From a virus: 64,000 nucleotides of DNA. Of the stretch, positions 1 to 64,000 are shown one piece after another. Position 1 is the first letter of the stretch. Each line of letters begins with the position of its first letter. The position numbers were made by a program, and so were the translations under genes. A model generated the notes under the pieces. The model was not told the origin of the DNA, did not search any database, and saw only the letters and a list, made by a program, of their open reading frames with translations. The stretch spans positions 186,001 to 250,000 of the IMG/VR virus record IMGVR_UViG_3300027963_000035, one strand, 5' to 3'.

Positions 1-165
1 TTTATTCCTCAAGTAATTAGAAATATACTGGGGTTTGTTTGTCTTTTATTTTCTGGTTATTTATTGGTGACTGTACCGATACCGATAATCCAACTTTTTT
101 GTTTTATTTCAATTATTTTTTCATACGCATCTATAAAAATAAAAAAACCCACTAGGCTCAATTAA
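1..165 (+). CDS. C-terminal fragment of a membrane protein
   Basis: An open frame with no start runs from the left edge of the window to a TAA at 163-165 and encodes 54 residues. Two hydrophobic segments (about residues 10-24 and 29-43) followed by a basic tail suggest the end of a multi-pass membrane protein. It is convergent with the minus-strand gene that ends at 206, and the terminator hairpin between them would serve both. The family is not recognisable from this fragment. Confidence 0.5.
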   Translation, partial: FIPQVIRNILGFVCLLFSGYLLVTVPIPIIQLFCFISIIFSYASIKIKKPTRLN

Positions 166-180
166 GAACCTAGTGGGTTT
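145..180. terminator. Bidirectional rho-independent terminator
   Basis: A perfect 12-bp inverted repeat (AAACCCACTAGG / CCTAGTGGGTTT) encloses a 12-nt loop. Read on the minus strand it is followed by a long T-rich tract. It closes the minus-strand gene ending at 206 and overlaps the end of the plus-strand fragment. Confidence 0.9.
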
Positions 181-205
181 GAAATGAGGATACTAGTTCC
201 GTTTT

Positions 206-898
206 TTAACGGAAGATGCCACTCTTGTTCACAATATCGCAAATTGCGAACTTGCTTGCGGTGGGATCATCGCCAAGGCTAGGGTTGGCAATAGCAATCG
301 TGCTAACCTTCTCCAAATAACGATTAACAACAACCGGATCACTCACCTTGCGGAAAAGATCATCAAGGGTTCGCTCACCGGCCGTATACTTAACCGTACG
401 ATCAAGAAGATCACCAACATTGAATCCACCATGCTCTTGAAGAACTTCAATAATATTCTGGACTGTTTCCTCATTATCAAGAACGCTTTTCTTGAAACTA
501 ACAGTCTCCTTGCACTCAACATCAATGCCCATTGATTCAAGATCACTAACCGTGCCTTGATCCAAAGTGCTAACGCTACGGCGGCAATCACATCGTGCAG
601 TAGCAATATCACCATGACCCTCAATACTTTCAGGCTTGGCTCCATCACGAATACCAATCTCGGCAAACTTGGCCCGAATCTGCTCCTTGAGTTCATCCTC
701 AAAAATCTTGAGTTCATTTTCAAGCATGGCCTTAGCCTGCTTCAAAGCACTGACCTTATCGAAAAGATTTACACCATCAACACTACTGGTAGTATTGAAA
801 TCAATCTTTTCGTAATCCTTCTTCTTACTAGCGGCACTGGTCGCCTTAGTATCAACAACGCCACCGAAACCACTACCGGAAGTCTTAGCCTTAGCCAT
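206..898 (-). CDS. Uncharacterised 230-aa phage protein
   Basis: The protein begins with a low-complexity Ser/Ala/Lys/Gly-rich tail (about residues 1-30). A predicted helical, charged segment (about 45-75) and a mixed C-terminal domain follow, with a CxC pair near residue 103. No family is recognised. Its codons favour C- and G-ending forms more than most neighbours, suggesting strong expression. A copy of the 20-bp motif lies about 56 nt upstream and a strong terminator follows, so it is probably a single-gene transcript. An abundant virion or DNA-associated protein is possible, but that is only a guess. Confidence 0.75.
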   Translation of the reverse strand: MAKAKTSGSGFGGVVDTKATSAASKKKDYEKIDFNTTSSVDGVNLFDKVSALKQAKAMLENELKIFEDELKEQIRAKFAEIGIRDGAKPESIEGHGDIATARCDCRRSVSTLDQGTVSDLESMGIDVECKETVSFKKSVLDNEETVQNIIEVLQEHGGFNVGDLLDRTVKYTAGERTLDDLFRKVSDPVVVNRYLEKVSTIAIANPSLGDDPTASKFAICDIVNKSGIFR

Positions 899-953
899 TG
901 TATTTTTATCCCTATATGATTTATCTTGCTACACGGAACACCCGCATAGCACC

Positions 954-972
954 ACCGTACCAGAAAGAAACT
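954..972 (-). promoter_or_regulatory. Copy of the 20-bp promoter-like motif
   Basis: Minus-strand sense reads AGTTTCTTTCTGGTACGGT. It lies about 56 nt upstream of the start at 898 and overlaps the stop codon of the preceding gene (971-1243). Confidence 0.75.
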
Positions 973-1243
973 ACTTCGAGTTAATAGTCAAACTACCAAT
1001 AAAAGGCTTCAGTTTAAGTTTAGCCAATTTTGTAGTAGAACCAAGTTTAATATCAGAATCTTCTGAATGAACCACAATACCAACATTTTTCTTATCTGTA
1101 ATCATCCACAATACTTGTTTAGGATGATCTTCCCATTCAACAATCTTAGATTGTTCCAATAGCAATTGAACTTTAGCTTCTTTGCTTAATTCGATCACAG
1201 ATGGAATATCTGGTTGAACATCTGGATTATGAGGATCAGTCAT
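971..1243 (-). CDS. Uncharacterised 90-aa protein
   Basis: A small soluble protein with an acidic, Pro-rich N-terminus and a C-terminal half of alternating hydrophobic residues. No family is recognised. It lies 9 nt downstream of the metallopeptidase/VWA gene in the same direction, so it is likely the third gene of that operon. Confidence 0.65.
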   Translation of the reverse strand: MTDPHNPDVQPDIPSVIELSKEAKVQLLLEQSKIVEWEDHPKQVLWMITDKKNVGIVVHSEDSDIKLGSTTKLAKLKLKPFIGSLTINSK

Positions 1244-1252
1244 TTTGTTTCC

Positions 1253-2590
1253 TTACTGTAAGTCATTGTATCGAATAACATCACCAAAAGGAGGCTTAAC
1301 ATCACTGGTCAATACCCACAATGTATTGAACTTTTTAGGATCTTCTCCAAATTCCCCATAACCATCTGTGAAAAATACACAATAATCAGGGCGAATCTTT
1401 TTGTCAACAAGATGCTTGAACACCGGAACGAAATCAGTCCCGCCACCACCCTGCAAACAAGGCAGGGGTTGATTGCTATTAATCCAACGACCAGTGTAAA
1501 CATCTGCATCGCAGTCCATAAAGTAAATATTAGCATTCAATTGCTTTCGGATACCATCAAGTTCCGAAATAGCATTTTTGAGATCTTCTTCACTCATGCT
1601 GCCACTTGTATCAATGGCGTATGCAATCTTAGGCTGATTAGGCCCGTGATAACTCGGGAACACGAAATCACGATCAAGGAATCGCTTGTTAGGCATACTC
1701 CAATTAGTATCGGCCTTGGCAAGACGGTCAGTTCCAAACCTGAGTTTCTCACGCAACTTACTAAGCCAATCAATCTTGGGACGAAGATGACTGACAATCA
1801 TACGCTCCATACCAGCAGGAAGCAAACCCTGACTCTTACTGATGTTGAAGGCGTCCGAAACTGCTCGACGTACATAGTCTTTCATTTCACGACTAATTTG
1901 TTCCTTATTCTTACCGTTCTTCTTAGGAAGAGGAACTCGTCGCTCACGAATATCTACATACTTCTTGCCATCACCATCACCATCTTGATTATCTTCGCCT
2001 TCATTTTCATCGAACGATTCAATAAAAATATCAATCTTGATTTTTGGAAGTTTATCGGCTTCCTTTTCAATGATATTGTAGATTTGCTCAACATTCATCT
2101 TGTCATACTTGTTCTCAGATGAATTAACATCCCAATTCTTATCAAAGCAAATCTTATCAATGATTGGAAAATACTCTTTGCTTCCAAACTGATAATACAA
2201 GAAAAGATTAATCGCATAGTCTGCGGCCTTATTCCACAGAACATGATTTCGATTCATAATTCTTGAACTATGTTCAAAAATAAAGTGACCAATCTCATGT
2301 GCAACAAGAAACAAGAATTGCTTATTGTCAAGAGAATTGACGAAATTGAGATTAAAGATGATATGGCCGTTCTTATCAATACCAGCGGTAGGGATAAAAT
2401 TATCATCCTTGGTCAAACTATATCGACACCTTTCACTAACACTTCCAAAGAATGGAAAATGATGAGCGAATCCAAAGATAATAACATCAAGTTTCTTTCG
2501 GAAACTATCCTGTTCTTCTTTGGTGACTGTGGAGAATAGATCGACTACTTCCTTCTTAGCCTTACTCTTTTTTGCAAGTGCTTGTGACAT
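1253..2590 (-). CDS. Metallopeptidase-like protein with C-terminal VWA-like domain
   Basis: This 445-aa protein has an N-terminal putative Zn-peptidase domain with HEIGH at residues 98-102 in the context VAHEIGHFIFEHS. An acidic linker follows (about 191-210). The C-terminal VWA-like domain starts with DTSGSMS at 327-333, a MIDAS-type metal site. This architecture matches the DUF2201 family (metallopeptidase plus VWA-like), whose members are typically paired with MoxR-type AAA ATPases. Exactly such an ATPase is encoded just upstream. The pair probably acts as a chaperone or remodelling machine whose target is unknown. The peptidase activity is unproven in the family. Confidence 0.85.
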   Translation of the reverse strand: MSQALAKKSKAKKEVVDLFSTVTKEEQDSFRKKLDVIIFGFAHHFPFFGSVSERCRYSLTKDDNFIPTAGIDKNGHIIFNLNFVNSLDNKQFLFLVAHEIGHFIFEHSSRIMNRNHVLWNKAADYAINLFLYYQFGSKEYFPIIDKICFDKNWDVNSSENKYDKMNVEQIYNIIEKEADKLPKIKIDIFIESFDENEGEDNQDGDGDGKKYVDIRERRVPLPKKNGKNKEQISREMKDYVRRAVSDAFNISKSQGLLPAGMERMIVSHLRPKIDWLSKLREKLRFGTDRLAKADTNWSMPNKRFLDRDFVFPSYHGPNQPKIAYAIDTSGSMSEEDLKNAISELDGIRKQLNANIYFMDCDADVYTGRWINSNQPLPCLQGGGGTDFVPVFKHLVDKKIRPDYCVFFTDGYGEFGEDPKKFNTLWVLTSDVKPPFGDVIRYNDLQ

Positions 2591-2666
2591 TGTTATTTCT
2601 TCCTGATTATTTCGATTATTCCGCTCAGTATTCCGAGTAATGACATCATTGTAGTATGTTGCTCCT

Positions 2667-3725
2667 TTATGCGAGCATCATGCTACTGGAAATAAGTTCC
2701 TGATTCTTTTCAAGCCACTTACTCACCATATCGCTCTTGTAGCAAAGATCACGAATCTTATCATTGGTCAGAACACGACGAATAAACAACGCACCCGGCT
2801 CAGGACTAATATCAATTACGACCTTCATGCAGTTATCAAGAATCTTAGCAGGAGTCTTGCTAGAAAGCAAGGTGCTTGCAAGATTATTAGCAACAGCATA
2901 ACTGACGCTGATCCTCTTGTTATCTTCCTTCCACTTACTCTTTCCGGCAATAAGATCTTCCATGTTGGGAAGATTCTTGCAAATATCAAGATAACTCAGA
3001 AGTTCAGTAGCAGGACTTCCGACACAGGCACGAATATCGGCAAGATTCTTGCTACCGGCAAACAAATGCTTGCTGACATACCCCCAACTACGAGGATTCG
3101 TACTCACGCTATATTCATCGCTTCGATCTTGGAGAAGCAAATCCTTCCTCCAACTAATGAAGCCGATAACATCCTCATGAACATTGCTCTTGATTGCCCA
3201 ATCAACCCAAGTATCATAATCTGGAGTGTAATCATAGACCGCAAATCGGTCAAGAAGGGCTCCACTAAGAGGATGAACATGGCACTTATCTTCTGCCCGA
3301 TTACCAGCAGCAACAATATACCAATCCTTGCCAAGATGGTGAGGCCCAACCTTGCGGTCAAGAACCAACTGCAATGCCGCATTTTGAGTTGATGGGGGAG
3401 CAGTATTAATTTCATCAAGGAAGATAATTCCTCGACCCTGCCACGGGATGAACTCTGGCCTAACCCATTCAACATGGGTTGCAGTCCCCTTTTCATTCTT
3501 CTGAATGATAGGGAGTCCACGAAGATCAATACTGTCGAGGATATTAAGGCGAAGATCAATCATCATATCATCATCGCCATCACGACTCTGATGAACCTGT
3601 TCGCTCTTACCAATGCCGGGAGGGCCAAAGATCATCATAGGAAGATTGATGTTGCGATTACGACGAACAACATCAGTGATTCGGCCGTTGATAAGATTCT
3701 TATGAAGATTCAATCCGTCGCTCAT
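2667..3725 (-). CDS. MoxR-type AAA+ ATPase
   Basis: A 352-aa AAA+ protein. The Walker A motif GPPGIGKS is at 34-41, the Walker B motif IFLDE at 101-105, and a sensor-1-like AAGNRAED segment lies near residue 145. It resembles MoxR ATPases, which load or remodel proteins together with VWA partners. The partner (VWA/metallopeptidase) follows 76 nt downstream in the same direction. A copy of the 20-bp motif about 65 nt upstream probably starts this operon. Substrate unknown. Confidence 0.88.
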   Translation of the reverse strand: MSDGLNLHKNLINGRITDVVRRNRNINLPMMIFGPPGIGKSEQVHQSRDGDDDMMIDLRLNILDSIDLRGLPIIQKNEKGTATHVEWVRPEFIPWQGRGIIFLDEINTAPPSTQNAALQLVLDRKVGPHHLGKDWYIVAAGNRAEDKCHVHPLSGALLDRFAVYDYTPDYDTWVDWAIKSNVHEDVIGFISWRKDLLLQDRSDEYSVSTNPRSWGYVSKHLFAGSKNLADIRACVGSPATELLSYLDICKNLPNMEDLIAGKSKWKEDNKRISVSYAVANNLASTLLSSKTPAKILDNCMKVVIDISPEPGALFIRRVLTNDKIRDLCYKSDMVSKWLEKNQELISSSMMLA

Positions 3726-3789
3726 TATTCAACCCTTGTAAAGTGGAAATTAGATTATCGCCAATAACCCTTGGCGACCTGCACTGGTC

Positions 3790-3810
3790 AACCGTACCGG
3801 AGGGAAACTT
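3790..3810 (-). promoter_or_regulatory. Copy of the 20-bp promoter-like motif
   Basis: Minus-strand sense AAGTTTCCCTCCGGTACGGT matches the consensus exactly. It lies 65 nt upstream of the MoxR-type ATPase start and between two genes. Confidence 0.85.
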
Positions 3811-3819
3811 TACCAAAAA

Positions 3820-4155
3820 TTACTCATCCCAACTATCCCAACTATCTTCTTCTTTTTTGAAATATTCTTCAATCCACCAACCAACCCAGTTATTGATTTC
3901 TTTTTTCTTTTCTTCACTAAGATTTTCATACTTTATAAAACTACCGAGGAGATCATTTTTTCCATCGGCACTATAGAGTGTCATTTTAAAAGTATATCCA
4001 TAAATATCTGTATATCCACCTTCTTTTGGAGAATATTCTGTTTCTGGTTCGTAAGGAATATACTCGCAATCAACATCGCAAACAAAACTTGCGAGAATAT
4101 TTTCTCCGAACAATTCACCATTATCAGTTTCGATAATAACTTCACGAATACTCAT
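3820..4155 (-). CDS. Uncharacterised acidic 111-aa protein
   Basis: A highly acidic protein with an aromatic-rich C-terminus (WVGWWIEEYF and a final DSWDSWDE). No family is recognised. Its ATG overlaps the stop of the upstream gene (ATGA type), indicating translational coupling. Confidence 0.65.
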   Translation of the reverse strand: MSIREVIIETDNGELFGENILASFVCDVDCEYIPYEPETEYSPKEGGYTDIYGYTFKMTLYSADGKNDLLGSFIKYENLSEEKKKEINNWVGWWIEEYFKKEEDSWDSWDE

Positions 4156-4730
4156 GCTTCATCGTCTGTTGGGATATCATAGACATCTTCGTAGTCATAT
4201 TGATGGCAATTTTCCTCGATTTCATCGTAATATTCACCAAACAATATGTCAGAAAGACTTTCGCTGACCGATACCCTCGCACCAGTACCATTTGCAGCCG
4301 TACATTCGTTCCACTCTGGCTCATTGTTATGATCAATTTCAATATCGCAACAGTAATCATCTGTTACGAAGTATTTAATTTCTTCTATATTTTCTTCCGA
4401 CCAAGAACTTGAATAACCTGGTGAATAGCAAAGGATAGACTCAAGTTCTTTTGACTCATTTTTTGTTACAAAATCAATATAAGCTTTAACAAATCTTTTG
4501 TTCATACTATTGTAGGTGTTCTCAATCATCCTCAAAAGTATTTCACTATGCAGTCTATCGCAAAGTCGGTCTTTTTTGATCTTCACAGCATACAGACAGG
4601 CATACTTTGGGGAAACTGATGAAAAGACTAGCCCTTCATCTTCCCCGGAGTATGATCCTTTCAAAACATTGAGAGCATACAAGTATGCAAATTTTGGATT
4701 GAATTCTATGTTATATGTGAAATTTCTCAT
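4152..4730 (-). CDS. YA-x-VLKG repeat-family protein
   Basis: This 192-aa protein carries two N-terminal copies of a degenerate repeat seen across this window (FAYLYALNVLKG near residue 14 and YACLYAVKIKKDR near 43). An acidic C-terminal half follows. The complete repeat, about 26 residues with the core YA-x-x-VIKGRW-x-EAE-x-II, is clearest in the gene at 33518-34390. The repeats look helical and TPR/Sel1-like, so a protein-binding scaffold is plausible. Function unknown. It overlaps the downstream gene by 4 nt. Confidence 0.65.
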   Translation of the reverse strand: MRNFTYNIEFNPKFAYLYALNVLKGSYSGEDEGLVFSSVSPKYACLYAVKIKKDRLCDRLHSEILLRMIENTYNSMNKRFVKAYIDFVTKNESKELESILCYSPGYSSSWSEENIEEIKYFVTDDYCCDIEIDHNNEPEWNECTAANGTGARVSVSESLSDILFGEYYDEIEENCHQYDYEDVYDIPTDDEA

Positions 4731-4736
4731 TCATCA

Positions 4737-4967
4737 TCAATGATAGATGGTAAGAATATCATCCACAACACGAACAAAATAACTGTGGGAGATCTTACAC
4801 TTGGTCAATCCATCTTCTTCGATATTAGACCAAATATTGATTCTATAGTTATATCCGAAAACATTTACAACCTTGATCTTGAAATAATTCTTTGGCTTTT
4901 CAACCTGCTTGAAAAGCAAATTAAGAACTTGGTCGTCACTGATACTAACCGCCTCATTTTTATCCAT
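4737..4967 (-). CDS. Uncharacterised 76-aa protein
   Basis: The start at 4967 is chosen because AAAGGAAA precedes it at good spacing. A longer frame to 5045 would overlap the upstream gene. The protein is small, soluble and beta-rich in appearance. No family is recognised. Confidence 0.55.
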   Translation of the reverse strand: MDKNEAVSISDDQVLNLLFKQVEKPKNYFKIKVVNVFGYNYRINIWSNIEEDGLTKCKISHSYFVRVVDDILTIYH

Positions 4968-5016
4968 GTTTTCCTTTACTTTTTCAGCTTTAAGCTTCAC
5001 TGTATTTATCCTTTCT

Positions 5017-5331
5017 TTAAATAAACCTGTGAGGTTTACAAACAAAAAATCTTAAAATCTTACCCAAATTATACTCGTTTTTGCTCTTGATTATCTTAAC
5101 AGTATCGTGGTCTAGTATCTTGACTTTATCATCTGGGCTCATTGTTAGTTCGCACATTTCGCCCCAAAAAAGACCTAATTCACTATCATGATATTCTATG
5201 TCATGGCAAGGGCTATAAAGTCGATCTTCATTATGATCAATTTCTATAAAAATATGATCGTTATTAAAATGCTCCAGAATTTCTTTGAGTGAAATTTCTC
5301 TAAAACAATCTATGCCCTTATTTTTAGCCAT
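5017..5331 (-). CDS. Uncharacterised 104-aa protein, paralogue of 31297-31611
   Basis: It shares length and layout with the product of 31297-31611. Both have an LKEIL/LGDVL start, a central (I/L)DHxxxKxIK motif, and an end of KPHRFI or KPYSFI. The two are clearly paralogues within one genome, although no outside family is recognised. Confidence 0.65.
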   Translation of the reverse strand: MAKNKGIDCFREISLKEILEHFNNDHIFIEIDHNEDRLYSPCHDIEYHDSELGLFWGEMCELTMSPDDKVKILDHDTVKIIKSKNEYNLGKILRFFVCKPHRFI

Positions 5332-5545
5332 TTTTTAGATAAAAATTGCCTTTGATGGCTACTACTTGATCATTCATTTCTTCAATGAATCTACCAATTG
5401 TTGTATGAGAAGGATCAATTTGTAGATGTATCGACTGTTCTAGACTTAACTTCACACCAGTTTTAAATAATTCATAGTAATAAGACTCCCCTACGCCAGA
5501 GGATAACAACCTTTTGCAAAGTTGCACATAATCTTCGGCAACCAT
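5324..5545 (-). CDS. Uncharacterised 73-aa protein
   Basis: A small protein with an amphipathic N-terminus. Its stop overlaps the start of the next gene by 8 nt. No family is recognised. Confidence 0.5.
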   Translation of the reverse strand: MVAEDYVQLCKRLLSSGVGESYYYELFKTGVKLSLEQSIHLQIDPSHTTIGRFIEEMNDQVVAIKGNFYLKNG

Positions 5546-5567
5546 GAATTATTTCTATTAAAAATGT

Positions 5568-5879
5568 TTATCGAAGTTGTTCCGAAAGCACAGTATATGC
5601 TGCAATAATTTTTTTAGCAACTATCGGATCACCACCTCTATCTGGGTGGTGAATTTTCATTAGATTTCTATACGAATTATTCAGCATTTCAATGGTGGGC
5701 ATTTCATTAAAACCCATCACAGAAAGAGGATTATTATTCTTGATTTGCTTTCTGGCTTCATCAAGATTCATCTTTTCTGTAAAAGTTTGGTTCCACTCTT
5801 TTACATTTCCCCTGCCGTGTGAATCGTCATAGGTTTTATAGCGAGAAAAAATATCACTAAAGTTTCTTTTCTTAGCCAT
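5568..5879 (-). CDS. J-domain (DnaJ-like) protein
   Basis: A 103-aa protein whose C-terminal half looks like a J-domain. A helix (SYRNLMKIHHPDRGGDP) contains the invariant HPD, followed by a closing helix (AAYTVLSEQL). J-domains stimulate Hsp70/DnaK ATPase. Here the N-terminal part lacks the usual client-binding regions, so it may redirect host DnaK. The start at 5879 overlaps the stop of the upstream gene by 8 nt and is preferred to an upstream in-frame start. Confidence 0.8.
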   Translation of the reverse strand: MAKKRNFSDIFSRYKTYDDSHGRGNVKEWNQTFTEKMNLDEARKQIKNNNPLSVMGFNEMPTIEMLNNSYRNLMKIHHPDRGGDPIVAKKIIAAYTVLSEQLR

Positions 5880-6084
5880 TTTCTTTCCTGAAACTATCCA
5901 GCATTTTAGTTCGTTGTTTTTCACTATCTCTGATTAGATCAACAACCTTGCCAAGATTTGTGTCAAGGTTTGTTTCAATTCTTTGGATTTCTCTTTGGAT
6001 TTCTTTGAGCCTATCTCTCAATAAAACGAAAGGCTTGAGAACGTCCTCGACTAACAAGTTTGTGATTTCAGAGGGGATAAGCAT
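5872..6084 (-). CDS. Small coiled-coil protein
   Basis: A 70-aa protein that is almost entirely a charged heptad-like helix (LRDRLKEIQREIQRIE onward). It lies between the tRNA-like gene and the J-domain gene, which it overlaps by 8 nt. Partner and function are unknown. Confidence 0.6.
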   Translation of the reverse strand: MLIPSEITNLLVEDVLKPFVLLRDRLKEIQREIQRIETNLDTNLGKVVDLIRDSEKQRTKMLDSFRKENG

Positions 6085-6112
6085 TTAATTTAATTTAACC
6101 AAATCAAGCAAA

Positions 6113-6207
6113 TTGAACCATAGGGAGTCGAACCCTTCCTTACCGGCCGCCCATTAGAAGGAACTGTTAATAAGACAGTTGGCTGCGAATAGTTCTACAT
6201 TTGTTCA
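6113..6207 (-). tRNA. tRNA-like gene with long variable arm, apparent anticodon UAU
   Basis: A T-arm (AGGG TTCGACT CCCT) and a 7-bp acceptor (TGAACAA / TGGTTCA with one mismatch) are clear. A 5-bp anticodon stem encloses CTTATTA, giving anticodon UAU. The variable region is about 26 nt and could pair as a class II arm (TCCTT / AAGGA). The D-arm is poor and lacks the usual GG. No CCA is encoded. A motif copy lies 12 nt upstream. It may be a diverged functional tRNA or a tRNA-like RNA. Confidence 0.6.
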
Positions 6208-6219
6208 GGACAACCCACA

Positions 6220-6239
6220 ACCGTACCAGAGGGAAACTT
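6220..6239 (-). promoter_or_regulatory. Copy of the 20-bp promoter-like motif
   Basis: Minus-strand sense AAGTTTCCCTCTGGTACGGT. It ends 12 nt before the 5' end of the tRNA-like gene, so it can act on an untranslated RNA. Confidence 0.8.
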
Positions 6240-6252
6240 GATCCTCTTGATC

Positions 6253-6693
6253 CTAGTCGCTACTATCGCAACCATAAATATTGCCACATTCACTGCATTC
6301 ATGAACGTGCCAACAATTTCCAAGATGCTTAATACCTCTGTAATTACATTCTTGGAAACTCAGTTCGTGATATTTGTGATCACAACCAAAATGAAATACA
6401 CGAACTTTACCCTCCCAATAATCATTGGTAATAGCATATCCATGATGTTCGTCAATGTAATACAAATTGAAATCATGATAAGTATCCCGGCCTTCATGAA
6501 GAATTTCACCGGTCTTTTCATCTCTAGTAGACAAACTCTTAATTATGAATTGGCGAAATTCTTTATGGAAGAAACTATGGACGCTAAAATATGGACTTCT
6601 GGCCCATTCTTTCTCTGTGATTTCTCTCAGGTTAGGAGGGGCATCATTATATCCACCAAACTTAGTTGAGTCAAATTCTGCAATGGTTGTCAT
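6253..6693 (-). CDS. Uncharacterised Cys/His-rich 146-aa protein
   Basis: The start at 6693 follows AGAGAAATTAAAATG. The C-terminal third holds several Cys and His residues (GCDHKYHELSFQEC, then HVHECSECGNIYGC), consistent with a zinc-binding module. No family is recognised. It is the last gene of a run that begins at 8234. Confidence 0.65.
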   Translation of the reverse strand: MTTIAEFDSTKFGGYNDAPPNLREITEKEWARSPYFSVHSFFHKEFRQFIIKSLSTRDEKTGEILHEGRDTYHDFNLYYIDEHHGYAITNDYWEGKVRVFHFGCDHKYHELSFQECNYRGIKHLGNCWHVHECSECGNIYGCDSSD

Positions 6694-6707
6694 TTTAATT
6701 TCTCTTT

Positions 6708-7046
6708 TTAGTACCAACTTACAAGTCGATGACCATTCATAGCGTGTGCTATCCACATTTCAACGAAATCTTCGTACTCTTTTTCGTCAATGGGATATTC
6801 AAAATACTTCTTTGCCTTACCATACCCAACATTGCGAAGAATGTCTGCGACTTTCATCACATCATCAACTTCAATAATGTCTGAGTAAAGACTTACTCCT
6901 GTCAATTTTTCTACAAAACTATTGTAGACCTTGCCACGAAAACTTTGATTTCCATTACCGCTACAAATGCCGCCACTAACATTATATTCCCCATCAATGT
7001 TTGCTGGCTTTCCATCTTCCATTTGCCAGTAATTATCCAATCCCAC
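6708..7046 (-). CDS. Uncharacterised phage protein (MGLDNYW start)
   Basis: A 112-aa protein beginning MGLDNYWQ, a start seen in many small hypothetical proteins of phages. It contains a Gly/Ser-rich segment and a helical C-terminus. It overlaps the next upstream gene by 14 nt. Function unknown. Confidence 0.65.
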   Translation of the reverse strand: MGLDNYWQMEDGKPANIDGEYNVSGGICSGNGNQSFRGKVYNSFVEKLTGVSLYSDIIEVDDVMKVADILRNVGYGKAKKYFEYPIDEKEYEDFVEMWIAHAMNGHRLVSWY

Positions 7047-7725
7047 TAGTATTCTCCTTCAAGAAATCTTGACCATAAGTTTCAATCCAGCACTTAGCAG
7101 GATTATAATAACTTTGCTGCTTTGCCATCGCACTCAACAATATTTTTTTGTGAAAATCCTTCTTATCTTTTTCTTTAAGAATCTTCATATATTCTTGTAT
7201 CTTAGTATATCCTTGGTCTAAAATCCATTTTTCTGCCATCTTCCACCTTCTATTTTTCAAGAAGGTTTTTGCATAATCAACATTCCTGCTTGAACAAGCA
7301 ATCTTATTTTCAACTGACTTTTTGAGTCTTTCTTTTGAAATGTTTTTTGCATAAAGAAAACTATAATTAGTATCCCAACGGGGATTAAAAATAGATCCCT
7401 CTGCTTTATTATTCTCAGCGAGTTTGAACCTTCCCTTGATAACAAACCTTGAATAAGAGTAACTGCTATATGCTTCTTTTGCGATAATAGATTCTGCTTC
7501 CGGCCAACGCTTTTTCAATACATATCGAGCATAAAGATAACTACTTCGGGGACATTGAAGAATTGTTTTCTCAGCCTTGGGCCAAGGCTTCATCAGAACG
7601 TATCGAGCATATTCACATGCCTTATGTGCTGCTTCGTATTTGTAAGGAATAGCATTAAGAATAATATTTTCTGCTTGCTTATTCTTCCTTGAAACATACA
7701 TATCAATTCTAATTCTCATACTCAC
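7033..7725 (-). CDS. YA-x-VLKGRW repeat protein
   Basis: A basic 230-aa protein with five or six degenerate copies of the about 26-residue repeat. Clear ones are CEYARYVLMKPWPKAE, YLYARYVLKKRWPEAE and YSYSRFVIKGRFKLAE. Same family as the genes at 17136 and 33518. Helical solenoid architecture is likely. Function unknown. Confidence 0.7.
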   Translation of the reverse strand: MSMRIRIDMYVSRKNKQAENIILNAIPYKYEAAHKACEYARYVLMKPWPKAEKTILQCPRSSYLYARYVLKKRWPEAESIIAKEAYSSYSYSRFVIKGRFKLAENNKAEGSIFNPRWDTNYSFLYAKNISKERLKKSVENKIACSSRNVDYAKTFLKNRRWKMAEKWILDQGYTKIQEYMKILKEKDKKDFHKKILLSAMAKQQSYYNPAKCWIETYGQDFLKENTSGIG

Positions 7726-8234
7726 AATCCTTGCTTGTAATTAAGTGTATTATTTTCCCAATTTTTATTCTTTTCAAAACTACTCAATATCTTCCACTTA
7801 TCATATCTTGATTTCAAAAGTGGAAAGTCATCCATAAAGAAATAGAATCCAATATTCATTGGACATTTTCCGAATTTATGACCGGGACAACCACTACCTG
7901 TATGGAATCCCCTGAATCCTTTATAGCCAAAAAGATGCTGGTCTGCGTCGGTGAGATGCCCTATACGGCAATATGGATTTTGATTAGAATTTACAAGACA
8001 ACTAATACTACCGATCCAGCCGTTATATCCCGTTGGTATATGTTTCTTATAACCGCCCCAATTAGTTTCTTCATTCAAAGGAGATCCATGATAATTGCTA
8101 ACGGTATCAAATCTTAATTCTATTTTAAGATTTGATATTGCGGTATCATAGAATTCTTTCGATTTAGTGACAAGCATATCGCCAAGATCACTAACCCGCT
8201 CCAGATTAAGCCGGATATAATCGGAGTTTTCCAT
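7722..8234 (-). CDS. Uncharacterised 170-aa protein
   Basis: A soluble protein with a glycine-rich centre (residues 50-115) containing paired Cys, Gly and His residues (GSCPGHKFGKCP-like region). No family is recognised. A motif copy ends only 9 nt upstream, with GAGG as the ribosome site between, so the leader would be extremely short. It begins the run down to 6253. Confidence 0.6.
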   Translation of the reverse strand: MENSDYIRLNLERVSDLGDMLVTKSKEFYDTAISNLKIELRFDTVSNYHGSPLNEETNWGGYKKHIPTGYNGWIGSISCLVNSNQNPYCRIGHLTDADQHLFGYKGFRGFHTGSGCPGHKFGKCPMNIGFYFFMDDFPLLKSRYDKWKILSSFEKNKNWENNTLNYKQGL

Positions 8235-8242
8235 ATCCTCAA

Positions 8243-8262
8243 ACCGTACCGGAGGGAAACTT
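8243..8262 (-). promoter_or_regulatory. Copy of the 20-bp promoter-like motif
   Basis: Exact consensus AAGTTTCCCTCCGGTACGGT in minus-strand sense, immediately upstream of the start at 8234. Confidence 0.82.
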
Positions 8263-8266
8263 CCGG

Positions 8267-8479
8267 CTACTTTTGGAAAACGTTTATAATATCCCCGATA
8301 TTTTCTATCTGAAGAATTTCGTCCTCGGTCAATCTCTTGCCTAATTCTTCTTCTATGGCAAACAGCATTTCAACTTTAGCGAAACTATCTTCCACTAATT
8401 CTGAAAGATTAGTATCTTTGCTAACTTCCTTGTCAAACTTGCTGAAGATGATATCTTTAATTCTTTCTTCCATTGACAT
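8267..8479 (-). CDS. Acyl carrier protein-like protein
   Basis: A 70-aa acidic four-helix protein that matches the acyl carrier protein layout. It has an EDSFAKVEML motif in which Ser32 would be the 4'-phosphopantetheine attachment site, followed by the helix III region (RLTEDEILQIENIGDIINVF). Length and charge fit bacterial ACPs (about 75-80 aa). No other fatty-acid or polyketide gene is nearby. It could serve a phage-encoded modification or hijack a host acyl pathway. It overlaps the upstream gene by 23 nt. Confidence 0.82.
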   Translation of the reverse strand: MSMEERIKDIIFSKFDKEVSKDTNLSELVEDSFAKVEMLFAIEEELGKRLTEDEILQIENIGDIINVFQK

Positions 8480-8642
8480 CCCTGTATTCTATGTCTTTGA
8501 GAATTTCTCGCTGTGTTTCAATTAGTGTGTCGGCAACACCACAAGATGAATCCATATTTCGTTTCCACTCATAATGCTTTTCAACACGCTTGACATTATA
8601 TCCACGTTCAAGACAAAATTTTTGAAGTTCTTGAAATTTCAT
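8457..8642 (-). CDS. Uncharacterised 61-aa basic protein
   Basis: The start is preceded by AGGAGATATCT. The protein is small, charged and helical. It overlaps the ACP-like gene start, implying coupled translation. No family is recognised. Confidence 0.5.
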   Translation of the reverse strand: MKFQELQKFCLERGYNVKRVEKHYEWKRNMDSSCGVADTLIETQREILKDIEYRDVNGRKN

Positions 8643-8654
8643 AGATATCTCCTA

Positions 8655-9050
8655 TTACAAATTATCAATATTTTTTTCAATGAAATCAGCAATATCATTG
8701 AATGAATATTCACCATCATTCATTTCAGTTAGGTATGCTTTGCCAAGCAAATCGCTTTTGACATATCCAATATCCGATCCGATTCCTGCCCAATTTCGAA
8801 CCTTTTTAGATAAAGCGCCAGTGCTGCCGTCAAAAGTATGAATGCTATCTTTATCGCTTAACTCGCCAATCCACATCAAAGATTCTTCGATATTTTCTTC
8901 TTTATTAGATTCATAGTAAATTTCACAAAGAACGCCCAAACAACAGTGGGAGGTTTTACCTTCTACGGTTCTTTTAAGATAATTTTTACCCTGAGTATAG
9001 TCACCAGATCGTAATGCTTCGGCCCACTTTTCTGCTATTTCTTTTTTCAT
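8655..9050 (-). CDS. Conserved phage protein with CCLGVLC motif
   Basis: A 131-aa protein with the layout of a small family widespread in phages. It has an N-terminal WAEALRSGDYTQGKNYL helix, then HCCLGVLCEIYYE, then an acidic C-terminus. The function of that family is not known to me. Confidence 0.75.
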   Translation of the reverse strand: MKKEIAEKWAEALRSGDYTQGKNYLKRTVEGKTSHCCLGVLCEIYYESNKEENIEESLMWIGELSDKDSIHTFDGSTGALSKKVRNWAGIGSDIGYVKSDLLGKAYLTEMNDGEYSFNDIADFIEKNIDNL

Positions 9051-9117
9051 TTTATTTTCTTAATCAAATCCTAACAGAATATAAAATCAAATATCTGTAT
9101 ATAAGTTGGAGGACAAA

Positions 9118-9294
9118 ATGAAATACAGATTGTTAGTGATTTTTTTAGTTTCTTTTTTAATTGGATCGTTTTCCCTTAATGTGATTCACTATGAAGCCAT
9201 GATTAGAGCAGAAAACGATAAAAAGTTCAATGAAAATTTCTATTCAGAAATTATAAACAAATTACATAAGAGAATAATAGAGTCAGAAATTTAA
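9118..9294 (+). CDS. Small single-pass membrane protein
   Basis: A 58-aa protein preceded by a strong TTGGAGGACAAA ribosome site. Residues 4-22 form one hydrophobic helix, followed by a charged cytoplasmic or periplasmic helix. It is a rare plus-strand gene inside a minus-strand region, so it must have its own promoter. Function unknown. Confidence 0.6.
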   Translation: MKYRLLVIFLVSFLIGSFSLNVIHYEAMIRAENDKKFNENFYSEIINKLHKRIIESEI

Positions 9295-9304
9295 TGTATT
9301 GGGT

Positions 9305-9553
9305 TTATTTTTTCCACCAATTGGCATCATCATTGTCCTCGTTGTGAATATCTAATCTTTTTGATTCTAGTTTGACTATTTCATAAAGAGCATCTAATTG
9401 GTCTGAAAGAATATCTACTCTTTTAGATAAGAGACTATTAATTTCATCTTGTAGTTTCATTTCTTTTTGAATATTTCTAGATAAAATCGCAACTGTGCAG
9501 ACAATGCCGATCAGATAACTGATGATGAAAATCAAAATGTCTGTGGTTGTCAT
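9305..9553 (-). CDS. Small membrane-anchored coiled-coil protein
   Basis: An 82-aa protein with an N-terminal membrane helix (about residues 5-24) and a long charged helix afterwards. It converges on the plus-strand membrane gene ending at 9294. No family is recognised. Confidence 0.6.
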   Translation of the reverse strand: MTTTDILIFIISYLIGIVCTVAILSRNIQKEMKLQDEINSLLSKRVDILSDQLDALYEIVKLESKRLDIHNEDNDDANWWKK

Positions 9554-9571
9554 TATTACTCTATAAGCACT

Positions 9572-9970
9572 TTAATCTGGGCATTCAATTATTAGATGGG
9601 AATCGTCATTGGCGTAACATTCTACTTGAGTTTTTTGATTGATAAGTGTTTCTGTAGTATTTCGTGCAAAAACTCTTAACAACTCCCTTAGATCATCTAC
9701 ATCCAGGTCTGTTTTAATACGGAAACAATAATGACGATAAGTTTGAGACTTTATTCTTTCTATTGCACCGTCAAGATTTTTACTGAGAAGAATTAAATGA
9801 TCTTTTATTTTCCTGACACATTTTAACTCTTTTTTATCAAGATGCCAATCAAAATAAACTACACGGATCTTTTTCTTTAGAAATTTTTCAATTTCTTTTA
9901 GATCTTTTTCCACCGCTTCTTTCAGCAGGGTTTTTGGGTCAACGAAATTGTCAAGTAGTTTTTTATTCAT
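9572..9970 (-). CDS. Uncharacterised 132-aa protein
   Basis: A charged, mostly helical N-terminal half is followed by a mixed C-terminal part. No family is recognised. It overlaps the upstream gene's stop by 8 nt. Confidence 0.6.
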   Translation of the reverse strand: MNKKLLDNFVDPKTLLKEAVEKDLKEIEKFLKKKIRVVYFDWHLDKKELKCVRKIKDHLILLSKNLDGAIERIKSQTYRHYCFRIKTDLDVDDLRELLRVFARNTTETLINQKTQVECYANDDSHLIIECPD

Positions 9971-10148
9971 TTACTTGAATTTTGTCATCTACAATAAAAG
10001 AATCAATAAATTTAGCCAGTTCTTTTAGTTCATTTCTGGTGATCGGAGGTTGAACATAATGGCTGCTTAAACTAATGTTAAGATTATCTCCATTTTCCTT
10101 TAAATGAAAAATGAAATTTTGGCCGGTGTAAGTGTGCTTGGTTTCCAT
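9963..10148 (-). CDS. Uncharacterised 61-aa protein
   Basis: A small protein with predicted strands then a C-terminal amphipathic helix (RNELKELAKFIDSFI). No family is recognised. Confidence 0.5.
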   Translation of the reverse strand: METKHTYTGQNFIFHLKENGDNLNISLSSHYVQPPITRNELKELAKFIDSFIVDDKIQVNE

Positions 10149-10168
10149 TAGTTATCATCCTTAACAAT

Positions 10169-10309
10169 TTAGTAACTGCACTCTTTTAGGTCACGCTCAA
10201 TAGTCTTTTCAATTAGTTCATTAATAAATTCTAAATCATAAACTTTCATGTTGTATTCTTCCATGAGTTTAAGAATTTTTTCACCTAGTTCGCAGAAATT
10301 GTTTTCCAT
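10169..10309 (-). CDS. Small acidic helical protein (46 aa)
   Basis: A short frame with ATG at 10309 and TAA at 10169. It encodes 46 residues, strongly acidic and amphipathic (MENNFCELGEKILKLMEEYN start). It fits the spacing between neighbouring genes in the same direction. Confidence 0.5.
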   Translation of the reverse strand: MENNFCELGEKILKLMEEYNMKVYDLEFINELIEKTIERDLKECSY

Positions 10310-10340
10310 AACCTAGGCTCCTAGTAAGGACATTGGGGCG

Positions 10341-10718
10341 TTAGACTGAAACTTCTTCTTCGTCTTTCATTTCAAAGACTGTGGGGGCTTTAAAATCCCT
10401 ATTTCCCGTCATCCAACTCTTGATCTTCATTTCACGAAAGTAATCACTAACTGTGGGGATAAATCCCAAATCTTCTTTAACGTGCTGTTCACCAATAAAA
10501 CGAACAGGAATTTCTCTGCCGTTACTATTGGTGATTGTAATGCCGAAAATCTTTTCACACATAAAGATTCCTTCGCTATGATGCCTTAAAGCACGATGGC
10601 GAATATCGGCCATATGACTCTTGCTTTCATCAAACCAATCATGAATGGCCTGATAATCGGCGGGAATTCCTCCCCACTTTTTAGCACTACTGATAGAGTG
10701 ATGATATGGGTGAGACAT
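10341..10718 (-). CDS. Conserved phage protein, DUF6915-like
   Basis: A 125-aa protein with several His-rich signatures of a family widespread in phages: HPYHHSISSAKKWGG, DYQAIHDWFD, RHRALRHHSEGIF, GEQHVKEDLGFIPT. The conserved His residues could bind metal. Function unknown. It overlaps the upstream SWIM-type gene by one base. Confidence 0.75.
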   Translation of the reverse strand: MSHPYHHSISSAKKWGGIPADYQAIHDWFDESKSHMADIRHRALRHHSEGIFMCEKIFGITITNSNGREIPVRFIGEQHVKEDLGFIPTVSDYFREMKIKSWMTGNRDFKAPTVFEMKDEEEVSV

Positions 10719-10993
10719 TACTTCAGCCTCTTGTTCTTAGGACGATTATCGGCAATGGCAGTATTGCCGTGAATCTCACTAGGATCAAGATTACAACCGT
10801 TCAAAAGATGCTTGCAATATCGGCGGCTACAATATGCAGGGCAAGAACAACCCCAACGACCAGATTCCTTATTCTGTGCAACAATATAGATGCGATTGCT
10901 GCTTTCGCTGCGAATCTGAATACGGTTAGTCCACTGTGCATTATCTGGCAGACTAACACCACCAGCCGGCATACGAATCGTAATATCACTCAT
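10718..10993 (-). CDS. SWIM-type zinc-finger protein
   Basis: A 91-aa protein with a central CSCPAYCSRRYCKHLL segment, matching the CxC...CxH pattern of SWIM zinc fingers that bind nucleic acid or protein. A basic tail follows. A motif copy lies about 40 nt upstream. It starts a short operon with the DUF6915-like gene. Confidence 0.75.
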   Translation of the reverse strand: MSDITIRMPAGGVSLPDNAQWTNRIQIRSESSNRIYIVAQNKESGRWGCSCPAYCSRRYCKHLLNGCNLDPSEIHGNTAIADNRPKNKRLK

Positions 10994-11033
10994 TTATTTT
11001 TCTCCTGTATTTGTGAAGTCTACCCGATACCAA

Positions 11034-11052
11034 ACCGTACCGCAGGGAAACC
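11034..11052 (-). promoter_or_regulatory. Copy of the 20-bp promoter-like motif
   Basis: Minus-strand sense GGTTTCCCTGCGGTACGGT. It lies about 40 nt upstream of the SWIM-type gene. Confidence 0.75.
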
Positions 11053-11072
11053 AGGAGGGCAAGGAGGGGGGA

Positions 11073-11687
11073 TTATATTTCAAGACTACAAGTTTCTAAT
11101 TCATTTAAGCATCTAAAATTAGTTCCATTGACTGTCATTTGCCAACTCTTATGGTAGTGTCCAAAATACCAACTTTTTGGTTGGTAAATATTAAACAATT
11201 CTTGCAAGAAATATCCTGTTTGATTTTGATACATCTGAGTATGTGGATCCAACAAATAAGGAGAAATAGTTTCCGGACAATCATGCGTGAGCATAATATC
11301 CGGCTTGATGCTTCTATAAAGTTCCCTAGCCTTCATGAATTGTTCAACAGACACTTGTTCTTCTGACCACCAATCAATTCCGATAGTTCTGTATTGTTTA
11401 TCAATACTATATGCTCCACGGTAGTAGAAAAAATCTATTCCGTTGAAATTAACCATGTATCCATAGTCGCCAAGATAATGTGGAATATTAATTATTTTTG
11501 AATAGTTATCGTGATTACCGCCGACAATAACAAACTTTTTTGGATCGACATTATCTAATGTAGAAAAATCGAAACCCAGGTCGCCAATTTGGACTATGTA
11601 TTCATGACGATCTTTCTCACGAATTATTTCGTGCATACGTCTATATTTGCCGTGAACATCACCCAAAATAGTAATAATTTTTTTCAT
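11073..11687 (-). CDS. Calcineurin-like metallophosphoesterase
   Basis: A 204-aa protein with the metal-binding motifs of the family in order: GDVHG (about residue 9), GDLG, GGNHDN, LTHDCP and FGHYHK. These coordinate two metals and hydrolyse phosphoesters. Length fits small phage phosphoesterases. The start at 11687 (MKKIITILGD) is preferred to an upstream one because it places the first motif at the usual position. The substrate could be nucleotides, protein phosphate or RNA ends and is not predictable. Confidence 0.85.
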   Translation of the reverse strand: MKKIITILGDVHGKYRRMHEIIREKDRHEYIVQIGDLGFDFSTLDNVDPKKFVIVGGNHDNYSKIINIPHYLGDYGYMVNFNGIDFFYYRGAYSIDKQYRTIGIDWWSEEQVSVEQFMKARELYRSIKPDIMLTHDCPETISPYLLDPHTQMYQNQTGYFLQELFNIYQPKSWYFGHYHKSWQMTVNGTNFRCLNELETCSLEI

Positions 11688-11699
11688 AAAAAATAAAAT

Positions 11700-11757
11700 A
11701 ACCCTCCGCACGAACCTATTAGGGTCACGAACCTATTAGAGTGTCGTGCGGAGGGTT
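11700..11757. terminator. Terminator hairpin with internal direct repeat
   Basis: A 14-bp stem (AACCCTCCGCACGA / TCGTGCGGAGGGTT) is flanked by T-rich ends on both strands, so it can terminate in both directions. Its loop holds two copies of an ACGAACCTATTAG-like block. It closes the secreted-protein gene that ends at 11775. Confidence 0.85.
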
Positions 11758-11774
11758 TTTAACAATAAATTAGA

Positions 11775-12182
11775 TTAGCGATAACGGCGGCAGCAATACC
11801 ATTTGCCATTATTGCCTTGTGCATAACCTACGTCAACAGTCGTGAGGTTGCTATTAGCATAGCAGCAGTTGTTGTATGCGGCCTGTTGGGAGGAACCGCT
11901 CCCGCAACCCTCATACCCGCTGTTGCCTCCCCAGTGACCAACACGGCCCGTACGAGCCATGATTTCGGCAACACCCTGAGCCGAACTGGTATCGCTATAA
12001 CTTCTGGTTGGAGTTTCAGAAGTATAACTATATTGCCGTGGGGTATCTCCCCCAGTATAACTGTATGTCTTTGGGGCAGAATAAGTCGGGGTATTATAGG
12101 TGTTATAACTGCGTCGAGGACGAGCGTGAGCAACACCACTAATCAGAACACAAACAAAAAGAGCAGCAACAAGACGATTCAT
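11775..12182 (-). CDS. Secreted protein with planctomycete-type YEG core
   Basis: The start at 12182 gives a clear signal peptide (MNRLVAALFVCVLISGVAHA). A Tyr/Thr/Ser-rich linker (about residues 20-65) follows. The C-terminal domain contains AEIMARTGRVGHWGG, GYEGCG, a CC pair and a NGKWYCCRR end. This core resembles a secreted domain I know from planctomycete genomes (ARTGRxxHxGG..YEGVG), which suggests capture from a planctomycete host. Function unknown; possibly surface-acting during infection. Confidence 0.7.
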   Translation of the reverse strand: MNRLVAALFVCVLISGVAHARPRRSYNTYNTPTYSAPKTYSYTGGDTPRQYSYTSETPTRSYSDTSSAQGVAEIMARTGRVGHWGGNSGYEGCGSGSSQQAAYNNCCYANSNLTTVDVGYAQGNNGKWYCCRRYR

Positions 12183-12324
12183 ACTAACCTCCATGAAATG
12201 AAACATATGGTATGATATGTTTCCTCCTAATCAAACTCCCCATACCGGGAACCAGAATACTGTAGTGTATTGAATCAATTTTGGCAAGTGGAATAAATTG
12301 TTTTGCCCATCTTACCTAACCTAT

Positions 12325-12516
12325 TCAAAATTCCGGTTCGATGGGTTCATATGCGTCATATTGACTCATAATATCCGTACGAAATTTACCCAACTTTTCT
12401 TTTTTACAACTAGAACAGCATTTAGTCAATGGAATATTATATCCATCGTAGATCCACTCGCTAATCTTACCGCTTCCACAATTGCATTCGTGGCTTTTTA
12501 CATTAGGTTCATTCAT
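12325..12516 (-). CDS. Small zinc-ribbon-like phage protein
   Basis: A 63-aa protein with CNCGSG and CCSSC pairs around WIYDGYNIPLTK, and an acidic EPIEPEF end. The same layout occurs in many phage proteins of unknown function. It overlaps the upstream gene by one base. Confidence 0.7.
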   Translation of the reverse strand: MNEPNVKSHECNCGSGKISEWIYDGYNIPLTKCCSSCKKEKLGKFRTDIMSQYDAYEPIEPEF

Positions 12517-12725
12517 TACATTTCTCCAAGAAAGTCTCGGAGCATACGGGCAGTCTCAATAAAATGCAAGCCCTTTGCGTGGGCTTCTTCTATGATGCTG
12601 TCCACTCCATCATAAATGCTCTCTGGATAATTCGCCAGAATCTCATAAAGAGGAAGTGTGCTGTATTCATTCTCAAAATACCAATCGGTTTTGTTTTTGT
12701 ATTCGGCAATATCAAGATTATTCAT
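12516..12725 (-). CDS. Uncharacterised 69-aa protein
   Basis: A small acidic protein. Its ATG overlaps the stop of the tiny membrane protein upstream (TAATG). No family is recognised. Confidence 0.55.
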   Translation of the reverse strand: MNNLDIAEYKNKTDWYFENEYSTLPLYEILANYPESIYDGVDSIIEEAHAKGLHFIETARMLRDFLGEM

Positions 12726-12844
12726 TACAAATACCTTTGAATAAGACGATCAATCATTCCAAATATAATCCAAGGAATTGGACTCAAGGCAATGCCAATT
12801 GAAAACAAAATAGATAATACAGAAATAATAATTAACGAATACAT
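12725..12844 (-). CDS. Tiny membrane protein (39 aa)
   Basis: A short frame preceded by TTGGAGTACGGG. It is almost wholly hydrophobic (MYSLIIISVLSILFSIGIAL start) with a basic end, so a single membrane helix. It is coupled to both neighbours by overlap. Confidence 0.5.
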   Translation of the reverse strand: MYSLIIISVLSILFSIGIALSPIPWIIFGMIDRLIQRYL

Positions 12845-13077
12845 CCCGTACTCCAATTCTTGGGCATACTTTCAATCTTGCAACCAAAACTTTCCCAACG
12901 CCCCACAGTCCAAGGAAACTTGCTTTCGCTTTTAACGTAGACTTCCCAACCACGCTGGTAGTTCTTGATTGTACCCTCAATCTTACTGCTCATTTCCTCT
13001 GTGGCAGGGGATGCAGTATCATACCGGAGCATATCCAGTGGAAATTCACCATTACCAGTAATTTTAGCGTACTTCAT
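12832..13077 (-). CDS. Uncharacterised 81-aa protein
   Basis: A soluble protein with several aromatic residues. No family is recognised. A motif copy lies about 41 nt upstream, so it begins the operon running to 12325. Confidence 0.6.
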   Translation of the reverse strand: MKYAKITGNGEFPLDMLRYDTASPATEEMSSKIEGTIKNYQRGWEVYVKSESKFPWTVGRWESFGCKIESMPKNWSTGCIR

Positions 13078-13118
13078 ATCAGTCTCTTAAAAAAAGTTTT
13101 AATCTGTTCCTACCAACA

Positions 13119-13138
13119 ACCGTACCCGAAAGAAACTT
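13119..13138 (-). promoter_or_regulatory. Copy of the 20-bp promoter-like motif
   Basis: Minus-strand sense AAGTTTCTTTCGGGTACGGT. It abuts the -35 box of the divergent CsrA promoter. Confidence 0.78.
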
Positions 13139-13165
13139 GACTCTTTTGGACTGACCTGCTATATT
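13137..13165 (+). promoter_or_regulatory. Sigma70-type promoter for csrA
   Basis: TTGACT (13137-13142) and TATATT (13160-13165) are separated by exactly 17 bp. The csrA GTG start lies 47 nt downstream. It would be read by host polymerase. Confidence 0.8.
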
Positions 13166-13212
13166 GTTTTTGTTGTCTGATTTTTCTAAAAATAAAACAA
13201 AAGGAACATACA

Positions 13213-13395
13213 GTGCTAGTGCTGTGCCGCAAGGAAAGCGAAAAAATTCACATCCCAGAATTAAACGTAACGATTACCCTTGTAAGTGTCGAGGGAAATA
13301 GAGCAAGGATAGGCGTGGAAGCCCCAAAGAACTGTAGTATTGTTAGAGAAGAATTGTTAGTTGACAACAAGCCTTGGGTCAAAAAGACTCGATGA
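13213..13395 (+). CDS. csrA: CsrA-like RNA-binding translational regulator
   Basis: A 60-aa protein that begins with GTG and follows the CsrA pattern throughout: MLVLCRKESEKIHI, then VSVEGNRARIGVEAP, then SIVREEL. CsrA dimers bind GGA motifs in mRNA leaders and block or change translation or decay. A consensus host promoter precedes it. Two tiny membrane proteins and a structured, GGA-containing RNA follow. The phage may use it to reset host carbon metabolism or its own gene order. Confidence 0.92.
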   Translation: MLVLCRKESEKIHIPELNVTITLVSVEGNRARIGVEAPKNCSIVREELLVDNKPWVKKTR

Positions 13396-13427
13396 GATTT
13401 TACCACTAAAAAAAGGAGACAAAAAGA

Positions 13428-13577
13428 ATGAAAAGTAGATATTTGTTTATAACAGCAGCATTTTTAAGTTTTGTTTTGAGTGTAACCATATGGTTTTTAT
13501 TTAAAAATGAAAATCAAGCTATTTTTGTTGGAATATGGGTTCCTAGCATATTGTGTCTAGGGAGGTATTTCGATTAA
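13428..13577 (+). CDS. Tiny two-helix membrane protein (49 aa)
   Basis: ATG at 13428 follows AAAGGAGACAAAAAGA. The 49 residues form two hydrophobic segments separated by a short charged turn. It lies 32 nt after csrA and overlaps the next tiny gene by one base (TAATG). Confidence 0.6.
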   Translation: MKSRYLFITAAFLSFVLSVTIWFLFKNENQAIFVGIWVPSILCLGRYFD

Positions 13578-13669
13578 TGGATAATTTCTTTCTTTTTATA
13601 ATGGGAATAGCAATAACCCTAATCTGTGGTATGGGGGTATTAGTTTATTGCGTTGCCCTAGGGTTATAA
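13577..13669 (+). CDS. Tiny membrane protein (30 aa)
   Basis: A 30-residue frame coupled to the previous gene by TAATG and almost entirely hydrophobic. It is short enough that it could be chance, but the coupling and strand fit a real gene. Confidence 0.45.
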   Translation: MDNFFLFIMGIAITLICGMGVLVYCVALGL

Positions 13670-13683
13670 AAAAGAGCAAAAAA

Positions 13684-13776
13684 AGGTTGCGGTTATTGAG
13701 CCAGCCGGTGGAGCCGACTTTCGGGCGAGGCTAAGGGTGCTGGCCCGTTCTGAGTGAGTCCACTAATATTCAACCT
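13684..13776 (+). ncRNA. Candidate structured RNA downstream of csrA
   Basis: An outer stem (AGGTTG / CAACCT) encloses a GC-rich core. The core has GCCAGC (13700-13705) paired with GCTGGC (13739-13744), an inner AGCC/GGCT or CCGA/TCGG stem, and a possible CGGG-CCCG pseudoknot (13722-13725 with 13744-13747). The GC-rich core is strikingly unlike the AT-rich surroundings, and a terminator follows at once. It contains a GTGGAG segment that CsrA could bind. No known RNA family is confidently matched. Confidence 0.5.
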
Positions 13777-13778
13777 AT

Positions 13779-13824
13779 AACTGAAAGAAAGCCGTTAATC
13801 ATATGACTTTCTTTCAGTTTTTTG
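13779..13824. terminator. Terminator for the csrA unit
   Basis: A 13-bp stem (AACTGAAAGAAAG / CTTTCTTTCAGTT) is followed by TTTTTT on the plus strand. The stop codon of the convergent gene lies inside it. Confidence 0.88.
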
Positions 13825-14191
13825 TTTCTATAAAAATATGATGCCCTAATGTAATCAAATTTTCAAATCCCATTCCATCGAGATTAGATGGATCATCTTT
13901 ATATTGCCAGTAGGGGCTGATTTTAGGATCATAAAAAAGTCTATGTCCAGAGGGTTTCACAAAATTATATGAAACCTCAACGTTTTTGCATTGCACCCAT
14001 CCGCAAACATCCCTCTTTTGTTTAGCAAAAACTTTCTCTGCTGTTTTTGATTCATTTTTTAACGTACATCCCATAAGCAATAATTGAACTTTATTGGGAT
14101 CATGATATTCAACTGAATTCGTAATTATGTTGCGAATCTGCCAATGCTTATAATTCTCCCCAGCACCCAAATGAAATCGAACTTTAAGCAT
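13814..14191 (-). CDS. Uncharacterised 125-aa protein
   Basis: A soluble protein starting MLKVRFHLGAGENYKHWQI. It has a central CGWVQC pair and a C-terminal region rich in Pro and aromatic residues. The N-terminal LGxGxxxKxWQI pattern is familiar from small phage hypotheticals. Function unknown. Confidence 0.65.
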   Translation of the reverse strand: MLKVRFHLGAGENYKHWQIRNIITNSVEYHDPNKVQLLLMGCTLKNESKTAEKVFAKQKRDVCGWVQCKNVEVSYNFVKPSGHRLFYDPKISPYWQYKDDPSNLDGMGFENLITLGHHIFIETKN

Positions 14192-14195
14192 AATA

Positions 14196-14465
14196 TTACC
14201 TGGCTTTTTCTTCTTTATTAGATCTTACCGATAAGATTACGATTCTATTATTTAAGATTTCTATATGGTTTACTAATTTATCATTCTGATATTCTAGTTT
14301 CTTATTCTGGTATTCTAAATCACTAATTATGTTTCTATACTTAATGTAATTTTTTTTCTGATTATATATTGTTGTTCTCTGATTGTATATTATTACTCCA
14401 AGGAAGACATAAAATAGAATTCCTATAAATATTGTTATAAAAACTTTATGGAATTTCATGTCCAT
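14196..14465 (-). CDS. Membrane-anchored coiled-coil protein
   Basis: An 89-aa protein with an N-terminal membrane helix (about residues 8-26) and a long coiled-coil (YQNKKLEYQNDKLVNHIEIL). It has spanin-like proportions, but no lipoprotein partner or lysis gene is seen nearby. It overlaps the upstream gene by 10 nt. Confidence 0.6.
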   Translation of the reverse strand: MDMKFHKVFITIFIGILFYVFLGVIIYNQRTTIYNQKKNYIKYRNIISDLEYQNKKLEYQNDKLVNHIEILNNRIVILSVRSNKEEKAR

Positions 14466-15211
14466 AAGCTCTTTCTGATTTTGATTAATCTGATCATCAT
14501 ATCTTCATCTTCTTTATCATATTGTTCTTCGATGCTTGTGAGTTTATCGAGACTCTCTCTTATAATCTCTTTATCTTTTATCCTACTCTCGCAGATTTCG
14601 CTCCACTTGCTAATATCGTGAGGATGTTCACGATATGGTCTAACGTTTTTCCACCAATTATAAATTTCTAAGATTTCTTTAGAAGATTCTGCTTGGGGTG
14701 TTGGCTCGCCGTAACCCTCAGTATATTCTTTCTGGTATCCATTTTCTTCATCTTTTTTAAGACCCATCGCCCAATTAAGATATTCGATACCGCCTTCTGC
14801 GGATCTCTTATATTTTCCTCTTTCTTTTTTATCTTTGCTTAGATAATTTATCCAAGAAAGTTCATCTTCCACAAATTCAGATAATTCAGTAAACAAACCA
14901 TAGAGTATCTTTTCATCTACTTCATGATAATGTCCTGGCTCTAGGCCGGTCTTTAAATAATGAGTCTTATCTACAAACCTATTATTTAAATAAGTTTTTA
15001 TGGAATTGTAGAGATCTGACGGGTAAAATATAAAGTCTTGAAGATTGCCAAGAAGAGTATCGGAGAGATAATATCTAATCGGTCTTTTGTTCTCTTGTTC
15101 CTTTCTCCAATCTTCCCAACCTTCCATTGTGAGTCCAAGAGGCTTATCTTCACCTCTAACCCAATTTGCAAATTTGCTACAAGTCCAGTAATTGAATCTG
15201 GTTCTTAACAT
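14456..15211 (-). CDS. Conserved phage protein (FNYW..SKFANWVRG family)
   Basis: A 251-aa protein whose N-terminus (RFNYWTCSKFANWVRG, LTMEGWEDWR, PIRYYLSD) and following region (LQDFIFYPSDLYNSIKTYLNNRF, then LFTELSEFVEDELSW) match a family I associate with cyanophages and other large marine phages. The function of that family is unknown. The start at 15211 (MLRTRF) is preferred because the family begins there. A short gap of about 180 nt upstream holds no gene. Confidence 0.72.
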   Translation of the reverse strand: MLRTRFNYWTCSKFANWVRGEDKPLGLTMEGWEDWRKEQENKRPIRYYLSDTLLGNLQDFIFYPSDLYNSIKTYLNNRFVDKTHYLKTGLEPGHYHEVDEKILYGLFTELSEFVEDELSWINYLSKDKKERGKYKRSAEGGIEYLNWAMGLKKDEENGYQKEYTEGYGEPTPQAESSKEILEIYNWWKNVRPYREHPHDISKWSEICESRIKDKEIIRESLDKLTSIEEQYDKEDEDMMIRLIKIRKSLWT

Positions 15212-15391
15212 AGTGAAATTTTCCAAAAAAATTAGTATCGCAGTTCCGTGTAGACCACTGCGTAATGTATATTAAATTTAACTTACACTCTATTGGCTGT
15301 CGATAACCTCAACCCAGTAACAGTATAGTGATCGACCACTATTTTTTTGTTACCAACAAGATAGTATTGTTGTATATACGGGTACTAATTT

Positions 15392-15844
15392 TTAGTTTGG
15401 AACAACGACCTTTCTTTGAAGTGTTTTTTTGCAATATTCAAACATACGAATTCCACTAATATCTTTGTTGTTTTTCAAGTCAAAGATTCGATAAAGTCTG
15501 TGAGTGCGGTTCTTAAAATTGGAATCTTTTTTTAATTTTTTAGGGCACTTAAAACGAGGCTTGTATAATTTAAGAGAATTATAATAATGACGCAAAACCG
15601 TTTGTTTAAAATGCTCCCTAGCGAAGAACAAGAGATTGGGTTTTTTGTATTTATCATAGTATTCGACTATAGCATAATCCATGCCTCTAACTATAGAAGC
15701 CTTATAGGCATTTAAGACTTTTTCAAGGTCTAGATTATTTTTTAACTGAATATGTGTGTTATTTTTTACGAAATCCAAGAACTCTCCTGTTACAGGAACA
15801 AAAGAACCTAGCATTTTTTCTTTTTTGCTGATTTTGTGCGGCAT
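15392..15844 (-). CDS. Uncharacterised basic 150-aa protein
   Basis: A Lys/Arg-rich helical protein, suggesting nucleic-acid contact. No family is recognised. It overlaps the upstream gene by 37 nt. Confidence 0.6.
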   Translation of the reverse strand: MPHKISKKEKMLGSFVPVTGEFLDFVKNNTHIQLKNNLDLEKVLNAYKASIVRGMDYAIVEYYDKYKKPNLLFFAREHFKQTVLRHYYNSLKLYKPRFKCPKKLKKDSNFKNRTHRLYRIFDLKNNKDISGIRMFEYCKKTLQRKVVVPN

Positions 15845-16206
15845 AGTTCTTTTGCTTTCGACAGTATTTTTTCTATTTCAACTTCAATGAAACTTAACTT
15901 ATCAATTGATTGTCCTGCCACAAAGCCTCTTTTTATTTCTTCTTCTCTATGCTTCTTTGAATATCTCGGACTTATCCAACGATATTGTTCATTTTTTTCA
16001 TAATCCCAAACAGTCATCTCATAAACAGTTTGCTTGTTAGCATCAAAAACCACACCAGTAGAGCAAATAAAATTTTTGCCCCTTTTCTTATCATTTGAGA
16101 TTATGAAAGCATTTTCTCCATAACAATCCCAAAGAAATTCAGCCCCATCAGTAATTGAGTAATTGACACTGATCAGATAATCTTTTAGGGTGATCTTAGT
16201 TTTCAT
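15808..16206 (-). CDS. Uncharacterised 132-aa protein
   Basis: A mixed alpha/beta protein with a basic KKKKC end. Its start overlaps the stop of the prepilin-SGNH gene by 4 nt. No family is recognised. Confidence 0.6.
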   Translation of the reverse strand: MKTKITLKDYLISVNYSITDGAEFLWDCYGENAFIISNDKKRGKNFICSTGVVFDANKQTVYEMTVWDYEKNEQYRWISPRYSKKHREEEIKRGFVAGQSIDKLSFIEVEIEKILSKAKELCRTKSAKKKKC

Positions 16207-17054
16207 TTTAGATAGTAGGCTTTATACTTTTTTCTGTATTTTTCAGATACTTGCCAAGCAACTGTTTGAAAATAATTTGCAAGTTCAGGACTAACGCTAA
16301 CCGTAGACCCCGATTCAGTAGTAACTTCACAAGGCAATCCCTTTGGATCTAATCTATGAATTATACTGTGAAAAACACATGCTGTCAAATAAGCCCCGGT
16401 AGGATTTTCATGAACTTCATCAAGAAATAATTCAAGATCTGGTTTTTCATTACGAACTATTTTCCATGCTTCGCCAACAAAACAAACTTCGCTATAGGTA
16501 TTGTCCTTCATAGCTTGAATTAGTTGTGAAGTCAAACTTCCCTGAGCCCATAAATTACTTTTATGTGCCCAAACCAAGTATAATATCGGAACAGATTTAT
16601 TGTCAATTAGACTACAGAATTTCTTTACATATTCTTGATATAAATCCGGGTCTGTGTATGGTCGCTGACTAATATCTTGCAATACAACAAAATTACTCAA
16701 TTCACTTGTTATTACGTTTTGAGCATCAGGGCCACTCCAATGACCCTCTAAAGATTGACCCCCGACAGCAACCACTTTAGTTTGTATATCTACGCCCACT
16801 GTTTTTGCAAATTCAACAATAACTCCTGGAATATCGGAGAAGTATGTATGGCTGTTGCCAACAAAGACTATTTTTAATTTTTTGCTATAAGGAGCATTAT
16901 CTAATTTGCGCTGTCTAAGCCAATTTAGATGAACAACGTAATCAGCAGACTTTCTTGTTGCTTGAACAGCACTGAGAACCAGCCCAGATAAAACTGCAAT
17001 GATGGTTATGCTAACCAGCAGTTCAACAAGGGTGGTTCCACGCTTATTCATCAT
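16203..17054 (-). CDS. Prepilin-type leader fused to SGNH/GDSL-like hydrolase
   Basis: Residues 1-50 are a type IV prepilin-like leader and helix: basic start, Gly6, TLVELLVSITIIAVLSGLVL, then AVQATRKSADYVVHLNWLRQ. This closely resembles the DUF1559 leader of planctomycete proteins (AVQAAREAARR...NNLKQ). Residues 60-283 form a hydrolase-like domain with KIVFVGNSHT (Ser68 nucleophile), a GGQSLEGH block (Gly oxyanion) and a C-terminal DEVHENPTGAYL Asp/His pair. That is the catalytic set of SGNH esterases. Leader processing would need the host prepilin peptidase. A surface deacetylase or esterase acting on host glycans is plausible. Confidence 0.82.
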   Translation of the reverse strand: MMNKRGTTLVELLVSITIIAVLSGLVLSAVQATRKSADYVVHLNWLRQRKLDNAPYSKKLKIVFVGNSHTYFSDIPGVIVEFAKTVGVDIQTKVVAVGGQSLEGHWSGPDAQNVITSELSNFVVLQDISQRPYTDPDLYQEYVKKFCSLIDNKSVPILYLVWAHKSNLWAQGSLTSQLIQAMKDNTYSEVCFVGEAWKIVRNEKPDLELFLDEVHENPTGAYLTACVFHSIIHRLDPKGLPCEVTTESGSTVSVSPELANYFQTVAWQVSEKYRKKYKAYYLK

Positions 17055-17136
17055 ATGGAAATTCTTCTACACAAACCAACTCATGATATTCATCAGATGG
17101 ATTATCAAACCAAGGTTGTAAGTCAGGATATTCCAT
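17044..17136 (-). CDS. Tiny acidic protein (30 aa)
   Basis: A 30-residue acidic, aromatic frame linked to both neighbours. Its ATG overlaps the upstream stop (TAATG) and its end overlaps the start of the prepilin-SGNH gene. It could be a coupling peptide or a real small protein. Confidence 0.4.
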   Translation of the reverse strand: MEYPDLQPWFDNPSDEYHELVCVEEFPYDE

Positions 17137-17777
17137 TACTTCAACTTTTCAATCAACTGTCCGACAGTCATATCCTTATCTTGCCGACGAAGTTCAAGCA
17201 TCATAGATTGCTTGACCTTTTTCTGCTCATTGACATATTTCTTAATATTACGATCCCCTGGGTGGCTAAAAGCGAACAAGGTAATTCTCTTATGTAGTTG
17301 ATCGAGAATTTCCCACTTCTTTTCAGTCTTGATTCGCTTGCCAATTTTACCCTTATTAATATCATCCATCAGCCACACAACAATACCGGGCTTATTAAAA
17401 TCTACAATTTCACCCTTAAGCCTAATAATAAGTTTAGTGTAGGCGTAACTATGTCCCCACCACCCCTTATCAATAGTCATCTTTTCTTCTGCTTTATGGA
17501 AGCGATCTTTAATCAAGTTGGTATAAACATAGATTAATGTCTTGGTTCGCCCCCAACCTTTTTCTCCAAGAACCTTAGTGTTAATCGGGGCATTAACGAT
17601 AACATCTTCTGCTTCCGGCCAACGACCCTTAATTATATACCTCGCATAATCAACACAACATTGAGCATCTTCAAGGATAATATTTTCAAGATCCTTGTTT
17701 CGCTTTCCTTCATTGAGGGCGGTTATAAGTGCTTCTTGACTAGGTGAGAGTTTAGGGGCAGCCTTAGTATTATTCAT
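17136..17777 (-). CDS. YA-x-IIKGRW repeat protein
   Basis: A 213-aa basic protein. It begins with a Lys/Asn-rich helix and then has one near-consensus repeat (DYARYIIKGRWPEAEDVI, about residues 45-62) plus two or three decayed copies (YVYTNLIKDRFHKAEE, YAYTKLIIRLKGE). The C-terminal half is helical and basic. Same family as the genes at 7033 and 33518. The start at 17777 avoids overlap with the upstream gene. Confidence 0.65.
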   Translation of the reverse strand: MNNTKAAPKLSPSQEALITALNEGKRNKDLENIILEDAQCCVDYARYIIKGRWPEAEDVIVNAPINTKVLGEKGWGRTKTLIYVYTNLIKDRFHKAEEKMTIDKGWWGHSYAYTKLIIRLKGEIVDFNKPGIVVWLMDDINKGKIGKRIKTEKKWEILDQLHKRITLFAFSHPGDRNIKKYVNEQKKVKQSMMLELRRQDKDMTVGQLIEKLK

Positions 17778-17862
17778 TTTATAATTATTGGTTGAGTGAT
17801 TATTGTTGTTAAGATAATTTGCGTTAATGAAGCCTGTGCGGTGATGCCGAGCCAGATTTATA

Positions 17863-18291
17863 TTATTCAAAATCACCTGCCTTGTATTCGTAGTCAGGAG
17901 AGTCTACTGTTTCTGTTACACGGTAGCGATTATAAACAATGATCTTATCATTATCTAGATCAAATGTAATTTCGCCCTCGCAACCATCGTTGTTAAAATT
18001 CACTTCATCATGACTTTCAAGAACACTCCAAATACAACTATCCAGAATGTTTTTAGTCTCATGAAGATCTTTGCTTATATTTTCAAGGTCTTCGCTTTGC
18101 GGTCGGCCTTTTTCACTAAAACTATCCAAAAGTTTAGGATTTTTCAAACTACACTTAGCATAGGCGTTGCAGTCGTAGAAATCATTGAAACTATCTCCAC
18201 TTCCCTCATAAGAGATAGTAATGAATCCAGTGTTGGGATAATTCTTTTTAAGACTCGCCAAAATTTCTGACTTTTTCATTGGATTTTTCAT
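17863..18291 (-). CDS. Conserved acidic protein, possibly DUF6878-like
   Basis: A 142-aa acidic protein. The N-terminal YEGSGDSFNDF motif and the C-terminal GEITFDLDNDKIIVYNRYR strand pattern resemble DUF6878-type proteins of phages and plasmids. Function unknown. The family call is tentative. Confidence 0.55.
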   Translation of the reverse strand: MKNPMKKSEILASLKKNYPNTGFITISYEGSGDSFNDFYDCNAYAKCSLKNPKLLDSFSEKGRPQSEDLENISKDLHETKNILDSCIWSVLESHDEVNFNNDGCEGEITFDLDNDKIIVYNRYRVTETVDSPDYEYKAGDFE

Positions 18292-18295
18292 AATA

Positions 18296-18736
18296 TTATT
18301 TTAGGTGTTCAATAATTTTTTCTGTAATCGGAACGGTCAATCCTATGTTTTCATCGGTTTGAAAAAAACTTCCTTCAATACAAGCATCATCAAAATCATC
18401 TAATATTGCAAACTTTTGTGCTTGATTGTTATTTAGCCATGCCTGTATTTCTTCGTTTCTCCTGACCCATCCACCTTCTGTCCATCCTTCTGACCTTTCA
18501 ATTACGGGAGTGCAATCAAAAAGTTCAAGTCCATGTTGACTGAGTGCTTGAATAACAATATTTTTATCTTTTTCTTGAACTCTCCAAGTTGAAGAAAGAA
18601 CAATTTTTGCTTCTGTTTCTCTGACAATTCTTGCGACAAGAGCCACAAGAATGTTATCAATAAAATCAAAACCAAACTTTTTTATTGTTTTTGGAGTGTT
18701 TAGAACCCCATCAACATCTAAGAAAATGATTTTCAT
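18296..18736 (-). CDS. HAD-superfamily phosphatase-like protein
   Basis: A 146-aa protein with HAD motifs in order: FLDVDGVLN (motif I, nucleophile Asp6), IVLSSTWR (motif II), and ILDDFDDAC (motif IV). It resembles the short HAD domains linked to RNA end repair in phages, so a polynucleotide or nucleotide 5'/3'-phosphatase role is plausible. A motif copy is 22 nt upstream. Confidence 0.8.
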   Translation of the reverse strand: MKIIFLDVDGVLNTPKTIKKFGFDFIDNILVALVARIVRETEAKIVLSSTWRVQEKDKNIVIQALSQHGLELFDCTPVIERSEGWTEGGWVRRNEEIQAWLNNNQAQKFAILDDFDDACIEGSFFQTDENIGLTVPITEKIIEHLK

Positions 18737-18758
18737 TTTGGCGTCCCCACAGTCTCAA

Positions 18759-18778
18759 ACCGTACCGGAGGGAAACTA
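18759..18778 (-). promoter_or_regulatory. Copy of the 20-bp promoter-like motif
   Basis: Minus-strand sense TAGTTTCCCTCCGGTACGGT. It lies 22 nt upstream of the HAD gene and overlaps the last codons of the gene at 18776. Confidence 0.8.
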
Positions 18779-19024
18779 CTTCTCAAAACAACCGTACCCA
18801 GCCATATGCTCAAATGTTAATAATCCATTTCTTGGGCTTTTGGCATTAGTGCAAACTCCCCAATTATAGCCAAGTGAATCTTTGTTTGAATTACTTTTTA
18901 CAAAATGTTTGCACCCAAGACTACAATCAGGATAGTCTTTGGTTTTATCTTTCCATCGTTCAATTTGTCCTCCATACTCAAAATAATCGGTAGGAAGAAT
19001 CTTTAAGTCTTTTAGGTGTTCCAT
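18776..19024 (-). CDS. Conserved Cys-motif protein, DUF3027-like
   Basis: An 82-aa protein with the ordered motifs DYPDCSLGCKHF, WGVCTNAKSPRNGLLTFEH and GYGCFE. This matches a family found in bacteria and phages, tentatively DUF3027. The four conserved Cys residues probably bind a metal. Function unknown. Confidence 0.7.
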   Translation of the reverse strand: MEHLKDLKILPTDYFEYGGQIERWKDKTKDYPDCSLGCKHFVKSNSNKDSLGYNWGVCTNAKSPRNGLLTFEHMAGYGCFEK

Positions 19025-19025
19025 T

Positions 19026-19532
19026 TTACTTCACTATTTTTTGGTTCATATCTTTGAGAAATTGAAATTGATTTTTAACTTTTTCTTCTACTTCCTCTAG
19101 AGGAAGATTTGTAGGAACACCAAAATAACATGCGGTCTTCATAATATCAAGCCAATTTTGATCCAGTGGTGTATAACAACCAGTTTTCACCATATTTGCG
19201 TAAACCTCTTTGGTAGAAAAAATTTGATTGCAAATTATTTTAGGAGCAGGGTCCAAAGTAATATCATGATTGATACCATTTGAATCTATTACCCAAGCAT
19301 GCTCAATAAAAATACCACTTAATCCAATCACAATACCTTCCGCATACAATAGTTCAATTACATTCTGGTCAGTTAATAGTTTTTGACTATTTGCAAAGCA
19401 CTGTTTGGCAGCAGGCCGAAAGTGAGCAAGACTTATTGCTTTCTTGATATGCTCCGGATGATGCTTGTAACTTACTGGAGACCAGCCGTTTTTCATCAGT
19501 TGATGAAAAGTTTTAGCAACTCTCTTGTTCAA
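19026..19532 (-). CDS. Conserved phage protein with Cys/His/Asp core
   Basis: A 168-aa protein. The core AAKQCFANSQKLL, then IEHAWVIDSNGINHDITLD, has the Cys...His...Asp order of small papain/transglutaminase-like folds seen in phage proteins. Catalysis is inference. It overlaps the gene upstream by 4 nt. Confidence 0.6.
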   Translation of the reverse strand: MNKRVAKTFHQLMKNGWSPVSYKHHPEHIKKAISLAHFRPAAKQCFANSQKLLTDQNVIELLYAEGIVIGLSGIFIEHAWVIDSNGINHDITLDPAPKIICNQIFSTKEVYANMVKTGCYTPLDQNWLDIMKTACYFGVPTNLPLEEVEEKVKNQFQFLKDMNQKIVK

Positions 19533-20032
19533 ACTTTTTCTCCAATAAATTGAAAGTAAGCTTTTACAAAGTAATCTTTTAAAAAGTAACCATTGGGAGC
19601 TTCCAATGAAAGAAGAAGCATTTGTTTGTGCATATCTTCTGGAAGTTTGCCTTTTGAAATATTAATGGCATAAAAATAATTTTTCATTGGAATATAGGAA
19701 AGCTGAAGTGCAAGGCTTTCACATTCTTTTACACAGTATTTCAAGGAGCGTTCCACTCCCTTTGACCAAGAATCTGTCCATTTAACAAGATCGCCGCTGT
19801 GGGCACAATCATAACCGATCCACCAAATATTTTCCGGCAGGCCGTTTAAATGGCCGGAAAATGTAACACCACCATGAACAGTTAAGTATTCATCAATATC
19901 AGTGTTTTCCACCCCATAGTAGCCGCTATCTTTTTCTACACCCACATAACCACAGCGATATTGTCCATTTTGGTTAAATATTACAATGGCTCTAAGACCA
20001 GCCTTTGTAATCCAATCTTTTTCAATTTTCAT
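19529..20032 (-). CDS. Uncharacterised 167-aa protein with C-terminal repeat-family motif
   Basis: The N-terminal two thirds are rich in Gly, Trp and aromatic residues, with many predicted strands. Near the C-terminus, NYFYAINISKGKLPEDMHKQ resembles the YA-x-VIKGRW repeat of other genes here. No family is recognised for the N-terminal part. Confidence 0.6.
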   Translation of the reverse strand: MKIEKDWITKAGLRAIVIFNQNGQYRCGYVGVEKDSGYYGVENTDIDEYLTVHGGVTFSGHLNGLPENIWWIGYDCAHSGDLVKWTDSWSKGVERSLKYCVKECESLALQLSYIPMKNYFYAINISKGKLPEDMHKQMLLLSLEAPNGYFLKDYFVKAYFQFIGEKV

Positions 20033-20052
20033 GATAGGTATAAATGCCCAAA

Positions 20053-20086
20053 CGCTAGGCCCATAAATTTCTCTATGGGCCTAGCG
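20053..20086. terminator. Terminator-like hairpin
   Basis: A perfect 13-bp stem (CGCTAGGCCCATA / TATGGGCCTAGCG) with an 8-nt loop. It lies just past the stop of the secreted protein gene (20129). The following T-tract is weak. Confidence 0.7.
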
Positions 20087-20128
20087 GATCTTGCGGGCTA
20101 ATTTTGTAGGGAGTTAATTATGTTGACT

Positions 20129-20401
20129 TCAGTCAACCTTAATGTCCTTGGTGTGAGTCTCAGGAACACCATATGCGTTCTTTGCAGTAAACTTGAGCGT
20201 CACAGTATTGCCATTGACCTTAGTGGAGAACTCATGAAAAACAAGGGTGTCGGGATAATTCACCATTCCCCGAACAATTTCCTTTGCCTTAAGAATCTTA
20301 TCAATATCAGAGTCGCTAATCTTGATGGGATCAGAAGCATAAGAAGTGTGAACCGAAGCACAAGCAACGATCATCAGGATAAAAGCAGCAACAATCTTCA
20401 T
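20129..20401 (-). CDS. Exported 90-aa protein
   Basis: The start at 20401 gives a signal peptide (MKIVAAFILMIVACASVHTSYA). A small domain follows, with KAKEIVRGMVNYPDTLVFHEFST, then VTLKFTAKNAYGVPETHT. It is probably a periplasmic or surface protein; I cannot name a function. A motif copy lies 41 nt upstream and a terminator hairpin follows, so it is a single-gene transcript. Confidence 0.7.
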   Translation of the reverse strand: MKIVAAFILMIVACASVHTSYASDPIKISDSDIDKILKAKEIVRGMVNYPDTLVFHEFSTKVNGNTVTLKFTAKNAYGVPETHTKDIKVD

Positions 20402-20441
20402 ATCTGTAGTCCTTTGATTTTTGGTTGGAGGCTGAGACCAG

Positions 20442-20462
20442 ACCGTACCAAAAAGAAACTTT
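20442..20462 (-). promoter_or_regulatory. Copy of the 20-bp promoter-like motif
   Basis: Minus-strand sense AAGTTTCTTTTTGGTACGGT. It lies 41 nt upstream of the exported protein start. Confidence 0.8.
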
Positions 20463-20475
20463 AGGTGCAAGTTTG

Positions 20476-21222
20476 ATGGTTTTTAAAAAATTTTATAAAA
20501 TAATACATAAACACATGGAAGTAAAATCTAAAATATTAGTTTGCATTGCATTTCACTATGTTGAAAAAAGGATAGATTACGTAAAACAATTATTGAATAA
20601 TTACGCTACCTACAAAGCGGATGTTGATATTATTGTAGATTCTAATAAATATATAAATTTAAACGCTAAAGTATGTGTGCATAATTTAGAGCATCCTTAT
20701 CATTTAACATGGGTGCACAGAAAACACTTTATAGATAATATTGATAATTATGATTATTTTATGTATGTTGAAGATGATATGTTGGTGACCTACGATGCAT
20801 TCAATGAATACATATCAAATTTTGATGAATTATGGAAATTGGGACGTGTTCCATCTTTTATTAGAGTTGAACATCACAATGGAAAGAAATTCGTAACTGA
20901 CATTACCAGTCAACAATCAATTAATACAACATCAGTTAATGGTAAATCTTTCATGACTTTATCACAACCATATCATGCTTTTTGGATTATGCCGAAGAAA
21001 CAACTAAAAGAAAGCATAACTCCAAATTTTACCAAGCTAGATACATCAAGAGAAAATGCTGCTTCTTATCCTATGTGGGGATTAGGTAAAACTCCCATGG
21101 TTAGAATAGAAAACAATCAAATAAGCGAATTGTGCTATTCATATCACTTGGCCAACAATTACGCCTCTGATCCCAATACCTACTTTGGAAAGATAGAAGT
21201 CAAAGATATAATAAAAAATTAA
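20476..21222 (+). CDS. Putative glycosyltransferase
   Basis: A 248-aa protein, with a possible alternative start at 20515 (MEVKSKILV). It has a Rossmann-like beginning (KILVCIAFHYVEKRIDYVKQLL), a YFMYVEDDMLVTYDAF segment typical of the metal-binding DxD region of GT-A enzymes, and a PMWGLGKTP region later. Family and sugar are not identifiable. It is plus-strand and isolated. FkbM methyltransferases nearby suggest a glycan-modifying set. Confidence 0.65.
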   Translation: MVFKKFYKIIHKHMEVKSKILVCIAFHYVEKRIDYVKQLLNNYATYKADVDIIVDSNKYINLNAKVCVHNLEHPYHLTWVHRKHFIDNIDNYDYFMYVEDDMLVTYDAFNEYISNFDELWKLGRVPSFIRVEHHNGKKFVTDITSQQSINTTSVNGKSFMTLSQPYHAFWIMPKKQLKESITPNFTKLDTSRENAASYPMWGLGKTPMVRIENNQISELCYSYHLANNYASDPNTYFGKIEVKDIIKN

Positions 21223-21500
21223 TTAGATTTTGAAAAAGAAGTATATCCCTCTATAAATCCTTCAACTTCTTCTTTTGATTTTAAGAAGGTTGTGCAATTG
21301 GCATAAACCATATTATCATCAATTGGAAACATGTTTTCTTTCGCAGAGAAGGCTAGTTTGCCCTCTTTTAAACCACTTTGATAAAGTGCTTGTTTTTCTT
21401 CTATAGTGGATCTAGATATCCTAGTTTCCAAAAAGAAAACAAAAAGGATGCCAAGAACCAAAGAAGAAGACAAGATCAAGACTGATTTATTTGGAAGCAT
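21219..21500 (-). CDS. Small membrane-anchored protein
   Basis: A 93-aa protein with an N-terminal membrane helix (about residues 6-24, ILSSSLVLGILFVFFL) and a soluble tail with one Cys. It overlaps the upstream methyltransferase by 14 nt and converges on the glycosyltransferase. Function unknown. Confidence 0.6.
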   Translation of the reverse strand: MLPNKSVLILSSSLVLGILFVFFLETRISRSTIEEKQALYQSGLKEGKLAFSAKENMFPIDDNMVYANCTTFLKSKEEVEGFIEGYTSFSKSN

Positions 21501-22029
21501 AGTATACTCCAATTCTGTCCGTACTCTCGTTAAAAAGTTGGTATTGAACTATGTTTTCAAAGCCCCATCTTATGAAAGATTCTTCGCAAACCTTCTTTGT
21601 AGCAGGACAGTGATACTCAAAAGCGATTTGCTTGACAGAAGGCAAAGAGGGAATATCTCTAAAGTATATCTCGGCGCCCTCTATATCACACTTAATTACT
21701 TCTGGCTCATATTTTAAAAAATATTCCAGATCTTTTGAGGATCTTATTGCCTTGGCATAAGATACAAACCTATCGTTATCAATATTTTCTTTACTTAAAT
21801 CTACACCAATAACCTTAAGTGCGCCTTTATTTAAAAACCACTGGGCGGTGGATATTGATGAATAAAATTTGCCACAACCCAAATCCAAAACAACTTTATC
21901 TTTAAAATCTAAAAAAGACCAGTGTTCATCAGGTTCTTCAGTTTGTATTTTTTTTTGAGACATAATTGTGCTTTCTAATGAGTTTATTATAGCTTGGGTG
22001 GTAAGTTTTTCAAGTATAATATAACGCAT
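21487..22029 (-). CDS. FkbM-type SAM-dependent methyltransferase
   Basis: A 180-aa protein with VVLDLGCGKFYSSIS (SAM-binding loop), GVDLSKEN and KCDIEGAE, typical of FkbM O-methyltransferases. Translation may start at 21963 (MSQKKIQ), removing a 22-residue extension. FkbM enzymes usually methylate sugars or small glycoconjugates. A second FkbM gene is at 25285. Confidence 0.78.
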   Translation of the reverse strand: MRYIILEKLTTQAIINSLESTIMSQKKIQTEEPDEHWSFLDFKDKVVLDLGCGKFYSSISTAQWFLNKGALKVIGVDLSKENIDNDRFVSYAKAIRSSKDLEYFLKYEPEVIKCDIEGAEIYFRDIPSLPSVKQIAFEYHCPATKKVCEESFIRWGFENIVQYQLFNESTDRIGVYYASK

Positions 22030-22040
22030 AAAATGGAGGG

Positions 22041-22047
22041 CTAAATA
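22041..22047 (+). promoter_or_regulatory. T4-late-like box CTAAATA
   Basis: CTAAATA lies 12 nt upstream of the HNH gene ATG at 22059. A TATAAATT also overlaps. It resembles T4-type and cyanophage late promoter boxes. Confidence 0.5.
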
Positions 22048-22058
22048 CTATATAAATT

Positions 22059-22721
22059 ATGAAATCAAATCATAATTTATGTCCTTCTTGTGGACGAGCT
22101 CTTAAAGGAACAAGAAGAAAGTTTTGCTCTACTGAATGCGTACTAAAATCAAGTAATTCAAAACATCAAAATTACAAAAATCAGCACAGACGGGGCGTTT
22201 CAAAAAAAATGCAATTAATGAAGATGAAGGGAATGTCGTGTAAGGTATGTGGATACAAAAAGAACTATGCAGCCATGGCCTTTCATCACAGAGATCCAAA
22301 GAAAAAATCACACGGTCTTGACTCTAGAGCATGTTCAAATATGTCTTGGAAGTCTTTAGTTCTGGAGGCGGAGAAGTGTGATTTGGTGTGCATGAATTGT
22401 CATATGGAAATTCATCATCCACAATTTGAGGCCGAAAATGCAAATAAAATAATGGATGATTTCGTTCAATTCAATCAAACCGAAGTAAATCAGCACCTTC
22501 TTAAACCCATGAATTGCGAGCGATGCGGCGTAGAATATCAACCCGATAAACACAAAAGAAAATTTTGTTCCGATAAATGTTATCGCTTAAACTCTAGAAG
22601 AGTAGAGCGGCCCTCCAAAGAACAACTTGAGAAAGACTTGTCTGAAATGAATTTTGTAAAGGTAGGCAAAAAATATGGTGTATCAGATAATGCAGTGAGA
22701 AAATGGCTTAAGAGCTATTAA
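22059..22721 (+). CDS. HNH homing-type endonuclease with zinc ribbons and HTH
   Basis: A 220-aa protein. It has an N-terminal CPSCGRALKGTRRKFCSTEC zinc ribbon, then an HNH-like core (CKVCGYKKNYAAMAFHHRDPKKK ... CDLVCMNCHMEIHH), a second CERCG...KFCSDKC ribbon, and a C-terminal helix-turn-helix (FVKVGKKYGVSDNAVRKWLKSY). It is on the plus strand and ends 44 nt from the 3' end of the intron-containing tRNA-Ile2. It is likely the mobility factor for that locus. Confidence 0.85.
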   Translation: MKSNHNLCPSCGRALKGTRRKFCSTECVLKSSNSKHQNYKNQHRRGVSKKMQLMKMKGMSCKVCGYKKNYAAMAFHHRDPKKKSHGLDSRACSNMSWKSLVLEAEKCDLVCMNCHMEIHHPQFEAENANKIMDDFVQFNQTEVNQHLLKPMNCERCGVEYQPDKHKRKFCSDKCYRLNSRRVERPSKEQLEKDLSEMNFVKVGKKYGVSDNAVRKWLKSY

Positions 22722-22764
22722 AAGACACGAGGCTGCTTGATATTGTCAAGCAGCCTCGTGTTAC

Positions 22765-23030
22765 GTCCGAAGGGTGGGATTCGAACCCACAGTCTACAAA
22801 TTCAAGTTTGTGTGATTTTCACCACTCCTTGGACTTTGTCTTCACCATATCTTACGATTTAGGTGGTCGCCGTTAAGTCTCTACACGTTCCCTTACGGGC
22901 TTCGCTCGGCATTGCCATATGCTCACGCATTTAGGTTTCACCGAATTTGACGACATCCCATACGAAGTTTCCAATCGTATGGCACGAAAATTCATGAGTT
23001 TGTTGCATTAACCGTTTTGCTACCTTCGGA
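22765..23030 (-). tRNA. tRNA with anticodon CAU (probable Ile2), interrupted by a group I intron
   Basis: Exons are 22994-23030 and 22765-22802. The joined tRNA has a 7-bp acceptor (TCCGAAG / CTTCGGA), an anticodon stem ACAAA/TTTGT with loop CTCATAA, and a T-arm GTGGG TTCGAAT CCCAC. The discriminator is C and no CCA is encoded. CAU could be Met or lysidine-modified Ile2. The tilS gene 16 nt upstream argues for Ile2. The intron sits between positions 36 and 37. Confidence 0.85.
22803..22993 (-). other. Group I intron (191 nt) in tRNA CAU
   Basis: The 5' splice site is after the U of CAU. Exon CAU plus the intron start GAA pairs with an internal TTCGTG, giving the U-G wobble required at P1. 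The intron ends in G. The core contains GTGTAGAGACTTAACGG and GGTGAAGACAAAGTCC, shared with the introns at 27480 and 41808. There is no ORF inside. Confidence 0.85.
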
Positions 23031-23045
23031 AATTAACCAACTGTG

Positions 23046-23699
23046 CTAGTCTAGAATTACCGTCTTATTCTTCAAGTTTTTTTCAATTCTCCTTGAACAA
23101 TATTTTTCTAGACTTAACTTTTGTTTTTTCATTTCTGGAATGATTGTTTGACGAATCCAATTTCTTCTGCTTCCTTTGACAACCTTATTGGTTTCGTCCT
23201 CCACAGTATAGCAATTCCATTTATTCCTGTCAACGTACTCTTGAAAATCTTTTTTCTTACTTAATAGAAAAGGATGGATGATCTTGAATCCATCGAACTC
23301 GCTAATTAATTCAAAAGGATTGTGATTGGGTTGTCCACGAAAACAATTAATTAAATAGCTTTCCACATAATCATTGAGATGATGAGCAGTGATTACATAA
23401 CCTTCGTAATCCACAACCTCTTTATAAAAATTTAAGCGGGCCTCCCTGCAATCTTTTTCTGTTTTTAAATTTTGGCCCTTACCCACAATGCCCTTTAATC
23501 CTAATTTACCACAAAGTTCATGGAACTTATTTTCCATGGCATGGTTCTGTTCTCTTAGATTATGATTAAAGTGCAATGGAGTAATGTTGTATCCCTTGCT
23601 TCTCAACCAAAATAAAGAAGATACGCTATCGACACCCATGCTTACGGCAACATAGCAATGAGTTTCTTTTGAAACAATTTCTTTAATGATCTTGATCAA
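23046..23699 (-). CDS. tilS: tRNA(Ile)-lysidine synthase, catalytic domain only
   Basis: A 217-aa protein carrying the TilS motifs in order: PP-loop SMGVDSV (20-26), LHFNHNLRE, CREARLNFY, VITAHHLNDYVES, a FRG motif, IIHPFL, VEDETN and RRNWIR. TilS converts C34 of tRNA-Ile2(CAU) to lysidine so that it reads AUA instead of AUG. Bacterial enzymes are longer (about 310-470 aa), so this is a minimal form without C-terminal domains. The PP-loop has Met in place of the first Gly of SGGxDS. The CAU tRNA follows 16 nt downstream on the same strand. Confidence 0.92.
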   Translation of the reverse strand: MIKIIKEIVSKETHCYVAVSMGVDSVSSLFWLRSKGYNITPLHFNHNLREQNHAMENKFHELCGKLGLKGIVGKGQNLKTEKDCREARLNFYKEVVDYEGYVITAHHLNDYVESYLINCFRGQPNHNPFELISEFDGFKIIHPFLLSKKKDFQEYVDRNKWNCYTVEDETNKVVKGSRRNWIRQTIIPEMKKQKLSLEKYCSRRIEKNLKNKTVILD

Positions 23700-24021
23700 G
23701 ACTGAACCTTTTTAAATTTTGGTAACTATTAATTCGCTGCCTACTCTCTTTAATGTCCTGTTCCACTTGCTTCCAGAATTCTTCATCAATGCACTTGGTC
23801 ATAGTTCCCCAAGACACAACCTTATAAATTGTGTTCTTGGTTTCGAATATATTTTTATCTTTATCGAAACCGATTGGGCGACTAGGCATCAATTCCGTTC
23901 CATCCACAACGCCATGAATACGCCAAGTGTCTCCATCTGACCTCATTTGATTGAAATAGCAAGCCTTTTCAATCATCCTGACTGGCTTTTCACTTATCTT
24001 TTCTGTTAGTATATCGTTCAT
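23683..24021 (-). CDS. Uncharacterised 112-aa protein
   Basis: A mixed soluble protein whose stop overlaps the tilS start by 17 nt, implying coupled expression. No family is recognised. Confidence 0.55.
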   Translation of the reverse strand: MNDILTEKISEKPVRMIEKACYFNQMRSDGDTWRIHGVVDGTELMPSRPIGFDKDKNIFETKNTIYKVVSWGTMTKCIDEEFWKQVEQDIKESRQRINSYQNLKRFSLDQDH

Positions 24022-24337
24022 ATTCAGGGATGTCTCCATTCTCCTTGATTTTTAGATCTTCATAATCTTCGGCTACTCGTCTATAAAACTCTTGCTTTAT
24101 ATTGTCTAATACACCGGTGATCATGGCGACTTTAGTATAAGAGACATCTCCCATCACATTAGAAACTACTCTAGAGAAACAATAGTTTATATTTCCAAGA
24201 AGTTTTAATACTTCTTCATTAGTTAATGGTTCTTTACTAAATATATTACCATCATCTACGGTTCTTTTCAAGGCCATAACCATAGTGCTGATTGAATTGT
24301 CTAATAGCTTTCTATTTTCTTCTGATATGTAAGGCAT
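23990..24337 (-). CDS. Uncharacterised helical 115-aa protein
   Basis: A mostly helical, charged protein with a basic, Tyr-rich end. It overlaps the next gene by about 32 nt. No family is recognised. Confidence 0.55.
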   Translation of the reverse strand: MPYISEENRKLLDNSISTMVMALKRTVDDGNIFSKEPLTNEEVLKLLGNINYCFSRVVSNVMGDVSYTKVAMITGVLDNIKQEFYRRVAEDYEDLKIKENGDIPEYERYTNRKDK

Positions 24338-24365
24338 CTTTTCCTCAAATTAAAGGTTGGTTCAA

Positions 24366-24593
24366 TTATGCAAAAATAGATGGAGATGTCTTGCTTTTCA
24401 AGAACTCTATTATTTCATCAAAACATTTTTCGCATAGATCAATGTCATATCTGGTTCCATCTTTACCACTAGAATATCCCCAATCTGCACTTAGGGATGC
24501 ACTTTCATAGTTACCCAATTTATCTTTGCATGAGTTCCCACAGATATCGCAAAATGTATCTTCGTGAACTTCAATACTTTTATATTTTTTCAT
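24366..24593 (-). CDS. Conserved zinc-ribbon-like 75-aa protein
   Basis: CDICGNSC near residue 15 and CEKCF near residue 54 flank SADWGYSSGKDGTRYDIDL. The spacing of the two Cys pairs around a WGY..SGKD block is familiar from small conserved bacterial and phage proteins. Function unknown. Confidence 0.7.
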   Translation of the reverse strand: MKKYKSIEVHEDTFCDICGNSCKDKLGNYESASLSADWGYSSGKDGTRYDIDLCEKCFDEIIEFLKSKTSPSIFA

Positions 24594-24618
24594 ATTCCTA
24601 CCTTTAACTTTATATTAA

Positions 24619-24678
24619 AAACGTCCCCATTATCTGACGTTGAAACCCTAAATACGGGAAACAGAGGTCAAGGACGTT
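24619..24678. terminator. Terminator-like hairpin with long structured loop
   Basis: AAACGTCC and GGACGTT close a 45-nt loop that itself can form CCC...GGG. Read on the minus strand it ends in TTTTTAAT. It closes the gene ending at 24708. Confidence 0.6.
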
Positions 24679-24707
24679 ACCCTTGGCGATCAACTCAAAG
24701 GTGAGTG

Positions 24708-24944
24708 TTAATTCACTTCTTCCCCAGTATTATAGTCAATAACTGACTTTTTACAAGCCTCTAGCATTTTCTTCAAGTTGTGCTTTAATCCTTCGACATT
24801 ATCTGACACGGGAAGTGATATTTTACCAATGTTTACAATGTCTAGATTTTCATCATGATATACATCATGCACAGTATAAGTAATATCAATTCCTCCCCCA
24901 GGAATCTTGGTTGCTTTTTTAATGACACGGTAATTCCACGACAT
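24708..24944 (-). CDS. Conserved small phage protein (MSWNYRVIKK start)
   Basis: A 78-aa protein with the MSWNYRVI start, a central YTVHDVYHDE and a helical end, a layout common in phage hypotheticals. Function unknown. Confidence 0.7.
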   Translation of the reverse strand: MSWNYRVIKKATKIPGGGIDITYTVHDVYHDENLDIVNIGKISLPVSDNVEGLKHNLKKMLEACKKSVIDYNTGEEVN

Positions 24945-24995
24945 TATTGTATTCCTTTAAAGTTTGTTTTTTCAATAATGAATACGCAAGAAACT

Positions 24996-25247
24996 TCATA
25001 TTCTTTTTTGAAATAAGTATTCTTTATCGTGCTCAAGTTTTTGAAACTCTCCCAAGAAAACAATATAGCATAATGGCCAAGGCAAAATATCTTTAACCAT
25101 TTTATAATGATAAAGACAGTCTTTGGTAATTACCATAAAGTGCGGGATTCTGGTCTCTGGTCTGCATCTAACTATAAATCTTGGATTGTTTTTTCTTTCA
25201 GTCCACAATAAAACAAATGCACCAAAAAGACAGTTTCCGTACTTCAT
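24996..25247 (-). CDS. Uncharacterised 83-aa protein
   Basis: A basic protein with several aromatic and Cys residues. No family is recognised. Confidence 0.55.
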   Translation of the reverse strand: MKYGNCLFGAFVLLWTERKNNPRFIVRCRPETRIPHFMVITKDCLYHYKMVKDILPWPLCYIVFLGEFQKLEHDKEYLFQKRI

Positions 25248-25284
25248 ATTACTATCTCCATCTTCCTTGATGGATTATACTACA

Positions 25285-25959
25285 TCATCTAGATGATTTC
25301 CACAAATTTGGATCAAATAGTTTCATATTCTCGAAATCTCTATTACATTCTATCAAAATATCTCTTTTTACAAAAAACATATCGAATTGTCTTAATTGTC
25401 CCTCATAGTAAATATTATCCACTATGTCAAACAATTTAAAACCATGTTGTTCTATAAAATTAGAACGTTCCAGAAAATCTCTCGGGTGCATCTCTATCTG
25501 TATAACAGAACAGTATTTTAGAGTTTCAACTGCACCTTTTAATATTTCTAATTCGGCATCATCGACATCTAATTTTAGAAAGTAAGGTTTTTTAAAATCG
25601 GTGTCTTTTAGTACTGAATCTAGCTTTTTAGCCTGCATTACACGAAAATTTTTACAATCTTCTTTTGTTATTCTTGAATGTTTAATTTTTTTATTTTCAT
25701 CAAGACTAATTTTCATTTTCACTTCACAGTCTTCTTCATATAAAGGAAAACTATAAAGTTTGTGTTGAATATCTCTGTATGTATTTTCTATAATTGGCCG
25801 AAATTCTTCTATTGGTTCAAATAAGATGTGAGTTTTATCTGAGAAAAAACTTCTCAAAACAGGAGTGTCAATAAATACTCCCACATCTATTATTGTTTCA
25901 ATAGGAATATTGAATTTTTTTAATAATGAAAAACAATATTTTTGTTGTAAATGTTCCAT
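25285..25959 (-). CDS. FkbM-family methyltransferase
   Basis: A 224-aa protein with TIIDVGVFIDTPVLRSFF (cofactor loop), ILFEPIEEF, LDSVLKD and YFLKLDVDDAELEILKGA, which together define the FkbM family of SAM-dependent O-methyltransferases. It may act with the nearby glycosyltransferase and the other FkbM gene on a surface glycan. Confidence 0.82.
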   Translation of the reverse strand: MEHLQQKYCFSLLKKFNIPIETIIDVGVFIDTPVLRSFFSDKTHILFEPIEEFRPIIENTYRDIQHKLYSFPLYEEDCEVKMKISLDENKKIKHSRITKEDCKNFRVMQAKKLDSVLKDTDFKKPYFLKLDVDDAELEILKGAVETLKYCSVIQIEMHPRDFLERSNFIEQHGFKLFDIVDNIYYEGQLRQFDMFFVKRDILIECNRDFENMKLFDPNLWKSSR

Positions 25960-25962
25960 GGT

Positions 25963-26217
25963 CTATGACCTACTGTCGTTTAGGATATTTCCCTTTTTAT
26001 CCTCTTGCCAACAACGATAACCATTCTTGCTGAAATAATTCTTGAGTTTATCCCAAGCACCCTTACTTGATTTTAGACTATAACTAAGTCTGAGAACTCT
26101 CTTTTTATTCTCTTGACCATAATCACAATATGTTGCAACAACCCAATCCCTTGCTGACTTACTGGCTTTAACAGAACTCACAACAAAAAGTCCTTTCTTG
26201 TTTAGTGGTTGATTCAA
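25963..26217 (-). CDS. Uncharacterised basic 84-aa protein
   Basis: A Lys/Arg/Ser-rich protein with predicted strands. Its start overlaps the upstream stop by 4 nt. No family is recognised. Confidence 0.55.
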   Translation of the reverse strand: MNQPLNKKGLFVVSSVKASKSARDWVVATYCDYGQENKKRVLRLSYSLKSSKGAWDKLKNYFSKNGYRCWQEDKKGNILNDSRS

Positions 26218-26471
26218 ACAGATTTTGCTATAGATTCAAAATTAACATTATAAAGTGTGCCATCCTTGTTTCTGTATAATAACCTTGGATCTTCTGATCT
26301 GATCCATAAAAATGTATTAGGTAATTGAAAATTTGGATTCGGTGATTCTGAAAAGTTTTCAGATGTTGGCGACTCTGCCAGTCTTATGTCTATGGTTTTA
26401 GATGGTAAGTGTTTTGACCATATCTGAAAACTTCCATCAAATCCAACTTCAATAGGTTTCATTTTTTCCAT
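26214..26471 (-). CDS. Uncharacterised 85-aa protein
   Basis: A small soluble protein. No family is recognised. The approximately 130 nt between it and tRNA-Tyr is an unusually GC- and purine-rich stretch on the plus strand. Confidence 0.55.
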   Translation of the reverse strand: MEKMKPIEVGFDGSFQIWSKHLPSKTIDIRLAESPTSENFSESPNPNFQLPNTFLWIRSEDPRLLYRNKDGTLYNVNFESIAKSV

Positions 26472-26601
26472 TAAAAGAGCTTCTTAAAAAGGTGACTGTG
26501 ACTGCTCATGGAGTCTGTGGAAGGAGAAGCGGGAAACGGGCGGGAGAGGGCCAACGGTGGGGAGAGAGAGGCACTAGGGAGAGGGCAGAGGAAAAATAAA
26601 C

Positions 26602-26683
26602 TGGTTGATGCAGGATTCGAACCTGCGAAGCTAATAGCATTTGATTTACAGTCAAACCCCTTTGACCACTCGGGAAATCAACC
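26602..26683 (-). tRNA. tRNA-Tyr (GUA)
   Basis: The acceptor is GGTTGAT / ATCAACC with discriminator A. The anticodon arm TTTGA CTGTAAA TCAAA gives anticodon GTA. A class II variable arm and T-arm GCAGG TTCGAAT CCTGC follow. No intron. CCA is not encoded. Confidence 0.93.
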
Positions 26684-26687
26684 TATA

Positions 26688-26903
26688 TTATTTAAAGTAG
26701 ACTTCAGTAGCAGCACCCAAAGCAATTGATGATCCTGCTACAACACCAAATGTAAGGAGACATTGCCAAACAATTTCTCCTGTCAATCCACCCCAAATAC
26801 CTGCAATTGCAATAACAGCAGAAGATAAAATCAAAAAGCAAAGGGTGGAACCAACGATCTTTTTTATTTTTAGATTGTTGTTGTTATTGACGATTTTTTT
26901 CAT
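26688..26903 (-). CDS. Small two-helix membrane protein
   Basis: A 71-aa protein with a basic, Asn-rich N-terminus and two membrane helices (about residues 18-36 and 46-66). It lies 4 nt upstream of tRNA-Tyr and would share its transcript. Function unknown. Confidence 0.65.
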   Translation of the reverse strand: MKKIVNNNNNLKIKKIVGSTLCFLILSSAVIAIAGIWGGLTGEIVWQCLLTFGVVAGSSIALGAATEVYFK

Positions 26904-26969
26904 GTTTTCCTTTAGTTGAATAAAAATTTAAAACTCTACTATATATATAGTATAAAGAGTTTTAAATTT

Positions 26970-27428
26970 ATGAAATACACATACACACATGAAACTTTAA
27001 AAGAACTTGTTGAAAGTTCAACATCAGTGAGACAAGTTCTTTTTAAATTAAAATTAGTTGCTGCCGGTGGTAATTACGCCACAATAAAAGCATATATTAA
27101 GAAGTTTAATTTAGACACTTCTCACTTTAAGGGTCACGGATGGTCTAAAGGGTTTGTTCTACCACCAAAAAAACCAATTGAATCATATCTTGTTAAAGGA
27201 AGTAACACTCAAAGTTTCAAACTAAAAAAGAAGTTAATTAGAGAAAAAATCTTTGAACATAAATGCATGAATTGCAAGAATACTCATTGGCTTGGGAATT
27301 TAATTCCAATAGAACTTCACCATAAAGATGGAGATTCTTCAAACAATGAGCTTTCTAATTTAGAAATTCTTTGTTACAACTGCCACGGTTTGACACCAAA
27401 CTTTCGTGGTAAAAACAAGAAAAAATAA
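26970..27428 (+). CDS. HNH homing-type endonuclease
   Basis: A 152-aa protein from MKYTYTHETL. It has an N-terminal HTH-like helix pair, then CMNCKNTHWLGNLIPIELHHKDGDSSNNELSNLEILCYNCH, a canonical HNH zinc-finger nuclease core. It is on the plus strand and ends 1 nt before the 3' end of the intron-containing tRNA-Leu. A perfect palindrome tactatatatatagta lies just upstream of its start. Confidence 0.88.
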   Translation: MKYTYTHETLKELVESSTSVRQVLFKLKLVAAGGNYATIKAYIKKFNLDTSHFKGHGWSKGFVLPPKKPIESYLVKGSNTQSFKLKKKLIREKIFEHKCMNCKNTHWLGNLIPIELHHKDGDSSNNELSNLEILCYNCHGLTPNFRGKNKKK

Positions 27429-27429
27429 A

Positions 27430-27716
27430 TGCCAAAGGCGGGGGTCGAACCCGCACAGGATGTTATCCCGAGGGATTTTCTTACCACTATAGTTTTCACT
27501 ACCCTTGCGGTTTGTAGTCTGGACTTTACCTTCACCATAACTTCTCAGTTTTAGGTGCTGCCCGTCAAGTCTCTACACCTTCCTGATTTCTCAGGCTTGG
27601 CTCGGTATTAGCAGTTAAGCCTTCACCGAATTTGAGCAGTTCTGCTCTAAAAGTTTCCTTTTAGGCACTCAATTTAATATCAAGTCCCTTGCGTCTGCCT
27701 ATTTCGCCACTTTGGC
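27430..27716 (-). tRNA. tRNA-Leu (UAA) interrupted by a group I intron
   Basis: Exons are 27682-27716 and 27430-27479. The joined RNA has acceptor GCCAAAG / CTTTGGC with discriminator A, a Leu-type D-arm (GTGGCGAAATAGGCAGACGCA), and anticodon stem AGGGA/TCCCT around CTTAAAA (anticodon TAA). It also has a class II variable arm and a T-arm GCGGG TTCGACC CCCGC. The intron lies between positions 34 and 35, the site of the classic cyanobacterial/plastid tRNA-Leu(UAA) intron. Confidence 0.92.
27480..27681 (-). other. Group I intron (202 nt) in tRNA-Leu(UAA)
   Basis: The 5' exon end GGACUU pairs with an internal GAGU, with the terminal U opposite G, forming P1. The intron ends in G. It shares its core (GTGTAGAGACTTGACGGG, GGTGAAGGTAAAGTCC) and exact length with the tRNA-Arg intron at 41808-42009. 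No ORF. Confidence 0.9.
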
Positions 27717-27776
27717 TTTTTAAAACCAAACCCAAATAAATTTTCAAAGAACAACCAGCAATCGTCACTCCCTCCA

Positions 27777-27796
27777 ACCGTACCGGAGGGAAACTT
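27777..27796 (-). promoter_or_regulatory. Copy of the 20-bp promoter-like motif
   Basis: Exact consensus AAGTTTCCCTCCGGTACGGT (minus sense), 60 nt upstream of the tRNA-Leu 5' end. No protein gene separates them. Confidence 0.85.
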
Positions 27797-27868
27797 GGTT
27801 TTTCACTTTAACACACTTTTAAACTTTTTTCAAGTAGAATTTCTAATACTTTTCTGCATAACTATCAT

Positions 27869-29188
27869 TCATTTTACACCTTTAAGGTAATTTTTATATT
27901 CTTCTAAGAAAATCTTTTCTTCATTCTTTGGATTAGAATTAGAGTGGCCTTTTGCTTGAACAACTTTGTTATTTTTAATTTCAATTGTTACTAGTGGTTT
28001 TTGAATTTCAGAGTTTAACCTTAAAAACAAAATAGTAGAATTCTTATTAGCGATATCTTCGTCATAGCTTGCAACGCAATGATTTAGCTTTATTCCTTCT
28101 TGAATTAAATCCTCGTGTTTAACTGGGGCTATTACGCTATACCTTTCATTTTTATATTCATATTTTTTAAAAGTTTTGCAAACTTTAGAGAACCTATTTT
28201 TAAAAGTTCTACTTTTTAAGACCTCATAATTTTTGCTAGTTATATCATGAAGTGTTTTAAGATATCTTGGATACTTATCAAAATCATTTTTCATTTGAAC
28301 GTTCATTTTTGCATAATCATGAAGAATTGATAATGCATCTTCAATATCTTCAATTCCCTGATTAGGCAACCCCCTGCAAATATAATCTGTTAATTTAAAT
28401 TTGTCATAACCCATCTTTATTAAGATATTAAAATATTCATCGTGCATATCTGGAAACCGATTATAGTTGTCAATTGCATACTTTATCACATCTACATTTT
28501 TAACCTCGCACCACCGTTCCAGAGTTGCATAATCGACTAATCTCATATAATCAGCCGGAACACTACTATATTCAGCAACCATTGTATCTAATTTTTCAAT
28601 ATAGTAATCCAAGCTATACTTTTTAAAATCACTTATAGTTTTAATATTATAATCAAAATAGATTTGTGCGAATTCTAGATGGTGGAATTTTTCTTTATTT
28701 TTTTGTAAAAAGTCCCACTTTGCAAATTTTTCAAAATCCCCCATAATCACAGGATTATTTAAAATACTAAAAAGATCGCTCCTATCAGGTACATAGTAAT
28801 CTTCACGGCTGGTGATAATGAAGAATAACTGAATCCATTCTTCTTTGCACAATTTATAAATATCTTTATCTCTCGCCAATCCAGAAAGATTGCCAGATGC
28901 AAATTTTATACATGACTTAGGATTTTTAATAAGAGTATTTGTCTCTGCGTCATAGAACTTATTATCAATCAGAGAATATTTAACATTTGTTTTGTTGCTA
29001 AAATTAAAAATTAAACTTTTCTTGTCCTCAGACTCACTAACACTTTTCAAGTATTGATAGTGCTTAATTTTTGATTCTTTTTTCTTCTTTTCAGCTAAAT
29101 GTATTTGGTTTATAAGTTCTTTGGTTGTGAAACCATTAACTTGTATAGTTGCTGTTTTCTTGCCATTATTAATTTTGATTGTTCTCAT
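27869..29188 (-). CDS. PcfJ-like protein
   Basis: A 439-aa protein. The C-terminal part (EDLIQEGIKLNHCVASY, TILFLRLN, PLVTIEIKNNKVVQAKGHSN) matches the PcfJ-type domain seen in plasmids and phages. The rest is helical and Lys/Tyr/Asp-rich. PcfJ-type proteins are of uncertain function. The start at 29188 (MRTIKIN) is preferred; an upstream start at 29242 would run into the tandem array. Confidence 0.72.
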   Translation of the reverse strand: MRTIKINNGKKTATIQVNGFTTKELINQIHLAEKKKKESKIKHYQYLKSVSESEDKKSLIFNFSNKTNVKYSLIDNKFYDAETNTLIKNPKSCIKFASGNLSGLARDKDIYKLCKEEWIQLFFIITSREDYYVPDRSDLFSILNNPVIMGDFEKFAKWDFLQKNKEKFHHLEFAQIYFDYNIKTISDFKKYSLDYYIEKLDTMVAEYSSVPADYMRLVDYATLERWCEVKNVDVIKYAIDNYNRFPDMHDEYFNILIKMGYDKFKLTDYICRGLPNQGIEDIEDALSILHDYAKMNVQMKNDFDKYPRYLKTLHDITSKNYEVLKSRTFKNRFSKVCKTFKKYEYKNERYSVIAPVKHEDLIQEGIKLNHCVASYDEDIANKNSTILFLRLNSEIQKPLVTIEIKNNKVVQAKGHSNSNPKNEEKIFLEEYKNYLKGVK

Positions 29189-29235
29189 TTTACTTGTTAT
29201 GGACACCCTGTTCGTTATTAAAATCAGAGGGTTTT

Positions 29236-29890
29236 GGTTCACTCTCGCACATTGTTAAAATCGCACAGCTAGGTTCACTAAACCATCATGTTAAATCTTC
29301 TTATTTGGTTCACTCTCGCACATTGTTAAAATACCGGCACTAGGTTCACTCTTCACGCATGTAAAATCAGATTTTATGGTTCACTCGACAACTATGTTAA
29401 AATCGAAGGGCTAGGTTCACTCTTCATCTATGTTAAAATCAAGCAGGTTGGTTCACTCAACTACCTTGTTAAAATATCGAATGATGGTTCACTCACCAAA
29501 TTTGTTAAAATTCCCGACTGTGGTTCACTCCAGAGGTCTGTTTAAATCCGGACATATGGTTCACTCGAATGCGGTGTTAAAATCGCCGTTTGTGATTCAC
29601 TCACTATACATGTAAAATCTCTCACATTGGTTCACTTAACTACCTTGTTGAAATCGTCGGGCTTGGTTCGCTCCGGCAGTATGTAAAAATCCAGTCTGAT
29701 GACTCACTCAACGTTCATGTTAAAATCGTTAATAATGGTTCACTTCTCGTCCTTGTTAAAATCAAGCAGGTTGGTTCACTCCGGCAAAATGAAAAAATCT
29801 GGGCTTCTGGTTCACTCATGGACGCATGTTAAAATCAAGGAAACTGGTTCACTCTTGACTTTTGTTAAAATCTCAGCCACTGGTTCACTC
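29236..29890. repeat. 36-bp tandem array of two alternating boxes with hypervariable spacers
   Basis: About 18 units repeat every 35-37 bp. Each unit is box A (GGTTCACTC), about 8 variable nt, box B (TGTTAAAATC), and about 9 variable nt, so A and B alternate every 17-19 bp. Spacers are mostly unique, but TCGCACAT, AACTACCT and AAGCAGGTT each occur twice in different combinations. Indels break any reading frame. The region between the PcfJ-like gene and 29946 holds nothing else. Confidence 0.9.
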
Positions 29891-29945
29891 CAGTTAATTT
29901 TCAACTTGTTCAAAACTCTATACCCAGACTTTAACTTATTGATTA

Positions 29946-30413
29946 TCATTTAGTAAAAGTGTGCATTATTATGCACTTTTTCAATTCTTTTTCAATTTCT
30001 TTAACACTCATTTTGAAATAATGGGATGGTATCTGTAAGTAATCTCCTACAATAAATTCAAAAAGCATTAATTTACCTTTTGAATTTTTTAGATAAATTT
30101 CTAGTGGTGAATCGTAACAACCACTATTGATTAATTCAACTGTCACTAGGGGCGTACCATCGGTTTCTAAATTACCCACGTTATCAACAATCATGTGATT
30201 AGGGGTAAAAGGTTTGTGCTTCCATTTTTCACGATTTCCATTTTCATCAACAACGTCAAAACATTCACATATAACTTTTTTTATTTGATCGATTTGCTTT
30301 TTGGAAGATTTAACTATAGGCTGTGGGTCGTACGCATCCTCTCCGAGTAAACTGAAGGCGGTGCATGAATCACACTCGCACATTTCGGTATAATAAATTT
30401 TATTTAATTTCAT
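29946..30413 (-). CDS. Uncharacterised 155-aa protein
   Basis: A soluble protein with an N-terminal CECDSC cluster and a C-terminal predicted amphipathic helix. No family is recognised. It lies next to the tandem array, with its stop about 55 bp beyond the last box. Confidence 0.6.
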   Translation of the reverse strand: MKLNKIYYTEMCECDSCTAFSLLGEDAYDPQPIVKSSKKQIDQIKKVICECFDVVDENGNREKWKHKPFTPNHMIVDNVGNLETDGTPLVTVELINSGCYDSPLEIYLKNSKGKLMLFEFIVGDYLQIPSHYFKMSVKEIEKELKKCIIMHTFTK

Positions 30414-30463
30414 TTCTTTGTAACTTTTTCGTCCCTATAAATTTTTGTGACTAATAATAAGAT

Positions 30464-30805
30464 TTAAAAATCACACGCCCCGTCCTCTACAGGATCCATG
30501 TATTCCAGCAAGGGAGTTATTCTATCCTCTGCCATTTCCAGTATTACATCTTCGTCAACGTCTTTTCCTATAACTTTCTTACTTACTATATGAAGATTGT
30601 ATATTTCGTAGAAACAATAACCTTCGCCGTTGTATTCATCGGTTTGTACCGTCAAATCCATTTTTATATCAACCTCGACAAACGAATCTAGGCCGATGAG
30701 AAATTGTAAGTGTATAATTTTGCCGCCCGAAACAAAACCATCTAACTTTCTTTGAATTTTTTGTGTTACGCAAGTGTTGAGAACATCCTTAAAATTTGAT
30801 TTCAT
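30464..30805 (-). CDS. Uncharacterised 113-aa protein
   Basis: An alternating strand-like protein with an acidic C-terminus. No family is recognised. Confidence 0.55.
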   Translation of the reverse strand: MKSNFKDVLNTCVTQKIQRKLDGFVSGGKIIHLQFLIGLDSFVEVDIKMDLTVQTDEYNGEGYCFYEIYNLHIVSKKVIGKDVDEDVILEMAEDRITPLLEYMDPVEDGACDF

Positions 30806-30838
30806 AATTATCTTTTAGTCTCCTTGTTGGTCTTGTCG

Positions 30839-31255
30839 CTATTTCGTGGCTAGAAATCTTTTCCTGTAAATTTTTGCTCGTTCGGCGTCTTTGTTTTTGA
30901 GTCCAGTAGGTACAATTAGTCTACCGTGCCATCCTTCTGGAGCCTTTATATTGGCTTCTACGCACAATCTAAGGACTTTCGGTAGGAGATTACACTCCAA
31001 GCCCCGCAGTTCACCATAGGTGAAGGTAAGGAAAAGGGCTTGTTGCATGATTTTGTGGGCTTCGTGGATTGTTACATCTTTATTTGACAATCTACTTGAT
31101 AAGAGATGTTCTATGTTTCTATCGTATTCTTTTACAAACTCGTCGCACGAAAAGATTATTTTTGCTGCTTTTTTCCTAAAAGATGCGGGTCCGTTTTCAA
31201 AGACGTTAGTTGCCCATGCACGGAGTTTGTTTGCGAGTCTAATTGCTGTGTCCAT
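30839..31255 (-). CDS. Uncharacterised helical 138-aa protein
   Basis: A basic helical protein ending in PEGWHGRLIVPTGLKNKDAERAKIYRKRF. The start at 31255 follows AGAAGAAAC. No family is recognised. Confidence 0.55.
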   Translation of the reverse strand: MDTAIRLANKLRAWATNVFENGPASFRKKAAKIIFSCDEFVKEYDRNIEHLLSSRLSNKDVTIHEAHKIMQQALFLTFTYGELRGLECNLLPKVLRLCVEANIKAPEGWHGRLIVPTGLKNKDAERAKIYRKRFLATK

Positions 31256-31296
31256 GTTTCTTCTCAATAAACTGCACGTACCTAGACTTTAACTTA

Positions 31297-31611
31297 TCAA
31301 ATAAAACTATAAGGTTTTAATGAATAAAAAGTTAAAACAACTCCAACATTATAAGCAGAACTTGGATCTGTTTTTATAACCTTAAAAACATTATGATCAA
31401 TTAATTTAAGAACATCTTTTGAGGAAAGACAACGCATACAATTTTTTCCATCAAAAATTCCAACATCATTCTGTTCGACTTTATCTATTTCTATTTGGCA
31501 GAGAAAGTATTCTTCTTCATCTTTAGACATATCAACTAAAAATTTTTCATTTATACTGTTTAGGACATCGCCTAAAGTGAAATCTTTAAAAAAATTTAAC
31601 TTTTTATTCAT
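31297..31611 (-). CDS. Uncharacterised 104-aa protein, paralogue of 5017-5331
   Basis: Same length and pattern as the gene at 5017: LGDVLNSI start, CQIEID block, LIDHNVFKVIKT, and LKPYSFI end. It shows a duplicated family within the genome. Function unknown. Confidence 0.65.
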   Translation of the reverse strand: MNKKLNFFKDFTLGDVLNSINEKFLVDMSKDEEEYFLCQIEIDKVEQNDVGIFDGKNCMRCLSSKDVLKLIDHNVFKVIKTDPSSAYNVGVVLTFYSLKPYSFI

Positions 31612-31657
31612 TGTTTACTTACCCGGACATTGACTTAAACAGTTTTTCAATAATCTG

Positions 31658-31825
31658 TTACTCTGAGCCACTATTATCTAAACTCTGAAAAAGTGCATCA
31701 ACATCTTCAATACTATATGTGTAGTTAAAATGACCATTATCTTTAGCGTGTTTCATATCTTCTACAAGATTTTCCAAAGCATCCAAGATAATTTCCATAT
31801 CATGCTTTTCAATATAGTAATTCAT
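31658..31825 (-). CDS. Small acidic protein (55 aa)
   Basis: ATG at 31825, TAA at 31658, 55 acidic helical residues (MNYYIEKHDMEIILDALENL start). It sits 6 nt downstream of the IS110-like gene. No family is recognised. Confidence 0.5.
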   Translation of the reverse strand: MNYYIEKHDMEIILDALENLVEDMKHAKDNGHFNYTYSIEDVDALFQSLDNSGSE

Positions 31826-31831
31826 GTTTTT

Positions 31832-32755
31832 CTACTTCTTCAAATACTCATCAATATCCAAAAGATTTGGCTGAATGATATGATGGGTGTGTCCCAAATG
31901 AGCCATGACATAAGGCTTGGGGCAATCAATTCCTTCAACCTTGCACCAAAGTTCATGGACATTACTCAGGAACAACTTAACCACCCAACGCCTTGCCATA
32001 GCATCCACATGACCATCTGGCAGAATTCCACTCTTATACTTAGCGATAACTTCCTTGTTCTTGAAGTTCTTTGAATTCAAGACAGAATCAGCAAGTTCCT
32101 TGAATCCGCCTTCAAGGTTCTTTTTTACAAGAAACTCCTTCTGGGTCTTGTAAAGCTTACCATAGAAGCACTCCTCCTTACCAGAGAACTTCATGAAACT
32201 CTGCCCGACCTTCCAGCACAGGGTTTTAAGGCTGGCGTTCCAGGGACGCTTTTGACCCTTTTCCCACTTACTTGTGGGATCGAGACCAGCATAACGCCAA
32301 ATAGCACCAGCGGTCTTTGCCTTATTGATGTCAATATGAGCAACAAGACCAGCAGTAATCACAGGACCGATTCCGTAAACCTTATCCTTCAAAATCTTTG
32401 CAATCAAAAAACTATCAGTCCAGTGATCCATAGCCCGTTTGATTTGAGTTTCAAGAACTTCTGTTTGATCGTTCAAGAAACTAAAGAGTTCATGAGGCTC
32501 TTTATCCTTGCCAAAAGCGGTGATCTGATTGGTGCTTCGCTTACGATTCTCTTGAATCATATAATAGTAATCAACAATATACCTCACTTCATCCTTGGTG
32601 AGGGTCTTAATCTTATTAGTGAGATCTTTATTGAGCCTAGCAACAGTCCCAAGACTTGTCAGGCTATCTGGCATTAGGCTATCTGCAATCTTCTTGCTTG
32701 AAATGCCCTTGCCGCAAGTGGGACACTTCTTCTTTGTTACACTTTCCTTTGACAT
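31832..32755 (-). CDS. IS110/IS116-type transposase C-domain protein
   Basis: A 307-aa protein with an N-terminal CPTCGKG half-ribbon. A central helix-hairpin-helix region (VYGIGPVITAGLVAHID...AGAIWRYAGLDPTSKW) matches the transposase_20 domain of IS110-family recombinases. I see no N-terminal DEDD catalytic domain and no IS ends, so it is probably a domesticated or accessory DNA-binding protein, not an active element. Confidence 0.68.
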   Translation of the reverse strand: MSKESVTKKKCPTCGKGISSKKIADSLMPDSLTSLGTVARLNKDLTNKIKTLTKDEVRYIVDYYYMIQENRKRSTNQITAFGKDKEPHELFSFLNDQTEVLETQIKRAMDHWTDSFLIAKILKDKVYGIGPVITAGLVAHIDINKAKTAGAIWRYAGLDPTSKWEKGQKRPWNASLKTLCWKVGQSFMKFSGKEECFYGKLYKTQKEFLVKKNLEGGFKELADSVLNSKNFKNKEVIAKYKSGILPDGHVDAMARRWVVKLFLSNVHELWCKVEGIDCPKPYVMAHLGHTHHIIQPNLLDIDEYLKK

Positions 32756-32789
32756 ATTATTTTATCTTTCTATGAAATTATGGGGATCA

Positions 32790-33152
32790 CTACTTCTGCA
32801 AAACGTCCCAGCCCCAAGTATCTGTTCGTTCGGCTGGTGCAACCAAAATAACATCGCTATTGTACTTGTTGCCCTTATGGTCTTGTTCACCCTTGGCTAA
32901 AAGAACCATACAACAAATTACATTACCCGACTTGTTAAACCCATACAGGGGGATTCCGCCCTTGTCGATAGGCTCGTACCATCGTTTGCCGGGAGGCACG
33001 TTGAACGTATTGGTTGTAGTGGGCGTCAATACACGTTCAACATTTCCCTGCCAATTAAGACTCAAGCAGCCGTGACACTGCTCAAGAAGATGAACGTCAC
33101 CAACAACTTCCAAATTACCAATCATTACTTGCTTTTTAGTAACTGTTTTCAT
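32790..33152 (-). CDS. Uncharacterised 120-aa protein
   Basis: The start at 33152 (MKTVTKKQVMIGN) leaves the upstream motif outside the gene. The protein has many predicted strands and a C-terminal AERTDTWGWDVLQK. No family is recognised. Confidence 0.6.
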   Translation of the reverse strand: MKTVTKKQVMIGNLEVVGDVHLLEQCHGCLSLNWQGNVERVLTPTTTNTFNVPPGKRWYEPIDKGGIPLYGFNKSGNVICCMVLLAKGEQDHKGNKYNSDVILVAPAERTDTWGWDVLQK

Positions 33153-33187
33153 GTTTTGTTTCTTTTGTTTTATGGAGACTACTCTCA

Positions 33188-33207
33188 ACCGTACCGGAAG
33201 GAAACTT
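33188..33207 (-). promoter_or_regulatory. Copy of the 20-bp promoter-like motif
   Basis: Minus-strand sense AAGTTTCCTTCCGGTACGGT, 36 nt upstream of the start at 33152. Confidence 0.82.
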
Positions 33208-33217
33208 GTTTGTTTTA

Positions 33218-33478
33218 TTATTTGTCAGAATCAGTTAGTTCAATATCTGCCTCAACTGAGTCATCCACGGGGTCGATGCTATGAATATCATAATCACAGG
33301 GAAATCCACCGTGACCCTCCATAACCTCTTCCCACTCAAGTTCAATATCATCATCATTAATCATATCGAGATCAAAGTTATCTTTAATATCTTCTACGCT
33401 ATCTGCAATTACCACAATCGTGGCACGTTCCCTAACACTAGGGACTTCACGCTCAATAGTAATTTCAAATTTAGGCAT
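33218..33478 (-). CDS. Uncharacterised acidic 86-aa protein
   Basis: A very acidic protein with an N-terminal KFEITIEREV strand and a DIKDNFDLDMINDDDIELEWEEV segment. The layout resembles small beta-alpha phage proteins with no known role. A motif copy is 44 nt upstream. Confidence 0.6.
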   Translation of the reverse strand: MPKFEITIEREVPSVRERATIVVIADSVEDIKDNFDLDMINDDDIELEWEEVMEGHGGFPCDYDIHSIDPVDDSVEADIELTDSDK

Positions 33479-33517
33479 ATTAATTATTTAATGGGAGGTT
33501 TGGGAGGTTCGCTACCC

Positions 33518-34390
33518 TCAAACCGTACCGGAAGGAAACTCGAGTGTTTCAAAAACACTTTCAAGTTCTTCTGATAATCTTCCTTTGATTACTTCGACTG
33601 CATATTGATAAAGAAATTCTGGACTAGTCTTGATGACTTCTTCTGCTTCAATCCATCTTCCTTTAATTACATCTTTAGCGTAACCACAGGCATACTCTGG
33701 ACTAGTTTTTATGGTTTCTTCTGCGTCAACCCAGCGACCTTCGATTACGTCTCTAGCATAATAATAGGCATATCGTGGATCAGTTTTAATAATCCCTTCT
33801 GATTCGATCCATCTGCCTTTAATTATATCTTTGGCGTAAAGATACATATAGTGGATTAAAACCCTCTCAGCTTCAATCCATCTATCTTTTAGGACATCTT
33901 TGGTGTAATAGTAAACATATGCAGGACTAGTTTTAATAATTTTTTCTGCTTCAATCCAGCGATCTTTAATTATATCTCTAGCATAGAGATAGGCATAATA
34001 TGGGTCAGTCTTAATAATCTCTTCTGCTTCATTCCAACGATTTTTAATTACATCTCTGGAATAAAGATAAGCATACTGGGGATCACTCTTGATAATCTCT
34101 TCGCACTCAATCCACCGTCCCTTGATAACATCTTTGGCATAATGATGGATATATTCTGGACGGCTATTCTTTATGATTTCTTCAACTTCAATCCACCGGT
34201 CTTTAATTACATCCCTAGCATAGCAGTAAGCATAATATGGTTCTGTCTTAATAATTGAAAACAAAGCTGTCTTTTGAATATTGTTGGGCTTTTCCCCATT
34301 AATCATAGTTCCATTTTTAATGAAACAATCAACATCCTCATAAGTAACGTTTGAGATGAACTGGTGATATTTTTCTGAGTAACTAGTCAT
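33518..34390 (-). CDS. Protein of nine tandem 26-residue YA-x-DVIKGRW repeats
   Basis: A 290-aa protein. From about residue 55 it consists of some nine copies of a 26-residue unit, YARDVIKDRWIEAEEIIKT plus a variable SPEYAYxx end. It is the clearest member of a family found in at least six genes here. One copy is shortened (ERVLIHYMYLYAKD). The helical pattern suggests an alpha-solenoid like Sel1/TPR proteins, probably for protein binding. The high similarity between units implies recent expansion. Confidence 0.8.
   Translation of the reverse strand: MTSYSEKYHQFISNVTYEDVDCFIKNGTMINGEKPNNIQKTALFSIIKTEPYYAYCYARDVIKDRWIEVEEIIKNSRPEYIHHYAKDVIKGRWIECEEIIKSDPQYAYLYSRDVIKNRWNEAEEIIKTDPYYAYLYARDIIKDRWIEAEKIIKTSPAYVYYYTKDVLKDRWIEAERVLIHYMYLYAKDIIKGRWIESEGIIKTDPRYAYYYARDVIEGRWVDAEETIKTSPEYACGYAKDVIKGRWIEAEEVIKTSPEFLYQYAVEVIKGRLSEELESVFETLEFPSGTV
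33522..33541 (-). promoter_or_regulatory. Copy of the 20-bp promoter-like motif inside a coding end
   Basis: Minus-strand sense GAGTTTCCTTCCGGTACGGT. It encodes the last residues (EFPSGTV) of the upstream repeat protein and drives the gene starting at 33478. Confidence 0.8.
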
Positions 34391-34456
34391 TTTCACCTCA
34401 CAACTCTATTTCAGCTTCAACTTGATAGTCAGATATCATTTTGGTTCTGCTTTTGT

Positions 34457-34645
34457 TTATCCCGGTATTTCACTCTCTAATCTATACAGCATTTCAAACA
34501 AAGGATCAAAATTTCCTTCATTCACTAAATCAATAGGTTTTTTACCGTTAAAAGCTTTATTTGGGGTTTGCAACCAATCGTTTGCATATTCTTCCTTAAC
34601 AATAGAAGATAGCCTTTCTTTGAATTCAGTAAATTTTTCGGTCAT
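34457..34645 (-). CDS. Stand-alone Xre/MbcA/ParS toxin-binding domain (DUF2384)
   Basis: A 62-aa protein. NDWLQTPNKAFNGKKPIDLVNEGNFDPLFEMLYRLE matches the C-terminal toxin-binding domain of MbcA/ParS/Xre antitoxins, including the W-L-x-T-P-N and G-x-x-P-x-D-L signatures. The usual N-terminal DNA-binding HTH is absent, and no RES-type toxin gene is adjacent. It could neutralise host RES toxins. The start at 34645 lies 19 nt downstream of the tRNA-like gene's 3' end. Confidence 0.8.
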   Translation of the reverse strand: MTEKFTEFKERLSSIVKEEYANDWLQTPNKAFNGKKPIDLVNEGNFDPLFEMLYRLESEIPG

Positions 34646-34663
34646 TGTTTTTTTCTTTGGCCA

Positions 34664-34764
34664 GGGCGAATGGGTGGAATCGAACCACCACAAGGGCATT
34701 TGTTTGCCTACTCTGCTGTCGCAGTTCGGAACTTCCCTCACGCTACCACTACGCTACATTCACC
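34664..34764 (-). tRNA. tRNA-like gene with oversized anticodon region
   Basis: The acceptor (GGTGAAT / ATTCGCC), D-arm (AGCG TAGTGGTAG CGTG) and T-arm (GGTGG TTCGATT CCACC) are clear. Between GAGGG and CCCTT lie 37 nt instead of 7. These include possible hairpins AGTT-CCG-AACT, CTGC-GACA-GCAG and GGCA-TGCC. No isotype can be read. It may contain an insertion or be a decayed tRNA. No CCA is encoded. Confidence 0.6.
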
Positions 34765-34803
34765 ATGATGAGTATAATCAAAAATTTTATTTTGTAAAGA
34801 TCT

Positions 34804-35106
34804 TCACTTCCTATTATACCTTTTAGTCATGTCAATATTTTTATAACTATCTTTAAGAAGACCTTCAAATATATCAAGTGAACATTCGTAAATTAATGGC
34901 GAAAGAGATAAAATAAAAAGTACAACCATTAATATCGATGCAACTTCTACACCAAATATAAAAATATTAAAAAAATATACTGGAAAAAGTAAAATCATGA
35001 ATAACATAAAGAGTTTAGAAGATCTGTCTCTTCGACGCCATTTCATATTGCATCGAAAATTTTCGTTTTCTTCGATTAAACGGTCTAATTCAGGAACGTC
35101 ACTCAT
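34804..35106 (-). CDS. Small membrane protein
   Basis: A 100-aa protein whose start follows GGAGCAAAAA. The cytoplasmic N-terminus is charged. Two membrane helices (about residues 38-75) and an amphipathic C-terminal helix follow. Function unknown. Confidence 0.6.
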   Translation of the reverse strand: MSDVPELDRLIEENENFRCNMKWRRRDRSSKLFMLFMILLFPVYFFNIFIFGVEVASILMVVLFILSLSPLIYECSLDIFEGLLKDSYKNIDMTKRYNRK

Positions 35107-35126
35107 TTTTTGCTCCAAGCTCCATT

Positions 35127-35241
35127 ATTTGGCCGTTATTTTGGCCACTTTCCCGAGCGGGAAATTTTCTAGTATTTTGGCTTAAAATTACCATAAATGT
35201 ACCGAGCGGGAAAATTCACTTTGGCCGTTATTTTGGCCACA
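35127..35241. repeat. Paired direct and inverted repeats
   Basis: TTTGGCCGTTATTTTGGCCAC occurs twice (near 35128 and 35221), each with an inner TGGCC...GGCCA inverted repeat. CGAGCGGGAAA occurs twice between them, one within the palindrome TTTCCCGAGCGGGAAA. No gene lies here. Likely a regulator binding site or RNA structure. Confidence 0.65.
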
Positions 35242-35253
35242 TCTATGAGGTTT

Positions 35254-36162
35254 TTAATGTTTTTCCCATTGTTCTCTCGTCCAATTGATATCGTATTTAT
35301 ATTTATGCTTCTTAGCTAGATCTAGGAAATCTTTTATACATACAAATAAATTATAGTGATCACTAGAGTTAACTTGACCCCATAGAGGCAAACCAAAGCA
35401 TTTTGAACTACAGATATCTTTTATTTCTTTTATTTTAAATATGTTACAAACAATATAAATCAATTCAAAATTGCTTTCGTAATAAAATTTTTCTAGGGCA
35501 CCGGTTTTTTTTATTTTGTTAAATTCTTTGAATCTTTTAGCATACTCTAACCTATTTTGCGGCAAAGAAGAGTCAGCAGAAATATTACAAACTCTTTTGC
35601 ACAAAACATGGTTTCTATACTCACTGTTTTTGGAAATTTCTTTCCAAGAATCTTCACCAAATAAAGAAGGTAGTTCGGATTCTTTGACTCCAAAATAAAA
35701 AACCAAAGGTAAATGATTTTTTATTTTAACCTGCTTTAATAGATCTACTGTCTCACTGAGTCTATGAACTTTATCGGCGCTTGGTTTTCTTTTTAAATTA
35801 AAACAAAACTTTGTAAAAAGATATGGGTCTACAACCCAAATCTCCTTCATTTTTGAATTTATGATTTTTCTAGCGGTAGAGGCGGTTATTCCATATTCTT
35901 CTTTAAAAGAACTGTAATTATTTTTTATTAAGTAGGCACGATGTACTTTTGATAAAACATCTTTTTCAACAAAAGAAAAGAGAGGATTTTTAGATTTAAA
36001 TTCTTCTTCAGTTAATTGCTTTTCATGCCAAGGCCGAGAAAGTGATTGAAGCACTAGTTTTGTGCTAAAGTAGAAAAAAGTATCCCATTTGCGAATAACT
36101 TTATTTTTATGAATAGCAACCACAGATTTACCTTCTGTGGTGATTTTGATTTTTTCATCCAT
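35254..36162 (-). CDS. Uncharacterised 302-aa protein
   Basis: A basic, Lys/Phe-rich helical protein with no recognised family. A possible HTH lies near residues 84-105 (FKEEYGITASTARKIINSKM). It ends in WTREQWEKH. Confidence 0.6.
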   Translation of the reverse strand: MDEKIKITTEGKSVVAIHKNKVIRKWDTFFYFSTKLVLQSLSRPWHEKQLTEEEFKSKNPLFSFVEKDVLSKVHRAYLIKNNYSSFKEEYGITASTARKIINSKMKEIWVVDPYLFTKFCFNLKRKPSADKVHRLSETVDLLKQVKIKNHLPLVFYFGVKESELPSLFGEDSWKEISKNSEYRNHVLCKRVCNISADSSLPQNRLEYAKRFKEFNKIKKTGALEKFYYESNFELIYIVCNIFKIKEIKDICSSKCFGLPLWGQVNSSDHYNLFVCIKDFLDLAKKHKYKYDINWTREQWEKH

Positions 36163-36171
36163 GTTATTCCT

Positions 36172-36252
36172 CTAAAGTAATGTGTTTAGGCCTATTGTTT
36201 CACTTAATTCTTTTCCGTTGCCATCAACAAACTTACAGATTTTATATTTCAT
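36172..36252 (-). pseudogene. Truncated copy of the KYKICKFVDGNGKE family
   Basis: A 26-residue frame begins MKYKICKFVDGNGKE, nearly identical to residues 16-29 of the protein at 39153-39440 (TKYKICKFVDGNGKE), then diverges and stops. It looks like the start of a decayed paralogue. Confidence 0.55.
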
Positions 36253-36258
36253 TAGTTA

Positions 36259-36495
36259 CTATCCTTTCTCCAAAAAAGAAATTAAATACAATATTGAAAC
36301 GAATGTTGTTCCTTCAACTATAGGAAATAGTGCAAAATAAATGGGGTATTTATTATTAACAAACAAAGACATTATTCCACAAACTAAACAAACTACTGGA
36401 AAACTTAAAAACAAAAATGATACTATATGATTCGATATTTTTTCATTTTTTCGCCCAATGTTAAATCTTAATGATCTTCTTATTGTTTGCTCCAT
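36259..36495 (-). CDS. Small membrane protein
   Basis: A 78-aa protein with a basic N-terminus and two membrane helices. It overlaps the upstream membrane protein gene by 16 nt. Function unknown. Confidence 0.55.
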   Translation of the reverse strand: MEQTIRRSLRFNIGRKNEKISNHIVSFLFLSFPVVCLVCGIMSLFVNNKYPIYFALFPIVEGTTFVSILYLISFLEKG

Positions 36496-36779
36496 ACAAA
36501 AACCCAAATTATATTCATCAAAACTATTGGAAGTGTAAATATTGATGCAAATAGTCCTGCAACTACGATAGATCCAAAACCATCAAAATCATTATGAACC
36601 TCGGGATTACATCCCTCTAATATGCAAAAAATTCCAAAAAACCAAGATATTAATAACGCAAGTTCCATTCCATACATAGGCATAATTGGAGGAAAATCAA
36701 CATTTGTTGGTTTTGTTAACAAGCAAAACAAACAAAACCCAATATATATTAACAAAAAACCCCATACAATTTTTTTCAT
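36480..36779 (-). CDS. Three-helix membrane protein
   Basis: A 99-aa hydrophobic protein with about three membrane segments. It overlaps the upstream gene by 4 nt (ATGA). Confidence 0.6.
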   Translation of the reverse strand: MKKIVWGFLLIYIGFCLFCLLTKPTNVDFPPIMPMYGMELALLISWFFGIFCILEGCNPEVHNDFDGFGSIVVAGLFASIFTLPIVLMNIIWVFVWSKQ

Positions 36780-36922
36780 TTTTTATCCAACTGTTCAGCA
36801 AACTCCCAAGGAACATGATACTTATTATATAAGTCTACTACTCTCTTTGGAATGTATCCTTCATCTTCGCCGTATGCTTTTATTATCTCATGTAACGCTT
36901 CAATAATTTCGTCTTTATTCAT
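36776..36922 (-). CDS. Small helical protein (48 aa)
   Basis: ATG at 36922, TGA at 36776. The 48 residues (MNKDEIIEALHEIIKAYGED start) end in VPWEFAEQLDKK. The ATGA overlap with the next gene supports it. Confidence 0.5.
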   Translation of the reverse strand: MNKDEIIEALHEIIKAYGEDEGYIPKRVVDLYNKYHVPWEFAEQLDKK

Positions 36923-36934
36923 AATTAAAACTTT

Positions 36935-37534
36935 TTATTCAATCCAATTATTTTCAATAATTTCATAAATTAAATCTTTTTGCTTGTCAGTAAACTTCCA
37001 TCTTATATTAACATTTTTATCTGCCCAATCTTTGGGATTGCTACCTTTTTCTTTTGACATAGCCATCCAATCTGCACACATTTCTGCAACATCAATGTCT
37101 GGCATCTTTGTTGCATCTACTATTTCTTTGGGTGGCTTATCACGGTTTTCTCTGTTAATTAACCCTGTTTTTGTTGGGCCATGATATTCAGGATGATGCG
37201 AATTGGTTGTTATATGATGTAAAGTAGCCTCTGACATTTTATCTAAAATTTCTTGAGGCACTTTAAATTCTTTATTATCATCTTTGCACTTGTATTGCCA
37301 AGAAATGAAAAGATAAGGAGTATATTCTGGTTCTTCAAATTTACTATCATCATGAACCTTTTTTCGTTCTTTTAGCTCAGAAAACCTATTTGGATCATAC
37401 TCTGCAATTTTATTGCAAAATTTTCCTACTAAATCTATATGGTATTTTGTTCGTTTATCAAAATGATCTTTCATTTCCTGTGTAATCATCTGATTATTTT
37501 TATTTTTATCCAACCATTCGTTGAAATTTTTCAT
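36935..37534 (-). CDS. DUF5662-like conserved phage protein
   Basis: A 199-aa protein with ordered His/Asp motifs: RTKYHIDLVGKF, KVHDDSKFEEPEY, LHHITTNSHHPEYHG, and DVAEMCADWMAMS. This matches DUF5662, a phage/bacterial family whose HD-like residues suggest a metal-dependent phosphohydrolase. Activity is not established. Confidence 0.75.
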   Translation of the reverse strand: MKNFNEWLDKNKNNQMITQEMKDHFDKRTKYHIDLVGKFCNKIAEYDPNRFSELKERKKVHDDSKFEEPEYTPYLFISWQYKCKDDNKEFKVPQEILDKMSEATLHHITTNSHHPEYHGPTKTGLINRENRDKPPKEIVDATKMPDIDVAEMCADWMAMSKEKGSNPKDWADKNVNIRWKFTDKQKDLIYEIIENNWIE

Positions 37535-37567
37535 TTTTATTTCCTATTTCATTTATAAGTTATACGT

Positions 37568-38140
37568 TTATAGTCTGACATCAGAAACAACTTCATAGGT
37601 AGTATGACAAAGTTTCTTTGCTTCTGCAAGTTCTTTTACAATTTCCTTTGAGCGATTATGCCAATAGGTCACATTATTTTTTGCAACATCGGCATTTTCA
37701 TAACGAATAGCATGACAGTTTCTCCACAACCAGAAAAATAAAGGATCTTTTTGTTGAACAAAACTCCACAACCAGAAAAATAAAGGATCTTTTTGTTGAA
37801 CAAAACTCCACAACCAGAAAAATAAAGGATATTTTTGTTGAACAAAAAATCCACGAAATTCTCCATTGCTGTAGTACTGCTCGACAACTCTAAATTTGAT
37901 TTTTTTATAAACTTCTACAACCCTATTTTTAAAGGGTTTAAATATATATTCATTTTTTTGAGCTTCATCAAGAGTAATAGGATAGAAATGACAATCTTTA
38001 TACAGCCAAAAAAATAATGGATTTTGTTTTTGGATAAAATATCCAGTAGATCCAGAGGGATAAATTCTTTTAATAATTCTAGTGCGATTGAACATTTTAT
38101 TTACCTCTTGTAATATGTTGTTTAGTGGTTTAATTTTCAT
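37568..38140 (-). CDS. Phage protein with tandem FVQQKxPLFFWLW repeats
   Basis: A 190-aa protein; an alternative start at 38095 has a better ribosome site (AAGAGGTAAATAAA). It contains repeated FxxQKxPLFFWLW units. The first two are separate and diverged, then three copies are nearly identical (residues about 110-145). Similar QxK..FFWxW segments occur in small phage proteins of unknown role. Confidence 0.65.
   Translation of the reverse strand: MKIKPLNNILQEVNKMFNRTRIIKRIYPSGSTGYFIQKQNPLFFWLYKDCHFYPITLDEAQKNEYIFKPFKNRVVEVYKKIKFRVVEQYYSNGEFRGFFVQQKYPLFFWLWSFVQQKDPLFFWLWSFVQQKDPLFFWLWRNCHAIRYENADVAKNNVTYWHNRSKEIVKELAEAKKLCHTTYEVVSDVRL
37722..37847 (-). repeat. Three tandem 42-bp copies within a gene
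   Basis: Units starting at 37722, 37764 and 37806 are almost identical and encode 14 residues each in frame. The near-identity implies a recent expansion. Confidence 0.9.
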
Positions 38141-38694
38141 TTTTTTAATATCTCTTTTTTATAATATTCTAGGTATTCAATAGCCCAAATATCTTCTTGC
38201 TTCCACCTGTCGATGTCCGTTTCTTTAGACCAATTTTTATATTCATCTGAGTCGTAGTTTTTATTTTTTAATATATCAATAGCCTGTTCTATTGTTGAGT
38301 TCTTAGAAAATGCACTCATGATCTTACGTGCCGTTCCTCCCCAATGTTTTAAGTTGGGTGTGCTATCTATTCCAAGATGTTCTTCCGCATAGCATTTTGC
38401 ACAAGTTTGAGGCTCATAAACACAATCTCCACAATGACTACTTTGTAGTTCTTCTATAAAATATTTTATAGATTCTTCGTCGTATTTTGTTTCGATAAAT
38501 TTTTCAGAGATATCACGTAATTTATTTTGGATATTATCTAAATTAGTTTCTTTTTTTTCTCTTATATCAAATTCAATCCAAGAAACACTTTCTCCAATCA
38601 TGTCCCATTTGTATTTCCAAAACAATAACTGTTTTTCAGTATCGTCAAGAAATACTTTACTTGCTAATGGGTTTTCATTATATTCTATTTTCAT
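38137..38694 (-). CDS. Uncharacterised 185-aa protein with Cys cluster
   Basis: An acidic helical protein with a central CGDCVYEPQTCAKCYAEEH segment, probably metal-binding. No family is recognised. It overlaps both neighbours. Confidence 0.6.
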   Translation of the reverse strand: MKIEYNENPLASKVFLDDTEKQLLFWKYKWDMIGESVSWIEFDIREKKETNLDNIQNKLRDISEKFIETKYDEESIKYFIEELQSSHCGDCVYEPQTCAKCYAEEHLGIDSTPNLKHWGGTARKIMSAFSKNSTIEQAIDILKNKNYDSDEYKNWSKETDIDRWKQEDIWAIEYLEYYKKEILKK

Positions 38695-38809
38695 TTTCTA
38701 ATTTCTCAAGCCTTTTGTAAATTTTTTTAAATCTAAAGGCAGTTGCCCAAGAATCTATGTAAAGGTAAGCAATTATCATTATATAAAAATATTTAAATGA
38801 TTCAATCAT
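38678..38809 (-). CDS. Tiny membrane protein (43 aa)
   Basis: ATG at 38809, TAA at 38678. A hydrophobic N-terminal helix (YFYIMIIAYLYIDSW) is followed by a basic helix. It overlaps the next gene's start by 17 nt. Confidence 0.45.
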   Translation of the reverse strand: MIESFKYFYIMIIAYLYIDSWATAFRFKKIYKRLEKLENENRI

Positions 38810-39160
38810 TTAAATAAATAGGGAAAGATCAATTCCCTTGTCTCTTTCTAAATTATGAGCATAAGCAGTTAAAGTACCGTCTGGCTTTTTGTCATTAATT
38901 AAAATTCTTGAGCCTGTAGGAATTCCGCAAACAATTAGATCAAATTTAAGGTTGTGATATTGAAGAAATTTTTCTATTCTTTCTTTGTCTTCACAAGTTC
39001 GTGCAGTGGTAATAATTACAAAATCTTCTTCTTTTACTATTTCTTCAAAGAAAGATTTTGTAGTTGAAAGAATAAAGTCTTCTGAACTCATGTGGCTTTT
39101 TTGAGTCACAAGAGTGCCATCAAAATCTATGAACCATGTTTTAGGTTGATTTTTAGTCAT
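38810..39160 (-). CDS. HAD-like phosphatase
   Basis: A 116-aa protein with WFIDFDGTLV (motif I), VIITTART (motif II) and ILINDKKPDG (motif III/IV). It is a compact HAD fold with no cap, similar to capsule-type or polynucleotide HAD phosphatases. Substrate unknown. A second HAD protein is at 18296. Confidence 0.78.
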   Translation of the reverse strand: MTKNQPKTWFIDFDGTLVTQKSHMSSEDFILSTTKSFFEEIVKEEDFVIITTARTCEDKERIEKFLQYHNLKFDLIVCGIPTGSRILINDKKPDGTLTAYAHNLERDKGIDLSLFI

Positions 39161-39440
39161 TATAATTCCAACATTCTACTTTTTTAATTTGATTTGATTT
39201 ATCAAACCATTTATCTCCTTCAATGTATTTGTTTGCTTCTTCTACATTAGAAAGTTTAAGAATAACTCTATAAGAACGTAGTCCAATTTTTTCAAATGTA
39301 TCCAAATAACGCCAAAATAACCACCCCTTTTTCTTGACTTGATACCATTCTTTTCCGTTACCATCAACAAATTTACAAATTTTGTATTTAGTCACTTTTC
39401 TACCCAGGGTCTTGCGAGTAATAAGCCGGTGTTCGATCAT
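39153..39440 (-). CDS. Phage protein of the KYKICKFVDGNGKE family
   Basis: A 95-aa protein: TKYKICKFVDGNGKEWYQVKKKGWLFWRYL followed by a beta/alpha end. It resembles small phage proteins with a WYQVKKKxxxxWxxL signature. A decayed copy lies at 36172. Function unknown. Confidence 0.65.
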   Translation of the reverse strand: MIEHRLITRKTLGRKVTKYKICKFVDGNGKEWYQVKKKGWLFWRYLDTFEKIGLRSYRVILKLSNVEEANKYIEGDKWFDKSNQIKKVECWNYND

Positions 39441-39819
39441 CTTGCAGAAAATCGTATTGCGATGCAATTACAGCAAAATATATCCCTAATGAGCCGTTTT
39501 TTGATCTTCTTCCTTCACAACATCCATAAATATTTTTTTCTAAATCATTGTAAAAATTATACCTCAGTGATTGATCTACAAAATATTTCATTTCTTCTAT
39601 AATGTTTGATTTATGATGATCCATCTTACAAAATGGAATGTAAATATTTAATTTTTTTGCTCTTTCTAGCATTTCAGACTTAGAAATAACACACAAATTT
39701 TTTCCTTTGTATATTGTCTGGTGTTCTTTAGTTCTTAAATATGCACCGTATGAATTTTTAAAAACTAAAATTCCAGCCATTGTTGGCAACAAAGATTTAA
39801 TAAGACTTCTTCTGTTCAT
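39400..39819 (-). CDS. Putative Tat-exported protein
   Basis: A 139-aa protein beginning MNRRSLIKSLLPTMAGILVF, a twin-arginine (Tat) signal with RRSLIK and a short hydrophobic core. The mature part has CC and Tyr-rich segments; no family is recognised. It overlaps the next gene by 41 nt. Confidence 0.6.
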   Translation of the reverse strand: MNRRSLIKSLLPTMAGILVFKNSYGAYLRTKEHQTIYKGKNLCVISKSEMLERAKKLNIYIPFCKMDHHKSNIIEEMKYFVDQSLRYNFYNDLEKNIYGCCEGRRSKNGSLGIYFAVIASQYDFLQDDRTPAYYSQDPG

Positions 39820-40010
39820 TTCTTTTCTCCTTGGTTGTTTTTTTCCATCTCAGAGTTTACTTCACCCTTCAGCATAACTAAATCCAATCTAATATTTTTT
39901 ACATCTTCACTTATTTTGTATGAAATAAAAGTCATTATGAATGCCAACATCATAATGATAATCGTGATAAATAAAATAATTGCTTTAAGTAATTTATCGT
40001 TTTCGTTCAT
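39816..40010 (-). CDS. Small membrane-anchored helical protein
   Basis: A 64-aa protein (MNENDKLLKA start) with one long membrane helix (residues 9-31) and a charged helix behind it. Its ATG overlaps the previous stop (ATGA). Confidence 0.55.
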   Translation of the reverse strand: MNENDKLLKAIILFITIIIMMLAFIMTFISYKISEDVKNIRLDLVMLKGEVNSEMEKNNQGEKK

Positions 40011-40144
40011 TTCTTGTCTCCGTATATAAATTTCCACTCTGATAAGTCTGTATCAACACCAGCAGCATCCCTAATACCATAAATGGTCTTGGGATCATGG
40101 TCGTATTTATGATTACGAATTTCTTTGGTTATTCTGAAGTTCAT
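40007..40144 (-). CDS. Small 45-aa protein
   Basis: ATG at 40144, TGA at 40007. The 45 residues include YGIRDAAGVDTDLSEWKF. It overlaps both neighbours by 4 nt, which supports reality. No family is recognised. Confidence 0.5.
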   Translation of the reverse strand: MNFRITKEIRNHKYDHDPKTIYGIRDAAGVDTDLSEWKFIYGDKK

Positions 40145-40332
40145 AATAGGTTGTGTTCTTTAAGAGTTTGATATAAATTTTTTACTTCTTTTTCGTCCAG
40201 CCTTATTTCGCTGGGGTCAGTATTGTTATAACTAAATACTCTGACCAAGTAAGGTTTATTTTTCAAAAACTCATTATAATGAATCTCAACAATATCATAT
40301 TCAAGATTCAGAGTTCTTACTAGAGTTTGCAT
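40141..40332 (-). CDS. Uncharacterised 63-aa protein
   Basis: A small strand-then-helix protein. No family is recognised. Confidence 0.5.
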   Translation of the reverse strand: MQTLVRTLNLEYDIVEIHYNEFLKNKPYLVRVFSYNNTDPSEIRLDEKEVKNLYQTLKEHNLL

Positions 40333-40356
40333 TTAAAACTCTTAGCGATATGCCGC

Positions 40357-40488
40357 TCATTGAACATTGTATATGTCAAATGGGCCAAAGAATCCTCTTT
40401 CTATGATTTGATTGACAAACAATTTAATATCCTCAATAGAAGGGTTTCCTGTTTCATTTTCAACTTCTATTGTTATTAGAGTTTTCAT
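40357..40488 (-). CDS. Small 43-aa protein
   Basis: ATG at 40488, TGA at 40357. The sequence MKTLITIEVENETGNPSIED onward has a beta-alpha pattern like short phage proteins. No function known. Confidence 0.5.
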   Translation of the reverse strand: MKTLITIEVENETGNPSIEDIKLFVNQIIERGFFGPFDIYNVQ

Positions 40489-40501
40489 AATTTTTCTTAT
40501 A

Positions 40502-40813
40502 TTAAAACCTAATCACTTTATAATCATTACCAACTTTACAGTTTATACTTCCATGCAAACCTGGGAGGATGATATTAGCAATGATTAACTCTGCCCCAAT
40601 TACTTTATTCTTACTGTAGACTTCTTGGGCTATTTTAACATCTTCTAAAGAGGCAGGACGAGATCCTCTTTCATTAAAGTCTTTGATAACCTTAGTTCTA
40701 TTCTCATCATTAGAACTTGAGCAATCGTCTAAGATTTTTTCTTCTTCTTCTGAAAACTTTGGAGAAAGTCTTTCAATCCATTTATCATCTATCAAACAAA
40801 GGCATCGTGTCAT
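40502..40813 (-). CDS. Uncharacterised 103-aa protein
   Basis: A helical acidic N-terminus and a C-terminal strand region. No family is recognised. It is divergent from the HNH gene at 40957. Confidence 0.5.
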   Translation of the reverse strand: MTRCLCLIDDKWIERLSPKFSEEEEKILDDCSSSNDENRTKVIKDFNERGSRPASLEDVKIAQEVYSKNKVIGAELIIANIILPGLHGSINCKVGNDYKVIRF

Positions 40814-40931
40814 TTTCCCTCCTTGGAAAAATGTTAGTGGGTGCTAATAGCATACCAGAAATTTTTGTTTCGTCAATAGAAAGTTACATCATGATTGAAT
40901 TTATTTATAAAATTATGGTTCAATGCATATA

Positions 40932-40939
40932 TATAAATA
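40932..40939 (+). promoter_or_regulatory. T4-late-like promoter box TATAAATA
   Basis: An exact TATAAATA, 18 nt before the HNH gene start at 40957. This is the T4 late -10 consensus. Confidence 0.55.
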
Positions 40940-40956
40940 TATTAAAGGTTCAAGTC

Positions 40957-41523
40957 ATGAAAGTAAAAGATAAAATATTAGAATTAAGGGCATTGGGATA
41001 TTCATATAAAAAAATCCAAGATGAGATCAAGTGCTCAAAAGGAACAATATCGTATCATTGTGGTGAAGGTCAAAAAGAAAAATACGCCAAAAGACGTAAA
41101 TCAAACAGATCTAAACAGCATCCTTTGATTCGCAAGATTGAAAATTTTATTTATGATAAATACTACAAACCTGTTCCGAAGAATAGGCATATTCATACAT
41201 TGCACAAAAACCTGAAGATAAGGATAGAAGGATTCTCTAGAGTTAACAAGGAGTATGCTGGCATGGAATTTACAATTAAAGATTTTTTAGATAAGGTTGG
41301 AGATAATCCAACATGCTCATTAACTGGAAAACCAATTGATTTAATGAAACCTAGAACATATCAATTGGATCATATAATCCCAAGATCTAAGGGGGGAGAA
41401 AATACTCTAAATAACTGTCAGCTTGTTCTCAAGGAAGTCAATTTAGCAAAACATACTTTAAGCTCAGAAGAGTTTGTTAAATTATGCAGAGAAGTTGTTG
41501 ATTATCACGATAGAAAAAACTAA
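40957..41523 (+). CDS. HNH homing-type endonuclease with N-terminal HTH
   Basis: A 188-aa protein. It has an N-terminal HTH (ELRALGYSYKKIQDEIKCSKGTISYHC), a basic middle, and a C-terminal HNH core (CSLTGKPIDL, LDHIIPRSKGGENTLNNCQLV, then LAKHTLS). The plus-strand orientation puts its end 40 nt from the tRNA-Asn 3' end, with the intron-bearing tRNA-Arg just beyond. Confidence 0.88.
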   Translation: MKVKDKILELRALGYSYKKIQDEIKCSKGTISYHCGEGQKEKYAKRRKSNRSKQHPLIRKIENFIYDKYYKPVPKNRHIHTLHKNLKIRIEGFSRVNKEYAGMEFTIKDFLDKVGDNPTCSLTGKPIDLMKPRTYQLDHIIPRSKGGENTLNNCQLVLKEVNLAKHTLSSEEFVKLCREVVDYHDRKN

Positions 41524-41562
41524 TCAAAGTTTGTAGCTCTTTATATTCAAACCAGCTTGTAG

Positions 41563-41703
41563 CTCCGTGACTTGGATTTGAACCAAGAACCATTCGATTA
41601 ATCCACTGTTTGGGCATTGAACCCAACATAAATTGCCAGCTTTTTTGAGCTTCAATTCAGTGGCTTTTTACAGTCGAACACTCTACCGTTGAGTTATCAC
41701 GGA
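41563..41703 (-). tRNA. tRNA-Asn (GUU) with a 69-nt insertion in the anticodon loop
   Basis: The acceptor is TCCGTGA / TCACGGA with discriminator G. The D-arm is ACTC AACGGTA GAGT. The anticodon stem is TTCGA/TCGAA and the T-arm CTTGG TTCAAAT CCAAG. Removing 69 nt (41602-41670, or one base either way) restores loop CTGTTAA, anticodon GTT. The insert lacks the group I core found in the other introns. It has CCACTG/CAGTGG ends and a T-arm-like hairpin TTGGG TTCAATG CCCAA. Confidence 0.78.
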
Positions 41704-41768
41704 ATAATTAGCACAAAATATTAATAGTAAATACTTTGCACTTTTCTAAACAAAACAAAAAAACAAAA

Positions 41769-42045
41769 TGACCCAGCCAAGGATCGAACTTGGAACCTAC
41801 AGCTTAGCGGTACCACTATAGTTTTCACTACCATTACTGTTTGTGGTCTGGACTTTATCTTCACCATTGTCTTTCAACTTTAGGTGTCGCCTGTTAAGTC
41901 TCTACACCTTCCTAATTGCTTAGGCTTGGCTCGGTATTAGCAGTTAAGCCTTCACCGAATTTAAGCGATTCTACATTAAAGATTTCTCTCTAAGCACTCC
42001 TATTTCACGAAGGCTGTTGCTCTTATCCAATTGAGCTACTGGGCC
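41769..42045 (-). tRNA. tRNA-Arg (UCU) interrupted by a group I intron
   Basis: Exons are 42010-42045 and 41769-41807. The acceptor is GGCCCAG / CTGGGTC with discriminator A. The D-arm is AGCTC AATTGGATAA GAGC. The anticodon stem ACAGC/GCTGT surrounds CTTCTAA (anticodon TCT). The T-arm is CAAG TTCGATC CTTG. The intron lies between positions 34 and 35. Arg-UCU reads AGA/AGG codons favoured in AT-rich genomes. Confidence 0.9.
41808..42009 (-). other. Group I intron (202 nt) in tRNA-Arg(UCU)
   Basis: It ends in G and carries the core GTGTAGAGACTTAACAGG and GGTGAAGATAAAGTCC. It is equal in length and close in sequence to the tRNA-Leu intron, including a shared CGGTGAAGGCTTAACTGC block. P1 pairing with the exon (CUU to GAG) is weaker than in tRNA-Leu. 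No ORF. Confidence 0.88.
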
Positions 42046-42098
42046 AAAAATCAACCTAAATCAAACCAAAATCAACCTTTAAACCTTTATCCCCTTTT

Positions 42099-42293
42099 TT
42101 ACAGTTTTAGGACTGGTTTTTTACTTGCATTTAAAATACAATTGGCAAATTGTACCAGTTCTTCAACTGAATTTCCACAGGGGTTTGCATTTGATGAACC
42201 AACGACTTCTTCATTATCATTATAGTAAACTTCTTGAATAATGAAATAGTCTTGCATTTCACCAATATTTACTACTCGGTAATCAGAGTTCAC
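42099..42293 (-). CDS. Uncharacterised 64-aa protein
   Basis: A small beta-alpha protein (QEVYYNDNEEVVGSSNANPCG then a helix), a pattern common in phage hypotheticals. One base separates it from the upstream gene's stop. Confidence 0.6.
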   Translation of the reverse strand: MNSDYRVVNIGEMQDYFIIQEVYYNDNEEVVGSSNANPCGNSVEELVQFANCILNASKKPVLKL

Positions 42294-42294
42294 A

Positions 42295-42666
42295 TTAACC
42301 TCCTTGATCTGCTGTTTCCTTGTATTTATTTTTCATTTCATCCGTGACTTGAAACTTTTCCAACTTCTCAAGAAAACCTAATTTTTCTTCGTTGGTTAAT
42401 GGCTGATCAATTTTATTTTTACCAAGGTCGGTGCTATAGTATGGCGTTAATGGCTTTGCGATTTCAAAGCAATTGAAAATAACTTCTGGCAAGTCCTTTG
42501 GATTCTTAACTAGCCTTTCAAGATTATTCTTGATCTTGAAAAGAGCAGAACTAAGATATGCCTTGTGATCTAGTTGATTGATATAAATTTCTTTATTTGC
42601 TTCAAATAGGCTATTCAACTTGAGAATAGTCTCTTTGATTTCCTTATCGTTATCAATGTAGGACAT
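42295..42666 (-). CDS. Uncharacterised helical 123-aa protein
   Basis: A mostly helical, charged protein. It overlaps the next gene by 14 nt. No family is recognised. Confidence 0.55.
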   Translation of the reverse strand: MSYIDNDKEIKETILKLNSLFEANKEIYINQLDHKAYLSSALFKIKNNLERLVKNPKDLPEVIFNCFEIAKPLTPYYSTDLGKNKIDQPLTNEEKLGFLEKLEKFQVTDEMKNKYKETADQGG

Positions 42667-42850
42667 TTTTTGTTTTCTTTAAAATATTAATTTCGTCGGA
42701 GATTCTTCTAAATGCTTCTTTTACACTCTTGAAAAGCAGAACCTTATCTTCTGTTTTGCTATAAAGTTCGTATTCTTCATCTTTTTTTTTAATGATGAAG
42801 CCGTTATTGGTTGCGAACTTACTCAAGTCCTCAGAATTTAATTCTCTCAT
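42653..42850 (-). CDS. Uncharacterised 65-aa protein
   Basis: A small basic helical protein (NSEDLSKFATNNGFIIKKKDEEYELY segment). It begins just after the structured RNA/terminator at 42867. Confidence 0.5.
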   Translation of the reverse strand: MRELNSEDLSKFATNNGFIIKKKDEEYELYSKTEDKVLLFKSVKEAFRRISDEINILKKTKNVLH

Positions 42851-42866
42851 ATTTTTTTATAATAAA

Positions 42867-42984
42867 AAACCCCCTTGCTCGGAGTCTCGGCATATCTGGT
42901 TGTGCAGGAGAACCGTGATATGCTACGTTGACCGTGCGGGTTGAACACGGGAGACACGAGCAAGGGGGTGGCGGGACAAGCAGT
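42867..42984 (-). ncRNA. Candidate small RNA: three-way junction ending in a terminator
   Basis: An outer stem pairs ACCCCCTTGCTCG (42869-42881) with CGAGCAAGGGGGT (42957-42969) and continues with GTCTC/GAGAC. Inside are two hairpins: GCATATC/GATATGC (42890-42923) and CCGTG/CACGG (42932-42950). On the minus strand the outer stem ends in TTTTTT. A variant of the 20-bp motif lies directly upstream at 42986-43004, so a free RNA of about 115 nt is plausible. It also terminates the gene ending at 42984. Confidence 0.6.
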
Positions 42985-43361
42985 TACCGTACCGAAACGG
43001 AAGTACGGCTACGACTTCTCTTGATTACATTCCCATTGAGTCGCTTGCGACTAGTCTCAACGGTATCCGTCGACTCTTTAACCTGCTGGCAGTTCTGGCA
43101 GGTTACGTTCTCGGTATGAGTGCGGGAACGGCTGAAAGCCCTTTCACGCTTGCAGCAACTATCACAGTTGTTGATGCAACCATCATTACAACTATTGCAA
43201 CTGTTGCAGCAATTAGCGATTACAACTGGCGTAGCAGTTGTAGAGGCAATGCTATCAGTCCTGAGAACCGAAACTGATGTATCGGTGCTATCAATACTTG
43301 TCTGGCCGGCATACGATCCAGCACAAACCACTAAACAAGAAACAAAACTAAGAAACTTAAT
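42984..43361 (-). CDS. Secreted Cys-rich protein
   Basis: A 125-aa protein whose start at 43361 follows AAAGGAGTAGAT. A signal peptide (MIKFLSFVSCLVVCAGSYAG) and a Ser/Thr/Asp linker come first. A Cys/Asn cluster (NCCNSCNSCNDGCINNCDSCCKRE), a CQNCQQ pair and an Arg/Ser-rich tail follow. It probably forms disulfides or binds metal outside the cytoplasm. The last codons form part of a motif variant. Confidence 0.65.
   Translation of the reverse strand: MKFLSFVSCLVVCAGSYAGQTSIDSTDTSVSVLRTDSIASTTATPVVIANCCNSCNSCNDGCINNCDSCCKRERAFSRSRTHTENVTCQNCQQVKESTDTVETSRKRLNGNVIKRSRSRTSVSVR
42986..43004 (-). promoter_or_regulatory. Diverged copy of the 20-bp promoter-like motif
   Basis: Minus-strand sense CTTCCGTTTCGGTACGGTA keeps the CGGTACGGT half but the GTTTC half is shifted. 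It lies directly before the candidate small RNA. Confidence 0.5.
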
Positions 43362-43475
43362 CATATCTACTCCTTTGGTTAAAAATCGTCCTCGAACAGT
43401 GAGCATTGTAGCAAAAAGAGAATCCGGGTCAAGAGAAAATTCTGGATTTTTTTGAATTAAAAGATAGATAATATT

Positions 43476-43847
43476 ATGCTAGATCTTATTTTGGACAAAA
43501 TAAATAAAAAATACCCATTCGCTAATGTTTCTGCATTTGAAGCAAAACATAACATCGAATTGGAGACCATCAGAATACCAGAGGAAAAACAAAACTCTGG
43601 AGTTGGATCAGATATAATCAGAATGTTGCAGAGTTATGCAAAAGAAGTTGATAAGCCTATTGTGATCAGACCAGAGGCAGATAAAGGCAAGAAAGAAGCT
43701 CTAAATAGATTCTACAAAAAATTAGGATTTGTAAAGAATAGTGGTCGTAATATGGATTATACTCTCAGTAGCCCAATGGCATCCACCATGTATTGGAGAG
43801 AGAGTTTTAAGAACTGGCTATTTAATATCGAAAATATAAGAGACTGA
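43476..43847 (+). CDS. GNAT-family acetyltransferase
   Basis: A 123-aa protein with GNAT motif A (IPEEKQNSGVGSDIIRMLQSYA, acetyl-CoA loop) and motif B (ALNRFYKKLGFVKN). It ends in ESFKNWLFNIENIRD, similar to the N-terminus of the next plus-strand protein. Substrate unknown. Confidence 0.8.
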   Translation: MLDLILDKINKKYPFANVSAFEAKHNIELETIRIPEEKQNSGVGSDIIRMLQSYAKEVDKPIVIRPEADKGKKEALNRFYKKLGFVKNSGRNMDYTLSSPMASTMYWRESFKNWLFNIENIRD

Positions 43848-43887
43848 GCGGTTTGCCGGTCGTCTACGATTTCCCGGAAAAAATTAG

Positions 43888-44124
43888 TTATTTGAAATTA
43901 AAAACAACACATAGAAAACAAAAGACTAGGTGAAAAGCTAGAAAAGCCAAGATTAGTCCAGATGCAATTAAAAACGGACTCACGAAATTGACATATTCGG
44001 CTATTTCTCTTACTCTTTTTTCAGTTGTTTTGCCCTGAACGGCTAAATAATTCAACTGGACATCGTTTATGTCCCCATTAACATATCTCATCGCCAGTTC
44101 GTATTCTTTTTCTGTGTAGGTCAT
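43888..44124 (-). CDS. Small membrane protein
   Basis: A 78-aa protein with a soluble helical N-terminus and a C-terminal membrane helix pair (SPFLIASGLILAFLAFHLVF). It is the only minus-strand gene in a plus-strand block. Confidence 0.55.
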   Translation of the reverse strand: MTYTEKEYELAMRYVNGDINDVQLNYLAVQGKTTEKRVREIAEYVNFVSPFLIASGLILAFLAFHLVFCFLCVVFNFK

Positions 44125-44162
44125 CTCCCTATTATACAGAAAATAAAAACAGACTCAAATAT

Positions 44163-44169
44163 CTAAATA
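44163..44169 (+). promoter_or_regulatory. T4-late-like box CTAAATA
   Basis: CTAAATA lies 7 nt before the ATG at 44177; the resulting leader would be very short. Confidence 0.45.
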
Positions 44170-44176
44170 AAGTATC

Positions 44177-46051
44177 ATGAATTTTAAGAACTGGTTCTTT
44201 TTAAACGAAAATATAGCTTCCGACTTTGATACGTACCTGGCTAATTTGGTCAAATACGCCAAACCAGAAGAAAAAAGATATTTGGATGCTCATCCTCAGA
44301 TAGTGTCATTTCCTCCTAAAGATATCATAATTCAGGTTTTAAAAGAAAAGAATCTTGAAAACTTTAATTGGTTTAGTTTCTCAATGGGTTATTGGAGCGT
44401 AAAAAGATACAGAAAAGAAGATTTGGAAATTTCAATCAATGTTGCCAAAAAAATGATTGATAGCGGTAAATTGCCTAAAAGTGAAATAGGAGTTAAAGGT
44501 TGGTTTAAGGTTGGACAAGAAATCAAAGAAAAAGTTGAAGAATACATAAAATCAACCCAAGAAATAAGCAATAGACAAGAGAGAAAATTAAGAAAAAGTG
44601 GTGAGACACTAGAGGGTGATGATAAGCTAATAGAATTGGTTGCCACAGACGCTGATTTAAAACTTTATTTTCTACCGGCTTTGGGAAGTGGGACAGAACA
44701 CGGATTGCCAAAAGATGAAAATGAAATAAAAGCCAGAAAAAGAATATTATGCAGTTATGGTAAAGGGACCCAATGGTGTACCGCAGCACCAGATGGAGAT
44801 TATCATGAAAGCTACTTAGGAAATAATATTTATATTATCCATGATAAAGATAAACCAGTGTATCAATTTGTAAATTGTTTAGATGAGGGAGAAGATAGTC
44901 ATCAATTTATGGATGTTGAAGACAACCATGTTGAAGAATTAGATGTGAAATATTATGACTTTTTAAAGAAATATGCAAACGGAGCAAGCAGTTGTTATAA
45001 CATCAGGTTAAAATTTGATAGTTCCACATTTTTGAATCCATTAATAGATAAAGATCTAAAGAAAAATATATCAGGCCGGAATTTAGCGGAAATTATTAAC
45101 AACAACTCAGGAGTGTATCGTAGAGATGATTTTTTCAAGATAGCATCTATGATCAAGGACTTAAATATTAATTTTGATGCATTTAATATACGTGATTTTC
45201 TTTGGAATATAGATTCATTAAATATCAACAATCCTGCTATCAAGAAAATGGTCGCTGACCATACGGGTGAATTGGTAGGAGCACAAATTCATGATCTTAT
45301 TGCTAATTCGCCGCCACTGGCGAAAGCAAAGTCGCATTCGGGAAATAGCAGGCTTGATACAAAATTAGATACATATCAAATGGTGGATATTATTGGTAAA
45401 AACAATCTAACTAAAATGAATGTGGTTCATATAATTGGAATTATACAAAGGTCTACAAATAAAACAGAAATGGCAAAACTATTAGGGACTGAATTAATAA
45501 GTAAATTAAAAACAGACCCAGCAGAGATTGTGGGTTGGATTGTTCATTCGGATAATATCAAAGAAACACTTAATATTCTCGGAAAAGAAAACATTAAAGG
45601 CTTGCTTCCAAGTGAAGTTGATACTGTATTTAGGAGCAAATATCTTCGAGCAAGAAATTCTCGAGAAAATATGGAATATCTGGTGAAAGAGTTCCTGGAT
45701 GCTGGATTGGTGTTCAATATGGGCTCAGTTTCTGCGATACTTCTTAACGAACACCCACAGTCGTGGTGGCGAAGCGACAGGCCATCTGATTACATGTTCA
45801 GAATGATCAAGATGCTTGGTAAAGAAAATGTAAGTAAATTATGGCATGACTCTATAAGCAGAATGTTTAATGAAATTTATGAAAAAAAGGGAATCGAAGG
45901 TCAAAAAGAATTAGCTAAATTATTGAAAGATTATTATCTGCATCCCGATAACAATAAGAGCATGAACCAAAAGCATACAGACTATAGAATGTCGGACTAT
46001 GCCAAAATAGAAAATCTAATTAATAAGCACTTAGATCAAGTGGCAGTCTAA
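44177..46051 (+). CDS. 624-aa phage protein with G-x-GTxWCTA domain
   Basis: A large mixed protein. Residues about 190-265 contain SYGKGTQWCTAAPDGDYHESYLGNNIYIIHDKD, then YQFVN...HQFMDVEDNHV. This pattern (G-x-G-T-x-W-C-T-A followed by YQF and QFMD) occurs in proteins of large phages. The N-terminus (MNFKNWFFLNEN) resembles the F-K-x-F/W-L-x-E starts of phage virion-associated proteins. The C-terminal half is helical with repeated LGxEN(I/V) segments about 60-75 residues apart. Function unknown; virion association is a guess. Confidence 0.65.
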   Translation: MNFKNWFFLNENIASDFDTYLANLVKYAKPEEKRYLDAHPQIVSFPPKDIIIQVLKEKNLENFNWFSFSMGYWSVKRYRKEDLEISINVAKKMIDSGKLPKSEIGVKGWFKVGQEIKEKVEEYIKSTQEISNRQERKLRKSGETLEGDDKLIELVATDADLKLYFLPALGSGTEHGLPKDENEIKARKRILCSYGKGTQWCTAAPDGDYHESYLGNNIYIIHDKDKPVYQFVNCLDEGEDSHQFMDVEDNHVEELDVKYYDFLKKYANGASSCYNIRLKFDSSTFLNPLIDKDLKKNISGRNLAEIINNNSGVYRRDDFFKIASMIKDLNINFDAFNIRDFLWNIDSLNINNPAIKKMVADHTGELVGAQIHDLIANSPPLAKAKSHSGNSRLDTKLDTYQMVDIIGKNNLTKMNVVHIIGIIQRSTNKTEMAKLLGTELISKLKTDPAEIVGWIVHSDNIKETLNILGKENIKGLLPSEVDTVFRSKYLRARNSRENMEYLVKEFLDAGLVFNMGSVSAILLNEHPQSWWRSDRPSDYMFRMIKMLGKENVSKLWHDSISRMFNEIYEKKGIEGQKELAKLLKDYYLHPDNNKSMNQKHTDYRMSDYAKIENLINKHLDQVAV

Positions 46052-46375
46052 TTTTGGTTTATCTTTCTTAGTTTCTTTTTTTACTTTTAAAACATTCAAA
46101 GCTTTTACACTCTGCACTGATTTTTTTGCTTGATTAAGATTATCAGCAGAACCTTGATCAAAAAGTTCTTGGGCTGAATGTAGATTTTCTATAGAGTATT
46201 CCAATTCTATTTGTTCTTTTATATTTCCTTCTTTATCTAGAGTCTGCTTTAGTGTTTTAGGAACACTATAGCAAGCAAAACACATTTTTGGATATAGATT
46301 GTTATCTACAAAAGGTTTGTTTTTGTGACTAGTAACTACAAGATCCATCTTTTGTTGACAAATTGGGCATTTCAT
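46031..46375 (-). CDS. Conserved zinc-binding phage protein
   Basis: A 114-aa protein with CPICQQK at residues 3-9, CFACY near residue 33, and a helical C-terminus. The two Cys pairs make a zinc ribbon. It overlaps the end of the 624-aa gene on the other strand by 21 nt. Confidence 0.65.
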   Translation of the reverse strand: MKCPICQQKMDLVVTSHKNKPFVDNNLYPKMCFACYSVPKTLKQTLDKEGNIKEQIELEYSIENLHSAQELFDQGSADNLNQAKKSVQSVKALNVLKVKKETKKDKPKLDCHLI

Positions 46376-46423
46376 ACTATTATTATACTGTGGATAATAA
46401 AATAGTCAACAAAAAATGGGGAT

Positions 46424-47164
46424 ATGAGAATATTAGTAGTTGGCGAATCCTGCTCTGATGAATACATCTACGGGACATGCGAAAGAGTATGTCCAGAAGC
46501 TCCTGCATTGTGTTTTAAAAATAATGGAAAGAAGAACTCGACAGATGGCATGGCAGCAAATGTCGTTAGAAATATTCTTTCTTTATTGCCTTCTGCAGAT
46601 GTGGATTTAATAACAAATAAACAAAAGATAATAAAAAGAAGATTTATTGATACAAGATATAACTCAATAGTCTTTAGAGAAGATATTCACGATAATTGCG
46701 AAAGAATAAACACTAAAAAATACAAACATCAAAAATATGATGCAATAGTAATATCAGATTATAACAAAGGGTTTTTACAAGAACCTGATTTAGAACTTAT
46801 ATGCAAAAACAGTGCTGTTAGGTTCGTGGATACAAAAAGAAAACCAAAAGATTTATCCTTTATTGACTTCTTGAAGGTAAATCAAAAAGAATACCTGAAT
46901 AACATTCAAGGCTTAAAATTCCCTGACTGTTGCCACCTAGTAGTTACAGACGGGGAGAATGGGGCAATACACTTCCACAAACAAAAAATAAAAAAATATC
47001 CAACAAGGAAAGTTGAAATTAGAGATGTTTGCGGCGCAGGAGATACTTTTCTTGCCGCCCTTGTTGTGGGCTACCTAAAAACTAATAAAATAGAAAAGAG
47101 CATAAGATTCGCAAATCAATGCTCTTTGAAGGTAGTCCGTCAATTTGGAGTATCAACTCCATGA
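46424..47164 (+). CDS. PfkB-family heptose-7-phosphate kinase (HldE domain 1-like)
   Basis: A 246-aa PfkB-fold kinase: MRILVVGESCSDEYIYG start, VVRNILSLL helix, DAIVISDYNKGF, VDTKRK, VNQKEY, VVTDGENGA, and DVCGAGDTFLAAL, the catalytic GAGDTF motif. These match the kinase half of HldE (RfaE), which makes heptose-1,7-bisphosphate. It overlaps a nucleotidyltransferase gene (ATGA), recreating both halves of HldE as split genes. A related sugar kinase cannot be excluded. Confidence 0.82.
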   Translation: MRILVVGESCSDEYIYGTCERVCPEAPALCFKNNGKKNSTDGMAANVVRNILSLLPSADVDLITNKQKIIKRRFIDTRYNSIVFREDIHDNCERINTKKYKHQKYDAIVISDYNKGFLQEPDLELICKNSAVRFVDTKRKPKDLSFIDFLKVNQKEYLNNIQGLKFPDCCHLVVTDGENGAIHFHKQKIKKYPTRKVEIRDVCGAGDTFLAALVVGYLKTNKIEKSIRFANQCSLKVVRQFGVSTP

Positions 47165-47550
47165 AAACAATCTGGACTAACGGATGCTACGATATTTTGC
47201 ATATAGGCCATATTAGGCTTATGAGATATGCAAAGAGTCTTGGAGACAGATTGATTGTTGGAATAGACAGCGATCAAAGAGTTTCTTTATTAAAAGGCAA
47301 AGACAGACCTTTTAATAAAGAAGAAAATAGAAAAGAATTTCTTCTCACTATCAAATACGTGGATAATGTCTTTATATTTGATAGTGAAGAAGAGATGAGG
47401 AAACTATTATATGATCAACAAGTAGACATTATAGTTGTAGGTAAAGAATATGAAAACAAAAAAGTAGTAGGATCAGAATTAGCAGAAGTTAGATTTTTTG
47501 ATAAGGTTGAAAATTATTCAACCACCAATGTTTTTTTAAACTCCAGATAA
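47161..47550 (+). CDS. HldE domain 2-like nucleotidyltransferase
   Basis: A 129-aa cytidylyltransferase-fold protein: WTNGCYDILHIGHIRLMRYAKSLGDRLIVGIDSD contains the HxGH nucleotide-binding motif, followed by DRPFN and a C-terminal STTNVFLNSR in place of the ISTTxI(I/L) signature. It resembles the adenylyltransferase half of HldE, which forms ADP-heptose; glycerol-3-phosphate cytidylyltransferase is the alternative. Start ATGA-coupled to the kinase. Confidence 0.8.
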   Translation: MKTIWTNGCYDILHIGHIRLMRYAKSLGDRLIVGIDSDQRVSLLKGKDRPFNKEENRKEFLLTIKYVDNVFIFDSEEEMRKLLYDQQVDIIVVGKEYENKKVVGSELAEVRFFDKVENYSTTNVFLNSR

Positions 47551-48248
47551 CTATTAAGATATTCCTTGTCTTCGGATTCTTTTTTCTTTCCAAAACAATT
47601 AAGAATATGAAAATCCTCAATGTTCTTTGGAAGAACATCCTTTAAAACATGAACACTATAGAGATAGGCTTCCCTCATGTTTCCCTTTTTAAGGAAGATC
47701 TTATCCTCAGTTTCTTTACTTAGCCTTCCATGATCAAAGGCATAATATAAAGCCCACTTTGGATCAAATTTTGATGCAATCTTAGCCAGAACAGATTCAT
47801 CCTCTAACTTATTTCCGGCAGCAAGATCGAGAATAAACCTATTAAATTCTCTATTGGGCTTAGTTGTATAACTGGGCGAGGTGTAATCCGATCTTAGAAG
47901 AGAGTTTTCATCTCCGTATCCAAAATCTTTGCCTACTTCTTCAATTAAACTCGCACAAGCCTGTACAATTTCCCTATCTAGCTTCTTACCACTAGGATTG
48001 TTACTTACACCATCATAATCCTCTAGTTCATCATCATAGCAATCTTCATAAGGACTCCAAGAATAACCATTGACGCTTTCAAGTCTTACACTATCGTAGT
48101 AATTGCTATCATCATATTCATTGGTTACAGAGAAGCCAATTGAATTAAGCTCGGGAACACTCCTGAACAATGAACTGATAAGTTGCCTATCGCTAATGAT
48201 ACTCTTGAGAGTTTCCCTGATATCGTTATTCTTATAAAACTCGAGCAT
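47514..48248 (-). CDS. Uncharacterised acidic protein with repeat-family C-terminus
   Basis: A 244-aa protein. The N-terminal 150 residues are acidic with no known family. The C-terminal part (KFDPKWALYYAFDHGRL, EAYLYSVHVLKDVLPKNIE) resembles two decayed YA-x-VLKGRW repeats. It overlaps the plus-strand nucleotidyltransferase end by 37 nt. Confidence 0.6.
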   Translation of the reverse strand: MLEFYKNNDIRETLKSIISDRQLISSLFRSVPELNSIGFSVTNEYDDSNYYDSVRLESVNGYSWSPYEDCYDDELEDYDGVSNNPSGKKLDREIVQACASLIEEVGKDFGYGDENSLLRSDYTSPSYTTKPNREFNRFILDLAAGNKLEDESVLAKIASKFDPKWALYYAFDHGRLSKETEDKIFLKKGNMREAYLYSVHVLKDVLPKNIEDFHILNCFGKKKESEDKEYLNSYLEFKKTLVVE

Positions 48249-48249
48249 T

Positions 48250-48879
48250 TTAAAACCTATACTTCCTTGAAGGATGACGGAATTTTATTTGCCAACTATT
48301 ATTGCTTTTTTGACCAGCACAATCCTTTAGGACGCTATCTCTCTTTTTTAACACAAAGCCTTCATCAACATCTTTATCTTTGATATTGTTGAAGAGATCT
48401 AGGATACCTTCTTCGATATTTTTTGCAAGCCAAAATCTTGGCTCAATTTCAAAGTGGCTGTATTCTTCTTTTTTATTTTCAGGATGGAAAATATCTCTCA
48501 GAAGATTCTGCCGTTCAGTAAAAGTCTTTCCATAAAGTTCTTCGGAGTTATGGACGATAATATCAAAGATATAAACAGTGTCCTTGATGCTGGTTGTTTT
48601 GCTGTGAATTACTTCACCAACAAGAACGTGCCACTTATCGGCCGGAAGATACTTTGTGAAACAATCCCTAAAATAGTTGGAAAATTCCCACTGTTTATGG
48701 TTATCATTGTGGCGAGTCATTGCAATAAAATCTTTGGGATGATTGATTGCAAAGATGCTACAAGTGCCATTCTTCTTGTATTGCCCAGTATACCCCGACT
48801 TTTCAAACACCGGGATTCTATCCGGCGGCAGGGCATTTTCCGGGCGAGGCGGATAAAGATATTTAAAACTATCGTACAT
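48250..48879 (-). CDS. Ligase-fold nucleotidyltransferase
   Basis: A 209-aa protein with covalent nucleotidyltransferase motifs: YTGQYKKNGTCS (motif I, K-x-N-G, in place of KxDG), VLVGEVIH (III), DEGFVLKKRD (IV) and WQIKFR (V). This is the catalytic core of DNA/RNA ligases and capping enzymes. No OB-fold or WGR is seen, so it may be an RNA ligase-like minimal enzyme. A larger DNA ligase is at 59422. Confidence 0.75.
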   Translation of the reverse strand: MYDSFKYLYPPRPENALPPDRIPVFEKSGYTGQYKKNGTCSIFAINHPKDFIAMTRHNDNHKQWEFSNYFRDCFTKYLPADKWHVLVGEVIHSKTTSIKDTVYIFDIIVHNSEELYGKTFTERQNLLRDIFHPENKKEEYSHFEIEPRFWLAKNIEEGILDLFNNIKDKDVDEGFVLKKRDSVLKDCAGQKSNNSWQIKFRHPSRKYRF

Positions 48880-48886
48880 AATTACT

Positions 48887-49051
48887 TTACTTTACATACT
48901 CCAAGTATTCATTTTCAACAAGGCAATCCCTACAAACCTTTTCCTTTGTATACGCACCGCACTCGCTGCAAAAACTATTCTTGTTATTAACGTAATTCTT
49001 CTTAATGACCTTTTCAAGAACCTTCTGGTCGATCCAATCTTTATCTTTCAT
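48887..49051 (-). CDS. Small zinc-ribbon protein (54 aa)
   Basis: ATG at 49051, TAA at 48887. The 54 residues start MKDKDWIDQKVLEKVIKKNY and include FCSECG and VCRDC, a four-Cys zinc ribbon. A motif copy lies 42 nt upstream, so it begins the operon with the nucleotidyltransferase. Confidence 0.65.
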   Translation of the reverse strand: MKDKDWIDQKVLEKVIKKNYVNNKNSFCSECGAYTKEKVCRDCLVENEYLEYVK

Positions 49052-49090
49052 GTTTCTCTCTATTGTTTTTTGAGTCTCTCTGACAAGAGA

Positions 49091-49630
49091 CTACCGTACC
49101 TGAGAGAAACTCTTCTTGATAAAATTCTTTGGCTTTATGTAATCTGTTGCCATTAAACGCACAAAGATTCGTCGGCCATCCTTTTCGCAAACAACACCTT
49201 TATGGGGATCTTTACTGGAGTATACAACAAAAGTTTCCTCGGGCACTTCAAAAGATTCTTTGTCCTTTAGAAGTAGCTCCAGAAATTTATTCTGCTCATC
49301 TCTCGAACTTGGAAAACCCTCTAAATTAAATTGTTCTTTAGGGAACAAAGTTCTATTTGGCCCGCTAACCCAAAGACAATATTGATTATTGCTTTCATAT
49401 TCACCATCAACATGATAGCGAACATCGACACAAGTCTTTTGATTTTTCTTGTGGTCTTTAATGATTAGATCCACAAGATAATATTTATGATCATTATTCA
49501 GATGAGTTTTCATTCTGAGTAGTAAATCAGAGAATTCAGGGAAGTCTTTCACGAATTTGTTAAATGAATAGTCTTTAACAAAGACTTCGCCAGACTTTGA
49601 TTTGAATTTATAGTTTTCTAGAATTTGCAC
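49091..49630 (-). CDS. Uncharacterised 179-aa protein
   Basis: A basic protein with many predicted strands and no recognised family. Its last codons (SFSQVR) are encoded by the next motif copy. A motif copy also lies 21 nt upstream of its start. Confidence 0.6.
   Translation of the reverse strand: MQILENYKFKSKSGEVFVKDYSFNKFVKDFPEFSDLLLRMKTHLNNDHKYYLVDLIIKDHKKNQKTCVDVRYHVDGEYESNNQYCLWVSGPNRTLFPKEQFNLEGFPSSRDEQNKFLELLLKDKESFEVPEETFVVYSSKDPHKGVVCEKDGRRIFVRLMATDYIKPKNFIKKSFSQVR
49093..49112 (-). promoter_or_regulatory. Copy of the 20-bp promoter-like motif in a coding end
   Basis: Minus-strand sense GAGTTTCTCTCAGGTACGGT. It overlaps the 3' end of the gene at 49091 and lies 42 nt upstream of the zinc-ribbon gene. 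Confidence 0.75.
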
Positions 49631-49650
49631 GGCTTCTCTCCTGAACAGGA

Positions 49651-49669
49651 ACCGTACCGGAGGGAAAGG
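49651..49669 (-). promoter_or_regulatory. Copy of the 20-bp promoter-like motif
   Basis: Minus-strand sense CTTTCCCTCCGGTACGGT, 21 nt upstream of the start at 49630. Confidence 0.8.
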
Positions 49670-49675
49670 ATTTCT

Positions 49676-50272
49676 TTAACTATCGTCTTCAATAAGTCCT
49701 TGGGCAAAGTCGTCTCCAAAACCTTTTTGACTATAATAAATAAATATCCATTGCTCGCCTACTTCTCTGCCGTCGAACCCATAATCCTTTAATAATTTAT
49801 ACCACCAAGATGGACTATTTTTGTTGTCTTTTATAACTACTTTACATTTTTGTCTTGGGGTGCCTTGGCTGCCTAGTTTTTCGAATATTCTAGAGAGTAA
49901 ACTTTCGATTACTTTTTTTGCATCCTTTTTTGTATTTAAAATCAAGATTTGATAAAATGTATTTGTTGAAGCAAAGATGACAAAACCTATTATTTCTCCA
50001 TCTTTATCTTCACAAACCAAGCCGAGCATATTAGGATCGCTTAAAGAATCCTCCAAATCTTTCTTTATTCGCTTCTTTTCAGATTGGGCCTTACCACGAC
50101 AAGCTATTTCGGCAACAGCCTCTATATCCCTTCTTATCATCCACCTGGAGGCGTATATGGGCTTCGGCTTATTTACTTCATCCAATAATTTAAAACTGGT
50201 GGCTCTATTGAATAGCCCCTTTTGTACTATTGGATTTCCTTGCTCGCTATAGAATTCAAAATAAGACAGCAT
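49676..50272 (-). CDS. GNAT-like acetyltransferase with sequestered start
   Basis: A 198-aa protein. SRWMIRRDIEAVAEIA, LGLVCEDKDGEIIGFVIFA and YKLLKDYGFDG resemble the strands and acetyl-CoA region of GNAT enzymes such as RimI, although motif A is weak. Its start codon lies inside a 16-bp hairpin (50268-50306), so translation is likely regulated by RNA structure. Confidence 0.65.
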   Translation of the reverse strand: MLSYFEFYSEQGNPIVQKGLFNRATSFKLLDEVNKPKPIYASRWMIRRDIEAVAEIACRGKAQSEKKRIKKDLEDSLSDPNMLGLVCEDKDGEIIGFVIFASTNTFYQILILNTKKDAKKVIESLLSRIFEKLGSQGTPRQKCKVVIKDNKNSPSWWYKLLKDYGFDGREVGEQWIFIYYSQKGFGDDFAQGLIEDDS

Positions 50273-50306
50273 AAATATTATAATTTTCCTTTATAATATT
50301 TATGCT
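50268..50306 (-). promoter_or_regulatory. 16-bp hairpin sequestering the start codon, ribosome site in the loop
   Basis: On the minus strand AGCATAAATATTATAA (50306-50291) pairs perfectly with TTATAATATTTATGCT (50283-50268). The 7-nt loop AGGAAAA contains the Shine-Dalgarno element, and the ATG of the 49676-50272 gene is in the 3' arm. An AU-only stem of this kind could act as a thermosensor or a translation switch. Confidence 0.8.
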
Positions 50307-50328
50307 ATCGGTATTTAAAACGAAAAAA

Positions 50329-50616
50329 TTAATCCTTGTATGGAATTATTTTTTTTCTGACAAAATACAAATTTATGAAAAATCCACAAAAAGCAGAAAA
50401 AATATTGCTCACTCCTGGATATGTGGTATCTTGGAGGGGATTAATAAACAAACTCACAAAGAGACTAATCCAAAAACTACTACATTCGTGACACAACAAA
50501 GCTGTTCTTATGTATGGAACTTTTGCCACCATGTTCCTAAAAGGAACACTTGCATCAGTATCGCTCCAACCATAAGCAACTCCCAAACAAGTTATTAAAT
50601 AGATTAAAAAAATCAT
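50329..50616 (-). CDS. DUF1360-like membrane protein
   Basis: A 95-aa protein with about three membrane segments and the ALLCHECSSFWISL motif (Cys pair followed by aromatic helix) typical of DUF1360 phage/bacterial proteins. Function unknown. It overlaps the upstream stop by 4 nt. Confidence 0.68.
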   Translation of the reverse strand: MIFLIYLITCLGVAYGWSDTDASVPFRNMVAKVPYIRTALLCHECSSFWISLFVSLFINPLQDTTYPGVSNIFSAFCGFFINLYFVRKKIIPYKD

Positions 50617-51023
50617 AGAAAATATACTTTTAGTGAATCTCCATTTTCTACAACACTAAATGCACGGAAATACTTCCCACCACTTGTAATTTCTTGTGCA
50701 AAAGTCTTCCAAGCCTCATCTCCCTTACTGACAGTCAAAATCCTACCTGAGTAATTATTGTCAATTCTCTGAGTTTTTATTTTTTGAAGCTCAGTATTTA
50801 GAGAATTGGGGTCTTTAATATACTTGTTAAGTACTCCTGGAGACTCCTCTAATTTAGTTGTAAAGAACTTGACCACTCTTCCTCTGCAACTGCAGTTTGG
50901 ATTTGTTCTAAACGTAACTAAATCTGCAAGAATATCTGGGAAATCTGATTTAAGTGATTCAAACGTTGAATCATCTTTCATTAAAATTGGTAGCGCATCA
51001 TTAACATTAGAAACATCAATCAT
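50613..51023 (-). CDS. Uncharacterised 136-aa protein
   Basis: It contains PNCSCRGRVVKFF and a C-terminal VSKGDEAWKTFAQEI segment. Small phage proteins with a CxC(R/K)GR core look similar. Function unknown. Confidence 0.6.
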   Translation of the reverse strand: MIDVSNVNDALPILMKDDSTFESLKSDFPDILADLVTFRTNPNCSCRGRVVKFFTTKLEESPGVLNKYIKDPNSLNTELQKIKTQRIDNNYSGRILTVSKGDEAWKTFAQEITSGGKYFRAFSVVENGDSLKVYFL

Positions 51024-51083
51024 TTTTTACTCCTTTTTTTAAAAGAATTGTTAAGTTTAATATAGTCTTTTTTAAATCAAAAA

Positions 51084-51374
51084 TCAAGAAAGAACTGCTT
51101 TTATTGATTGCGGTTCCATTAGAACCTTATCTCTTTCGCTATCATCATAATTTGGGACGGGTACGCCAGTGCCAGATAGCAATACTCTGTCGCCAACCTT
51201 GAATCCGTAATCTTCTTTAAGCATTGGTCCAACCGCCAATACAATTGCCTGGAAATCCCGCATTGTCTTAGAGGCTTCATTTAAAATAATCTTTGTACCA
51301 AGCATTTCTTGGGCACTTAAAAGTTCAAGTAATACTTGATATCCACATGGTGAACACTGTTTAACTTTGCTCAT
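51084..51374 (-). CDS. GroES/gp31-like co-chaperonin
   Basis: A 96-aa protein, the usual GroES length. GYQVLLELL (start of the fold), ILNEASKTMRDFQAIVLAVGPM, FKVGDRVLLSG and a C-terminal PQSIKAVL fit the Cpn10 beta-barrel. The mobile-loop region is present (residues 22-35), but its hydrophobic tripeptide is not obvious. It probably caps host GroEL to fold phage proteins, as T4 gp31 does. Confidence 0.85.
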   Translation of the reverse strand: MSKVKQCSPCGYQVLLELLSAQEMLGTKIILNEASKTMRDFQAIVLAVGPMLKEDYGFKVGDRVLLSGTGVPVPNYDDSERDKVLMEPQSIKAVLS

Positions 51375-51473
51375 ATTTTCTTTCTTTCTTTTTAAATTAA
51401 TAAAGTTCTTCAAATATTATAGTGTAAAATTTTATTTTAGTAAAGAGTAAATTTCAAAATTATTATCAGAAGG

Positions 51474-51480
51474 ATAAATA
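51474..51480 (+). promoter_or_regulatory. T4-late-like box ATAAATA
   Basis: GATAAATA precedes the plus-strand gene at 51515 by 34 nt, with a strong AAGGAGGT ribosome site between. Confidence 0.5.
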
Positions 51481-51514
51481 CTATGTAGTTCAAACTTTTA
51501 TCAAGGAGGTAAAG

Positions 51515-51769
51515 ATGAACAATAACTTAGAGATTGTGGATTCAAGCAAGGATAAAGAAACATTTGTTTATTATGTGTCAAGAATAAACAAAAAAATTCC
51601 TTGGCCAAGCAATTCAAACATTGCTGTATTTGCTCTAAAGGATGAGCCAAATAGAGACCAATTAATCAAGCGTTTTAGAATGCTTACAATAGGAGACAAC
51701 AACGTTAAAGTAGTTGCAGTAAACAATCCATTTGCAGAAAATGTTTATAAAAGCGATGAAGATAAATAA
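51515..51769 (+). CDS. Uncharacterised 84-aa protein
   Basis: A plus-strand gene with AAGGAGGTAAAG directly before the ATG and a terminator directly after its stop. A soluble alpha/beta protein with no recognised family. Confidence 0.65.
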   Translation: MNNNLEIVDSSKDKETFVYYVSRINKKIPWPSNSNIAVFALKDEPNRDQLIKRFRMLTIGDNNVKVVAVNNPFAENVYKSDEDK

Positions 51770-51771
51770 AA

Positions 51772-51805
51772 AAAAAGGTATCCAGATCACTCTGGGTACC
51801 TTTTT
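51772..51805. terminator. Bidirectional terminator
   Basis: AAAAAGGTATCCAGA / TCTGGGTACCTTTTT forms a hairpin with T-tracts on both strands. It separates the convergent genes at 51515 and 51787, and the latter's stop lies inside it. Confidence 0.88.
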
Positions 51806-52032
51806 CTATAAACTTTTTCTAATAAACTTGTAAATTCAAATTTATTTTCTGCTTCTTCTGTTCTGAATCCACGTTCATCAACATGAATGTAGTCTGAATG
51901 GCTGCATATCCATTGCGGACCCAATATAAGAATAAGGCAATATGCTGCCTCTTCTGGATCTGATTGGTCTGTGATGAGTGATTTATTTCTATATTTTACA
52001 TAGTATTTTGGCATGTGCTTATTGTAGCACAT
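51787..52032 (-). CDS. Uncharacterised 81-aa protein
   Basis: A soluble protein with several Tyr/His/Asp residues. The start may be at MPKYYVKY (52017). No family is recognised. Confidence 0.55.
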   Translation of the reverse strand: MCYNKHMPKYYVKYRNKSLITDQSDPEEAAYCLILILGPQWICSHSDYIHVDERGFRTEEAENKFEFTSLLEKVYRKRYPE

Positions 52033-52045
52033 TTAATATGTTTAA

Positions 52046-52327
52046 TCAATCCATCATAAGAGGATTAATACTTCTCAGAACTTCCTCCCTATCCAAAGTG
52101 ATGGTGACTCTCTGGCCGGAGGTTTGCCATTCAACCCAAGCACGGCAACAGCCGCATAGAGGCTCGTATTCTTCGCATGGAGGCCCAAAATAACTCTGGA
52201 CTTCGTTGTAAGTCATTGGGAGGGTAACATCAACATGATTGATGCTATGACCGTATTTTGCTTTAAGTGCCTCCAATTGTTTTTTGGAGCCCTCCATGAG
52301 TTTATTTTTTTTATTTTTTTTAGCCAT
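52046..52327 (-). CDS. Uncharacterised basic protein with CGCC pair
   Basis: A 93-aa protein with a Lys-rich start, then MTYNEVQSYFGPPCEEYEPLCGCCRAWVEW and a short tail. The QSxFGxPxEEYxxxxGxxRxWxxW layout resembles small lipoprotein-like DUFs. Function unknown. Confidence 0.6.
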   Translation of the reverse strand: MAKKNKKNKLMEGSKKQLEALKAKYGHSINHVDVTLPMTYNEVQSYFGPPCEEYEPLCGCCRAWVEWQTSGQRVTITLDREEVLRSINPLMMD

Positions 52328-52337
52328 TATGTTAACT

Positions 52338-52541
52338 TTAATAATGCTCCCTAGTCACCCATGAGTCTATATCGAGACCAAACTCAATACCAATTTCACA
52401 CAATTTGGAAAAAACTTTGTTTTGATTTTTGGTAAATTGATCTTTATTGCCCCAATAATTACCATCTTGTATGTTGCCGATAACCAAGTCGGCTAAATAA
52501 CGAAGTTCAGTTTTTGTTAATTCTAATTCGGTGGTTTTCAT
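52338..52541 (-). CDS. Uncharacterised 67-aa protein
   Basis: An N-terminal TELELTKTELRYLADLVIGN helix followed by a polar end, a pattern common in small phage proteins. TAATG-coupled to the upstream gene. Confidence 0.55.
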   Translation of the reverse strand: MKTTELELTKTELRYLADLVIGNIQDGNYWGNKDQFTKNQNKVFSKLCEIGIEFGLDIDSWVTREHY

Positions 52542-52693
52542 TAATTCTCCGTAGCATCATCAATATACCAATCATATTCTCCATCCTTGGCAAATTCTTT
52601 CAAATCACCACTAAGACTATCAATAGCAAAAGTAGCGTCCTCGCTATTAGCATCTTTAATTTCGGGGAAATCAAATACTACATAAACTTTCAT
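52541..52693 (-). CDS. Small acidic protein (50 aa)
   Basis: ATG at 52693, TAA at 52541. The 50 residues start MKVYVVFDFPEIKDANSEDA, a beta-alpha pattern known from small phage proteins. Its stop overlaps the next ATG. Confidence 0.6.
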   Translation of the reverse strand: MKVYVVFDFPEIKDANSEDATFAIDSLSGDLKEFAKDGEYDWYIDDATEN

Positions 52694-52729
52694 TTTATCA
52701 CCTGAATATAACTTGTTATATTTAATATA

Positions 52730-54055
52730 TCACTCTTTGAAAAGCAGACCACGATCCGCTAACAGGCTGCAAATCTTTTTCATATCTGCTTTTTTGGGCT
52801 CATTATTTCCACGAGCCTTGAACTGAACAATGTTCTTTCTTGCAACTTCAACATTATAAATCATTTCATTGGTATTCTTGTCCATGACTGCAAATACAAC
52901 TGTCTTGGCCTTCAAAACATTGTCAGCATAACCGTGGATGCAGTTCTGCATAATATTAGTCCACTCTTTGAGATCGTAATTTGTATTGGGCATCAACAAT
53001 CTCATATCGTCAACTTCATGTTCATTGAGACTCCAAAAGTCAGGGAAATTTTCCTTGATTTTAAGATCGAATTCGGGATCCTGCAACTTGGCAGTTTCCT
53101 TGTTAAGATAGTTAAGGATTTCATCTGCGTTGTTTACAAGACCAACCTGTTGAACGTCCAGGTTAATGGTTTCCTTCAACCTTGGGTATTGATCCCCGAT
53201 TTCAATGAATGCGGCCTGACGAGTTGAACTCTTGAGAAAATTAAGGATTTTCTTTTGGTTGTAAGATCCGTCTTTTTCTCTTGTGTAATCTTTAATAAAA
53301 CTATTCAAACCGCTATAGCCGGCAATATCTCCGAAGTCAACGTTAAAGATATTCTTTTCAATAACTTCATAAAGATTGTCTGCATGAAGAGCATCCTTGA
53401 AGGCTTCTCCAAAAAAGAAAAACCTATAGTCCAAGAAATTATTATCAGGCTTGAAAATATTCTGCAGTGCAAGTTTCTTGAGTTTCTTAGCACTAAATCC
53501 GAAAACACTTTCAAGAACCTCATCAAGATTTTTACGATTGCTAAATGCTGTGAAATATTTCTCGGGACAATTAGCAATATTATAAAAATGAATATGAGAA
53601 TCAGATTGATTCTTTTTATTCAAAACACTATTTGTCTGATCTGAATTGTTGTTTGAATAAATCAGATAGAACCCATCCTCGGTAACAGGATAGGCACTGT
53701 TCTCAATAAGAGCCTGAATCATTTCAGAGGCAGCATGATCATCGACCCTATTCTTTAGATTATACCAGAAGTTGAAAAGACTTTTGAATACCCAACTTGT
53801 TTCTTTGAAAAGAAGAAACTGATTGCCCAATATGCTCGGGATAGGATCCTTGCCATAATGGACAAGTCCATCAATAACCGTGAAACCATCTTTATTGAGA
53901 TTCTTGGTAGGATTAATAGCATCCGCAACCAATTCAAACTTACCTTCATTCAGGTATGTCTTAATCTTATCATACCTATAGTCATTATTGCTAATGGTAT
54001 AAGTTTGACCCGAAGTATTTATAACAATTGAATTGGAAAGAAGATAGTATTTCAT
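52730..54055 (-). CDS. rIIB-like protein with PcfJ-like C-terminus
   Basis: A 441-aa protein. Residues about 85-150 (LFNFWYNLKNRVDDHAASEMIQALIENSAYPVTEDGFYLIY) resemble the conserved region of rIIB-type proteins of large phages. The C-terminus (WTNIMQNCIHGYADNV, KTVVFAVMDKN, YNVEVARKNIVQFKARGNNEP) is PcfJ-like. The rIIA-like gene lies upstream with one small gene between, matching the rIIA-rIIB order. rII proteins affect lysis inhibition and exclusion in T4, with unclear mechanism. A motif copy lies 78 nt upstream. Confidence 0.68.
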   Translation of the reverse strand: MKYYLLSNSIVINTSGQTYTISNNDYRYDKIKTYLNEGKFELVADAINPTKNLNKDGFTVIDGLVHYGKDPIPSILGNQFLLFKETSWVFKSLFNFWYNLKNRVDDHAASEMIQALIENSAYPVTEDGFYLIYSNNNSDQTNSVLNKKNQSDSHIHFYNIANCPEKYFTAFSNRKNLDEVLESVFGFSAKKLKKLALQNIFKPDNNFLDYRFFFFGEAFKDALHADNLYEVIEKNIFNVDFGDIAGYSGLNSFIKDYTREKDGSYNQKKILNFLKSSTRQAAFIEIGDQYPRLKETINLDVQQVGLVNNADEILNYLNKETAKLQDPEFDLKIKENFPDFWSLNEHEVDDMRLLMPNTNYDLKEWTNIMQNCIHGYADNVLKAKTVVFAVMDKNTNEMIYNVEVARKNIVQFKARGNNEPKKADMKKICSLLADRGLLFKE

Positions 54056-54393
54056 GATTTCTTAGAGTTAATATAAAAGATCAATTCTTTTAGGATTTTT
54101 TCGTTTTCCTCGTCCACCTGCTCTGGTGTCATACCGTACCGGAAGGAACCTTTCGGGCTTATACCCGCACACAGCATCAGCGGATATTTGTCGTTGATCC
54201 TATCCTCCAAGACATTCAATTCCTTCATCAAGGACATTAAATTTTCTTTGACCTTGTAGTAGTTCTTAAATATATCACATTCGATTTTATCTTTATATTT
54301 TTCAAGTCTAAAAGTATGTTTAGTTTGAAAAAATTCATCGTTCTTATCAAAGCTTCTTCCACCACAAACGATTGTCCATATTTCTTTGATCAC
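54052..54393 (-). CDS. Stand-alone copy of the rIIA C-terminal region
   Basis: A 113-aa protein whose C-terminal 70 residues match the last part of the rIIA-like protein just upstream: VLEDRINDKYPLMLCAG, then YGM...DEENEKILKELIFYIN versus KLENEINSKYPLLRCIS, then YGY...DEAGRKNREMNDLVFYIN. It appears to be a partial tandem duplication kept as a separate gene. A promoter-like motif lies inside it. Confidence 0.7.
   Translation of the reverse strand: MIKEIWTIVCGGRSFDKNDEFFQTKHTFRLEKYKDKIECDIFKNYYKVKENLMSLMKELNVLEDRINDKYPLMLCAGISPKGSFRYGMTPEQVDEENEKILKELIFYINSKKS
54133..54152 (-). promoter_or_regulatory. Copy of the 20-bp promoter-like motif inside a gene
   Basis: Minus-strand sense AGGTTCCTTCCGGTACGGT. 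It is inside the rIIA-tail gene and 78 nt upstream of the rIIB-like start. Confidence 0.75.
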
Positions 54394-54404
54394 GGCTTAT
54401 CTCC

Positions 54405-56579
54405 TTAGTTCACCTTGGACTTATTATTGATATAGAATACAAGATCATTCATTTCCCTATTCTTACGACCAGCCTCATCACGATCATGACCGTGACCATA
54501 ATATCCATAACCATAATTCATGCCGGTCGAGATACACCTCAGAAGCGGATACTTTGAGTTGATTTCGTTCTCCAATTTATTCATCTTATCAAGATTGCCA
54601 TTAATTGTGGCATACTGTGGGTAGAGGCTGATGATACGGTCGGGGATATCCGCACGAGCAGCAGGCCTACCCGTTTCCTTGATTCCACCCTTGATTTCAA
54701 AGTATTCCCTGAGTTTGGGACATTCGACTCTATCAATGAACTTCCTCATAAAATCAAGAGTGTTGCTTGCTTGACGATAAACAAAGTTCTCAATAACCTT
54801 ATCATCCACTTCGATATAATCAGGAAAACTCTCAATTACATCTTCGTAAGTATGAACATTGTCCGCAGAACCAACGATCAAGGCATAATCCTTCTTAGAA
54901 CACTTGATCACGGTATATTTGCCGTGATTGATGATAAACTTGACATTATCTTCAAAAGTTTCATCGTGATACATTTCATCGCCCGAGAAAGGAACGACAA
55001 CGAATTCACTAGATGAACTTTCGATTTCATCGAGAGTAACATCCTTCTTAGTACCAGAAGCCAATTTCTTGCTGCTGTAGGCACTACTAAGCATAATCTC
55101 CCGATAACTAATCTTGCCAGCCTCTCTCTTTTGCTTGTAACTCACCCTGTTGTGGGGAAGATCAAGCATATATTTAGCACCAAGATGTTCCGTAAAACGC
55201 TTTTGCTGATCGGTGTTATAACCTTCGATGCAATATACCGCAGTAACGCTCTGGTTGTCCGCAAAATACTTCTTGATCTTTTCTTTGATAGTATATCTTG
55301 GGTTTCGACCATCATCAAGAATAAAACAAGACTTCAAGGCTTGATCAATCTCAATAGGATGGTTTTCCTCAATCTTCAATACGCTTCGAGTCTTCTGTTG
55401 CTTGAGGTGATACTTATTGATACGGCAACCATCAAAACTCGTAGAAACAAGACGACCGCTATTATACTTATAATCAAAACCATCCTTCTTGAAGGCAAAC
55501 TCAATCTTTGTTGGAAGTGATGCAAAGTTAAAGATACACTTCACACTAAAGTAGAACTTGATATATTCTTCAATAGTGGCAAAATCCTTGCCAAGTTCAT
55601 CATCAACACAAGATACAAGACTCTTGATGGCCTCACCGCAAATATCATTTACCTTCTTCTTGCTATCATCCTTGTCGCTAACACTTTCACGAGTAGCACT
55701 GATTTCAAGAATTCCGTTATCAACTTCAACAAAACTCATATGAGTTGCATATGAAGAATTCCTGAGAGCATTTACATTGGCAGAAAGTTCATGAGATGCA
55801 AATTTATTGATGCTATATGGGATCTTATCAATAAGGACAAAGATGTCAGCGTGATAAGAATCAAAAAGACGCTTGATGAAATCATCCTTATGAAGTATAA
55901 ACCAATTGCCGTTCTTGAATGAAATATTCTTACTAGAATCTAGCCAAGAAGCAGGAATCTCCAGTTTGGTGATTCCCTTCAATTCCGGCTTTACATCCCA
56001 AAAGAAAGTGCAGCGATAAACAGCATAGACAAACTGTTCAATATCGGACTCACGAATTGGAATCTGGACTTCGACACCATTGGGTTCATTGGTGTCATCC
56101 TCACTAATGAGTTCAAGAGTACCATTGCTATTCTTGCCGGTATGGGCAATATATGAACGAAGCTTACCATTGTAGTAACTAAGAATGGTAAAACTATCGG
56201 TGTATGCCCATGCACTTTTGGCTCCGATGCCGAAACCACCAGTCTGGACATTATCGGCACGTTTTGTGCTGCTTCCATAATTGACGAAAACATCCTTGAC
56301 ACGTTCCGGACTAAGACCAGTACCATAATCCCTGATCTTAAGAACGCTATCCAACTTGGTGGGAAGCGTAACAGAAACCGGAGTATCACTATTGCCTGAA
56401 TCACGGTGGCTATCCCGTGCATTGCAAAGATATTCCTGAGTCAGAGTCCGAATAGGATTTGCATAAAGCCTATTTCGGAGGATATCAATGATAGTGCTAA
56501 CATCGCCAATTCCAAATTCAATGGATTCGGCATTAAAGTTGTTAGTCTTGAGATTGGAACCGTTCGTATTGATCTTCAT
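54405..56579 (-). CDS. rIIA: rIIA-like protein with GHKL ATPase domain
   Basis: A 724-aa protein close to T4 rIIA in size. The N-terminal GHKL ATPase fold shows IRTLTQEYLCNARDSHRD (N-box, about residues 43-60), LKIRDYGTGLSPE (G1 box) and TGGFGIGAKSAWAYTDSF (G2). The large C-terminal part is unique and ends with a region duplicated in the next gene. In T4, rIIA acts at the membrane in lysis inhibition and phage exclusion. A motif copy lies 52 nt upstream. Confidence 0.88.
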   Translation of the reverse strand: MKINTNGSNLKTNNFNAESIEFGIGDVSTIIDILRNRLYANPIRTLTQEYLCNARDSHRDSGNSDTPVSVTLPTKLDSVLKIRDYGTGLSPERVKDVFVNYGSSTKRADNVQTGGFGIGAKSAWAYTDSFTILSYYNGKLRSYIAHTGKNSNGTLELISEDDTNEPNGVEVQIPIRESDIEQFVYAVYRCTFFWDVKPELKGITKLEIPASWLDSSKNISFKNGNWFILHKDDFIKRLFDSYHADIFVLIDKIPYSINKFASHELSANVNALRNSSYATHMSFVEVDNGILEISATRESVSDKDDSKKKVNDICGEAIKSLVSCVDDELGKDFATIEEYIKFYFSVKCIFNFASLPTKIEFAFKKDGFDYKYNSGRLVSTSFDGCRINKYHLKQQKTRSVLKIEENHPIEIDQALKSCFILDDGRNPRYTIKEKIKKYFADNQSVTAVYCIEGYNTDQQKRFTEHLGAKYMLDLPHNRVSYKQKREAGKISYREIMLSSAYSSKKLASGTKKDVTLDEIESSSSEFVVVPFSGDEMYHDETFEDNVKFIINHGKYTVIKCSKKDYALIVGSADNVHTYEDVIESFPDYIEVDDKVIENFVYRQASNTLDFMRKFIDRVECPKLREYFEIKGGIKETGRPAARADIPDRIISLYPQYATINGNLDKMNKLENEINSKYPLLRCISTGMNYGYGYYGHGHDRDEAGRKNREMNDLVFYINNKSKVN

Positions 56580-56630
56580 GTTATGGATCTCCTTGTAAAA
56601 ATTTTATTTGTCCGTCGCTGACAACATTCT

Positions 56631-56650
56631 ACCGTACCAAAAAGAAACCT
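56631..56650 (-). promoter_or_regulatory. Copy of the 20-bp promoter-like motif
   Basis: Minus-strand sense GGTTTCTTTTTGGTACGGT, 52 nt upstream of the rIIA-like start. Confidence 0.8.
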
Positions 56651-56658
56651 CCCTCAAA

Positions 56659-57672
56659 TCAATCTAGGAGGGCAATAGCTTTATCATTCTCACCAGACAT
56701 AAAGAACTCAAAGAAATTTTCAATATCATTTGGCTCGAGAACACAGATTTTCATGATGAACTCAGGAAGAGAAATCTTTTCATTTTCTCTATACTGCTTG
56801 ATCAGGCAAAGAATTTTACGCCAAACTTCTGAACCAATTTGGATATATCTTGGTTCATCGCTTCTTTTATCAGCAAAACTATAAACAATTTTGAGTTCTT
56901 CTTCTGAAATATCTCTGCTACCATGAAGTGCAATACATTCAATTGCACCCTTCACTAATTCTTGGCAAAGAACTGCAAATGTTCTAGCGGCCGCAACAAC
57001 AGAAGGTTCATCTGAATCTTCTTCGTATTCCACCTTAGAACTACCCTGAACCAGCATGGAAGGATCCATCTTATCAACTATAGCTGAATAGTCAATCTTC
57101 CAATAAGAAAAAACTGTACCCACACTGATTTCATCATACAATTTAATCAATTCAGGGGATACTTCATCCAATTCATTTTTCACAAGATGGTGCATTGTAT
57201 AAAAAGCATGAATGCTGGCACCTTGGATAATTGAATTGATCAAGATCCTTTTATTGATCAGATCTTTGATATTTTGATCAAGAGAATCATAATCTACATT
57301 TTCAGGGAAGCTTTCTTCGGTATTATTTACTTCAATATTTTCATCATCATTGAGACTCGCATCAAGCAAATCTTCTGGAATTTCAAATGCTTCACAAACT
57401 GCCTTGATTGCAAGATCCCTAAGAACTTCTTCTTTGCCCTTTTCAACTTCAAGGGCTTTAAGGAAACTCATCGTCAAATTATTATGGTCAAACTTGATCC
57501 CAAGATTGTTCATTCTATCTTGAACAAACTCGTAACTACTCTTACTGAGATCGTGACCGAAATATACTAGATTCCTATTTTTCTTGAATACATGAAATTC
57601 AGAATCATTCTTCCTGAGATTAGTCCAAAAATTTCTAATACCAGGATTCACATGCAAAGAATTATTATACAT
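56659..57672 (-). CDS. Uncharacterised 337-aa protein
   Basis: A helical, acidic protein with no recognised domain. Several helices carry paired Asp/Glu. It lies one base downstream of the proline-rich gene and shares its promoter-like motif, so it is probably well expressed. Confidence 0.65.
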   Translation of the reverse strand: MYNNSLHVNPGIRNFWTNLRKNDSEFHVFKKNRNLVYFGHDLSKSSYEFVQDRMNNLGIKFDHNNLTMSFLKALEVEKGKEEVLRDLAIKAVCEAFEIPEDLLDASLNDDENIEVNNTEESFPENVDYDSLDQNIKDLINKRILINSIIQGASIHAFYTMHHLVKNELDEVSPELIKLYDEISVGTVFSYWKIDYSAIVDKMDPSMLVQGSSKVEYEEDSDEPSVVAAARTFAVLCQELVKGAIECIALHGSRDISEEELKIVYSFADKRSDEPRYIQIGSEVWRKILCLIKQYRENEKISLPEFIMKICVLEPNDIENFFEFFMSGENDKAIALLD

Positions 57673-57673
57673 A

Positions 57674-57787
57674 TTAGTTTTTTGGTTCGGGCATCACAGT
57701 TGGTTTCGGACTCTTAAAAGGATCGCTGCTGGGTGTCTTATCGGGGCTTCTAACTGGCGTTTTTACAGGGGCAGTAGTTGTAGACAT
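57674..57787 (-). CDS. Proline/threonine-rich peptide (37 aa)
   Basis: The start at 57787 is used. The 37 residues are nearly all Pro, Thr, Ser, Lys and Asp (TPVRSPDKTPSSDPFKSPKP). It looks disordered, a leader or linker protein. A motif copy is 29 nt upstream. Confidence 0.55.
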   Translation of the reverse strand: MSTTTAPVKTPVRSPDKTPSSDPFKSPKPTVMPEPKN

Positions 57788-57815
57788 TTTTTCCTCTTTG
57801 TCGGGACAGGGGACA

Positions 57816-57835
57816 ACCGTACCAAAAAGAAACAC
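57816..57835 (-). promoter_or_regulatory. Copy of the 20-bp promoter-like motif
   Basis: Minus-strand sense GTGTTTCTTTTTGGTACGGT, 29 nt upstream of the start at 57787. Confidence 0.78.
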
Positions 57836-57910
57836 GGCAGGGACTTTGAGCAACAAATAAACCTTTGAGCATACCAAAAATAATGGTGATCTGTCAATGC
57901 TAAAAAAAAT

Positions 57911-57951
57911 AATCCCCCATTGGTCGCAATTAAGATGACCAATGGGGGATT
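57911..57951. terminator. Strong terminator
   Basis: A 15-bp perfect stem (AATCCCCCATTGGTC / GACCAATGGGGGATT) with an 11-nt loop is followed on the minus strand by ATTATTTTTTTT. It closes the HTH gene at 57974. Confidence 0.92.
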
Positions 57952-57973
57952 GGATTTCAGTTATTTTACAAAC

Positions 57974-58228
57974 TTACTTCTTGCTGCGAATCAGCTTCAG
58001 AATTTCGTTTGCTTTTTCAACAACATTTGGGCGACCACTGCCACTGAACTTACGAAGGTCAACACCTTTCTGGCGTAACTTACTAGCTCTTTGGCTCACG
58101 GCACTAGGCTTGAGGCCAAGATGGTCTGCCACTTCACCAATAGAGCCAAAAGCAGGATTCTCATACGCTCTGAGGAAATTCTCAATGGTGACGTATGTTC
58201 TCTTATCGCCGGCTGTTTTCTTGGACAT
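57974..58228 (-). CDS. HTH DNA-binding protein, paralogue of 61106
   Basis: An 84-aa basic protein. A GEVADHLGLKPSAVSQRASKLR helix-turn-helix lies in the middle, followed by a basic RKFSGSGRPN wing. It shares this core with the gene at 61106 (SEVADKLGLTAGAVSLRCKALR). Its C/G-rich codons and strong terminator suggest an abundant protein, perhaps architectural or regulatory. Confidence 0.78.
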   Translation of the reverse strand: MSKKTAGDKRTYVTIENFLRAYENPAFGSIGEVADHLGLKPSAVSQRASKLRQKGVDLRKFSGSGRPNVVEKANEILKLIRSKK

Positions 58229-58391
58229 GGTGAAATCCTCCATTTGTCTCTAGTTCTTTCGCATACCACACAGATATGCTCTTCAGATCAACGATACACA
58301 ACAAAAAACAAAAGACAAGGGGCTATCTAGAAAAAAATTTTCTTCTGTGGATTCTTGAGATTTTTCTGTTGTGTGTGGCGGACACTTATAT

Positions 58392-59144
58392 TTAGACAAC
58401 AAAAGAATTGTTATTAAGATCGATTTCGTTTCTAACCTTTTTGAATTTCAAACCAATTATTACGTTTTTTGGATCATGATAACGCATATCATATTCATCC
58501 CCGCTAATAACCTCATGATCAATAAACTTTTCAGGCAACTTATCTTTAAAAACCACAGCCACTCTAGTATTATCAATATTGATTGCCTTTTGACATTCTT
58601 CAATATTATTTCCACTATATGAAAAAGTTAGATCATAATTATGATATTTCTTAGTTAAAGCAATTCTTCGATAGATCTTGCTGTACTCATAAAATTGGCA
58701 GTCACTAAATATCTCGAGAATATTCTTATCTCCAAGCGTAAAGATTTCAGGAGATAAATCACTTGTGTTATTTAATCTTATACTAAAATTATATCCAAGT
58801 TTCTTAGCCTTACTTCTTGTTGATTCAATTTCATCAATCATCCAACTCATGAAATAATCACGCTCTTGAAAAAAGAGCCTTGTCTTTGCAATTCTAGACT
58901 TATTGATATTATTCTGCTTATGATCTATGCGATTAAGTCCAGATTCATGCAAGCAAGCAATTGTGCATTCTTTTGTTCTTCCTGCACAAACTTCAAATCC
59001 AGATGTATTTGCAGGAGATAAATACAAAGAATATGTAAGTTCGTTATATTTAAATGCCTTAGAATGCTTGGCAGTCATATTGACGCTGCCCAAGTAACTA
59101 ATGCCAGTTTCTTTGATTGCTTTGCTTTTGTTTTTGTATATCAC
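58392..59144 (-). CDS. GP88-like phage protein
   Basis: A 250-aa protein with the family's ordered motifs: LYLSPANTSGFEVCAGRTKECTIACLHESG (Cys pair), SRIAKTRLFFQERDYFMSWM, SIRLNNTSDLSPE, FYEYSKIYRR, LTFSYSGNN, VAVVFKDKLP and VISGDEYDMRYHDPKNVIIGL. This matches GP88 of phages and plasmids, whose function is unknown. A motif copy is 37 nt upstream. Confidence 0.85.
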   Translation of the reverse strand: MIYKNKSKAIKETGISYLGSVNMTAKHSKAFKYNELTYSLYLSPANTSGFEVCAGRTKECTIACLHESGLNRIDHKQNNINKSRIAKTRLFFQERDYFMSWMIDEIESTRSKAKKLGYNFSIRLNNTSDLSPEIFTLGDKNILEIFSDCQFYEYSKIYRRIALTKKYHNYDLTFSYSGNNIEECQKAINIDNTRVAVVFKDKLPEKFIDHEVISGDEYDMRYHDPKNVIIGLKFKKVRNEIDLNNNSFVV

Positions 59145-59180
59145 AATTATTGGTTCCGTCCGTGGAGAGGTCGAGTCTTC

Positions 59181-59200
59181 AACGTACCAAAAAGAAACTT
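59181..59200 (-). promoter_or_regulatory. Copy of the 20-bp promoter-like motif
   Basis: Minus-strand sense AAGTTTCTTTTTGGTACGTT (one change in the GGTACGGT half), 37 nt upstream of the GP88-like start. Confidence 0.75.
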
Positions 59201-59250
59201 TTGTTTTTACTATCTTATTTTTAGGAAGATTTTTAACAAAAAGGAATTAT

Positions 59251-59421
59251 ATGCCAGCTATTTTGCCACAGGATATGAGCGAACTAAAAAGAATCGCAAC
59301 AAACACATATGAAGAAGAGAAAAGGGATCAGATTCTCCGAATTATAAGAGGAATCAACGAACTTGAAAGCCAAATCAGAAAACTGCAGATAGAGAATGAA
59401 AGCCTCAAGAAGAAAGACTGA
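59251..59421 (+). CDS. Small coiled-coil protein (56 aa)
   Basis: ATG at 59251 follows AAAGGAATT. The 56 residues form a heptad helix (IRGINELESQIRKLQIENES). Its stop abuts the stop of the convergent DNA ligase gene. Function unknown. Confidence 0.6.
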   Translation: MPAILPQDMSELKRIATNTYEEEKRDQILRIIRGINELESQIRKLQIENESLKKKD

Positions 59422-60507
59422 TCATTCTTCTTCTGCTTTAAACTTTAATTGTGTTTGCTGGCACTCTTCTTTTGAGATGTCATTCCTAACACCCAAATAA
59501 ATAGGTTGATATAGAGAACCAGATTGCTTTCTGGCGTAGAGGTATTTTACCTCTACGATTTCACCCACATTCGGTACATCGAAATTAACAGGAATGGTTA
59601 CATTTCCGGCCTTCACAAGTTTCTTTCCCTTGTAAAGACCAATAGCAGCACTACGCTTTTTATTAATTTCGGTAACCACACAACTACACGTACTATAAAA
59701 CTTGTACTTCAAATAGTTTCCGCCACTTGCAGGGCGACCAATATTATAGTGAGCATCAATATGCTTGAAGACAACTCCTTCTTTGTTTTCTTTAAGCAAA
59801 CTGTCATAAACCTCACGCTTGTCTTTCTTTTCAAGATAAAGAGGAGTATGAATAATATTCTCAGATTCAATGTACTTAAACAAAGTTTTGAGATATTTCA
59901 TCCTCTCAATTAAACTTTTCTTCCTAAGACATTCACTGCGATATTCGAGAATATCAAAAACGTGCAAAGTCTCACCAATCAGTTCACCATCAACTAAGAA
60001 ATTATCATCAAACTTAGTGACAACATTCCAAATCACAGTAGGAATGCTGATCCTTTTGCCCTTACGATTAATTCCGTGGGGAGACTGATCCTTTTCCTTA
60101 CCCAACATAAACCGGACACCATCAAGTTTATGTTGGAGAGCCCAATTATCATCATTAATAAGCTTTTCAGCTTCATCTTGACTAATTGGATTTAAGAGAA
60201 CGCACTGTATCTCATTGGGAGTATCAGGCAGATCATCACTCACAACAGGAATTTCAGAGGGATTGGCATTTTCAACAAACCTATATCCCTTGCTCGTTTT
60301 TTCCTTTACAAGATTATTAAAAATAGTCTTGGCATCTTCAAGAGTAGTTGGACTTTGGGTTTTACTGCCTGTTTTCAAGGCACTTCCCCTGCGTCCATAA
60401 CTAAAATTCACAACATATCCACTGCTGATATCTTCAATGGTGGTGTGATAAACTTTGTCGCTGGCGCCTTCTTTATAATACAGATTGGCAGATTCGATCA
60501 CAGACAT
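59422..60507 (-). CDS. ATP-dependent DNA ligase with N-terminal WGR domain
   Basis: A 361-aa protein. Residues about 1-80 form a WGR-type domain (VYHTTIEDISSGYVVNFSYGRRGSALKTGSKT). The ligase core follows: WALQHKLDGVRFML with the catalytic Lys in KLDG (motif I), INRKGKRI, FLVDGELIG (III), EGVVFKHI (IV) and YLKYKFY (V), then an OB-type end. It seals nicked DNA. WGR domains bind nicked DNA ends in PARPs, so the fusion may target nicks. The start at 60507 follows AAAGGAATCATA. Confidence 0.88.
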   Translation of the reverse strand: MSVIESANLYYKEGASDKVYHTTIEDISSGYVVNFSYGRRGSALKTGSKTQSPTTLEDAKTIFNNLVKEKTSKGYRFVENANPSEIPVVSDDLPDTPNEIQCVLLNPISQDEAEKLINDDNWALQHKLDGVRFMLGKEKDQSPHGINRKGKRISIPTVIWNVVTKFDDNFLVDGELIGETLHVFDILEYRSECLRKKSLIERMKYLKTLFKYIESENIIHTPLYLEKKDKREVYDSLLKENKEGVVFKHIDAHYNIGRPASGGNYLKYKFYSTCSCVVTEINKKRSAAIGLYKGKKLVKAGNVTIPVNFDVPNVGEIVEVKYLYARKQSGSLYQPIYLGVRNDISKEECQQTQLKFKAEEE

Positions 60508-60524
60508 TATGATTCCTTTATTAT

Positions 60525-60974
60525 TCAATTCCATTCGTGAGAACATTTAAGAAATAAATTAGAAAAATTACCTTCACTACCATATGTTTTACCAAATTCA
60601 ACCCATTCTTTAAGAATAGCAGTATCTTCGGAAAATCTTTCTATTTCCGAATAATAGCCTGTTTCATATGGAAGAAACTTGCTGCAGTGAGTCATTGTTA
60701 TTGCTTCTATCTTTTTAACAAAAGATCCATCTTTTTCATAAAGACTCATCCAAGATTCAGCAACAAAAAGATACTCAACAAGTTGTTTTTCAATTATCTG
60801 ATATCTGATAAAGTCGGCAAATTTTTCTTTATCATCAGGCGAATTAAAATCTGCTGAATATACATTGATTTCAGAATCTGTATATTCAGCGATAAGAGCC
60901 GGGGATAAATACCCGTCTTTTGCGAAATTAATTCCTGCGCAATTTTGAAATACTTTTATTTTATCACTAAGCAT
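60525..60974 (-). CDS. Uncharacterised 149-aa protein
   Basis: An acidic alpha/beta protein (MLSDKIKVFQNCAG start) with no recognised family. It lies downstream of the terminator at 61003, so it needs its own promoter, which I cannot see. Confidence 0.55.
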   Translation of the reverse strand: MLSDKIKVFQNCAGINFAKDGYLSPALIAEYTDSEINVYSADFNSPDDKEKFADFIRYQIIEKQLVEYLFVAESWMSLYEKDGSFVKKIEAITMTHCSKFLPYETGYYSEIERFSEDTAILKEWVEFGKTYGSEGNFSNLFLKCSHEWN

Positions 60975-61002
60975 AAAATCTCGATTTGATTTATTAAAAG
61001 AT

Positions 61003-61035
61003 AAGACCCGCCCTAAATTGATTAGGGCGGGTCTT
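61003..61035. terminator. Terminator hairpin
   Basis: A 14-bp stem (AAGACCCGCCCTAA / TTAGGGCGGGTCTT) with a 5-nt loop, followed on the minus strand by ATCTTTTAAT. It directly follows the tRNA-like element. Confidence 0.85.
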
Positions 61036-61098
61036 AAGCAGATAACAGGAATTGAACCTGTTCCACAACCACCTTGTTGCAGGCTCCCCACCTCTGCT
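61036..61098 (-). tRNA. Truncated tRNA-like element without D-arm
   Basis: An acceptor-like pairing (AGCAGAG / ATCTGCT, six of seven pairs) and a good T-arm (ACAGG TTCAATT CCTGT) are present. Only about 63 nt are available and no normal D-arm or anticodon loop with U33 fits. It sits in the 3' UTR of the HTH gene just before a terminator. It could be a decayed tRNA or a tRNA-like 3' end. Confidence 0.45.
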
Positions 61099-61105
61099 GT
61101 AACGA

Positions 61106-61384
61106 TCAACCAGCCGCAGCGGCCAGAATAGCATTACAGGCGGCAACGTCAATACGGCGACCGACAGTACCAGCCTTGGTGAACTTCGGAACCTTGACAC
61201 CACGATCACGGAGAGCCTTGCAACGCAGGCTGACAGCACCAGCGGTCAGACCGAGTTTATCGGCAACTTCCGACTGCGTACCACCAGCAGCAGCCACCTT
61301 GGCAACCGTAGTGAGGAACGTTTCCATATCAACACTCTTCTTACCAGCACGACGACCACGAACATACTTCTTAGGACGAGCCAT
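61106..61384 (-). CDS. HTH DNA-binding protein, GC-rich paralogue of 57974
   Basis: A 92-aa basic protein (MARPKKYVRGRRAGKKSVDM start) with the HTH SEVADKLGLTAGAVSLRCKALRDRGVKVPKF and an Ala-rich tail. Its coding sequence is markedly GC-rich for this window, with strongly biased codons, which suggests very high expression or a different origin. One full and one diverged motif copy lie upstream. A nucleoid-type or transcriptional role is plausible. Confidence 0.78.
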   Translation of the reverse strand: MARPKKYVRGRRAGKKSVDMETFLTTVAKVAAAGGTQSEVADKLGLTAGAVSLRCKALRDRGVKVPKFTKAGTVGRRIDVAACNAILAAAAG

Positions 61385-61450
61385 AATTACACCTCTTTTA
61401 AAAACTATTCTTTGTGCCAGCCTCACATGAGGACTGTCGCACGACCAACA

Positions 61451-61470
61451 ACCGTACCAAAAAGAAACTT
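61451..61470 (-). promoter_or_regulatory. Copy of the 20-bp promoter-like motif
   Basis: Minus-strand sense AAGTTTCTTTTTGGTACGGT, 67 nt upstream of the HTH gene start at 61384. Confidence 0.82.
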
Positions 61471-61553
61471 AAAGGATTAAAAAGGTTCCGTTTCAGCGGG
61501 AAACCCAATAAGACTCTAACCTCTCTTGACACGATCAATCGTCACAACAGTCA

Positions 61554-61571
61554 ACTGTACCCAAAAGAAAC
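61554..61571 (-). promoter_or_regulatory. Diverged second motif copy
   Basis: Minus-strand sense GTTTCTTTTGGGTACAGT, about 100 bp upstream of the first copy. It may be a second promoter for the same gene. Confidence 0.5.
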
Positions 61572-61624
61572 AAAAAGTCCAGAAACTTTTTCAAAAAAAA
61601 ACAAATGACAACACAGAATATATT

Positions 61625-62290
61625 TCAAAACTTAGAAAATGCCTCATTAACCAAAATATCTAACCTATTTTTTACACTAAAAATATCATATCTTGCTATA
61701 ACTTTGTTTTTTATTATGCAATCTTCTGTTTTTATAACTTTATCTAATTTTTGATATAGTAAATGAATCCAATCATCGCAATACCAATTCTTGATTTCAT
61801 TAGGATAAAAATAACCTAACCTGTTGACATGTTCCATGCTAACAAAAGGGTTGGTGCAAATACCATAGACGCTAGAGCAGTCTTGGGCATGACCTAATCC
61901 TATCTGTTTATTGGCGTTAATGTATTCAATAAAAGAATCTATGAAATCTAATCTGGATAGATTGAGATCATCTCCATTCACAAAAAGATAATCAGCATTG
62001 TAGAAATTCTTAGCTATAATTGATAATTTATTGACTATTTCAACATAACTTTTTTTAGGATTATCTATAAAAAAATAATCAAAGTTATTTGGAAGCAACT
62101 TCTTCAGTTCTTCTAAATTATTTTTGTAAAAGATATCATCACCATCAAATCCAATTAAAAAATTATACTTTTCAATATCAAATTTTTTAATGGATTTATA
62201 GTACTCGGAATATAAAGTAGAAGATTCTACGCTTTTATAATCGCACTTATTTGAAGTTGATGGTATTAAAAAACAAACTTTGTTTTGCAT
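61625..62290 (-). CDS. Putative GT-A glycosyltransferase
   Basis: A 221-aa protein: KVCFLIPSTSNK start, YNFLIGFDGDDIFY and YLFVNGDDLNLSRLDFIDSF (acidic, metal/nucleotide-sugar region), and NWYCDDWIHLLYQ later. These resemble GT-A transferases, although a true DxD is not certain. It lies next to the CotH/lamin-tail gene. The target may be a host or virion glycan. Confidence 0.65.
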   Translation of the reverse strand: MQNKVCFLIPSTSNKCDYKSVESSTLYSEYYKSIKKFDIEKYNFLIGFDGDDIFYKNNLEELKKLLPNNFDYFFIDNPKKSYVEIVNKLSIIAKNFYNADYLFVNGDDLNLSRLDFIDSFIEYINANKQIGLGHAQDCSSVYGICTNPFVSMEHVNRLGYFYPNEIKNWYCDDWIHLLYQKLDKVIKTEDCIIKNKVIARYDIFSVKNRLDILVNEAFSKF

Positions 62291-62353
62291 CTAACTAATA
62301 TAGTTTACTACAAAAAATACCATTTTTACCTTTTGTGATAAATGTATTTTACT

Positions 62354-64000
62354 TTATAGATAATAAATTCCTGGGGAACCTATATTGCCAATCCCTGCTG
62401 ACCGGTATGCACCTAATACTCCATTTGAATTCAATGTCCCAGCAGCATTCGAAATCAAAGTTCCATTAGAGTCATACCGCCAATAGAAAGTAACCCCAGT
62501 TGTGGCTACTGCAAAATTAGATAGCGGCAATGGCGGCACTCTTGTAACTTCTGATCGACTTGAATTGTATATTACAACTCCGTCCCCATTGGCCCCGAAA
62601 CTTACTCCACTACCAGAATAAGTGGCAATTTTTACTCCACTTCCTAAACTCCAAAAACTCTTGAATGCTGGAACCGCCGTATTCGGGGTTGCAGTTTCTA
62701 TACAAACAACTGATTCTCCTGCGGATATAGTTGTCCATCCGCCATAAGGAACAAGTGATACTGCACTGGAGTATAGGAATGAATCGTCGTCCATCTTCCA
62801 ACCAGTAATATCAACAGGCAAACCTCCAAAATTTGTCAACTCGAACCAGTCTCCAGTTCCACCCGCTCCACTTGAACTCATGACTTCCGTTATTCGAATT
62901 ATTCCAGGACCCAGTGTTGATGTAGGTGTTGATGTAGGTGTTGATGTAGGTGTTGATGTTGGGTATGGTGGCAAAGTTGTCGGCACATCTTGATTATCTT
63001 GATTAGTTTGTGTGGGAGTCGATGTTTGTGTGGGAGTCGATGTTTGTGTGGGAGTTGATGTTTGTGTGGGAGTTGATGTGGGTGCAGGTGGTAAATAAAA
63101 GGGACGAGAATATGCTGTGTGTAATTTTACATATGCACCACCACCTTCAGCTGCAGTATAGGGGAATATAAAAAACTGTAATCCTTCCGAGTAATCGGAA
63201 GTTAGGCTTCTTAGGTCGATTGTTACTGTGCATTCACTTATTGCGCCATACATAATACAAGAACCTAAATCTTTGGAAGGATCCGTTAAAGGATAAGATC
63301 CATAATAAACAAGATACGAAACATTGGAGATATTATCATTTCCAATATTGGATATAACACAATCCCAAGATAAAGTAACAAAATTACCATCTTGAACCGC
63401 CGTAAAGTTATTTGGTAAGTTTGGACACTTTAAAAACTCTGTTATCTCGCCTTGGCGACTTTGTAAGAAAGTGATTATTAAATTTTTAGAATTTAAAATA
63501 GACTGTTGTGTTGTTCCTATTGGATTTTTCTTATCACTTAATAAACTTGCTATTTTTTTGTCATACACGTAATTAACATAACTGTAAATATCATTAAATA
63601 CTGTGTCATCCTCTTCAAATGTTGATGTTTGTATCCAATTATGAAAGCTTAGCAACTCAGATATAAAAATATCTAAAGTTTCTCTATGAGAAAGACATTG
63701 ATCAAAGAAATAAGAATTATTAAGTGTGTATTGAAAGCCCATAGTCTCAAAAATTAAACCTGATCCATCGAAGTACGTGTCTGCTCCCCAAGGTAATAAT
63801 CTAAATTTTCCACTTGAGTCGCTATGATAAACGCTATTATTACCAAAAGAAACATAACCATCATTGTGGCCGCAATAAAGCTCTATAACACAATACTTCA
63901 TCAGCTGTTCGATATGTGCACAAGTTAACATATTATTATACCAACTTAAACCTTGTGGATTCTTGATCGAGTCTTCCACATACGAGAATGATTGAACTCT
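62354..64000 (-). CDS. CotH-kinase and lamin-tail domain protein, 5' end outside the window
   Basis: The frame is open to the right edge, so the N-terminus is missing; at least 548 residues are present. The first part (VIELYCGHNDGYVSFGNNSVYH, KFRLLPWGADTYFDG) is the C-terminal half of a CotH kinase domain. A fibronectin-like segment and two TPT-rich low-complexity linkers follow. A lamin-tail domain comes last (IRITEVMSSSGAGGTGDWFELTNFG, VDITGWKMDD, GDGVVIYNSS). This architecture is common in secreted planctomycete and verrucomicrobial proteins. In a phage it could be a tail or surface adhesin. Confidence 0.82.
   Translation of the reverse strand, partial: RVQSFSYVEDSIKNPQGLSWYNNMLTCAHIEQLMKYCVIELYCGHNDGYVSFGNNSVYHSDSSGKFRLLPWGADTYFDGSGLIFETMGFQYTLNNSYFFDQCLSHRETLDIFISELLSFHNWIQTSTFEEDDTVFNDIYSYVNYVYDKKIASLLSDKKNPIGTTQQSILNSKNLIITFLQSRQGEITEFLKCPNLPNNFTAVQDGNFVTLSWDCVISNIGNDNISNVSYLVYYGSYPLTDPSKDLGSCIMYGAISECTVTIDLRSLTSDYSEGLQFFIFPYTAAEGGGAYVKLHTAYSRPFYLPPAPTSTPTQTSTPTQTSTPTQTSTPTQTNQDNQDVPTTLPPYPTSTPTSTPTSTPTSTLGPGIIRITEVMSSSGAGGTGDWFELTNFGGLPVDITGWKMDDDSFLYSSAVSLVPYGGWTTISAGESVVCIETATPNTAVPAFKSFWSLGSGVKIATYSGSGVSFGANGDGVVIYNSSRSEVTRVPPLPLSNFAVATTGVTFYWRYDSNGTLISNAAGTLNSNGVLGAYRSAGIGNIGSPGIYYL

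What the first reader, a model, noticed from the sequence alone, without database searches (positions are those of the whole stretch)
29236..29890. Tandem array of alternating boxes separated by hypervariable 8- and 9-nt spacers
About 18 units of GGTTCACTC - N8 - TGTTAAAATC - N9. The boxes are nearly invariant while the spacers differ, yet three spacer words recur in new combinations. Unit lengths of 35-37 bp break reading frames, so it is not a protein repeat. The 17-19 bp box spacing suits a protein bound along the DNA, such as iterons of a replication origin, a partition site or a packaging site. The conserved-box/variable-spacer layout also invites the idea of a recombination or barcode cassette. 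It does not fit any CRISPR or integron type I know.
Basis: seen in the sequence. Interest (0 to 1): 0.85.

Follow-up and report, generated by a model that had tools for sequence, protein, structure and literature searches.

The report
Phage TIGR guide-RNA array with TasA
The striped repeat is a TIGR array, a recently described cassette of short paired RNA guides that steers a partner protein (here a TasA without a cutting domain, encoded 1.9 kb away) to DNA; the system is already known, but this large phage and its close relatives show how the guides are swapped one at a time.

Summary
In detail: 18 complete units lie at window 29235-29890, with nearly invariant boxes and variable 8-nt spacers, and three spacers recur with new partners. 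The layout is better read as an 18-bp beat: a 10-nt box plus an 8-nt spacer, with two boxes alternating. It is a dual-repeat TIGR array of the TIGR-Tas systems (Faure et al., Science 2025, PMC12045711). The partner gene is window 31832-32755 (-). It passes NCBIfam's TIGR_Tas model (184.7 bits, cut-off 100), and its model matches only TasH and TasR structures. It has no nuclease domain, so it is a TasA. In 63 of 63 array loci with a tas gene, the array is co-directional with tas when read as GAGTGAACCA-N8-GATTTTAACA-N8. A protein-first search found a 36-nt array at 72 of 80 tas loci. No target beyond chance was found in this phage or its relatives. New here: between two phages about 94% identical, half the units differ. 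Across 88 arrays, single spacers are shared slot-for-slot 30 times and across slots once, so guides appear to be exchanged box to box. New member of a known kind.

The parts
29235..29890 (-). TIGR array: 18 units of edge repeat GAGTGAACCA, spacer A (8 nt), loop repeat GATTTTAACA, spacer B (8 nt), with a closing 19th edge repeat
   Evidence: Unit walk; strand inferred from co-direction with tas in all 63 loci and from the protein-first search
29216..29225 (-). Degenerate loop-like box (TATTAAAATC on +) beyond the last edge repeat, followed by a 9-nt gap; possible decayed half-unit
   Evidence: Read in sequence; absent at the G004 array end; weak
31832..32755 (-). tasA: 307-aa Tas protein (Nop-type coiled coil plus RNA-binding domain), no HNH or RuvC domain
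   Evidence: NCBIfam NF052498.1 184.7 bits, cut-off 100; PDB TasR 9mty E 3e-28 and TasH 21kl E 8e-18; AlphaFold2 pLDDT 89; Foldseek hits with E<=0.001 are TasH/TasR only
29872..31391 (-). Segment with three small unknown ORFs (29946-30413, 30464-30805, 30839-31267) between array and tasA; absent in the close relative G004
   Evidence: blastn G000 vs G004: 29797-29871 and 31392-34770 are adjacent in G004; no Pfam or PHROG hits
27843..29231 (-). Segment with a PcfJ-like gene (27869-29188) directly after the array's 3' end; absent in G004, where the array abuts the left flank
   Evidence: Pfam PcfJ E 6.5e-25

Best explanation
The feature is a dual-repeat TIGR array. It is most likely transcribed from the minus strand, in the direction of the tasA gene at 31832-32755. 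The transcript would be cut within the edge repeats into about 36-nt tigRNAs (half edge - spacer A - loop - spacer B - half edge). A TasA dimer would hold each tigRNA by the 3' ends (box C) and 5' ends (box D) of the two repeats. Spacer A would pair with one DNA strand and spacer B with the other, so 16 nt in all address a target. Because this TasA has no nuclease, the likely outcome is binding and bending of DNA (blocking transcription or replication of a competing element, or regulation), not cutting. Shown here: array anatomy, protein family, fold, absence of a nuclease, strand relation and box covariation. Inferred from the published systems: transcription, 36-nt processing and dual-strand pairing. 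The target and purpose are unknown.
For: The partner protein meets NCBIfam's TIGR_Tas equivalog model: 184.7 bits against a cut-off of 100. A profile of 39 relatives finds TasR (3e-28), TasH (8e-18) and IS621 (2e-6) in the PDB. The AlphaFold2 model (pLDDT 89) matches only TasH/TasR chains at E<=0.001. DNA-first: of 107 array loci found by the box pattern alone, 63 hold a tas ORF in the fetched stretch, always antisense to GGTTCACTC. A further search of 38 whole records finds Tas in 25. Protein-first: 72 of 80 best tas loci have a 36-nt array (shuffles never exceed one link). 55 of 80 have the GAGTGAACC edge on the tas strand and 0 on the other. The last base of edge and loop (box C) covaries: A/A 59, G/G 7, C/C 1; the only exception, L036, is a 12-bp tandem repeat, not an array. 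Geometry (8-12-nt alternating repeats, 8-9-nt spacers, 36-nt units, solo Nop protein) is as published (PMC12045711).
Against: No transcription or small-RNA data. tasA and the array are 1.9 kb apart in this phage, although adjacent in G003 and next to a two-repeat array stub in G004. The array ends with full edge repeats rather than truncated ones, and no convincing terminator follows it on the minus strand. No DNA target beyond chance was found.
Confidence: 0.95

Rival explanations
1. The array is a row of protein-binding sites on DNA (iterons, parS-like centromere, packaging site), and the Tas-like protein is a DNA-binding relative of IS110 transposases that coats it.
For: Regular 18-bp beat. 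The Tas protein is annotated as transposase in PHROGs and weakly matches Pfam Transposase_20.
Against: Spacers are individually conserved or wholly replaced between relatives, not decaying freely: 131 identical, 22 with 1-2 changes, 51 replaced. Same-slot sharing is 30 against 1 across slots. The nearest solved proteins hold 36-nt RNAs made from just such arrays. The array strand is fixed relative to tas.
Confidence: 0.03
2. The array is a decayed, non-functional TIGR array kept by chance.
For: A few boxes carry substitutions or 1-nt indels. In G004 a part of the array is broken and an insertion splits it.
Against: The tasA frame is intact in window, G003 and G004. Boxes are kept in 18 of 18 units. 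Units are exactly conserved in 9 of 18 slots although other slots are replaced.
Confidence: 0.07
3. The array is an IS110-type bridge-RNA source for a transposon.
For: Tas and IS110 share the Nop/Transposase_20 region.
Against: There is no DEDD (RuvC-like) domain in the 307-aa protein. Foldseek finds TasH/TasR and not IS110 at E<=0.001. The score against the NCBIfam IS110 model is 26.7 of the 140 needed. Bridge RNA is a single two-loop RNA, not an array of 18 units.
Confidence: 0.01

Closest known systems
TIGR-Tas, dual-repeat arrays with TasA (for example Flavonifractor plautii FpTIGR; Faure et al. 2025, PMC12045711)
   Same: Solo Nop-domain protein; two alternating short repeats; two spacers per 36-nt unit; array on the strand of tas; box C covaries between edge and loop.
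   Different: Spacers are 8 nt (Fp has 9). Repeat ends are GA...CCA/ACA rather than the UG...CCA given for TasR. The array is 1.9 kb from tasA in this phage. 18 units, where 5-15 is most often reported.
TIGR-TasH of Salicola phage CGphi29
   Same: The only isolate phage among 50,697 records with a related Tas (24% identity); 16 nt of spacer per unit according to the paper.
   Different: Carries an N-terminal HNH nuclease; the window protein has none.
IS110/IS621 bridge-RNA transposases
   Same: Shared C-terminal Nop-like RNA-binding region (PDB 8wt6, E 2e-6).
   Different: No DEDD domain and no transposon ends; array instead of one bridge RNA.
CRISPR arrays
   Same: Conserved repeats alternating with variable guide-like spacers.
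   Different: 10-nt repeats of two kinds and 8-nt spacers; no CRISPR-length repeats and no PADLOC hit for the two neighbours tested.

Membership tests
TIGR-Tas (dual-repeat) | Nop-domain Tas protein encoded next to the array | tested here: met
   NF052498.1 184.7 bits, cut-off 100; PDB profile and fold match to TasR/TasH; gene 1.9 kb from the array, adjacent to it in G003 and G004
TIGR-Tas (dual-repeat) | Two alternating 8-12-nt repeats with ~9-nt (8-nt in SpTIGR) spacers, 36-nt unit | tested here: met
   18 units, 10-nt edge and loop, 8-nt spacers
TIGR-Tas (dual-repeat) | Box C/D ends covary between edge and loop repeats | tested here: met
   Last base A/A 59 loci, G/G 7, C/C 1, one exception, a 12-bp tandem repeat that is not an array
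TIGR-Tas (dual-repeat) | Array begins and ends with truncated edge repeats and is followed by a rho-independent terminator | tested here: inconclusive
   L032 arrays show truncated edges; the window array has full edges at both ends and no clear minus-strand terminator
TIGR-Tas (dual-repeat) | Processing into 36-nt tigRNAs bound by Tas | not testable with these tools
   Needs small-RNA sequencing
TIGR-Tas (dual-repeat) | Spacers A and B pair with opposite strands of a DNA target | tested here: inconclusive
   No excess over control geometries in 1.9 Mb of phage DNA. Two one-mismatch self hits, permutation p 0.08-0.22
TasA subtype | No nuclease domain fused to the Nop domain | tested here: met
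   Alignment of 39 Tas proteins and the model show only coiled coil plus C-terminal domain after ~50 poorly ordered residues; PDB alignment starts after the TasR RuvC region
CRISPR array | One 25-36-nt repeat, spacers of similar size, cas genes | tested here: not met
   Repeats 10 nt of two kinds; no PADLOC hit for tasA or the PcfJ-like neighbour
IS110 transposon | DEDD catalytic domain plus Transposase_20 | tested here: not met
   Only a sub-threshold Transposase_20 hit (20.9 of 21.3 bits); IS110 equivalog 26.7 of 140 bits
Iterons / replication origin | Repeats bound by an adjacent Rep protein | tested here: not met
   The flanking genes tested have no replication-protein hit; the associated gene is Tas. 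GC skew was not examined

The most novel reading that the evidence does not exclude
TIGR arrays in phages evolve by box-to-box exchange of single spacers, mostly between units one or two apart, rather than by whole-unit addition. This re-pairs A and B half-guides and makes new 16-nt specificities combinatorially, and might itself be the diversification mechanism of these systems, which lack any known adaptation genes.
Probability: 0.35. Interest if true: 0.7.

Novelty: new member of a known kind. Interest (0 to 1): 0.42.

Why it matters
The system itself was described in 2025, but its discoverers left open what nuclease-less TasA does, what natural spacers target and how arrays grow. This phage has a sister (G004, 323 kb, ~94% identical, syntenic) in which the same array has changed, and IMG/VR holds at least 555 related tas loci, many with arrays, so the question of array growth can be attacked by comparison. 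The pattern found (same-slot exchange of single spacers, arrays identical at >=99.5% flank identity and half changed in this sister pair) is a concrete, testable model. For annotation, it shows that phage 'transposase' PHROG 4285 and NCBI's 'TIGR-Tas endonuclease' include TasA proteins with no nuclease.

Tried and rejected
DNA similarity search of the array in phage records: none. The PcfJ-like neighbour as the array partner: no relatives found with it, and it is absent next to the G004 array. The bacterial contig L013 (Nitrospinota) is a single match and fits chance for 19 specified bases in that collection. Self- and cross-targeting was tested with 1574 distinct units in four pairings, gaps 0-2 and up to one mismatch, with two of the pairings as controls: no excess. 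Whole-genome self tests for five phages: no excess. Two one-mismatch hits of units 1 and 2 lie in the phage's own structural genes (G000 ~26402 and ~75777), but permutation gives p 0.08-0.22. IMG/VR scans for these two target words gave 12 and more than 120 scattered hits that could not be told from chance. The idea that the recurring GGTACGG element is a promoter for the operon: flanks of its copies are not alike. The target geometry in the paper's wording is not fully consistent (cut position versus overhang), so both possible geometries were tested.

Full report
Observation. The array is real and exact. On the + strand there are 18 complete units from 29235 to 29890: 14 of 36 bp, three of 35 and one of 37. 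The composite pattern occurs nowhere else in the 251-kb virus record, and not at all in reverse controls. The base before GGTTCACTC is mostly T, so both boxes are 10 nt and both spacers 8 nt; the beat is 18 bp.

What it is. The pattern in IMG/VR first gave two jumbo-size relatives (L011 in a 187-kb record, L012 in a 323-kb record). The looser box pair then gave over a hundred stretches in phages of 32-67% GC. The gene that recurs beside these arrays is a 263-404-aa relative of the IS110 C-terminal region; the window copy is 31832-32755 (-). This matched my recollection of TIGR-Tas, which I then checked in the primary paper (PMC12045711). The match is complete in sequence terms. NCBIfam's TIGR_Tas equivalog model gives 184.7 bits against a cut-off of 100. 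A profile of 39 relatives finds TasR (9mty) at 3e-28 and TasH (21kl) at 8e-18 in the PDB. An AlphaFold2 model of pLDDT 89 has TasH and TasR chains as its only matches at E<=0.001. There is no nuclease domain: after about 50 loosely ordered residues the protein is the paired coiled-coil helices (54-84, 89-115) and the C-terminal domain. It is therefore a TasA, although NCBI's family name says endonuclease.

Association, tested both ways. DNA-first: of 107 loci with at least five units, 63 hold a tas ORF in the fetched stretch, and all 63 have it on the strand opposite to GGTTCACTC. When 38 whole records (33 not yet credited, five complete) are searched for the family, 25 have it; ten of the 13 misses are records under 35 kb, the largest being 73 kb. 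Protein-first, without using the box sequence: 72 of the 80 best tas loci have a 36-nt periodic array where block-shuffled sequence never gives more than one link. GAGTGAACC occurs at least four times on the tas strand in 55 loci and on the other strand in none. So the RNA strand is most likely the minus strand in the window: GAGTGAACCA - A - GATTTTAACA - B. The last base of the two repeats covaries between loci (A/A 59, G/G 7, C/C 1; the one exception, L036, is a 12-bp tandem repeat), as expected if a symmetric Tas dimer reads both repeats at box C.

How it probably works. From the published systems: the array transcript is cut in the edge repeats to 36-nt tigRNAs, and the two spacers pair with opposite strands of a DNA target. 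For nuclease-less TasA the paper itself lists the function as open and suggests blocking of transcription or replication, or help to integrases. I commit to RNA-guided DNA binding without cutting as the molecular activity, and rate interference with competing elements as more likely than self-regulation. I found no target in the phage's own genome beyond chance, and spacer GC (0.44 and 0.49 for the two slots) is higher than the surrounding genome (0.35). This last argument is weak: across 75 array loci spacer GC averages about 0.44 while local genome GC ranges from 0.32 to 0.67, so duplex strength may set it.

What is new here: array turnover. G000 (this phage) and G004 are syntenic at about 94% overall and 96-98% around the array. 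Nine of 18 units are identical; the other slots differ mainly by whole-spacer replacement or missing units. One G004 unit (AACTACCT/GAAGGGCT) joins halves found in two different window units, and one window unit (AACTACCT/GTCGGGCT) does so with G004 halves. The array borders are insertion sites: a PcfJ-gene segment (27843-29231) and a three-ORF segment (29872-31391) are present in the window and absent in G004, while G004 has 2.4 kb inserted within the array. Over nine pairs of relatives, spacers in aligned slots are bimodal: 131 identical, 22 with one or two changes, 51 replaced. Arrays are identical at >=99.5% flank identity and mostly changed at 80-90%. Within 88 arrays, two units share exactly one spacer with an unrelated partner 30 times. 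Sharing is always in the same slot, against one case across slots. Full duplications number 4 and near-full ones 10, and 20 of the 30 lie one or two units apart; chance sharing is about 2. The simplest reading is exchange or copying of single spacers between flanking boxes, which re-pairs half-guides. Limits: the sampled loci were found with the GGTTCACTC box, some are the same virus in several samples (I skipped arrays sharing more than half their units, but the window and G004 both count), and no mechanism was observed directly.

What I could not settle: expression and processing, natural targets, and whether tasA and the array share a transcript in this phage now that 1.5 kb has been inserted between them.

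Verdict. A well-supported TIGR-TasA system in a jumbo phage: a new member of a known kind. The interest lies in the comparative handle on array evolution, not in the discovery of a new kind of repeat.

Noticed in passing
window 22765-23027 (-): A tRNA gene appears to be split by a short group I intron (Rfam RF00028, 59 bits, 22810-23003), with the acceptor stem halves TCCGAAG and CTTCGGA on either side.
   Followed up: partly
window 3792, 8244, 18760, 27778, 33189, 33523, 49652, 54134 (core CCGGTACGG, - strand): A ~20-nt element, close to AGTTTCCYTCCGGTACGGTT, recurs 8 times in the window, 14 times in G000 and 16 times in G004, all on one strand, mostly around gene junctions; a variant is seen in G003. 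Possibly a phage RNA element or processing site; unexplained.
   Followed up: partly
window 33518-34396 (-): Protein of about eight ~26-aa repeats (DRWIEAEEIIKTDPYYAYLYARDVIK) near tasA; a similar repeat gene lies near the array in G003 (L011 about 4870-5080).
   Followed up: no
window 37722-37847: Three 42-bp tandem copies at 98% identity.
   Followed up: no
window 26602-27428: A tRNA-Tyr gene beside an HNH (likely homing) endonuclease gene on the other strand.
   Followed up: no
window 27843-29231 and 29872-31391; L012 62-2440: Array borders, and in G004 the array interior, are places where phage genes were inserted or lost between two close relatives.
   Followed up: partly
L012 3722-4090: The sister phage G004 has what looks like a tmRNA gene and a tRNA gene just upstream of its array on the displayed strand (by eye, not run through ARAGORN).
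   Followed up: no
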